34,397 nt of DNA from Gammaproteobacteria bacterium (lineage in GTDB: Bacteria; Pseudomonadota; Gammaproteobacteria; Thiohalomonadales; Thiohalomonadaceae): contig JAPHSX010000049.1 of assembly GCA_026196575.1 (NCBI GenBank), positions 1 to 34,397 on the forward strand, read 5' to 3'. Under the pieces are notes generated by a model that was given only the letters and a program-made list of their open reading frames with translations, searched no databases and was not told the origin of the DNA. This document shows positions 1 to 34,397 of this stretch, one piece after another (position 1 is the first letter of the stretch; each line of letters begins with the position of its first letter). Both the position numbers and the translations under genes were made by a program.

Positions 1-1768
1 CCTGAAACTCCGACTTGTTGTCGAAGGGGAGCATCTTCAGCACCACCGCCTGCAGCGGCACCAGCGCCACCGAGAGGGCGATAAGCAACAGGATCACCCC
101 AAACATCCCCCAGCGCGCCCCGCGCCCCGCGTCGCCACGCAGGAAGGGGCCGACGGCACGCTCGAACAGGCGATAGCTCCTGTTGCCGCCCGCCGCCGCA
201 TGGCCGTGGTGAAAGTCGGCCCTCGCCAGCACCACATTGGACATCCACGGGGTGACAACAAAGGCAACCGCCAGCGAGATCACCATGCCGATGGAGGCGT
301 TGATCGGGATGGGACTCATGTAGGGCCCCATCAGACCGGTGACGAAGGCCATCGGCAGCAGCGCGGCGATCACGGTAAAGGTGGCGAGGATGGTAGGGCC
401 ACCCACCTCATCGACCGCCAGCGGGATCGCCTCCAGCAGCCTTTTGCCCCCAAGCTGCATGTGGCGGTGGATGTTCTCCACCACCACGATGGCATCATCC
501 ACCAGGATGCCGATGGAGAAGATGAGGGCAAAGAGCGAGACCCGATTGAGGGTGAAGCCCCACGCCCAGGAGGCGAAGAGGGTGATGGCCAGGGTAATGA
601 CCACCGCCATGCCGACGATAAAGGCCTCGCGATAGCCGAGGGCGAAGAACACCAGCACCACCACCGAGAGGGTGGCGAAGATGAGCTTGGTAATGAGCTT
701 CTGCGCCTTCTCATCGGCGGTGGCGCCGTAGTCGCGGGTCACCGTCACCTCCACCCCGTCGGGGACAAAGGTCCCCTTCAGCGCCTCGAAGCGCTCGATT
801 ACCTGCCGGGCGATCTGTACCGCATTGGTACCGGGCTGCTTGGCGATGGCCACGGTCACCGCCGGGAAGTTGCCCTCTGCCGCGATCCCCTTGGCAGAGG
901 CCGCCGGGCCGGTACCGAACCAGACATACTGCTCCGGCTGGTCGGCCCCGAGGCGCACCGCCGCCACGTCACGCAGGTAGACCGGCCGCCCCTCCTTCAC
1001 CCCCACCACCAGCGAGCGCACCTCCTCGGCAGTGGTGAGGAAGGCCCCCGCCTGCACCAGGATCTCCTGATTATTGACCACCAGCGCACCGGAGGGACGG
1101 GTGGCGTTGCTCACCATCAGGGCATTGCGCAGGTCGTCCATATCGACGCCGTAACCGGCCAGGCGCACCGGGTCGAGGGTGACATGCACCACCTTGTCCG
1201 GGCCGCCGATAGTGTAGATGTCACGCGTCCCCTTGACCCGCTTGAGCTCCGCCTCCACCGCATGGGCGACGCGTTGCAGCTCGTGGGTACCAACGCCCTC
1301 ATCCCTGCTCCAGAGGGTAAGGGTGACGATGGGCACATCATCGATCCCCTTGGGCTTGATGATGGGCGTCATCACGCCAAGATTTTTCGGTAGCCAGTCC
1401 TCATTGGAGAAGACCGCGTTGTAGAGACGCACGATGGCCCCGGTGCGCTCCTCGCCCACCGTGTACTGTACCGTCAGCACCGCCATGCCGGGGCGCGACA
1501 CCGAGTAGACGTGCTTCACCCCCTCGATCTCCGAGAGCACCTGCTCGGCCGGCAGCGCCACCAGATTCTCCACCTCGCGGGCCGAGGCGCCGGGGTAGGC
1601 GATAAAGATATTGGCGAAGGTGACGTTGATCTGCGGCTCCTCCTCGCGCGGGGTGATCAGCACCGCGAAGAGCCCAAGCAGGAAACCGACCAGCGCCAGC
1701 AGCGGCGTGATCTCGGAGGTGAGGAAGTTGCGGGCGATAGTGCCCGATATGCCCAGCTGCTGGCTCAT
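1..1768 (-). CDS. RND-family efflux pump, inner-membrane subunit (partial, C-terminus outside window)
   Basis: About 589 N-terminal residues of a proton-driven RND transporter, read leftward off the window edge. Seen: a first transmembrane helix near residues 17-37, then a large periplasmic part with the usual porter-domain phrases (IFIAYPGASAREVEN, SRPGMAVL), then a run of helices. GILVDDAIVVVEN at about residues 420-432 is the TM4 motif whose paired Asp residues carry protons in AcrB-like pumps. From family knowledge, it would form a trimer and expel substrates through an adaptor and an outer-membrane channel. The ATG at 1768 overlaps the adaptor stop codon by 4 bp (ATGA), which points to translational coupling. 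The DD pair with hydrophobic neighbours suits the HAE/hydrophobe branch better than the heavy-metal branch. The substrate cannot be told from sequence. No outer-membrane channel gene is visible. Confidence 0.93.
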   Translation of the reverse strand, partial: MSQQLGISGTIARNFLTSEITPLLALVGFLLGLFAVLITPREEEPQINVTFANIFIAYPGASAREVENLVALPAEQVLSEIEGVKHVYSVSRPGMAVLTVQYTVGEERTGAIVRLYNAVFSNEDWLPKNLGVMTPIIKPKGIDDVPIVTLTLWSRDEGVGTHELQRVAHAVEAELKRVKGTRDIYTIGGPDKVVHVTLDPVRLAGYGVDMDDLRNALMVSNATRPSGALVVNNQEILVQAGAFLTTAEEVRSLVVGVKEGRPVYLRDVAAVRLGADQPEQYVWFGTGPAASAKGIAAEGNFPAVTVAIAKQPGTNAVQIARQVIERFEALKGTFVPDGVEVTVTRDYGATADEKAQKLITKLIFATLSVVVLVFFALGYREAFIVGMAVVITLAITLFASWAWGFTLNRVSLFALIFSIGILVDDAIVVVENIHRHMQLGGKRLLEAIPLAVDEVGGPTILATFTVIAALLPMAFVTGLMGPYMSPIPINASIGMVISLAVAFVVTPWMSNVVLARADFHHGHAAAGGNRSYRLFERAVGPFLRGDAGRGARWGMFGVILLLIALSVALVPLQAVVLKMLPFDNKSEFQ

Positions 1769-2778
1769 TTGCCCTTACCCGCGCGCATCTCCTTGAGCAT
1801 CACCCCGGCGCGAATCGGCGCCAGCGCCACCTCCTCGCCGGCACTCAGCCCGGCCAGCACCTCGACCTCGCCCCCCTCCAGCTGGCGGCCGAGGCGGATC
1901 TGGCGGAAGGTGATCGCCTCACCCTTAATCACATAGACCCCGGTCACCTCGCTGCGATGCACCACGGCGGCGGTCGGCAGCAGCAGCCGCTCCTCCTCGC
2001 CGATGACAAAGGCGACCTTGACGAACATCCCGGGGTAGACCCCGTGCCGCCCGGTGGGCAGCTCGACCCGCACCGTAAAGGTGTGGGAGGCGGCATCGGC
2101 GAAGGGGGCAATGGTCAGTTTGGTGCCCTCCACGGAGGGCGCCCCCGCTGCGGGAAAGAGCACCCGCGCCCGCTGCAGACGACGCACCGTCTCGATGTGG
2201 CCCTGCGGGACATTGGCCACCGCGCGCAGCGACTCCAGGGAGAGACCGGTCATCAGCGGCTTACCGGGGTTGGCGCTCTCGCCCGGCTCGATGTGACGCT
2301 TGACCACAATGCCGCTGTAGGGGGCGCGCACCACGGTGTGCTCCAGCTGCTCCTGCGCCTGTTCGCGCGCCGCGCTGGCCGCCTTCAGTGCCGCCTGCGC
2401 CTTGTCAAACTCCGCCTGCGACACCAGCTTTCGCGCCAGCAGCTCCTCCATCCGCTTAAAGGCAGCACTGGCCTCCTCGACACGGGCATCGGCGGCCTTT
2501 AACGCCGCGCGCTGCTCGGTGTCGCGCAGACGCACCAGCACATCGCCCTTGGTGACGTAGTCATCCACGTCCACTAGCACCTCGGTGATGCGCCCCGCGG
2601 TCTGGGCCGAAACGGTGCTTTGAAACACCGCCTCGATGAGGGCATCGACCACCACCTCGCCGGGGATCTGCTTCAGCCCCACCGTCGCGGTGGGCAGCGG
2701 CTCCGCCGCCCACAGCGCCGAGGCACCCCCAAGCAGCAGCGCCAGAGCCGCCCCTAAAATTCGTTGCCTTGTGTACAT
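1765..2778 (-). CDS. RND efflux periplasmic adaptor (membrane fusion protein)
   Basis: A 337-residue HlyD/AcrA-type adaptor that bridges the RND pump to an outer-membrane channel. The start is placed at the ATG at 2778 because a GGGGG-rich ribosome site sits about 6 bases upstream. An in-frame start ten codons earlier lacks one. The N-terminus is a Sec signal peptide ending near LWAAEP. Then come the first lipoyl half (TAGRITEVLVDVDDYVTKGD), an alpha-helical coiled-coil hairpin rich in Ala, Glu and Lys (about residues 90-150), the second lipoyl half (VVRAPYSGIVVKRHIEPGE), a beta-barrel domain and a membrane-proximal domain. It is first in a two-gene operon with the pump, overlapping it by 4 bp. 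A palindrome 50-70 bp upstream may bind a repressor. Confidence 0.93.
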   Translation of the reverse strand: MYTRQRILGAALALLLGGASALWAAEPLPTATVGLKQIPGEVVVDALIEAVFQSTVSAQTAGRITEVLVDVDDYVTKGDVLVRLRDTEQRAALKAADARVEEASAAFKRMEELLARKLVSQAEFDKAQAALKAASAAREQAQEQLEHTVVRAPYSGIVVKRHIEPGESANPGKPLMTGLSLESLRAVANVPQGHIETVRRLQRARVLFPAAGAPSVEGTKLTIAPFADAASHTFTVRVELPTGRHGVYPGMFVKVAFVIGEEERLLLPTAAVVHRSEVTGVYVIKGEAITFRQIRLGRQLEGGEVEVLAGLSAGEEVALAPIRAGVMLKEMRAGKGK

Positions 2779-2827
2779 GCTTGCCCCCTGTCCGTTTTGC
2801 GCCCGCATAGCATAGCAGCGGGTGTGT

Positions 2828-2847
2828 ATATTAGCGTTTTCTAATAT
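2828..2847. promoter_or_regulatory. Candidate operator palindrome upstream of the efflux operon
   Basis: A perfect inverted repeat ATATTAG-N6-CTAATAT lies 50 bp upstream of the adaptor start. It is AT-rich in an otherwise GC-rich setting. Such 7+7 palindromes in efflux promoters commonly bind ArsR- or TetR-family repressors. No regulator gene lies next to it in the window, so the partner is unknown. Confidence 0.5.
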
Positions 2848-3033
2848 TCCTGCCCACTACATGGGTTCCTCGCCCGGCGATCTCAAGCGTTGATGGTTAC
2901 AGGATTTGGCGGGATACCCCTCCACGGCTATCACGTGCTGGCCACCGCCGCAGAGATCCCCGCGGCAGCCAGCCAGTGAGCGGCAGGGGTTAGATGCTGA
3001 GGGATCCCTACGAATTCCCATGTTGCCCCGTAA

Positions 3034-3145
3034 CTCCCTCTCACCCAGGGAGAGGGCTGGGGAGAGGGGATAAAGATCACTTTACTTCAAGTGCGGTATT
3101 CAATCGGATCCCCTCTCCCTGCCCCTCTCCCTAAGGGAGAGGGGA
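3034..3145. repeat. CCCTCTCCC-type intergenic inverted repeat
   Basis: Two arms (about 3034-3070 and 3109-3145) are near-perfect reverse complements built of CCCTCTCCC/GGGAGAGGG units around a 38-bp spacer. Each arm also folds on itself. The right arm hairpin (CCCCTCTCCC, loop TAA, GGGAGAGGGG) is followed by eight T's on the + strand, so it resembles a rho-independent terminator for + strand transcripts, although no + strand gene lies upstream. Repeats of this composition are common between genes in proteobacteria. It may also stop leftward transcription from the chemoreceptor gene. Confidence 0.75.
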
Positions 3146-3267
3146 CGTTTTTTTTGACGAAGTTGGTGAAATAATAACCTGATCATTTGTTCAAGTACGG
3201 TATCTATCGCCCATTCTAACCTGTAACAGACTAAATCTATTGTGTAATTCGTGGGGAGCCCTCGGGG

Positions 3268-4893
3268 TTAGATGCGAAAACGCGACACCAGCGTCTCCAG
3301 ATTGGAGGCCAGTTGCACCAGCTCCTCGCTGATCTGTGCCGAGTGGCGTGCGCCCTCGGCGGTCTGATCCGCCACCTGGGTGATGGTGGCGATATTACGA
3401 TTGATCTCCTCGGCCACGGCCGTCTGCTCCTCCGCCGCGGTGGCAATCTGGGTGTTCATGTCGTTAATCGTGGAGACCTCACCGGCAATCATCCCCAGAG
3501 ACTCGGCGGCGGCCTCGACCTGCTCCTCGCTCTCCTGCGCCTTGGCGCGCGAGTCCTCCATCGCCTGCACCGCCTCACGGGCACCCGCCTGGAGTCTGGC
3601 GATCATGCTCTCTATCTCCTCGGCCGACTTTTGTGAGCGCGACGCCAGGGTGCGCACCTCATCGGCCACCACGGCAAAACCGCGGCCCGCCTCGCCGGCG
3701 CGCGCCGCCTCAATGGCCGCATTGAGGGCGAGCAGATTGGTCTGTCCGGCGATACCCTTGATCACATCCAGCACCATGCCGATACTGGCACTGTCGTTAT
3801 CGAGCTTCTGAATTACCCCGGCCGCCGCCTCAATCTCGCTCATCAACATGGCGATACCGCCCAGCGCATGGGATGAGACCAGGGCACCGTTGCTCGCCTC
3901 GCCCTTCGCCCCGTGGGAGGCCTCGGCGGTACGCGCCGCGTTGGCTGCCACCTCCTGCACCGTGGAGTTCATCTCATTCATTGCCGTGGCCACCATGTCG
4001 GTCTCGGTCTGCTGTGCCAGCACGCCACTGAGCGTCTCCTCCGAGACACTGGCAACCCGTTGCGCCGCCGCGGCAAGCCGCCCGGTCGAGCCGGAAACCT
4101 CGCGCATACTGCCGCGAAACGTGTTCAACATGCTGTTAAAGGCGCGGGCCATGCCGCCAATCTCGTCGTGCAGCCCGACATAGTCGATCGCAAGGGTCAG
4201 GTCGGAGTCCCGTTCAATATCTTCAAAGACGTGGCGCAGACGATTGATGCGGTCGGTAACCACCCGGCGCAGCAGATAGACGATCAGGGCAAGGCCAATG
4301 GCGAACATAATGATATGGATAACGGTCGACTCCAGCAGATTGCCATTGACCATCTCGTCGAGTTCGGCCAGCGAGTAGCTGATGCGCACCGCACCGAGAA
4401 CGGTGTTTTCTGGCACCTGATGGCACAGCAGACAATCGGTGCCGCGATAATCCCTGCTGGCGAGAATGGGATTGATGACGGTGAGGATGCGCCCCGTCTC
4501 CCCCTGGCCGATCTCCAGCACCGGCTGGCCGGCGATCGCCTGGCGATCCAGCTCATCCTGGATTGTTTCGTGCTCCTTGCCCGCACCGTAGACGTCACTG
4601 ACCTTGTCGCCGCGGATAATGCGCGCCTCGACCACATTGGGACGCGCCAATACCTTGTCGCGTATGATCTGGCGCTGCTCCATGGTGCCGGTGAGCATCA
4701 TGGCGTTAATGCTGTCGAAATAGGTGTCGGCCGTATCCTTGGTCTGTTGCTCGACTACCGTAAGAATCAACTCACGTTCATTGCTCGCGGTATGGTACAG
4801 GGCTATCAGTAATACCAGTACAAAAACACCGGCCACCGCGATATTGATCTTGGCGTTAATACTGAGGTGGGTATCTGGGAATAATCTGTTCAT
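3268..4893 (-). CDS. Methyl-accepting chemotaxis protein with a periplasmic CXXCH haem-binding motif
   Basis: A 541-residue chemoreceptor. Seen in order: TM1 (about 15-34), a periplasmic sensor of about 155 residues, TM2 (about 191-209), HAMP (about 210-262), and a coiled-coil signalling domain with the highly conserved hairpin tip at 380-420 ([34 protein letters not shown]) that contacts CheA and CheW. The sensor carries CLLCH at residues 154-158 shortly before TM2. This is the covalent attachment motif for c-type haem and faces the periplasm, where haem is attached. By analogy with haem-c chemoreceptors such as Desulfovibrio DcrA, the likely stimulus is redox state, oxygen or another haem ligand; that is inference. 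There are no chemotaxis genes beside it, so it would feed a pathway encoded elsewhere. The ATG at 4893 has only a weak ribosome site. Confidence 0.92.
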
Positions 4894-5080
4894 TGAGCGG
4901 GGGACCCTTTGGCAAGCCGAGAAGGGATAGGGCTACCATCACGCGTTGTCTCGGACATTATTGAGTAGGACGCAGCCTCCATGCCCACTGTAACCAAGAA
5001 TTACGGTCAGAGGATATCGTACGAAAAAATCCCCCTCGCTGCCATCGGTATCGGCAACCCGCCGCTATTTCTTTAGCGGG

Positions 5081-6787
5081 TTAGCTGGAGAGGTGTTTCG
5101 GCTGCTCCAGCATCGCCGCCTGGTAGAAGCAGTAGTGGCCACATTCACACCTGTGCACATGCCCCATCGCCACCCTGGCATGTTCCAGCAGCAGCTCAAC
5201 CTCCCCGGCATCATCGGGAAAGAGACTAATACCGATGGCAGGGGTAAGGAATAACTCGTAACCGGCGAAGCAAATGGGGGTGGCGAAGGCCGCCACAATC
5301 TCACCCGCCAGCATCTCCAGCGCCTCATGGGCATGGTCATGATCCTTGTGCAGGATCATAAACTCCCCGCCACCCATACGCGCCACCGTATCATGGAGAT
5401 CAACCGCGCCGCTCAGCCGCTGCGCCACCTGGCGCAACAACTGCTCCATCAGCCGATTATCGTACCCTTCACCCAGCAGCTCCTTCAGATTGAGGCCGAT
5501 GCAGAGCAGGCCGAAGCCGCGCGCATGGCGCCGGCACTGCAGGATGGCCTGCCCCAGCCGCTCCTGCAGCAGGACACGGTTGGCCAGGCCGGTGATCGCA
5601 TCGTAGTTGACGATGCGGTGCAGACGCTCTCGGGTCTTGAGCCGGTCGGTAATATCCTTGCCGGTGGCGACGAAATGGCTCACCCCCCCCTCAGCATCGT
5701 ATATCGGGGTGATGGTCTTCGCCTCGTAGTAGAGTTCACCGCTCTTGCGCCGGTTGATAAAAATATCGGTGGAGGGGAGGCCATTGGAGAGATTTGCCCA
5801 TAGCGCCCGATAGAAGCTCTCATCCTGAAGACCCGATTTCAGGATGGCCGGCGTCTGTCCGACCACCTCGCCGAGTTGGTAGCCCGTCAGCTTTTCAAAC
5901 GCCGGATTGACGTAGATGATGACCCCCGCGACATCGGTGATCATCACCGCATCGGCGGTCTGTGCCAGGGCGTGGATCATCGTCTCCCGCTCCTGGCGCA
6001 GACGCATGGTATCGGAGATATCGGTACTCAGCCCGGCGATACGAATCACCTTGCCATCCTTGTCAAGCACCGGGAAGGCGCGGCTGTTGACCCAGCGCAC
6101 CGTGCCATCAGGCAGCATGATGCGGTACTCCATATTGAGCCCCAGCCACCCCTGCTCACCCAGCCGCTGGTTGACCCGGTCGTAATCCTCCGGATGCAGC
6201 GTCTCCAGCAGCCGCAGCGGCTGGCACATGAACAGGGCAGGGGGTTGCTCCCACACCGTCTCGAAGGCGGGGCTGAGGTAGAGCATTTCACCCCGCTCAC
6301 AGTCGATGAGCCAGAACACCTCGGGGATCGCCTCGGTGAGCTGACGGAAGTTTCTCTCGCTCTCCAGCAGCGCCGCCTCGGCCATACGGCGTTGGCGGTG
6401 TCCCTCCTGCTCCCGCAACTCGCGCTCTATCGCCGGATTGAGGCGCGCCAACGACCCCTTGGTAATAAAGTCGTGCGCCCCGGCACGCATCATCTGCACC
6501 GCCAGCAACTCGCCAACGTTGCCGGAGATCACGATCACCGGCAGATCGAGCTGGCGCTCGCGCACCCAGCCCAGCAGATCCATCCCGGTCATATCGGGGA
6601 GGGAGAAGTCAGTAAGGATCAGGTCCCACCCTCCCGCATCCAGGGCGTCCAAGGCCTGCCGGCGATTTTCCACCTGCACCACGCTGGCGGGGATCGCACC
6701 GCGCTCGACCTCCGCCATCACCGCCAGCGCATCAATGGGTGCATCCTCAACCAGGAGTATCCGTATCTCGTGCGCCAAGCCTGTCAC
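5081..6787 (-). CDS. REC-PAS-PAS-degenerate GGDEF response regulator
   Basis: A 568-residue soluble signalling protein. Residues 8-125 are a receiver domain with the acidic pair E14-D15, phospho-acceptor D60, S88 and K110 all present. Residues 142-262 and 268-385 are PAS domains (the second has VNPAFEKLTGY and ends ATGKDITDR). Residues 395-550 align with a GGDEF domain, entered through YDAITGLANR. The active site reads GGGEF (472-476) instead of GGDEF. The first metal-binding Asp (the LDLD position) is Gly431 in IGLN. Both metal ligands are missing, so diguanylate cyclase activity is very unlikely and a sensory or protein-binding role is more probable. No EAL domain follows. The start is GTG at 6787. 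TTG at 6778, with AAGGTG upstream, is an equally plausible start. No transmembrane segment is visible. Confidence 0.88.
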   Translation of the reverse strand: MTGLAHEIRILLVEDAPIDALAVMAEVERGAIPASVVQVENRRQALDALDAGGWDLILTDFSLPDMTGMDLLGWVRERQLDLPVIVISGNVGELLAVQMMRAGAHDFITKGSLARLNPAIERELREQEGHRQRRMAEAALLESERNFRQLTEAIPEVFWLIDCERGEMLYLSPAFETVWEQPPALFMCQPLRLLETLHPEDYDRVNQRLGEQGWLGLNMEYRIMLPDGTVRWVNSRAFPVLDKDGKVIRIAGLSTDISDTMRLRQERETMIHALAQTADAVMITDVAGVIIYVNPAFEKLTGYQLGEVVGQTPAILKSGLQDESFYRALWANLSNGLPSTDIFINRRKSGELYYEAKTITPIYDAEGGVSHFVATGKDITDRLKTRERLHRIVNYDAITGLANRVLLQERLGQAILQCRRHARGFGLLCIGLNLKELLGEGYDNRLMEQLLRQVAQRLSGAVDLHDTVARMGGGEFMILHKDHDHAHEALEMLAGEIVAAFATPICFAGYELFLTPAIGISLFPDDAGEVELLLEHARVAMGHVHRCECGHYCFYQAAMLEQPKHLSS

Positions 6788-6890
6788 CTTCGTTCTGGAG
6801 TGATCTAATGGCGCTTAAACTACCACAGTGCAGCGCCAAGCCCAACCCTTTCCCTCGGCTATCCAGCTGTGCAGCGACCCCTTCACACCC

Positions 6891-6896
6891 TATAAT
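6891..6896 (+). promoter_or_regulatory. Candidate -10 box for ettA
   Basis: A perfect TATAAT lies 37 bp upstream of the ettA ATG. The -35 position at 17-bp spacing (TGTGCA) matches poorly, so an activator or weak -35 contact would be needed. Confidence 0.45.
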
Positions 6897-6932
6897 GGTA
6901 GGCAACTTTTCAACGAATAACGGACCGAAATA

Positions 6933-8597
<1,665 letters not shown>

Positions 8598-8702
8598 GTC
8601 ACACCGGCCCACCCGGCGGTGCCGGGCGGGCGCCCTGGCCGCCTCCCGCGCATTGTGCGTTACACTTGGCTCATACACCCTCTACCCGACTGAGATACCA
8701 GC

Positions 8703-11156
8703 ATGAGTAAAGCCATTCCCCTCGCCCCCGAGGCGCTGTGCCGCCTCTGCGATCCCTCCCAGTTCAGCTTCGAGACCACCAACGAGCTGACAGACCTCAC
8801 CGAGATCATCGGTCAAAGCCGCGCCGTGCAGGCGGTACACTTTGGCGTCGGGATTCAGCGCGATGGCTACAACCTCTATGTAATGGGGCCATCGGGGATG
8901 GGCAAGCACAGCATGGTGCGCCAGTTTTTGGAGCAGAAGGCGCGGGAGCAGGAGCGGCCCGCGGACTGGTGTTATGTCAACAACTTTGAACAGGCGCACA
9001 AACCGAAGGCACTGCGTCTGCCCCACGGGCGCGGCGCGCAACTGGCGCTGGAGATGGAGCAGCTGCTGGATGAGCTGGCCACCATGCTCCCCGCCGCCTT
9101 CGAGGGCGAGGAGTACCGGGAGCATCTGCAGACACTCGAAGAGGAGCTGAAGACACAGCAGGAGCAGGCCTTCACCGCCCTGGCCGAGGCGGCGGCCAAA
9201 CAGCAGGTCAAGCTGTTCCGCACCCCCAGCGGTTTTGCCTTCGCCCCGCTGCGCGACGGCGAGGTGGTGAGTCCCGAGGCGTTCGACAAGCTGCCCGCCG
9301 AGGAGCAGGCGGCGATCGAGAAGGACGTCGCCTCCCTGCAGGAGCAGCTGCAGACGATCATCCAGCACATCCCGCAGTGGCGCAAAGAGACCCGCAACAA
9401 GGTCAAGGCACTCAACCACGAGGTGGCGATGTCGGTGGTGGGCGGCCTCATCGCCGAGCTGAAGAAGGGCTATAGCGAACTGCCCGCCGTCCTCGACCAC
9501 CTCGATGCGGTGGAGCACGACGTGGTCAACAACGTAAAGGATTTTCTCAAGGGCGAGGAGCAGGGGGAGGGGTTGGGGGGGCAGCAGGGCGACCCGCGCG
9601 CCCTACACCGCTACAAGGTGAACAACCTGGTGCTCAACAACCGCGAGGAGGGGGCGCCGGTGGTCTACCTCGACAACCCCACCTACCTCAATCTGGTGGG
9701 ACGCGCCGAGCACCTGGCGCAGTTTGGCACCCTGGTCACCGATTTCACCCTGCTCAAGCCCGGCGCCCTGCACGAGGCCAACGGCGGCTACCTGCTGGTC
9801 GATGCCCACAAGCTACTCACCCAGCCCTACGCCTGGGAGGGACTGAAGCGGGCCCTCTACGCCAGCCAGATCAACATTGAGCCGCTGGAGAAGATGTGGG
9901 GGCTGGCCAGTACCGTCTCGCTGGAGCCGGAGCCTATTCCGCTCGATCTCAAGGTGGTGATACTGGGGGATCGCATCCTCTACTACCTGCTGCAGGAGTA
10001 CGACCCGGACTTTGGCGAACTGTTCAAGGTGCAGGCCGATTTTGAGGAGCAGATCGAGCGCACCCCCGACAACAACCTGCTGATGGCGCGCCTCATCGCC
10101 ACCCTCAGCCGCAAGGAGCAGCTGCTGGCATTCCACCGTGACGCGGTGGCACAGGTGATCAACTACGCCTCGCGCCATGTGGAGGATTCCCACAAGCTCA
10201 CCACCCACATGCGCTCCATCGCCGATCTATTGAGCGAAGCCGACTACTGGGCACGCCAGCGCGACAGTGAGCTGGTGGAGGGCGACGACATCCGCCACGC
10301 CATCGACCAGCAGGAACACCGCGCCTCGCGCATGCGCGAGCGGCTGCACGAGGCGATCCAGCGCGACGACATCCTCATCGACAGTAGCAGCGAGCAGGTG
10401 GGGCAGGTGAACGCCCTGTCGGTGCTTGGCCTTGGCAACTACAGCTTCGGCCAGCCCTCGCGCGTCACCGCCACCGTGCATATCGGCGAGGGACAGGTGG
10501 TCGACATCGAGCGCGAGGTGGAGATGGGCGGCCCCATCCACTCCAAGGGGGTATTGATCCTCTCCTCCTTCATCGCCGCCCGCTATGCCCGCCGCCAGCC
10601 CCTCTCGCTCTCGGCCAGTCTGGTATTCGAGCAGAACTACGGCGGGGTGGAGGGCGACAGCGCCTCGCTGGCCGAGCTCTGCGCCCTGCTCTCGGCGCTG
10701 GCCGAGGTCCCCGTCCGGCAGTCGTTGGCGATGACCGGCTCGGTCAACCAGCACGGGCAGGTGCAGCCCATCGGCGGGGTCAACGAGAAGATCGAGGGCT
10801 TCTTCGAGGTGTGCCGCGCCCGCGGCCTGAGCGGTGAGCAAGGGGTGATCATCCCCGCCAGCAACACCAAAAACCTGATGCTCCACCCCGATGTGGTGGA
10901 GGCGGTGCGCCAGGGGCAGTTCCATATCTACGAGGTGCGCGGCGTGGATGAGGCCATCACCCTGCTGACCGGGGTCGAGGCGGGCGAACTCAACGAGGAG
11001 GGGGAGTATCCGGAGGGGACGGTCAATGCCCGCGCCTTTGAACGCCTGCACGAGATGACGCTCATTCGCCAGCACTACGCCGAACATGCCAAGGAGCGTG
11101 AGGAGGCAGAGCAGGAGCAGCCGACAACGGAGGAGCCCCCGGCAGAACCGCAGTAG
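8703..11156 (+). CDS. Lon-like ATP-dependent protease (AAA_32/LonB-like type)
   Basis: An 817-residue soluble protein with an N-terminal ATPase half and a C-terminal Lon-type protease domain. The nucleotide loop is GPSGMGKH (62-69), with His where Ser or Thr is usual. The protease dyad is clear: Ser653 in EGDSASLAE and Lys696 in GGVNEKIEG, 43 residues apart as in E. coli Lon (S679/K722). A long, Glu/Gln-rich helical insert lies at about residues 115-260. There is no classical Lon N-terminal substrate domain, and the last 40 residues are acidic and Glu/Gln-rich, probably disordered. Substrates are unknown. The stop codon is 5 bp from the converging DUF6763-like gene, leaving no room for a terminator between them. 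Confidence 0.93.
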   Translation: MSKAIPLAPEALCRLCDPSQFSFETTNELTDLTEIIGQSRAVQAVHFGVGIQRDGYNLYVMGPSGMGKHSMVRQFLEQKAREQERPADWCYVNNFEQAHKPKALRLPHGRGAQLALEMEQLLDELATMLPAAFEGEEYREHLQTLEEELKTQQEQAFTALAEAAAKQQVKLFRTPSGFAFAPLRDGEVVSPEAFDKLPAEEQAAIEKDVASLQEQLQTIIQHIPQWRKETRNKVKALNHEVAMSVVGGLIAELKKGYSELPAVLDHLDAVEHDVVNNVKDFLKGEEQGEGLGGQQGDPRALHRYKVNNLVLNNREEGAPVVYLDNPTYLNLVGRAEHLAQFGTLVTDFTLLKPGALHEANGGYLLVDAHKLLTQPYAWEGLKRALYASQINIEPLEKMWGLASTVSLEPEPIPLDLKVVILGDRILYYLLQEYDPDFGELFKVQADFEEQIERTPDNNLLMARLIATLSRKEQLLAFHRDAVAQVINYASRHVEDSHKLTTHMRSIADLLSEADYWARQRDSELVEGDDIRHAIDQQEHRASRMRERLHEAIQRDDILIDSSSEQVGQVNALSVLGLGNYSFGQPSRVTATVHIGEGQVVDIEREVEMGGPIHSKGVLILSSFIAARYARRQPLSLSASLVFEQNYGGVEGDSASLAELCALLSALAEVPVRQSLAMTGSVNQHGQVQPIGGVNEKIEGFFEVCRARGLSGEQGVIIPASNTKNLMLHPDVVEAVRQGQFHIYEVRGVDEAITLLTGVEAGELNEEGEYPEGTVNARAFERLHEMTLIRQHYAEHAKEREEAEQEQPTTEEPPAEPQ

Positions 11157-11161
11157 GCGTG

Positions 11162-11461
11162 CTACTCCTCCCAGTCGAGGGTATCGAGCGGATTGCTCCA
11201 CTCGTCGTGGTGGCGAGCCGTCTCGGTATCACCGAAATCATCGGCCAGCAGGTCATCAAAGGGGCCTGACCAGTCTTCCGGCTCGGCACTGGCCTTGAGC
11301 ATCTGGCTGTACCAGCCATCGATATCCAGCTCCTCCACCGCACCATCAAAGTGCTGGATCTCAATGATCCCCGCCTCCTTCTCGAAGGCGACCACCTCGA
11401 ACACCGCCCCCTGTTCGTTGCGGTACCACTGACCTACCGCCGGCTCCAGACGATTCAGCAT
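11162..11461 (-). CDS. Small acidic DUF6763-like protein
   Basis: A 99-residue, strongly acidic cytoplasmic protein. It begins with a compact beta-rich part (VGQWYRNEQGAVFEVVAF, then IIEIQHFDGAVEELDIDGWY) and ends in a low-complexity tail with WSGPFDDLLADDFGDTE. This arrangement matches the gammaproteobacterial DUF6763 family as I remember it, whose function is unknown. The first half resembles a small SH3-like barrel, which would suit a binding role, but that is a guess. It converges tail to tail with the Lon-like gene. Its upstream region is shared with the divergent GGDEF-EAL gene and contains a palindromic repeat. Confidence 0.8.
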   Translation of the reverse strand: MLNRLEPAVGQWYRNEQGAVFEVVAFEKEAGIIEIQHFDGAVEELDIDGWYSQMLKASAEPEDWSGPFDDLLADDFGDTETARHHDEWSNPLDTLDWEE

Positions 11462-11573
11462 CTCACCACCTCCGCCAACAAAGACCTTCCCCTCTCTCTA
11501 ACACCATAGCAAGAATGGGCACGATTGCACCAGACACCCTCATTTGTAACTACTCCCCCGGGTATTGCTGTTT

Positions 11574-11643
11574 CGTAGGAGCGGCCCTGCCGCGATAGAG
11601 GGCGAGGGAGCCGCCGGGCCATCGCGCCATAGGCGCTCCTACG
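11574..11643. repeat. GTAGGAGCG-type palindromic (REP-like) element
   Basis: The outer arms CGTAGGAGCG and CGCTCCTACG are perfect inverted repeats 70 bp end to end. Inside, GCCGCGAT and ATCGCGCC form a second, imperfect stem. The sequence family (GTAGGAGCGG...CCGCGA) is a widespread REP-like intergenic repeat of gammaproteobacteria. Related copies sit at 28196-28258 and 30725-30838 in this window. Confidence 0.75.
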
Positions 11644-11710
11644 GTTTTTATCGTTGCCCCGATGTGGAGGAGTGGTAGCTATGTCAGGGGGTGAGTAGAT
11701 ACCCCCATTT

Positions 11711-11740
11711 TTGACAATGCTCACACAGTAGACTTATTCT
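11711..11740 (+). promoter_or_regulatory. Candidate sigma-70 promoter of the GGDEF-EAL gene
   Basis: A perfect -35 box TTGACA (11711-11716) is followed after 18 bp by TATTCT (11735-11740). Transcription would start near 11747, leaving a leader of about 38 bases before the ATG at 11785. That ATG has no clear Shine-Dalgarno site. Confidence 0.5.
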
Positions 11741-11784
11741 AGCCTTCGGGGAGTCACCCAATAAGAGCGGCCATCGCCACCACA

Positions 11785-14319
11785 ATGAATGCCAACGTTA
11801 TTACACATCAAACGTCCGCCGGCGTGTACAGCCTGCGCCAGCGCTATCTGTTTGTCTCCACGATTATCGTCATTCTGATCTTTGCCTTTGCCTGGCTGGC
11901 TCAATCCTATGTCAGCCACAGCAGCCGCCAACACCACCAGAACGTCGAGATGCGCCACCAGGCAAGCCAACTCATCAGCCAGCTGCGCGACGAAATCCTG
12001 CACATCGAAAAAGGGCTGGAGGCCTTTATGTGGGGCCCTCTCACATCGCGTCGTGAAGCGGTGCATAACGATATCGATCATGCCCTGCACTATTTTGACC
12101 AGCTGCGCCAACACAACTGGCTCCGTCTGAACGAGATGGAGGGGGAGCTGGCCGACTTTGCCCTCGACCTGCGGGCGCTGCACAGCACCCTTGACCGGGT
12201 AATGGATATGCGCGTGCAGGGGACAGCGGCATCAATGATGCCCGCTGATGCCGATCCCACCATCAACCGCGCCACCCAGCACTTCAGCACCTCTGGCGAG
12301 GAGCTGCGCCGTCTCAGCCCGGCCCTTGAGTCGCAACTCAACACCACGCTCAACCTCTGGTCACAGCTGCAGCAACTATTCCAGGTGCACCTCGCTAACC
12401 TGGCGGACACACGTCACACACAGGCGGCAGCGAACCTGCGCCAGGAGATCGAGACACACCATCTGCAGATAAACACCCTGCTCAAAGAGCTTGCCGCCGA
12501 CCCGCGGATCGGCAGCGGCTCGCAACGCCAGCTGCTACTGGGCGAGATGATAGCGGCACTGGATCTCTGGCACCTCAGCTACAAGGAGAGCATGCTGGAG
12601 CGTGACAGCAACAATCCGCGAGGTGACATTGCCTACCTCAAACACACCGTAGAGCCCCACTTCAACCACCTATGGGAGTACATCAAAAAACTTGAGTACA
12701 GCATCGACAGTTTCTCGCAACAGGAGGCCATCGCCCTCGGCGAGGTGGCCAACACCGTTGCCCTGGCGGTATGGCTGATCTGTTTTTTTGGCCTCGCGGT
12801 GATCAGCGTCGCCTACCTCTACTTTCAGGGTAAGGTACTGAGACCGATTGCCACCGTCGCCCGCATCCTCAAACAGGATGCGGCAGGTGAGCATACATCC
12901 GAGTTGCCACAGGTAGACAATCTGGAGACCCTGCACCTTATTACCGCCTATGAAGAGATGCACCGGCAGGTACAGGATCGGCAGCAGGCGCTGGAACACA
13001 TCGCCATGCACGACAGCCTCACCTCCCTGCCCAACCGCTACCACCTGATGGAGCGTTTACAGAGCCTCTGTGAGACCAGCCAGCGTGAACAATCCATGTT
13101 TACCGTGATGATGCTGGGGCTGGATCGCTTCAAGGAGATCAACGATACCCTGGGGCAGAATACTGGCGACACCATCCTGAAAAGAACTGGCCAACGCCTG
13201 CGGTTTTTGCTGCGTGACAGCGATATCACCGCACGGTTTGCCGGTGATGAATTTGCCCTGTTACTGCCCAACACCGGCCACGACGAAGCACTCTATGTGG
13301 CCCGCAAAATACGCAACGAAATGGAGCGACCCATCGATGTTGAGGGACTCAGCCTCTCGGTCTCCTGCAGCATCGGTATCGCACTCTATCCGCAGAGCAG
13401 CCAGGATAAGGAGGAGTTGACCCGCTGCGCCAACATCGCCATGGCCATCGCCAAACAGCACAAGATCGGTATTGCCCTCTATGAGAAACGGTTCGACACC
13501 TCCAGTGTGGAGCGCATCTCCATGGCCGGCAGACTGCGCCAGGCCATTCACGCCAATGAATTTCACCTCTGTTATCAGCCACAATTTGCCGTGCAAGGCG
13601 GTGCGCTGAGCGGGCTGGAGGTGCTATGCCGCTGGGAGGACCCCAAGCATGGCGCCATCAGCCCGGAGGAGTTTATTCCAGTGGCCGAACATACCGGTCA
13701 AATCCACGCCATCACCGAGTGGGTGGTAACGACCGCGCTGCGACAAGCCGCCGAATGGCGCGAACAGGGGCTGGACTGTGGCATCCTCGCCATCAATATC
13801 TCGGTCTTTAACCTGCACACCCCCAACTTCTACACCATGCTGGAGACACATTTACAGCAATACAAATTCCCCGCAGCGAAACTGATGCTGGAGATCACGG
13901 AGACGGCGATGATGGCCGACCCGGAACACGCCATCAAGACCCTGGGGCAACTGCGCCAGTTGGGATTGAAACTCTCAATCGACGACTACGGCACCGGCTT
14001 CTCCTCGCTCTCCTACCTCAAGCAGCTGCCGGTGGATGAACTGAAGATCGACAAATCCTTCGTCATGGATATGACCAGCAACGAAAACGACGCCATTATC
14101 GTCCGTTCCACCATCGACCTGGCGCACAATCTGGGGTTAAAGGTGGTCGCCGAGGGGGTCGACACGCTGGAGAAACGGGAGCTGCTGGAGATCCTCGGTT
14201 GCGACTATATGCAGGGCTTTCATCTCGGCCCGCCACAGAACGCCCACGACCTTGGGGGGCTGCTCCCCGCGCTCAAGGAGAAGGGCGGCAAGGTGCACCA
14301 CCTGCGGGACTTCCGCTAA
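11785..14319 (+). CDS. Membrane-bound GGDEF-EAL c-di-GMP signalling protein
   Basis: An 844-residue protein with TM1 at about 20-42, a periplasmic helical sensor of about 280 residues, TM2 at about 325-347, a HAMP-like linker, a GGDEF domain (about 402-570) and an EAL domain (about 580-835). The GGDEF domain keeps the metal Asp447 (GLDRFKEIND) and reads AGDEF at 486-490, a mild change that need not abolish activity. The EAL motif is EVL (612-614). The other catalytic signatures are present: NIS, LEITE, DDYGTG (733-738), KIDKSF, AEGVD and QGFHLGPP. It is therefore probably a phosphodiesterase and possibly bifunctional. The sensor resembles helical chemoreceptor-type sensors and its ligand is unknown. 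It is transcribed alone from a TTGACA promoter and converges on soxB. Confidence 0.92.
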   Translation: MNANVITHQTSAGVYSLRQRYLFVSTIIVILIFAFAWLAQSYVSHSSRQHHQNVEMRHQASQLISQLRDEILHIEKGLEAFMWGPLTSRREAVHNDIDHALHYFDQLRQHNWLRLNEMEGELADFALDLRALHSTLDRVMDMRVQGTAASMMPADADPTINRATQHFSTSGEELRRLSPALESQLNTTLNLWSQLQQLFQVHLANLADTRHTQAAANLRQEIETHHLQINTLLKELAADPRIGSGSQRQLLLGEMIAALDLWHLSYKESMLERDSNNPRGDIAYLKHTVEPHFNHLWEYIKKLEYSIDSFSQQEAIALGEVANTVALAVWLICFFGLAVISVAYLYFQGKVLRPIATVARILKQDAAGEHTSELPQVDNLETLHLITAYEEMHRQVQDRQQALEHIAMHDSLTSLPNRYHLMERLQSLCETSQREQSMFTVMMLGLDRFKEINDTLGQNTGDTILKRTGQRLRFLLRDSDITARFAGDEFALLLPNTGHDEALYVARKIRNEMERPIDVEGLSLSVSCSIGIALYPQSSQDKEELTRCANIAMAIAKQHKIGIALYEKRFDTSSVERISMAGRLRQAIHANEFHLCYQPQFAVQGGALSGLEVLCRWEDPKHGAISPEEFIPVAEHTGQIHAITEWVVTTALRQAAEWREQGLDCGILAINISVFNLHTPNFYTMLETHLQQYKFPAAKLMLEITETAMMADPEHAIKTLGQLRQLGLKLSIDDYGTGFSSLSYLKQLPVDELKIDKSFVMDMTSNENDAIIVRSTIDLAHNLGLKVVAEGVDTLEKRELLEILGCDYMQGFHLGPPQNAHDLGGLLPALKEKGGKVHHLRDFR

Positions 14320-14401
14320 CCGTACCACCTCTGTCACGCAAACAACCATTCGCCCTGTCCGTAATGGCATACGAGAATCAACCAGAGGGGCATAGCGGAA
14401 A

Positions 14402-14423
14402 GGGGCCACCGGCAGGTGGCCCC
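14402..14423 (-). terminator. Terminator hairpin after soxB
   Basis: A perfect 9-bp GC-rich stem (GGGGCCACC/GGTGGCCCC) with a 4-base loop lies 9 bp past the soxB stop. On the minus strand it is followed by only three T's, so it is strong in stem but weak in U-tract. Being symmetric, it may also help end the converging GGDEF-EAL transcript. Confidence 0.6.
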
Positions 14424-14431
14424 CAGCGGGA

Positions 14432-16210
14432 TTAACTGTAGTTGGCGAGACCCGGATTGCCCGCCACGTTCTTCAGGATCGGGGTGTTGAACTTCGCCAC
14501 CTTCGCCACCTTCACATCGCGCAAATAGTCGGCCACCACATCCCAAACAGGACGCCCCGGCGACTGCGAGCCAACGGTGGCCCAGCCGGCCACCTTGTAG
14601 CGCTTGCGCGCCTCGATGCGGGTACCATCATCCAGCGCCATCTCGGAGACGCGACTGCCCATGCTGGCGGTCGGGTCGCAGACATAGTCGAGACCGGAGA
14701 GACGCACCATATCCCCCCCCTGCTGGTAGTAAGGATCGGCGTTAAACAGGTTGTCCATCACATCCTCCAGGATGAGCTTGATCTCCTCCCCGCTCATCTC
14801 CCGTACATAGGTCTCGGGATAGGTGGTGCTGGTCTGATCCATCACATGCTCCATGGTGATCTTCTGCCCCGGTAGCACGGTGGTACCCCAGCGAAAACCG
14901 GGCGAGAGGGCGATCTGCGCATCACCGACGATGCGCTGCGCATCGCAGATGATCTGATCGAAGGTACCGTTAAAGTTGCCGCGCCGATAGAGCAGCTCGC
15001 CGGCCACCGCCAGCTCCTCGTCAAGCTGCCCGAGGTAGGGCTTGCGCACCCCGTCGATGTAGGCCTGCATTGCGCGATCCGGTTCGATGAGATTGGAGAA
15101 AACCGGCAGCAGCTTGTAGCGAAAATCGACCAGCTTGCCGCCACGCACATCGAGATCCAGCACGCCGAGGAACTTGCCGTTGGAGCCGGCGTTGGTCACC
15201 AGCGTCACCCCCTTGGCATTCTTCACCACGCTGGGGGCGGGCATGCCGTCATGGGTGTGACCGCCGAGGATGACATCGACCCCGCTCACCAGCGAAGCCA
15301 TCTTCAGATCCACATCCATGCCGTTGTGCGACAGCACCACCACCAGGTCGGGCTTCTCGCTCTCGCGGATCTGATCGATCAGCCCCTGCAGCGCCTGATC
15401 CTGAATACCGAAGGTCCAGTGCGGGATAAAGCGCGAGGGGTTGGCGATGGGGGTGTAGGGGAAGGCCTGACCGATCACCGCCACCCGCACCCCGCCCATC
15501 TCGCGCATCATGTAGGGTTTGAAGGCGTGACCGGTATCCTCGTTAAAGCCCGCGAAACCGGAAAACGCATAGTCAAACAGCGCGTCCTCTTTAACGTTGA
15601 CGTTATGCGCTAGGAACTCGCCATTAAAGGCCTCGATGTTCTTCAGCACCTCCGCATCATGGTAGGTAAACTCCCAGTGACCGGTCATCGCATCGACCCC
15701 CAGCAGGTTACAGGCCCCCACCATATCCATGCCACGGGTCCAGAGTGAGGTGGCAGAGCCCTGCCAGGTATCCCCGCCATCGAGCAGCAGCGAGTTGCCC
15801 GCGCCGCGCTCGGCGCGCAGCCTCTTCACCAGCGTCGCCAGATGGGCAAAGCCCCCCACCTTGCCGTACTGTTGCGCCGCCTCGGTAAAGTTGAGATAGC
15901 TGAAGGCGTGCGCCTCGATGGTGCCGGGCTTGATGCCAAAGTGCGATAACAGCCTGTCACCGACCAGATGCGGCGCCCTGCCGTAGGCGCTATGCAGGCC
16001 AAGATTGACGCTGGGCTCGCGAAAATGGATCGGGTTGAGCTGGGCGTGTGTATCGGTAAAGTGCAGCAGGCTCACATTGCCAAATTTTGGCACCTCATAG
16101 AGGTCAGACGGCCCCTTTTTGGCGGAACTACCGAAGTTGCATCCCGGCAACATCCCAGCGGCACCGGCAAGACCCATCAATTGGATAAACTGGCGACGTG
16201 AAAATGACAT
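14432..16210 (-). CDS. soxB: SoxB, thiosulfate-oxidation sulfate thiohydrolase
   Basis: A 592-residue periplasmic metallophosphoesterase-fold enzyme. In the Sox cycle SoxB hydrolyses the terminal sulfone from the SoxY-bound thiosulfate adduct and releases sulfate. Seen: a twin-arginine signal (SRRQFIQLMGLAGAAGM), metal-binding D53 and H55 in FTDTHAQLN, the LLLDGGDTWQGS block, the SoxB-specific MTGHWEFTYHD in place of the usual nucleotidase GNHE block, GGHTHDGMP, and the 5'-nucleotidase-type C-terminal domain. The ATG at 16210 is preceded by an AGGGGAGC ribosome site. The signal ends with LPGC (21-24), so a Tat-exported lipoprotein is possible, although Pro is unusual at that lipobox position. 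No soxAXYZ or soxCD genes are nearby, which is common where sox genes are dispersed in sulfur-storing gammaproteobacteria. Confidence 0.97.
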   Translation of the reverse strand: MSFSRRQFIQLMGLAGAAGMLPGCNFGSSAKKGPSDLYEVPKFGNVSLLHFTDTHAQLNPIHFREPSVNLGLHSAYGRAPHLVGDRLLSHFGIKPGTIEAHAFSYLNFTEAAQQYGKVGGFAHLATLVKRLRAERGAGNSLLLDGGDTWQGSATSLWTRGMDMVGACNLLGVDAMTGHWEFTYHDAEVLKNIEAFNGEFLAHNVNVKEDALFDYAFSGFAGFNEDTGHAFKPYMMREMGGVRVAVIGQAFPYTPIANPSRFIPHWTFGIQDQALQGLIDQIRESEKPDLVVVLSHNGMDVDLKMASLVSGVDVILGGHTHDGMPAPSVVKNAKGVTLVTNAGSNGKFLGVLDLDVRGGKLVDFRYKLLPVFSNLIEPDRAMQAYIDGVRKPYLGQLDEELAVAGELLYRRGNFNGTFDQIICDAQRIVGDAQIALSPGFRWGTTVLPGQKITMEHVMDQTSTTYPETYVREMSGEEIKLILEDVMDNLFNADPYYQQGGDMVRLSGLDYVCDPTASMGSRVSEMALDDGTRIEARKRYKVAGWATVGSQSPGRPVWDVVADYLRDVKVAKVAKFNTPILKNVAGNPGLANYS

Positions 16211-16518
16211 TGGCGAAGCTCCCCTTTAGCACATTCCTGTTATCGGACGCGAAACACCCTGGCCACCTCGCCGCTGAAAACGGTAGCTACGCAGTCAATA
16301 TCGCCACGCGTACCGTGCAGGGGCTGGCCACAGCTTCAACCGCATTCTATGCCCTGAGTGGCCGGGTAACTAGGCGGGTAAACCCTTACAGGCCAGGCAG
16401 ATGAAAACCCGGTAAAAGCTGCTATAGATCACCCTGCACGACCGTCACGGAAAACCGGGGTGACATCAGCGGGGCAGGCAGTAAAATAACGGCCATCACA
16501 GGGCAAGGAGTAACGGAC
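16211..16518. other. Divergent control region between soxB and the 16519 operon
   Basis: A 308-bp region between two divergent units. On the right, a promoter-like pair at 16460-16487 and an AAGGAG ribosome site at 16505-16510 serve the 16519 gene. I see no strong promoter for soxB and no clear regulator palindrome. No gene is supported within it. Confidence 0.5.
16460..16487 (+). promoter_or_regulatory. Candidate sigma-70 promoter for the 16519 operon
   Basis: GTGACA (5 of 6 bases of the -35 consensus) at 16460-16465 is followed after 16 bp by TAAAAT (5 of 6 of the -10 consensus) at 16482-16487. Transcription would begin near 16494, just ahead of the AAGGAG ribosome site. Confidence 0.5.
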
Positions 16519-16728
16519 ATGACCGGACTTGAAAGCGCACAACACGACCTGACCGATGCGCAGTTCTCACTGGAGACGGCCATCGAGCTGCTCGACAGCA
16601 TCGACCACGACGGCTTTGCCGAGACGCGGCAACTGCACGGCGTGATCGAACATCTGCGCCACATCAAAAGCGAACTGACTATGAGCTCCAGCCAGCTGCA
16701 AGCGCTGCAACAACAGGGGGCGCACTGA
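16519..16728 (+). CDS. Small helical hypothetical protein
   Basis: A 69-residue soluble protein that I do not recognise. Its sequence is almost entirely predicted helix with heptad-like Leu and Ile spacing (AIELLDSIDH, GVIEHLRHIKSEL), so a short helical hairpin or coiled coil is likely. Reality as a gene is supported by a strong ribosome site, AAGGAG 8 bases before the ATG, and by a promoter-like pair upstream. It is the first gene of a tightly packed rightward cluster, with its stop 4 bp from the next ATG. No signal peptide or cysteine is present. It could be a small adaptor or chaperone, but the sequence gives no direct support for a function. Confidence 0.65.
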   Translation: MTGLESAQHDLTDAQFSLETAIELLDSIDHDGFAETRQLHGVIEHLRHIKSELTMSSSQLQALQQQGAH

Positions 16729-16732
16729 CTGA

Positions 16733-17224
16733 ATGGCCGACCCCGCACGCCGCCTGCTCCTGCGCGTCAGCGTCAAGCTGTTTGGCCTCACCGCCCTGCT
16801 CGGCACCGCTTACATCCTCTTCAGCGGCGACGATGAGGGTGCCACGCCCGCCACCGCCATCGCCCCGCTGCTAATCGAGCTCAACACCCTGCAACCGGCA
16901 CAGGCGCAGCGCCTGACATGGGCGGGCGGCGACCTGCAACTGCTGCGCATGCGTGACGACACCCCACCCTTACTTTTCCGTGATCGTGGCGGCACCCTCA
17001 ACTGCCCGTTAAGCTGGCATCCACCCGGCGCACCCCAAGCACCGCAGCAACCCTGGCCCGGCGGCTTTCGCGACCAGTGCAGCAACGTCTGGTATCGCTA
17101 CGATGGGCAGGTACTGCCGGGGCAGGTCAGCAGCCGGGGACTACAGGCCGTACCCTACCGGCTACAGGGTGGGCGCTTGCTGGTAGCAGGCGGCAACGGG
17201 GATAATGCCACCCAGACAAACTGA
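16733..17224 (+). CDS. Membrane-anchored protein resembling a Rieske domain without Fe-S ligands
   Basis: A 163-residue protein with one N-terminal transmembrane helix (about 9-30) and an outward-facing domain. The layout follows a Rieske iron-sulfur subunit: anchor, a short linker, then LLIELNTLQPAQAQRLTW and DLQLLRM, which read like the 'VDLSKIEPGQ...VEWRGKPV' opening of cytochrome bc1 Rieske proteins, and WYRYDGQVLPG...AVPYRL, which reads like the box II tail 'YDxxGRV...VPPY'. The C-x-H and C-x-x-H ligand pairs are not there. Only C91 and C116 remain, roughly where the two boxes would be. A redox-inactive, possibly disulfide-stabilised relative is my inference. It lies between a small helical protein and YcgL and diverges from soxB. 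The ribosome site is weak, consistent with coupling to the upstream gene. Confidence 0.7.
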   Translation: MADPARRLLLRVSVKLFGLTALLGTAYILFSGDDEGATPATAIAPLLIELNTLQPAQAQRLTWAGGDLQLLRMRDDTPPLLFRDRGGTLNCPLSWHPPGAPQAPQQPWPGGFRDQCSNVWYRYDGQVLPGQVSSRGLQAVPYRLQGGRLLVAGGNGDNATQTN

Positions 17225-17233
17225 GGAATCTCC

Positions 17234-17524
17234 ATGTCAGACGCGCCAGAAGCCACCACCTGCTACATCTACCGCAGCAGCAAGAAGGACGAGCTCTACC
17301 TCTTCCTCGCCGAGGAGGATAACTTCGAGTGCGTCCCCGACGAGGTGCGCAAACTCTTCGGCGTTCCGAAAAAGGCGATGGAGCTGGGGCTGACCCCACA
17401 GACGAAACTGGCCCGCAGCAAGCCCACCGAGGTACTGACCAACCTAAAGGAGCGCGGTTTTCACTTTCAGATGCCACCACCCACCCACGAGCTGGTGGAG
17501 GAGATTTTGAAGCGAGGGGTGTAG
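17234..17524 (+). CDS. ycgL: YcgL-family protein
   Basis: A 96-residue cytoplasmic protein matching the YcgL domain along its whole length: CYIYRSSKKDELYLFLAEEDNFECVP at the start, then VRKLFGVPKKAMELGL, then a tail with GFHFQMPPP, the family's signature near the C-terminus. The family is small and almost confined to gammaproteobacteria. It has a compact alpha/beta fold and no established biochemical role. GAGGAA lies about 6 bases before the ATG and touches the stop of the preceding gene, so it is very probably cotranscribed with 16519 and 16733. A GC-rich hairpin at 17557-17578 follows it. Confidence 0.9.
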   Translation: MSDAPEATTCYIYRSSKKDELYLFLAEEDNFECVPDEVRKLFGVPKKAMELGLTPQTKLARSKPTEVLTNLKERGFHFQMPPPTHELVEEILKRGV

Positions 17525-17556
17525 GAGCGACGTCCCCGCCGAGCCTTGACGGTGGC

Positions 17557-17578
17557 CCCGGGCCGGGCCCAGCCCGGG
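17557..17578 (+). terminator. GC-rich hairpin between ycgL and the DUF1015 gene
   Basis: CCCGGGC and GCCCGGG form a 7-bp stem with an 8-base loop. No T-run follows, so it is at best a weak terminator or a pause or attenuation site reducing read-through into the DUF1015 gene. Confidence 0.3.
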
Positions 17579-17645
17579 ATTGACCTGAACCGGCGGGTGG
17601 TTTCCAATACACCGTCAGATTCAAGCCCTAACCGAAGGAAGCCCC

Positions 17646-18887
17646 ATGTCGTTAATCCGCCCCTTTGCCGCCCTGCGCCCCGCCCCCGGTCGTGCCGCCG
17701 ATGTCGCCGCACCGCCCTACGATGTCCTCAATAGCAGCGAGGCCCGGCTGCGTGCCGCGGGCCGGCCGTGGAGTTTTCTGCACATCTCCAAGCCGGAGAT
17801 CGACCTGGCGGAGGGGACCGACCCGTACGACGCCAGTGTCTACGCCAAGGGCAAGGAGAACTTTGAGCGCATGATCGCCGAGGGGGTGCTGCAGCAGGAC
17901 GCAAAACCGTGCTACTACCTTTACCGCCTGATCATGGGCGAGCACCAGCAGATCGGCCTGGTGGCCGCCGCCTCGGTGGCCGACTACGACAGCAACCGCA
18001 TCCGCAAGCACGAGTTCACCCGCCCCGACAAGGAGGATGACCGGGTACGCCAGGTAGACACCCTCAATGCGCAGACCGGGCCGGTATTCCTCACCTACCG
18101 CCACGATGCCACCATCGATGCCCTGGTAACACGCATCACCGCCGCGGCGCCCGAGGTCAATATCACCGCCGATGACGGGGTGCAACACGCCCTCTGGCCG
18201 GTGTGCGAGGCGGCGGCCATCGACACCATCACCACCACCTTCGATGCCATGCCGGCCATCTACATCGCCGACGGTCACCACCGCTCCGCCGCCGCCTCGC
18301 GCGTGGCGGCAATGCGCCAGGCGGCCAACCCCAGCCGCACGGGGGAGGAGTCCTACAACTACTTTCTCTCGGTGATATTTCCCGATGATCAGATGATGAT
18401 TCTCGACTATAACCGCGTGATCACCGATCTCAACGGCCTCAGCGCGTCAGCGCTGCTGCAGAAGGTAGGGGAGAATTTTACCGTGAGTGAGGAGGCCGCC
18501 GCGGTGAAGCCCGCAACCAACCGCGAGTTCGGCATGTATCTGGAAGGGAAGTGGTACCGGCTGCGCATCAAAGACTCCTTGGTGCCGAGCGACGACCCGG
18601 TCGCCCAGCTCGATGTGAGTCTGCTGGCGAATAACCTCATTGACCCCATCCTCGGCATCAGCGACCCTCGCCGCGACAAGCGCATCGATTTTGTCGGCGG
18701 CATCCGCGGCCTGAAGGAGCTGGAGCGCCGCGTCGACAGCGGCGAGATGGCCATCGCCTTCTCCCTCTACCCGACCGGCATGCAGCAGCTGATGGCGGTG
18801 GCCGATGCCGGCGAGGTGATGCCGCCCAAGTCGACCTGGTTCGAGCCCAAGCTGGCCGATGGTCTGGTGTCACACCTGCTTGAGTGA
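17646..18887 (+). CDS. DUF1015 family protein
   Basis: A 413-residue cytoplasmic protein matching DUF1015 across its length: RPFAALRPAPGRAADVAAPPYDVL at the start, a FLHISKPEID block, a conserved RKHEFTRPDKEDDRVRQVD segment, and the hallmark YIADGHHRSAAA in the middle, which looks like an active or ligand site. The family is widespread and its biochemical role is not settled in my knowledge. In other genomes it often neighbours serine-pathway dehydrogenases, but none is present here. A GAAGGA ribosome site sits 7 bases before the ATG. It follows ycgL after 121 bp with a hairpin between, so it may be the last gene of that operon or have its own promoter. It converges with the 18909 gene with only 21 bp between stops. 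Confidence 0.9.
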   Translation: MSLIRPFAALRPAPGRAADVAAPPYDVLNSSEARLRAAGRPWSFLHISKPEIDLAEGTDPYDASVYAKGKENFERMIAEGVLQQDAKPCYYLYRLIMGEHQQIGLVAAASVADYDSNRIRKHEFTRPDKEDDRVRQVDTLNAQTGPVFLTYRHDATIDALVTRITAAAPEVNITADDGVQHALWPVCEAAAIDTITTTFDAMPAIYIADGHHRSAAASRVAAMRQAANPSRTGEESYNYFLSVIFPDDQMMILDYNRVITDLNGLSASALLQKVGENFTVSEEAAAVKPATNREFGMYLEGKWYRLRIKDSLVPSDDPVAQLDVSLLANNLIDPILGISDPRRDKRIDFVGGIRGLKELERRVDSGEMAIAFSLYPTGMQQLMAVADAGEVMPPKSTWFEPKLADGLVSHLLE

Positions 18888-18908
18888 CGGCGCGCGCAAT
18901 CCTGGGGG

Positions 18909-19406
18909 TTATGGCCGCGGCGTTGCCTGCTGAAACTCCTCTGCCAACCCTTTGAGATCGCGCAAATCGCGAATGGTGATCTCCTTGTTCGGCAGCGTCA
19001 GCGGCGGCAGCTCCTGTTTAGCCCGTTGTGTCTGGGGTCTCTCCTGCTGCGCCTTGAGCTGCTCCTCCCTCGCTTGAGCCGCTTCACTCTCACCCACTGG
19101 GACGGCAGGCTTGGGCGGCGGCATTGCTACGGTCGTTACCTCCTGTTGCAGTCGATCAAAGAGATCCGGCTCCTGCCCGGTTTCGACCATCTCCGGTGGC
19201 AACCGGAACCACCCCTCCTCACCCGGCAACAGCACGGTGGCCTCACCACGCCGCCGCGCCTCCTCCAGCATCCTTATCACATTGGCCCGCACGTCAGGCA
19301 TCTCCAGGGCGTCTGGTTGCGCCGACAGTGTGCCGCCGAAAAAGAGGGGCACAATAATCCACGCGGCTACGGTCACCCTCTTTGTCAACCCGCCGTTAAT
19401 CGCCAT
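18909..19406 (-). CDS. Exported proline/glutamine-rich hypothetical protein
   Basis: A 165-residue protein that I do not recognise. It has an N-terminal signal sequence (hydrophobic core VAAWIIVPLFFGGTL, likely cut after LSA), so it is probably periplasmic. A short ordered helix-rich part (about 35-60, VIRMLEEARRRGEATVLLPGE) contains a 'GEEGWFRLPPEM' phrase. A low-complexity Pro/Gln/Glu linker (about 95-135) follows, then a final helical segment (ITIRDLRDLKGLAEEFQ). The layout suggests a flexible periplasmic tether or partner protein. It is divergent from the pentapeptide-repeat gene with about 107 bp between starts and may share its control. The ribosome site (GCGGAAAG) is moderate. Confidence 0.7.
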   Translation of the reverse strand: MAINGGLTKRVTVAAWIIVPLFFGGTLSAQPDALEMPDVRANVIRMLEEARRRGEATVLLPGEEGWFRLPPEMVETGQEPDLFDRLQQEVTTVAMPPPKPAVPVGESEAAQAREEQLKAQQERPQTQRAKQELPPLTLPNKEITIRDLRDLKGLAEEFQQATPRP

Positions 19407-19513
19407 CTTTCCGCCCTTGAGATATGCCAGCGGCGATTATACGCCCCTCATCACTGGCGTTTCATGCCGCCTTGCCTTAGTTTATCGACTATGTGGAAAA
19501 GAGCGCAGAGACA

Positions 19514-20260
19514 ATGTTGATACTACGCAACAGCCTGATGGTGATCGCCATCGCCATGGCGGGCCCGCTATGGGCCGCCTGCGATGATCCGCCCGCGCCC
19601 GGCGTAAACTGGAGCGGTTGCCAAATGGAGGGGGCAGATCTGACGGGGGCCGATCTGCGTGGCGCCATCATGAAGCGCGCCAATCTGCGAGGGGCCAGGC
19701 TCACCGGGGCACGCCTCAACGGCGCCGACTTCTCCTTTGCCGGGCTGGAGGGGGCAGATCTTGGCGTGGCCCGCCTTAACGGCGCGCGCCTGCTCAGCGC
19801 CAATCTTGCCCAGGCCAACCTCGCCCAGGCCGAGCTGGTGGAGGCACGACTGGATCGTGCCACCTTGCAACAGGCCAATCTAGAGGGGGCGAACCTGCGT
19901 AGTGCCCACCTCTATCAATGTAATCTTGCAGAGGCAAACCTGAAGGGGGCCAATCTGCAGGGGGCGCAGCTAAAACAGGCGGTACTGGATGGCGCCGATC
20001 TCAGCGGTGCCGGGCTGCAGCAGGCCGACCTGCTTCTCGCCTCGCTGGAGCGGGCGCTACTGCGTGATAGCGATCTGGAGAGGGCGCGACTGGAGAAGAG
20101 CAATCTCTATTATGCCGATCTGCGCGGCAGCAATCTGCGCCGTGCCTCACTGGTGGAGGCGGAGCTGTTCGAGACCCGGTTTGAGGGCACCACCCTTGGC
20201 GGCGCGCTGTGGGTGGATCGAAGGCGCTGTCGCAACGATTCGGGGGATCGTTGCGAATAG
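19514..20260 (+). CDS. Exported pentapeptide-repeat protein
   Basis: A 248-residue protein with a Sec signal peptide (MLILRNSLMVIAIAMAGPLWAA) followed by a long run of A(D/N)LxG-type pentapeptides from about residue 38 to 225, roughly 35 repeats. These would build a right-handed four-sided beta-helix. A short C-terminal cap with two Cys (RRRCRNDSGDRC) follows. A GTG at 19493 would add seven residues; the ATG at 19514 gives a cleaner signal peptide. Export makes DNA mimicry (the role of cytoplasmic Qnr/MfpA repeats) unlikely and suggests a periplasmic scaffold or surface. The mature N-terminus begins CDDPPAPG. A lipoprotein is not excluded, but the residues before Cys (LWAAC) fit a lipobox poorly. 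Confidence 0.9.
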   Translation: MLILRNSLMVIAIAMAGPLWAACDDPPAPGVNWSGCQMEGADLTGADLRGAIMKRANLRGARLTGARLNGADFSFAGLEGADLGVARLNGARLLSANLAQANLAQAELVEARLDRATLQQANLEGANLRSAHLYQCNLAEANLKGANLQGAQLKQAVLDGADLSGAGLQQADLLLASLERALLRDSDLERARLEKSNLYYADLRGSNLRRASLVEAELFETRFEGTTLGGALWVDRRRCRNDSGDRCE

Positions 20261-20287
20261 CCCTCCTTTGGCGAACCGCTGCCCCGA

Positions 20288-21664
20288 TCAGGCCGCCATC
20301 TTCGCCGCCATGAACTCCAGCCCCTCGCGCCCCTGCAACACATTGGCCAGGGCCAGCTCCAGTTTCTCGTCATCGAGTCCGTAACGCTGTTGCAGCGCCG
20401 GCGGGATCCCCATGCTCGGCGCATCACCGATACCGTGACGCTTGAGCAGGGCGTTGGCGATATAGATCAGGTTGGCGTAGACCGCATAGTCGCCGCGATG
20501 GTCGGCACGGTGGTGCTCGCTTACCGCCTCGGCGATCTCCTTGGGCATATCCCAGGCATCCATCAGCCAGAGGCCCAGCTCGGTATGGCTCACCGCGATG
20601 GTCTCGCGCTCCAGCTCCAGCAAGCTGCGTTGCGGTTCGGCCGCGACGGCCTTGTTGAGGCGTTCGAACTGCGCCGGAAAGAGGTGTCCCAGCAACAGGA
20701 TACCAAAGTTGTGCAACAGGCCGGCGAGGTAACCGACACTCGCAGGCGGGCGAACAGCGTAGTCGATCTGGTTGCAGAGCGCCTGGGTCAGTGCCGCGCA
20801 ATAGAGCGCATGTTGCCAGAAATTATCCAGCCCCAGTGGCCCCGTTTTCGGATTTTTGAAGGCCTTACCCAACGAGAGTCCAAAGGCGAGATCCTCGACA
20901 AAATCCATCCCCAGCACCCGCACGATCGCCTGCTCCACGGAGTTGATCTTGCCCTGATAGGCGTAGAGCGGCGAGCCGGCGTAGCGAATCACCTGGGCAC
21001 TGAGACTGGGGTCCTGCTCAATCACCGCCGTCAGCTCACTGGCGTTGGCGTAGGGGTTGTTGCGAATACGGATGATCTCGGCCGCCAGACCGGGCATGGC
21101 CGGCAGCTCGTTGACCGCCTGCACCTTTTTGCGCATCGCCTCCCCGGGGCTGGCAACAACGGAGGAGTCAGAGCTGCCGCCCTTGACCAGGCTACGCCCC
21201 TTCCAGCCCGCCTCGTGCAGCTTGCCTACAAACTCCGCGCCGCTGGTGGCGATCAGCAGGCTGGCGGTACCAGTGGCAAAATAGAGCGACGGCATCTCGG
21301 CCACCGCGGCATCGACCACGGAGCGCAGACCATAGGGCTCCGCCAGCGGCGGCAGGGCCTGTAGATCACAGTTGGGGAGGAGCTCGCGCACCTCCCCCTC
21401 GCTGCAGAGGGTGAAGTCGCGTTTAAACAGCTCCTTGAGCGACGCCAGATCCAGCTCCTGATCGGCGCGGATCACCACCATCAGGCGGGCCCCCCCCGCC
21501 TTGACCAGCACCGGCTTCACCACTCGGGAGAGGGGAACACCGGCCAGCGCCACGATCGCCTCGAAGCTATCGGCGGGGCTGTCGGCGGAGGCAATCTGGC
21601 GCCCTTTGAAACGCAGCCGGCTATTGGCCAGAAAGGTGCGTACCGTGGATGGGATGTTCATCAT
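20288..21664 (-). CDS. YbaK-like domain fused to an HDOD domain
   Basis: About 458 residues. The N-terminal part (about 10-160) resembles a YbaK/ProRS-editing-type domain (SRVVKPVLVKAGGARLMVVI, then LPPLAEPYGL). The C-terminal part (about 185-385) is an HDOD domain: LPAMPGLAAEIIRIRNNPYANASELTAVIEQDPSLSAQVIR, then GLLHNFGILLLGHLFP, where true HD enzymes have the HD dyad. HDOD proteins are usually non-catalytic signalling regulators. The YbaK-like part lacks the features I would need to call a functional tRNA deacylase. The start is placed at the ATG at 21664, behind GAGGAG; a second ATG follows at once at 21661. It converges with the pentapeptide gene with 27 bp between stops. There is no membrane segment. 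Confidence 0.88.
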   Translation of the reverse strand: MMNIPSTVRTFLANSRLRFKGRQIASADSPADSFEAIVALAGVPLSRVVKPVLVKAGGARLMVVIRADQELDLASLKELFKRDFTLCSEGEVRELLPNCDLQALPPLAEPYGLRSVVDAAVAEMPSLYFATGTASLLIATSGAEFVGKLHEAGWKGRSLVKGGSSDSSVVASPGEAMRKKVQAVNELPAMPGLAAEIIRIRNNPYANASELTAVIEQDPSLSAQVIRYAGSPLYAYQGKINSVEQAIVRVLGMDFVEDLAFGLSLGKAFKNPKTGPLGLDNFWQHALYCAALTQALCNQIDYAVRPPASVGYLAGLLHNFGILLLGHLFPAQFERLNKAVAAEPQRSLLELERETIAVSHTELGLWLMDAWDMPKEIAEAVSEHHRADHRGDYAVYANLIYIANALLKRHGIGDAPSMGIPPALQQRYGLDDEKLELALANVLQGREGLEFMAAKMAA

Positions 21665-21813
21665 GCTTCTCCTCAAACTGCCAGCGGACCATTTTGTCCG
21701 TCATTGGGTAGAAGTATATGGAATAGAGCAGAATATGCTGCGAGTGGAGTCACAGTTAGCCCGGAACAGGCTCACGAACCCAAAGGGATTATTTCCATTT
21801 TGCGAGGGCGTTC

Positions 21814-23001
21814 TCACTCCGCGGGCGGCGCCTTGCCGCGCCGGATCACCCCCTGGCCGAAACGCGCCTTCATCTCGTCCAGCACCGTATCAATGCGCCG
21901 CTGGCGCCCCTCGTCAACGGCGGCAAACAGATCGCCCTGGCGCGGTGGCGGTGGGGAAAAATTGCTGATACCGACCCCCAGCAGGCGCACGGCGGGCAGC
22001 GGATGCATCAACCGCTGTTCAAACAAAGTCTGCACCACCTGCCAGATCTCCGCCGTTGTGTCGGTCACACTCTCAAGCGAGTGGGAACGGGTGAGGGTGG
22101 TGAAGTCGGCCAGACGCACCTTGAGATGCACCGTGCGCCCCTTCAGCTGCTGCGCACGCAGACGCCACGCCACCTGCTCGGTCAGCGCGTGCAGCCAGTC
22201 ACGCAGTACCCGCCTGTTACTAATATCGGCGGTGAAGGTGGTCTCGTTGGAGATCGACTTGGCCTCCTGCTCGCTCACCACCGGGCGTTCATCCAGACCC
22301 TGCGCCAGACGCAGAAACTGCTCACCACTGTTACCGAAATGTTCGCGAATCAGCTGCGGCGGGTAGTGGCGCAACTGGCCGATGGTGCGAATACCGAGCC
22401 GCTCGAATCCCTGCGCTGCCACCTTGCCCACACCCCAGATCCGACTCACCGGCAACGGTGCCAGAAAGCGCTCAACCCCCTCCTCCGTCACCACCACAAA
22501 GCCATCCGGTTTATCGACATCACCAGCCAGCTTGGCGAGAAACTTGTTGGGGGCGACACCCACCGAGGCGACCAGCGCCAGCTCGTCGCGGATCGCCTGC
22601 TTAATCGCGCGAGCGATCTGCTCGGCAGAGCCGAATAGCCGCTCACTGGCGGTGATATCGAGAAAGGCCTCATCCAGCGCCAGTGGCTCAATCTGCGGCG
22701 TGTAGCGGCCGAAGATGGCATGGAGCTGCCGCGACACCCCGGCATAGACCCCGTGGCGCGGCGGCAACACCACCAGCCGCGGACAAAGACGCAGCGCAGT
22801 GGCAGTCGGCATCGCACTGTGTATGCCGAAGCGGCGTGCTATGTAGTTGGCCGCCGCCACCACCCCACGCCCATCGGCCCGCCCGCCGACCACCACGGGC
22901 CGCGCTGCCAGCTCGGGGCGCTCGCGGATCTCCACCGAGGCGTAGAAGGCGTCCATATCGATATGAATGATCCGGCGCGTGCTCAAGGGGTGAAGTACCA
23001 T
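21814..23001 (-). CDS. dinB: DNA polymerase IV (Y-family)
   Basis: A 395-residue translesion polymerase. Seen: IIHIDMDAFYASVE with the first metal-binding Asp and the aromatic steric gate near the start, ARRFGIHSAMPTATALRLCP, the second acidic motif LALDEAFLDIT, GVAPNKFLAKLAGDVDKPDGF, the helix-hairpin-helix ISRIWGVGKVAAQGFERLGI, and the little-finger domain. The C-terminal tail (SPPPPRQGDLFAAVDE) resembles a beta-clamp-binding QxxLF peptide (QGDLF). The start is placed at the ATG at 23001, in line with other DinB proteins; the reading frame is open 42 codons further upstream. I saw no LexA-type CTGT-N8-ACAG box upstream. It lies 150 bp upstream of the HDOD gene on the same strand. Confidence 0.96.
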   Translation of the reverse strand: MVLHPLSTRRIIHIDMDAFYASVEIRERPELAARPVVVGGRADGRGVVAAANYIARRFGIHSAMPTATALRLCPRLVVLPPRHGVYAGVSRQLHAIFGRYTPQIEPLALDEAFLDITASERLFGSAEQIARAIKQAIRDELALVASVGVAPNKFLAKLAGDVDKPDGFVVVTEEGVERFLAPLPVSRIWGVGKVAAQGFERLGIRTIGQLRHYPPQLIREHFGNSGEQFLRLAQGLDERPVVSEQEAKSISNETTFTADISNRRVLRDWLHALTEQVAWRLRAQQLKGRTVHLKVRLADFTTLTRSHSLESVTDTTAEIWQVVQTLFEQRLMHPLPAVRLLGVGISNFSPPPPRQGDLFAAVDEGRQRRIDTVLDEMKARFGQGVIRRGKAPPAE

Positions 23002-23213
23002 AAATCTGGAACGAGGGGGCCATTTTAACCCCAACCACAGCGCCAACTGATACCCCGCCCCACCGAGGCACCCGTGCCCGACAGCCGCGATCACACCCGT
23101 GCCCCAACGGAAATGAGAACAGCGCATGACTTTATCCCTCCCCGTTGGTAGGATCGCGCATCGTCAAATACCCCCCGTAATAACCGTGCCTTATGCACCA
23201 GCAAGAGGAAGTT

Positions 23214-25160
23214 ATGGAACAAATTCTGGAGATCCGCGACGGTTGCAGCACCCCCGAACAGTTGCTGAAGAGCCGCGCCTTTTCCCGCTATATACGGATC
23301 TACAAGAAGGAGTTCATGGACGAGCTGGGCAGCCGCAGCGGCGTGACGCAAAAGGAGGCGCACCAGCGCAGCGACTTTATCAAGGGGTTGAGCGCGCGCG
23401 ACTTTATCGCCGTGCTCAATCGCGAGGAGCACCCCGGCACCGAAACCCTGGAGCACGACCGCAGCGTGGTGCGTTTTCTCGACGGCGCCTTCCACCACTT
23501 TCGCGGCACCGGCTACTCACGCCTGGTGCGGCTGCAGAACGAGGTGATGCTGGCCGAGGGTGAGACCCCGGAGACGGTCAAGGACAAGGTCACCGCCAAG
23601 GCCGGGGCACTGGCCGACCTGCTGCTGGAGACCCGCCGCCAACTGTTGCGCAAGGCGGGGATGGACAGCGGGGTGCGTCGCAGCTACGGCCTCGACCCCT
23701 CGCCCAACGTCACCTCCGGGGAGATCTCCGGCCACTACCTCAACCTGCCGGGAAGCTACCACGCCCTGGCCCATGTGCCGCTCACCATCGCCGCCGATAT
23801 CCGCACCGGGGTCGACTACACCACCCCCTCCAACAAGCGCGCCTACCCCTTCTACGAACTCGACCACAATCCGCTCGACCTCGATACCTTCGAGCCCGAC
23901 GACTGGGTCTCGGTGCCGCTCCAGGTGGGCGCCTATCTCATCGTCGCCTACCTGCACAAATCACGTGGCTGCATCGAGATGGAGCCGGGGCTGCTCAACC
24001 TCTTTCCCTTCGCCAACATCCGCGAGATCATCGCCGAGCGCCGCCCCGACGGAGTCTTCATCTTCGGCGACCCGCACGCCGGTTTCGGCCCGCAGGGGAG
24101 TAGCGAAAACGAACTCGGCTACTACTACGACAAAGAGAACGACCTGCTGGTGGGGCTGGTACCAAACCGTGACGAGCTCAAGTATTTCGGCTACTGCAAA
24201 AAACCGATCCTCACCCTGCACAACGTGCTGGCCATTCGCGACGGCGACCTGCCGCTGCACTGCGGCGCCACCCGCTACCTGATGCGCTTCGATATCCAGA
24301 GCGGCGAACCCTATATCGAAGAGATGATCATCAAGGCCGACGACATGGGACGCGTCCGCCTGGAGACTGACGGCAACGGCATCACCCGCCCGGTCTTCTA
24401 CGGCACCGAGACCGGCGCCTTTGCCTGCCTCGACGGCTTCTCCGAGGCGGCCAAACTGCAGATGATCGGCCGCGAAGTGGGCTACAACAAGGAGACTGGC
24501 TCCAACGCCCGCCAGATCATCCCCGTCTCCACCGACGAGGAGATGCAGCGCGGCGACCCGCTCGACATCCTGCTCTACATGAACAACTTCGAACTGGTGG
24601 AAGAGGGGAAGAGCACCATCCAGCGCGACCTGAACGTGGATCAGGCGGTCGCCGCCTTTCGCCTCGGTGAGCGCGTTGCCGCCGGCAGCACCCACACCCA
24701 TCGCGGTGCCAAGGAGGCGAGCTTCTGGGCCAACCCCTTCCCGCTACTCAGGGAGCTCAACGGCGAAGAGCACACCATCCTTCACCCCGAACTCTACGAA
24801 AAATTCACCAAGATTGAAGAGCGTTTCATCAGCGTCTTCCGCCAACTGACCGCCAGCCACGAAATGACCCTCGGCATCGCCCACAGTCAGTTGATGGCCG
24901 GCGTCTACGAGGGCAACAGCGACGCCGCGCTGGCCCGTTGCGGCTACCATGATCGCGACGAAGTAGAGATGAAGGCACCAAAGCGCCTCGCCGAAGACCT
25001 CATCGAACTTATCAAGGAACACGCCCAGGTCAAACGGGCGCGTCTTGGCGCCGGCGTCAACGAGGTGAGCATCACCGTCGCCCTGGTCGGCGACAGCCGC
25101 ACCGGCAAATCCGAGACAGCGGAGAAGATGGAAGGGGTGCTCAATCTGCAGGGGGTCTAG
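23214..25160 (+). CDS. Large protein of unknown family with a C-terminal P-loop (PEPCK/HPrK-like?)
   Basis: A 648-residue protein that I do not recognise. GAGG lies 5 bases before the ATG at 23214; an ATG seven codons earlier lacks a ribosome site. No signal peptide or membrane helix is visible. The first 170 residues are helical. The middle is alpha/beta and rich in aromatic and acidic residues. The one clear motif is a Walker A loop, GDSRTGKSE, at residues 626-634, only 23 residues from the end, with no Walker B after it. The loop reads like that of HPr kinase. Earlier segments (DLPLHCGA, KADDMG at about 374, GAFACLDGFSE, NARQIIPV, ILHPELYEKF) appear in an order vaguely like that after the P-loop of ATP-type PEP carboxykinase. 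A permuted kinase of that superfamily is a hypothesis only. It is transcribed alone. Confidence 0.8.
   Translation: MEQILEIRDGCSTPEQLLKSRAFSRYIRIYKKEFMDELGSRSGVTQKEAHQRSDFIKGLSARDFIAVLNREEHPGTETLEHDRSVVRFLDGAFHHFRGTGYSRLVRLQNEVMLAEGETPETVKDKVTAKAGALADLLLETRRQLLRKAGMDSGVRRSYGLDPSPNVTSGEISGHYLNLPGSYHALAHVPLTIAADIRTGVDYTTPSNKRAYPFYELDHNPLDLDTFEPDDWVSVPLQVGAYLIVAYLHKSRGCIEMEPGLLNLFPFANIREIIAERRPDGVFIFGDPHAGFGPQGSSENELGYYYDKENDLLVGLVPNRDELKYFGYCKKPILTLHNVLAIRDGDLPLHCGATRYLMRFDIQSGEPYIEEMIIKADDMGRVRLETDGNGITRPVFYGTETGAFACLDGFSEAAKLQMIGREVGYNKETGSNARQIIPVSTDEEMQRGDPLDILLYMNNFELVEEGKSTIQRDLNVDQAVAAFRLGERVAAGSTHTHRGAKEASFWANPFPLLRELNGEEHTILHPELYEKFTKIEERFISVFRQLTASHEMTLGIAHSQLMAGVYEGNSDAALARCGYHDRDEVEMKAPKRLAEDLIELIKEHAQVKRARLGAGVNEVSITVALVGDSRTGKSETAEKMEGVLNLQGV
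25089..25112 (+). other. Walker A (P-loop) codons at the extreme 3' end of the 23214 gene
   Basis: These codons encode GDSRTGKS, matching GxxxxGK[ST]. The stop codon follows 15 codons later. In HPr kinases the same loop (GDSGxGKSE) is followed by well over 100 residues of catalytic domain, which are absent here. Confidence 0.85.
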
Positions 25161-25574
25161 CCAAAGAGACGGTGACACCTCCGCCTTGAAAAACCACCCT
25201 GTTAGGAACGGCTGTTGTGCCCGTTTTTATTACCCGCGACCGTAATTACTCGCCCCCTCATTGCCACACCCTAAAGTGGAAAGGATAAGCTAACAATTCA
25301 ACCGCAAAGTACGCGAAGTCACGCCAAGTAAAACCTGACTGTCGCTCCGTCCATGGTTATACAACCAATGGCCGTCACACCGCACAATCGCCCACAGAAA
25401 GACCTTTTTCTACTTGGCGTGACTTCGCGTACTTTGCGGTTAGTGCCTTTGATTGTATTTACTTATACCCATCCATCCCCACACCCCGACAGCTCGTAGG
25501 TTGGGGTGAGCGTGCGAACCCCAACGACTGGTTGCCGCGTTACAGTTATGTTGGGGTTCGTTCCTCACCCCAAC
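25161..25574. other. Repeat-rich intergenic region between converging genes
   Basis: This 414-bp gap separates the 3' ends of the P-loop gene and the M48 gene. It contains a 142-bp element with perfect 31-bp inverted ends (25300-25441) and a second palindrome (25496-25578). From 25161 to 25299 I see nothing recognisable and no continuation of the P-loop protein in another frame. Confidence 0.65.
25300..25441. repeat. 142-bp element with perfect 31-bp inverted ends
   Basis: The arms 25300-25330 and 25411-25441 are exact reverse complements (beginning AACCGCAAAGTACGCGAAG), separated by 80 bp of unrelated sequence. Complementarity continues for three more pairs after one mismatch. Arms of AACCGCAAAG...CGCGAAG type are found between genes in many bacteria. 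The size and inverted ends are MITE-like, but I see no target-site duplication and no coding capacity. As RNA it could form a very long stem. Confidence 0.85.
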
Positions 25575-25578
25575 CTAC
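25496..25578. repeat. GTAGGTTGGGG-type palindrome overlapping the M48 stop codon
   Basis: Outer arms GTAGGTTGGGGTGAG (25496-25510) and CTCACCCCAACCTAC (25564-25578) are perfect inverted repeats. Inner arms CGAACCCCAAC and GTTGGGGTTCG continue the stem after a short bulge, around a 24-base loop. This is a common proteobacterial intergenic palindrome. The right end covers the stop codon of the M48 protease gene. Confidence 0.8.
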
Positions 25579-27515
25579 AGGCTTACCGCATCTGCATTGC
25601 CATACCCTGCCACGCCGACCTGCAGCGGCGGTATCGGGCAGTCGAGCGAGGCGCCGATGGCGCGCAGCAGCTCCAGCTCGCTCAACTTCACCTCGCCATC
25701 GGCCATGATGGCGGTGGTGGCCGCCTCGATCACCTTGCCCTTAAATTTGAAATTGAGACGTGAGAGGCGTTGCAGTGCCGCTTCGATCTCCTTAAGCGAT
25801 AGCTCGCTGCGTGGCAACAGGATAATTTCACCGTTGCCGTCGATGAGTTGCGCGGCCTGGGTGAACGCCGCTTCTATCTGCCGCGTATCGGTGTGACCGG
25901 CGTGAGCCATTAGCGAGAGGAGTTGGCCGAGATCGCGATGGATCTGCTTGATGCCACCGTGGTGGCGTGGCCGCGGTGCGGTGCCGCGCTCACTGATGGC
26001 ATGGCGCAACAGGGTGGCGAGGGAGAATTCGAAGAGGGTCACCCGCTGGTCGGCATTGATCAGGGCGTCGACCTCGTCGGGAATGGCGGCGAGCCGCTGC
26101 GCCGGCAACTCTTCAAGGGCCGGGATCGCCAGCTCCAGCAGCGGCAACCAGTCGGCACGCGGCACCTCCTTCAACAGTGCGACCATCGCCAGGGTGCGCT
26201 GTAGCAGGGCCGGTAAGGCATCGGGCAGTGTTATGTGCATGATGCCCTCTGCATCTCCCTCCCGTACCAGCACCAGGGCCAACACCAGGGCGTGGGCCCC
26301 CTCGGCCTCATGCACGCTCTTCCACACCCCCTCCGGCAGCCGCTCCAGCAGGGTGTGGGCATAATTGAGGTGTTGTTCGGTGTAATTGCCGACGCTCTCA
26401 CGCACCGCCTGCGCGGTGTCGGTTCCACCCGACGCGGTTGCAGCAAAACCGCTCGATCCCGATGGCATCTCTGCCTGCATCGCCTGACCCTGCCTACGCC
26501 CCTGCCACTCCATCCGGAAGTAGGGGTCGAGGCGGGCAATGCGCTCCTCTACCGGCGGGTGGGTGGCGAGCAGCGAGAGAAAATTATTGATGCCGTTGCC
26601 GAAGAACATGTGGCTGGCCGATTCGGCGTCGGGGTGATGCAGCCTGGTGGTGTCGAGCCCGGCGATCTTCTTCAGCGCCCCGGCGATCCCCGCCGGGTTG
26701 CGGGTGAACTGCACCGCCGCCGCGTCGGCGAGGAACTCGCGCTGGCGCGACACCGCCGCCTTGATGAGTCGCCCGAAGAAGACGCCAATATAACCGATGA
26801 TGAAGAGCGCCAGGGCCAGCACCACGATGCCGCCGCCCCCTCCCTTCTTGCCGGAGGAGGAGGAGACACGCACCCTGCCGCGTGCGCCGCCGCGCAGGAT
26901 CGCCCGGCCGATGAGGGCCAGCACCAGAATACCGTGCAGCACCCCCATCAGGCGGATATTGAGGCGCATGTCGCCGTTGAAGATGTGGCTGAATTCGTGC
27001 CCCACCACCCCCTGCAGCTCGTCGCGGTTGAGCTGCTCCAGGGTGCCGCGGGTCACCGCCACCACCGCATCGCTGGTGGAGGTGCCGGCGGCAAAGGCGT
27101 TAATGGCGTGCTCGTCGTCGAGGAGATAGACCTTGGGCACCGGGATGCCGGAGGCGATCGCCATTTCGTCGACCACGTTGAGCAGGCGCCGCTCCAGCGC
27201 ATCGTCGCTGCTGCGGCTCACCAGCCGTCCCCCCAGCGACTCGGCCACCTTGCTGCCGCCACCGTGGGAGAGCTGCACCACCTTGTAGAGGCTGGCCAGC
27301 CCGATCACCGCGGAGACCGCCGCCGCGACCCCAAGGAAGAGGTCGGGCTGCCATAGCACCAGCGGCTGGGCTGCACGGCTGCTGTGCGAGTAGCCGATGA
27401 TGCCAAGCAGCACCAGATAAAGGACGACGATGATTGCCGCCACCGCCAGGGCGAAGAGCAGCACCAGCCAGCGGGTGTTGCGGCGCGCCGCCTGCTGCTC
27501 GCCAAAGAAGTCCAT
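25575..27515 (-). CDS. M48-family membrane zinc metallopeptidase (HtpX-like)
   Basis: A 646-residue inner-membrane protease. Seen: two N-terminal helices (about 16-41 and 58-80), the zinc site HEFSH (173-177) with the third ligand probably Glu260 in SRQREFLAD, two further helices between them, a Gly/Ser/Lys-rich loop (about 213-230), and THPPVEERI, typical of M48 proteins. The last 290 residues or so have no counterpart in HtpX: a helical cytoplasmic domain ending in FKGKVIEAATTAIMADGEVKLSELELLRAIGASL, which resembles a TerB-like helical repeat. It follows lemA by 12 bp in the same orientation, a frequent pairing. The likely role is envelope protein quality control, inferred from family. Its stop codon lies within a palindromic repeat. 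Confidence 0.93.
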   Translation of the reverse strand: MDFFGEQQAARRNTRWLVLLFALAVAAIIVVLYLVLLGIIGYSHSSRAAQPLVLWQPDLFLGVAAAVSAVIGLASLYKVVQLSHGGGSKVAESLGGRLVSRSSDDALERRLLNVVDEMAIASGIPVPKVYLLDDEHAINAFAAGTSTSDAVVAVTRGTLEQLNRDELQGVVGHEFSHIFNGDMRLNIRLMGVLHGILVLALIGRAILRGGARGRVRVSSSSGKKGGGGGIVVLALALFIIGYIGVFFGRLIKAAVSRQREFLADAAAVQFTRNPAGIAGALKKIAGLDTTRLHHPDAESASHMFFGNGINNFLSLLATHPPVEERIARLDPYFRMEWQGRRQGQAMQAEMPSGSSGFAATASGGTDTAQAVRESVGNYTEQHLNYAHTLLERLPEGVWKSVHEAEGAHALVLALVLVREGDAEGIMHITLPDALPALLQRTLAMVALLKEVPRADWLPLLELAIPALEELPAQRLAAIPDEVDALINADQRVTLFEFSLATLLRHAISERGTAPRPRHHGGIKQIHRDLGQLLSLMAHAGHTDTRQIEAAFTQAAQLIDGNGEIILLPRSELSLKEIEAALQRLSRLNFKFKGKVIEAATTAIMADGEVKLSELELLRAIGASLDCPIPPLQVGVAGYGNADAVSL

Positions 27516-27527
27516 GCCGGATCCGGC

Positions 27528-28115
27528 CTAGAACTTTACCTTGATCGCCTGGCGCGCCTCTTTGTCCTCCAGCTCCAGCATCTGCGCCTCCTTGAAGCCG
27601 AAGTTATTGGCGATGAGCAGGTCGGGGAAGGACTCGCGCTTGGTATTGTAGTGCATCACCGCGTCGTTATAGGCCTGGCGGGCGAAGGCGATGCGATTCT
27701 CGGTGCTGGCCAGCTCCTCCTGCAACTGCATCATGTTCTGGTTGGCCTTGAGGTCGGGATAGGCCTCGGCGAGGGCGAAGAACTTGCCCATCGCCGAACC
27801 GAGCACCGCCTCGGCACCGGCGAGATCGCGGATCGCCGCGCCATCGATAGGGTTCCCCTCGGCACGTTTGGCGGCACTCTGCGCCGCGTTGCGTGCCTGG
27901 ATCACCGCCTCCAGGGTCTCGCGCTCGTGGGCCATGTAGCCCTTGGCGGTCTCTACCAGGTTGGGGATAAGGTCATAGCGGCGTTGCAGTTGCACGTCGA
28001 TCTGCGAAAAACCGTTCTCAATCTTGTTGCGCAGCGCCACCAGGCCGTTGTAGATGACGATGAGATAGATCACCAGCACGGCGATCACGCCTAAAACGAT
28101 TAGTCCACCCGACAT
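27528..28115 (-). CDS. lemA: LemA family protein
   Basis: A 195-residue protein with one N-terminal membrane helix (SGGLIVLGVIAVLVIYLIVIYNGLVALRN) and a long helical bundle on the other side. The family markers are present: NGFSQIDVQLQRRYDLIPNLVETAKGY, then YPDLKAN and ENRIAFARQAYNDAVMHYN, then the closing FPDLLIANNFGF. The start is the ATG at 28115 because AAGGAG lies 6 bases upstream. An ATG five codons earlier overlaps that same ribosome site. The biochemical role of LemA is unsettled; its constant partnership with membrane proteases or small membrane proteins suggests an envelope function. It is first in the lemA-M48 operon. Confidence 0.95.
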   Translation of the reverse strand: MSGGLIVLGVIAVLVIYLIVIYNGLVALRNKIENGFSQIDVQLQRRYDLIPNLVETAKGYMAHERETLEAVIQARNAAQSAAKRAEGNPIDGAAIRDLAGAEAVLGSAMGKFFALAEAYPDLKANQNMMQLQEELASTENRIAFARQAYNDAVMHYNTKRESFPDLLIANNFGFKEAQMLELEDKEARQAIKVKF

Positions 28116-28195
28116 AATTTTCTCCTTCATTACTTATCGGCAAAGTAAAGCTGAGCTTACCCTACTCACCGGTAATGGCAAGATTTCTGGTGCGG

Positions 28196-28258
28196 TGTAG
28201 GAGCGGTCTGCGAACGCGAAAAATCTGCCACCACTGTTCGCGACTGAAGTCGCTACGG
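28196..28258 (+). repeat. GTAGGAGCG-type repeat, copy A (downstream of tex)
   Basis: The element begins TGTAGGAGCGGTCTGCGA and ends TTCGCGACTGAAGTCGCTACGG, with inverted CGCGAA/TTCGCG cores inside. It is nearly identical, in inverted orientation, to the outer parts of the copy at 30725-30838, but lacks that copy's 51-bp insert. It lies just beyond the tex stop codon. Confidence 0.8.
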
Positions 28259-28271
28259 GATTTCTGCGAAC

Positions 28272-30602
28272 TCAGCGCTTCAATTTGGCGAAGGCGTCGG
28301 CCATCGCCCCGCCGAGCGCGGGCTGGCTGTTGCCGCGGGCCGGTTTCTGCTGCCCCTGCTGCGCACGGCCCTTGCCGCCGGTGGGGCGCTCGCGCTGCTG
28401 CCCCTTCTGTTGATCATGCGTATCGTCACTCATACGCATCGAGAGCCCAACCCGCTTGCGGGCGATGTCGACCTCCATCACCTTCACCGTCACCACATCA
28501 CCGGCTTTCACCACTTGATGCGGGTCCTTGATGAACTTTTCCGAGAGCGCAGAGATATGCACCAGGCCGTCCTGATGCACACCGATATCGACAAAGGCGC
28601 CGAAGTTGGTGACGTTGGTCACCACCCCCTGGAGGATCATCCCCGGCTCCAGATCCTTGAGCTCTTCGACCCCCTCGCGGAACTCGGCGGTCCTGAACTC
28701 GGGGCGCGGGTCGCGGCCCGGTTTGTCGAGCTCTTTGATGATGTCCCGCACCGTCGGCTCGCCGAACTTCTCGTCAGTAAAGTCGTTGGCGGCAAGTGCG
28801 TTGAGGAAGCGTGAGTCCCCGATCAGCGCCCCCATCTCCCGCCCGCTCTTTTGCAGGATGCGCTCCACCACCGGGTAGGCCTCAGGGTGGACCGAGGAGG
28901 CGTCGAGCGGATTATCGCCGTTGCTAATACGCAGAAAACCGGCGCACTGCTCGAAGGCCTTCTCACCAAGGCGCGCCACCTTCAGGATCTCCTTGCGGTT
29001 GTTGAAGGCACCGTGTTCATCGCGATAGGCGACGACGTTGGCGGCCAGCGTCGCAGAGAGACCGGCGACACGGGTCAGCAGCGGGATCGAGGCGGTGTTG
29101 ATGTCGACGCCGACGGCGTTCACGCAATCCTCCACCACCGCATCGAGCTGGCGCGCCAGCTTGCTCTGCGAGACGTCGTGCTGATACTGGCCGACGCCGA
29201 TCGCCTTGGGCTCGATCTTCACCAGCTCGGCCAGCGGGTCCTGCAGGCGGCGGGCGATGGAGACGGCACCGCGAATGGAGACATCGAGATCGGGAAACTC
29301 CTTCGAGGCGAACTCCGAGGCGGAGTAGACCGAGGCCCCCGCCTCACTCACCATGATCTTGGTGAGCCTGAGCTCCGGGTGGCGCTTCATCAGATCGGCA
29401 GTGAGCTTGTCGGTCTCCCGCGAGCCGGTGCCGTTGCCGATACTCACCAACTCGACCTGGTGTTTCGCGCAGAGCACGGCGAGGGTGGCAATGGAGGCGT
29501 CCCACTGGTTCTTCGGCACATGCGGGTAGATGGTGGCATGGTCCACCAGCTTGCCGGTGGCATCGACCACCGCCACCTTGACCCCGGTGCGCAGACCGGG
29601 ATCCAGACCGAGGGTGGCGCGCTGCCCGGCCGGGGCGGCGAGCAGCAGGTCGTGCATATTCTGCGCGAAGACCTTGATCGCCTCCTCCTCCGCCGCCTCG
29701 CGCAGGCGGGACTTAAGGTCGGTATCGAGATGGGTGAAGATCTTCACCCGCCACGCCCAACGCACCACCTCGCGCAGCCACTTGTCGGCCGCACGGCCCT
29801 CATCGCGCACCCCCATCTGGGCGGCGATCATCCGCTCGGCCGCCCCCGGCTCGCCGGGCTTCAGCTGCGCATCCTCGGGCAGGGAGAGCTCCAGGTTGAG
29901 AAACCCCTCCTTGCGGCCGCGAAACAGCGCCAGCGCGCGGTGCGAGGGGATGGTGTTGAGGCTCTCGGCAAAGTCGAAGTAATCGGCAAATTTCGCCCCC
30001 TCCTGCTCCTTGCCCTCCACCACTTTTGATGCCAGCACCCCGTGCGTCCAGAGGTAGTCGCGCAGCGTGCCCACCAGCTCCGCCTCCTCGGCAAACTGCT
30101 CCATCAGGATCTGCTTGGCCCCCTCCAGCGCGGCGGCGACATCGGGCACCTCCTTCTCCTGGTCGATGTAAGCCACCGCCTCCGCCTCGGGGCTGAGGGT
30201 GGGATCGGCCAGCAGGGCATGGGCCAGCGGCTCCAGCCCCGCCTCGCGGGCGATCTGCGCCTTGGTGCGGCGCTTCTGCTTGTAGGGGAGGTAGAGATCC
30301 TCAAGGCGGGTCTTGGTGTCGGCCGCGAGGATCGCCGCCCTCAGCTCCGGGGTCATCTTGCCCTGCTCCTCGATGGAGTTGAGCACCGTGATGCGCCGCT
30401 CGTCGAGCTCGCGCAGATAGCCGAGGCGCTCCTCCAGGGTACGCAGCTGGCTGTCGTCCAGACCACCCGTTACCTCCTTGCGATAGCGGGAGATAAAGGG
30501 GACGGTAGCCCCCTCGTCGAGCAGGCCAACGGCGGCCTCCACCTGCTTGAGCTGGACGCTCAACTCGGTGGCGAGGCGTTGGGCGATAGAGAGTGGGGGC
30601 AT
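28272..30602 (-). CDS. tex: Tex family transcription accessory / RNA-binding protein
   Basis: A 776-residue cytoplasmic nucleic-acid-binding protein matching Tex end to end: an N-terminal helical region ([45 protein letters not shown]), a YqgF/RNase H-like domain ([17 protein letters not shown]), helix-hairpin-helix motifs (about 480-560, [12 protein letters not shown]), and an S1 domain (about 655-722, [26 protein letters not shown]). A 53-residue Gln/Gly/Arg-rich basic tail follows. The ATG at 30602 is chosen. The frame is open 87 codons further upstream, but that extension runs through a palindromic repeat and has no Tex similarity. Tex is involved in transcription and RNA metabolism and its exact substrate is not settled. 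It is flanked by inverted copies of the same repeat. Confidence 0.96.
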
Positions 30603-30724
30603 AGCTTTACCTGACTTCCGCTGAACAAGGGCAGGGATGGTAACAAAGGCGGCGAGTCTCCGTAATCTTGACTTTGCCCTATCGTTCCTGCGCTCCCTGC
30701 CCCTATCGTTCCTGCGTGGGGGCC

Positions 30725-30838
30725 CGTAGAGCGACTTCAGTCGCGAACACCGGCGCGCTGCCTCCTGGCGCGCCGGATTACCGTCCATCCCTGGACATAA
30801 GTGGTGGCCGATTCTTCGCGGTCGCAGACCGCTCCTAC
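30725..30838 (-). repeat. GTAGGAGCG-type repeat, copy B with nested insert (upstream of tex)
   Basis: Read on the minus strand it starts TGTAGGAGCGGTCTGCGACC and ends TTCGCGACTGAAGTCGCTCTACG. Compared with copy A it carries 51 extra bases at 30750-30800, made of a GGCGCGCC-type hairpin and a GTCCAGGGATGGAC palindrome. It lies between the SCP2-like gene terminator and tex. Confidence 0.8.
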
Positions 30839-30840
30839 AC

Positions 30841-30878
30841 AAAAGAAAAAAAGGGGAAGTCACCGGCGGCGACTCCCC
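30841..30878 (-). terminator. Rho-independent terminator of the SCP2-like gene
   Basis: On the minus strand an 8-bp stem (GGGGAGTC pairing with GACTTCCCC, one bulged base) with a GC-rich 9-base loop is followed directly by seven T's, a C and four T's. This is the best intrinsic terminator in the window and lies about 27 bp after the stop codon at 30905. Confidence 0.85.
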
Positions 30879-30904
30879 CTGCCTGGCAGCGCGCCATGAG
30901 GCGA

Positions 30905-31300
30905 TCAGGCGCGGGCCATCACCGAGAAGCTCTTGATAAAGGGGCCGGCCATGCGCGGGTCCTTGACCATTGCGGTATAGTCACCGACATTGAACTTGAG
31001 TTTGCGGGTGGTGTAGGCGACCCCCAGACCCATCATACCGATCCCCTTGTCCATCCACTTCTGCCAGTTATCGGCCGAGGCACGCAGATCCCAGCTCAAC
31101 GCCTCGCCGTTATAGGCCCCCGCGTGGCTTGCCTTGCCGTTCTCCACCACCAGCACGCCGAGCGGTGCCGCCTCGCCATCAAAGCCGTAGCCGATGGTGG
31201 AGTTAAAACCGATCTGCGCCAGCGCATCGGAGAGCTCCGGCTCACCGTTCCACTGCTCGGCAAAGGACTTCATCCACTCATCTGAAAACAGTTCCGCCAT
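30905..31300 (-). CDS. SCP2 sterol-binding-domain-like protein
   Basis: A 131-residue soluble protein with the layout of a stand-alone SCP2 domain: [23 protein letters not shown] at the start, a beta-sheet core ([24 protein letters not shown]), [20 protein letters not shown], and a C-terminal hydrophobic end with [26 protein letters not shown]2 domains bind lipids or other hydrophobic ligands; the bacterial ligands are mostly unknown. There is no signal peptide. The ribosome site GGGAAGAG is just before the ATG. It lies downstream of purL on the same strand, but a terminator-like hairpin intervenes and a strong terminator follows it, so it is probably its own transcript. Confidence 0.82.
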
Positions 31301-31370
31301 CTCTTCCCCCTTACATCTCCGGTTTGTTATTTGTCACTACTCGATTGTTATTAACCCACGCAATATATGG

Positions 31371-31392
31371 CTAAAACCCTTGCGGGCGCAAG
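31371..31392 (-). terminator. Probable terminator of purL
   Basis: A CTTGC/GCAAG stem with a 4-base loop (31379-31392) is followed on the minus strand by GGTTTTAG, giving a short U-tract, about 30 bp after the purL stop. The stem is short, so efficiency is uncertain. Confidence 0.5.
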
Positions 31393-31424
31393 CCTGTGCT
31401 CCCACCCGCGAACCCCCTCGGCGG

Positions 31425-34397
31425 CTAACCGACAAAGAGCCGCGCGTTGCGGAATATGCGCAGCCACGGCCCCTCCTCGCCCCACTCGTCGGGGCGCCAG
31501 GAGTGCTGCACCGCGCGGAACACCCGCTCCGGGTGGGGCATCATGATGGTGAAGCGGCCATCGGGGGTGGTGAGGCCGGTAATGCCGAGCGGCGAGCCGT
31601 TGGGGTTGGCCGGGTAGAGCTCGGTGGGGTCACCGTAGTTGTCGACATAACGCAGCGCGGCGAGATGCTTGCGCAGTACCTCGGTCGGCTCATGACCGGC
31701 GCGGAACTCGGCGCGCCCCTCGCCGTGGGCCACGGCGATCGGCATCTTCGAGCCCTCCATCCCGGCGAGGAAGAGGGAGGGTGACTTCAGTACCTCGACC
31801 ATCGCCACGCGCGCCTCGAACTGCTCGGAGTTGTTGCGCACGAAGTGGGGCCAGCTATCTGCGCCGGGGATGAGGTCGTGCAGGTTGGACATCATCTGGC
31901 AGCCGTTGCAGACGCCGAGGCCGAAGGAGTCATCGCGGGTGAAAAAGGCCTCGAATTCGTCGCGGGCGCGCGGGTTGAAGAGGATCGACTTGGCCCACCC
32001 CTCGCCGGCGCCCAGCACGTCACCGTAGGAGAAGCCGCCGCAGGCGACCAAGCCGTTAAACTCTTTCAGCGAGACGCGCCCGGCGATGATGTCGCTCATG
32101 TGGACGTCGACCGCGGCAAAACCGGCGCGGTCGAAGGCGGCGGCCATCTCAATCTGGCCGTTGACCCCCTGCTCGCGCAGCACCGCCATGCGCGGCCGTG
32201 CCCCGCTGTGGATAAAAGGGGCGGCCACATCCTCATTGAGGTCGAAGCTGAGAGTGGCAGTGAGTCCCGGATCGTTGCCGTCGAGCAGGCGGTCATACTC
32301 CTCCTGCGCGCACTCGGGATTGTCGCGCAGCGACTGCAACTGGTGGGTGGTGGCCGACCAGGCACGCTGTAGCGCAATGCGCGGCTCATCGAACAGGGCG
32401 CTGCCCTCGTATGTGATGACGACACGGTCATCCTCGCGCAGCGCACCGATGACAAAGCTGTGGTTACCCAGCTCATACTCGCGCAGCAGCGAGAGCACCT
32501 CCTCGGTATCCTGATGGGCCACCTGCACCACCGCCCCCAGCTCCTCGCTGAAGAGGACGGCAACCCGATCGCCATCCAGTTCGCTGAGGTCGACATCAAT
32601 GCCACTGCGGCCGGCAAAGGCCATCTCCGCCAGGGTGGTGAAGAGGCCACCATCGGAGCGGTCGTGGTAGGCGAGCAGCTTGCCCTCGGCGTTCAGGGCC
32701 TGGATGGCGGCAAAGAAGTTCTTCAGCCCCTCGGCATCGTCCAGATCGGGGGCGTGGTGGCCCACCTGTTTATAGACCTGCGCCAGACAGGAGCCACCGA
32801 GGCGGTTCCTGCCTTTACCCAGGTCGATGAGGATAAGGTCGCTATCGCCCCGGTCGCTGCGCAGCTGCGGGGTGAGGGTGCGGCGTATATCGCTGACCGG
32901 GGCGAAGGCGGTGATGATGAGCGACAGCGGCGCGGTGACCGACTTCTGCGCCGCCCCCTCCTGCCACACCGTCTTCATCGACATCGAGTCCTTGCCCACC
33001 GGGATGCAGATCCCCAGCGCCGGGCAGAGCTCTTCGCCGACCGCCTTCACCGCCTCATAGAGACCGGCATCCTCGCCGGGGTGGCCAGCCGGGGCCATCC
33101 AGTTGGCGGAGAGGACGATGTCGCCGATATTGTCGACCTTGGCCGCGGCGAGGTTGGTAAGGGCCTCGCCTACCGCCATGCGCGCCGAGGCGGCGTGGTC
33201 GACGAGGGCCACTGGGGTGCGCTCGCCCATCGCCATCGCCTCACCGCTGTAACTGTCGTAACTGGAGGCGGTCACCGCGCAGTCGGCCACCGGTACCTGC
33301 CACGGGCCGACCATCTGGTCGCGATTGACCAGGCCGGTGACGCTGCGATCGCCGATGGTGATAAGGAAGGTCTTGTCGGCGATGGTCGGCAGCTGCAGCA
33401 GGCGGTAGGCCGCCTCCTTCACATCCACCTTGCAGGTATCGAAATCGACCTTGTGGAACGGCTTGTGGCTCACCTCGCGCAGCATCTTCGGTGGTTTGCC
33501 GAGCAGCACCTCCAGCGGCATGTCGATGGGGCTGTTGTCGAAGTGGCCATCACCAAGGATCAACCGCTGCTCGGCGGTCGCCTCGCCAATCACCGCGAAG
33601 GGGGCGCGCTCGCGCTCGCAAATGGCGGCAAAACACTCCATATCCTCCGGCTTGATGGCGAGCACATAGCGCTCCTGCGACTCGTTGCACCAAATCGCCA
33701 TCGGCGCCATCCCCGGCTCATCATTGGGGATGGCGCGCAGCTCGAATTTGCCGCCGCGCCCGGCGTCATTGACCAGCTCCGGCATAGCGTTGGAGAGACC
33801 ACCGGCACCGACGTCGTGGATGGAGACGATGGGGTTGGCCTCACCCAGCTGCCAGCAGCGATCGATCACCTCCTGGCAGCGGCGCTCCATCTCCGGATTG
33901 CCACGTTGCACCGAGGCAAAATCGAGATTCTCGGTCGACTGCCCCGAGGCCATCGAGGAGGCGGCGCCGCCCCCCAGGCCGATGAGCATCGCCGGGCCAC
34001 CGAGCACCACCAGCTGGGCGCCGGGGGGGATGTTCTCCTTCTCCACATGGTCGACACGGATGTTGCCAAGCCCCCCGGCGAGCATGATCGGCTTGTGGTA
34101 ACCGCGCACCTCCTCGCCGTTGGCGCCGGGCACCCGCTCTTCATAGGTGCGAAAGTAGCCGTTAATCGCCGGGCGGCCGAACTCGTTGTTAAAGGCGGCG
34201 GCCCCCAGCGGCCCCTCGATCATGATTTCCAGGGCGGAGACGATGCGCCCCGGCTTGCCGTAGTCGCTCTCCCACGGCTGCCCGAAGCCGGGGATATTGA
34301 GGTTGGAGACGGAGAAGCCGCTGAGCCCCGCCTTCGGTTTGGAGCCACGGCCGGTGGCCCCCTCGTCGCGGATCTCGCCGCCGGAGCCGGTGGCCGC
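31425..34397 (-). CDS. purL: Phosphoribosylformylglycinamidine synthase (partial, N-terminus outside window)
   Basis: The last 990 residues of the long, single-chain FGAM synthase of purine synthesis, which converts FGAR, glutamine and ATP to FGAM. The frame stays open to the window edge and already reads [20 protein letters not shown] there, so roughly 300 N-terminal residues are missing compared with the about 1,295-residue E. coli enzyme. Seen: the first catalytic half ([42 protein letters not shown]), the second, structural half, and a C-terminal glutamine amidotransferase domain with the nucleophile region [10 protein letters not shown] and the His of MPHPERVFR. It ends with a hairpin terminator at 31371-31392. 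Confidence 0.97.

Follow-up and report, generated by a model that had tools for sequence, protein, structure and literature searches.

The stretch of DNA analyzed here (the window, 34,397 nucleotides) contains on its forward strand an open reading frame at 23193-25160 that encodes 655 amino acids from its first ATG. The second ATG (MEQILEIRDG) is where homologues start, and 23214-25160, corresponding to 648 residues, is therefore the preferred call. Residue numbers refer to the 648-residue protein unless stated otherwise. The features of the gene, named after their counterparts in phosphoenolpyruvate carboxykinase (PEPCK), are the following:

23214..25160, +: whole gene, 648-residue PEPCK-superfamily protein with a C-terminal P-loop; start set by homologues, the alternative ATG at 23193 adding 7 residues
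24183..24203, +: YFGYCKK (aa 324-330), equivalent of PEPCK Y207-x4-K212-K213 by comparison of the YxGxxKK motif
24252..24269, +: PLHCGA (aa 347-352), with H349 as counterpart of PEPCK H232, at a distance of exactly 19 residues from the second K
24285..24317, +: RFDIQSGEPYI (aa 358-368), scar of the strand-P-loop-helix that Bacillota relatives and PEPCK have at this place; alignment gap of ~22 columns
24333..24350, +: KADDMG (aa 374-379), Walker B Asp pair equivalent to PEPCK D268-D269; DDMG is invariant in both subfamilies
24504..24524, +: NARQIIP (aa 431-437), with R433 as counterpart of PEPCK R333 by comparison of the NxRxxxP motif
24726..24743, +: WANPFP (aa 505-510), counterpart of PEPCK CFGAPF by hhalign of the Bacillota family against PEPCK
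25023..25067, +: variable linker (~aa 604-618), past the end of the Bacillota relatives in the alignment
25068..25157, +: relocated element (aa 619-648), consisting of strand SITVALV, Walker A GDSRTGKSE (626-634) and helix TAEKMEGVLNLQ, up to the protein end; corresponds to Bacillota HMM 357-380 and is conserved across the family

Elsewhere in the window, at 20291-21676 (-), an aminoacyl-tRNA editing (YbaK-like) domain is fused to an HDOD domain.

A 648-residue protein ending in a P-loop

The initial annotation had described a P-loop at the extreme C-terminus of this protein. The chain indeed ends with SITVALVGDSRTGKSETAEKMEGVLNLQGV and a stop codon, and the same element, with its Walker A invariant, is found in every intact gammaproteobacterial member of the family. 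Walker A (GDSRTGKS, aa 626-633) is followed by only 15 residues and thus, as had been pointed out, leaves no room for a downstream Walker B. A random 30-residue tail of the same composition would contain a Walker A pattern with a probability of ~0.0016. The upstream segments that had been likened to those following the P-loop in PEPCK are all present (LPLHCGA, aa 346-352; KADDMG, 374-379; GAFACLDGFSE, 401-411; NARQIIPV, 431-438; ILHPELYEKF), but the PEPCK equivalent of LPLHCGA precedes the P-loop rather than following it.

The suggestion that the protein represents an undescribed family was upheld by routine profile searching, in which no known family claimed it and no Pfam or NCBIfam model reached its cut-off. 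The Pfam and NCBIfam matches to PEP carboxykinase were both sub-threshold (E 0.28 and 0.0035, respectively; residues ~330-364 in the 655-residue numbering), with 10.3 bits for PF01293 (gathering cut-off 26.5) and a score of 16 for the NCBIfam model (cut-off 369). Sequence searches of the PDB with the window protein and with the gammaproteobacterial profile gave no match.

Kinship with PEPCK and an unrearranged Bacillota subfamily

Pseudomonadota and Bacillota were sampled systematically. Relatives outside the gammaproteobacteria were found only in Bacillota or in genomes close to them (loci L016-L019, by pattern search, and L045-L074), with matches, two of them weak, in 64 of 295 Bacillota genomes. 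At ~29% identity, this Bacillota subfamily (34 proteins examined) is the nearest outside relative found. It has the same catalytic motifs as the gammaproteobacterial family, but its P-loop lies mid-protein (e.g. GDSGAGKSE) and a C-terminal extension is lacking. In 34/34 proteins a single P-loop, GDSG(A/C)GKSE, is separated from the downstream Asp pair by some 25-30 residues, an arrangement shared with PEPCK, and the proteins stop in the alignment where the gammaproteobacterial extension begins. Apart from the loop, both groups are collinear over ~520 aligned columns (hhalign E 4e-54). One Bacillota-type protein, AYP99509.1 (CP033373.1 88508-90217), which forms a long branch in the tree described below, is encoded on the mobilizable plasmid CP033373 of Limosilactobacillus fermentum and annotated as 'phosphoenolpyruvate carboxykinase'.

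The YxGxxKK motif was present in 18/19 PEPCKs, 34/34 Bacillota proteins and 23/23 gammaproteobacterial proteins. It was followed, 19 residues after the second K, by His in 18/18, 33/34 and 23/23, the Bacillota exception being a spurious early regex match, and NxRxxxP occurred in 18/18, 34/34 and 23/23. YxGxxKK-18-H, DD and NxRxxxP are thus in register across the three groups. We take the corresponding residues of Escherichia coli PEPCK to be Y207, K212, K213, H232, D268/D269 and R333, of which Y207 and R333 are substrate-side residues. Walker A precedes DD in PEPCK and the Bacillota proteins, whereas it follows NxR in 23/23 gammaproteobacterial proteins, and the PF01293 trait of a Walker A between the His and Asp strands is absent from all gammaproteobacterial members. 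As for R65, the Arg of the N-terminal domain that binds the substrate carboxylate in PEPCK, an invariant N207-K208-R209 is at most a suggestive candidate, since a forced global alignment was needed to bring it close to TGRSPKDK.

Compared with ATP-PEPCK (PF01293), the family therefore shares the motif register but ends in a GKSE loop instead of carrying GKTT mid-protein, and it possesses a long extra N-terminal region with ~170 residues lacking a PEPCK counterpart. With HPr kinase/phosphorylase (HPrK; PF07475) it has the GKSE-type Walker A in common: GDSRTGKSE keeps the GxS..GKSE of the HPrK loop GxSGxGKSE, with R replacing G. HPrK is, however, much shorter and has its loop before the Asp pair. 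Against HPrK, hhalign aligned 19 columns and detected no similarity beyond the loop, nor was there a PF07475 match; the P-loop region of the Bacillota subfamily matched HPrK at 91.8%, but over 31 columns. Against PEPCK, the Bacillota subfamily aligned over 279 columns (E 1.6e-6). A PDB search with the Bacillota profile returned no more than weak matches to P-loop proteins, including HPrK and PEPCK.

An AlphaFold2 model of the window protein, built from five rows (window protein plus four Bacillota relatives), had a pLDDT of 38 and was set aside. The model of an unpermuted Bacillota relative was also of low confidence (pLDDT 52). With this model, PEPCKs led in Foldseek (E 2.7e-4; 50/50 among the matches listed) and also in VIA-align (Z up to 6.2, rmsd 9.0, 183 residues; 49/50 among the matches listed); given the pLDDT of 52, this ranking is taken as support and not as proof. 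ECOD places HPr kinase and PEPCK in one topology group (PMC7758060). Taken together, the motif register and the HMM and hhalign matches confirmed the link to the PEPCK/HPrK superfamily, with a displaced P-loop, that had been proposed from the initial annotation.

Relocation of the strand-P-loop-helix unit

The order of segments is N-P-C in the Bacillota proteins and N-C-P in the gammaproteobacterial proteins. Accordingly, an HMM of the 34 Bacillota sequences matched the window protein as three out-of-order blocks (655-residue numbering): model positions 21-347 at residues 18-359, 383-537 at 373-541, and 357-380 at 626-649. The scar is visible as a jump of the model from 347 to 383 at residues 359 to 373, and it is also the best re-insertion point of the tail. 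The latter was determined by moving the 30-residue tail to every position of the protein and scoring each construct with the Bacillota HMM; 100 shuffled tails served as control. The score peaked at residue 372 (655-residue numbering), at the gap, where it rose from 214.9 for the native to 243.3 for the restored protein, whereas shuffled tails reached at most 228.3, a gain of no more than 14 bits for the best of 100. The canonical site was best in 5/5 proteins tested (the window protein and four others), 27-29 bits above native. Restoring the tail also changed the hhalign result against ATP-PEPCK (19 sequences) from a probability of 12.6% and E 0.0023 to 92% and E 6.5e-7; insertion of the tail 150 residues upstream or 80 residues downstream left it unchanged. 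A 30-residue strand-P-loop-helix unit has been relocated to the C-terminus in a non-circular rearrangement.

In a maximum-likelihood tree computed with the loop excluded, each subfamily lies on its own side of a branch with 100/100 support, as would be expected if the relocation happened once. Because this tree has no root, the direction of the move, from the middle to the C-terminus, was deduced from PEPCK and HPrK, both of which carry the loop mid-protein.

Within the gammaproteobacteria, the gene was detected in the window genome and in 13 others of 95 genomes searched, with 56-72% full-length identity where intact. A class-wide sample yielded matches in 20/369 genomes, 2 of them short fragments, and a phylum-wide sample of 299 genomes none beyond the window's own genome. 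A match was present in 19/25 genomes of an order whose members have only ~1 Mb and should contain few dispensable genes, which counts in favor of the reading proposed below. The only sampled congener of the window genome (G001) lacks the gene though 98% complete, and occurrence within the genus is thus patchy. Phage, plasmid and IMG/VR collections contained no gammaproteobacterial-type member, and one plasmid carried the Bacillota type.

Altogether 37 intact members from 11 gammaproteobacterial families were read out (23 distinct ones including the window protein, plus 14). Whether homologues also end just after the loop had been proposed as a check, and 37/37 do: each has exactly one P-loop, at the C-terminus, and none continues beyond the common end. 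No two-P-loop evolutionary intermediate was seen among the 71 proteins read out. Tail columns are invariant in 50% of cases as opposed to 25% of body columns, and the mean majority fraction is 0.89 in the tail and 0.60 in the 22 residues preceding it. For the three pairs that allowed an estimate, dN/dS ranged from 0.10 to 0.33 in the body and from 0.02 to 0.17 in the tail. The protein is under purifying selection, and this selection is strongest in the tail. This segment is thus the best protected of the whole chain, as would be anticipated for part of an active site.

These data bear on two other accounts of the C-terminal loop. The initial annotation had suggested that a PEPCK/HPrK-type kinase was circularly permuted, which would explain why Walker A follows Walker B in sequence. 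In such a protein the old termini should be fused, yet they are not; the N-terminal 360 residues are in place and collinear with those of the unpermuted relatives, and the internal 30-residue unit alone (~Bacillota HMM 357-380) has moved. Alignment and three-block HMM match refute this account, and we regard it as extremely improbable. Nearly as improbable is an artefact or dead protein, i.e. a truncated gene, a chance GKS motif or a degenerate pseudo-enzyme. It could draw on one related genome (G063), in which the gene at C1:4622-6528 (L013/L015) is split into two overlapping frames by a frameshift within GTETGAF/ACLDGFSE, and on its congener G203, which kept only a 52-position remnant; either recent decay or a sequencing error may account for this state. 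Truncation is refuted by the common end of all 37 intact members, and the invariant catalytic motifs and the selection on the tail argue against a dead protein.

Rearranged P-loop proteins are known from the GTPases YjeQ/RsgA and YlqF, in which the whole chain is rotated and the order of the P-loop motifs is changed. The window family resembles them in that the motif order is altered relative to the ancestral NTPase, and it differs in that one internal unit has moved while the remainder stayed collinear. In the freely accessible literature searched, no permuted PEPCK or HPrK was encountered, and one published kinase classification treats circular permutation in general terms only (PMC1079889). 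A PEPCK relative with a relocated loop that is common to a gammaproteobacterial family has apparently not been described before.

Putative active site and function

In the ancestral order the β1-P-loop-α1 unit stands after the His strand and before the Walker B strand; in this family it has moved from there to the C-terminus. The excision would have left a short hairpin, RYLMRFD-IQSGE-PYIEEMIIKADDMG. In HPr kinase, the antiparallel strand that precedes the P-loop strand is inserted between the P-loop and Asp strands (PMC7758060). With such a strand already in between, removal of β1-loop-α1 would join two neighboring strands by a short turn, which makes the hairpin geometrically plausible; the detached unit would need to attach to the same strand from its opposite side. 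The C-terminal tail would dock back into the core sheet beside the strand after H349, either in cis or in a swapped dimer, and Walker A would meet D376/D377, K329/K330, H349 and R433 to complete a PEPCK-type metal and nucleotide site. Catalysis would then be a reversible nucleotide-dependent phosphoryl transfer of the PEPCK type (oxaloacetate/PEP). On the strength of the sequence comparisons, these gammaproteobacterial proteins very probably form a new subfamily within the PEPCK/HPrK superfamily, their relocated P-loop rebuilding a PEPCK-type site, with PEPCK-type phosphotransfer as the likeliest activity. That the moved β-P-loop-α module still completes a working site of this type in a natural, stably inherited, non-circularly permuted protein, possibly as a detachable element that could be supplied in trans, appears probable. 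PEPCK-type chemistry as such we consider about an even call, leaning slightly in its favor.

The main competitor accepts the relocation and takes the enzyme for a different kinase, either HPrK-like or directed at some other small molecule or protein, with the same fold and metal site and another phosphate acceptor. The GKSE ending of the P-loop, the short HPrK match of the Bacillota loop region and the ~170 N-terminal residues foreign to PEPCK would fit, as would the normal GTP-PEPCK also encoded in the window genome, owing to which the relocated-loop protein is not required there as the sole PEPCK. We nevertheless judge this the less probable reading, as the equivalents of Y207, K212, K213, H232, D268/D269 and R333 are all kept at PEPCK spacing and the similarity to HPrK is confined to the loop. 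The distribution of ATP-PEPCK, found in 1/40 carriers versus 19/77 non-carriers (Fisher p 0.0017), likewise looks like that of an enzyme for which the family substitutes; counted by family (1/12 versus 19/66), p is 0.17 and not significant, so the association is only suggestive. In the order with ~1 Mb genomes, where the relocated-loop gene is nearly universal, ATP-PEPCK was not found. A further variant, in which the P-loop acts in trans, domain-swapped in a dimer, so that the enzyme is an obligate oligomer, is rather unlikely. The variable linker of ~15 residues before the tail would permit it and swapped C-terminal elements are common in general, but the ancestral register is recovered to the same degree whether the tail acts in cis or in trans. 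A PEPCK-type site completed by the C-terminal loop remains the preferred reading. No conserved gene neighbor that would fix a pathway was observed across the loci compared, which suggests a stand-alone enzyme. A role in defence or in phages was dropped, as PADLOC and PHROGs gave no convincing match.

Nucleotide-binding loops are normally fixed in their fold, and here a core strand, loop and helix are relocated while the other active-site parts are kept. The unrearranged sister subfamily allows direct comparison with the relocated-loop family. The protein may serve as a natural object for testing the minimal Walker A unit as an independent module, for which isolated or designed peptides are usually employed; the β-P-loop-α unit closely resembles the seed from which P-loop NTPases have been proposed to descend. 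As a consequence of the relocated loop, a PEPCK-like enzyme goes unrecognized in the profile-based annotation of many gammaproteobacteria, those of the genome-reduced order among them.

Just downstream of the gene lies a 34-nt inverted repeat (25300-25333 and 25408-25441; 97% complementary, 74 nt apart), with copies of its arms, 88% identical, on two further contigs of this genome; it is possibly a small mobile or REP-like element. A second inverted repeat (25491-25510 and 25564-25583; GTAGGTTGGGGTGAG...CTCACCCCAACCTAC) adjoins it.
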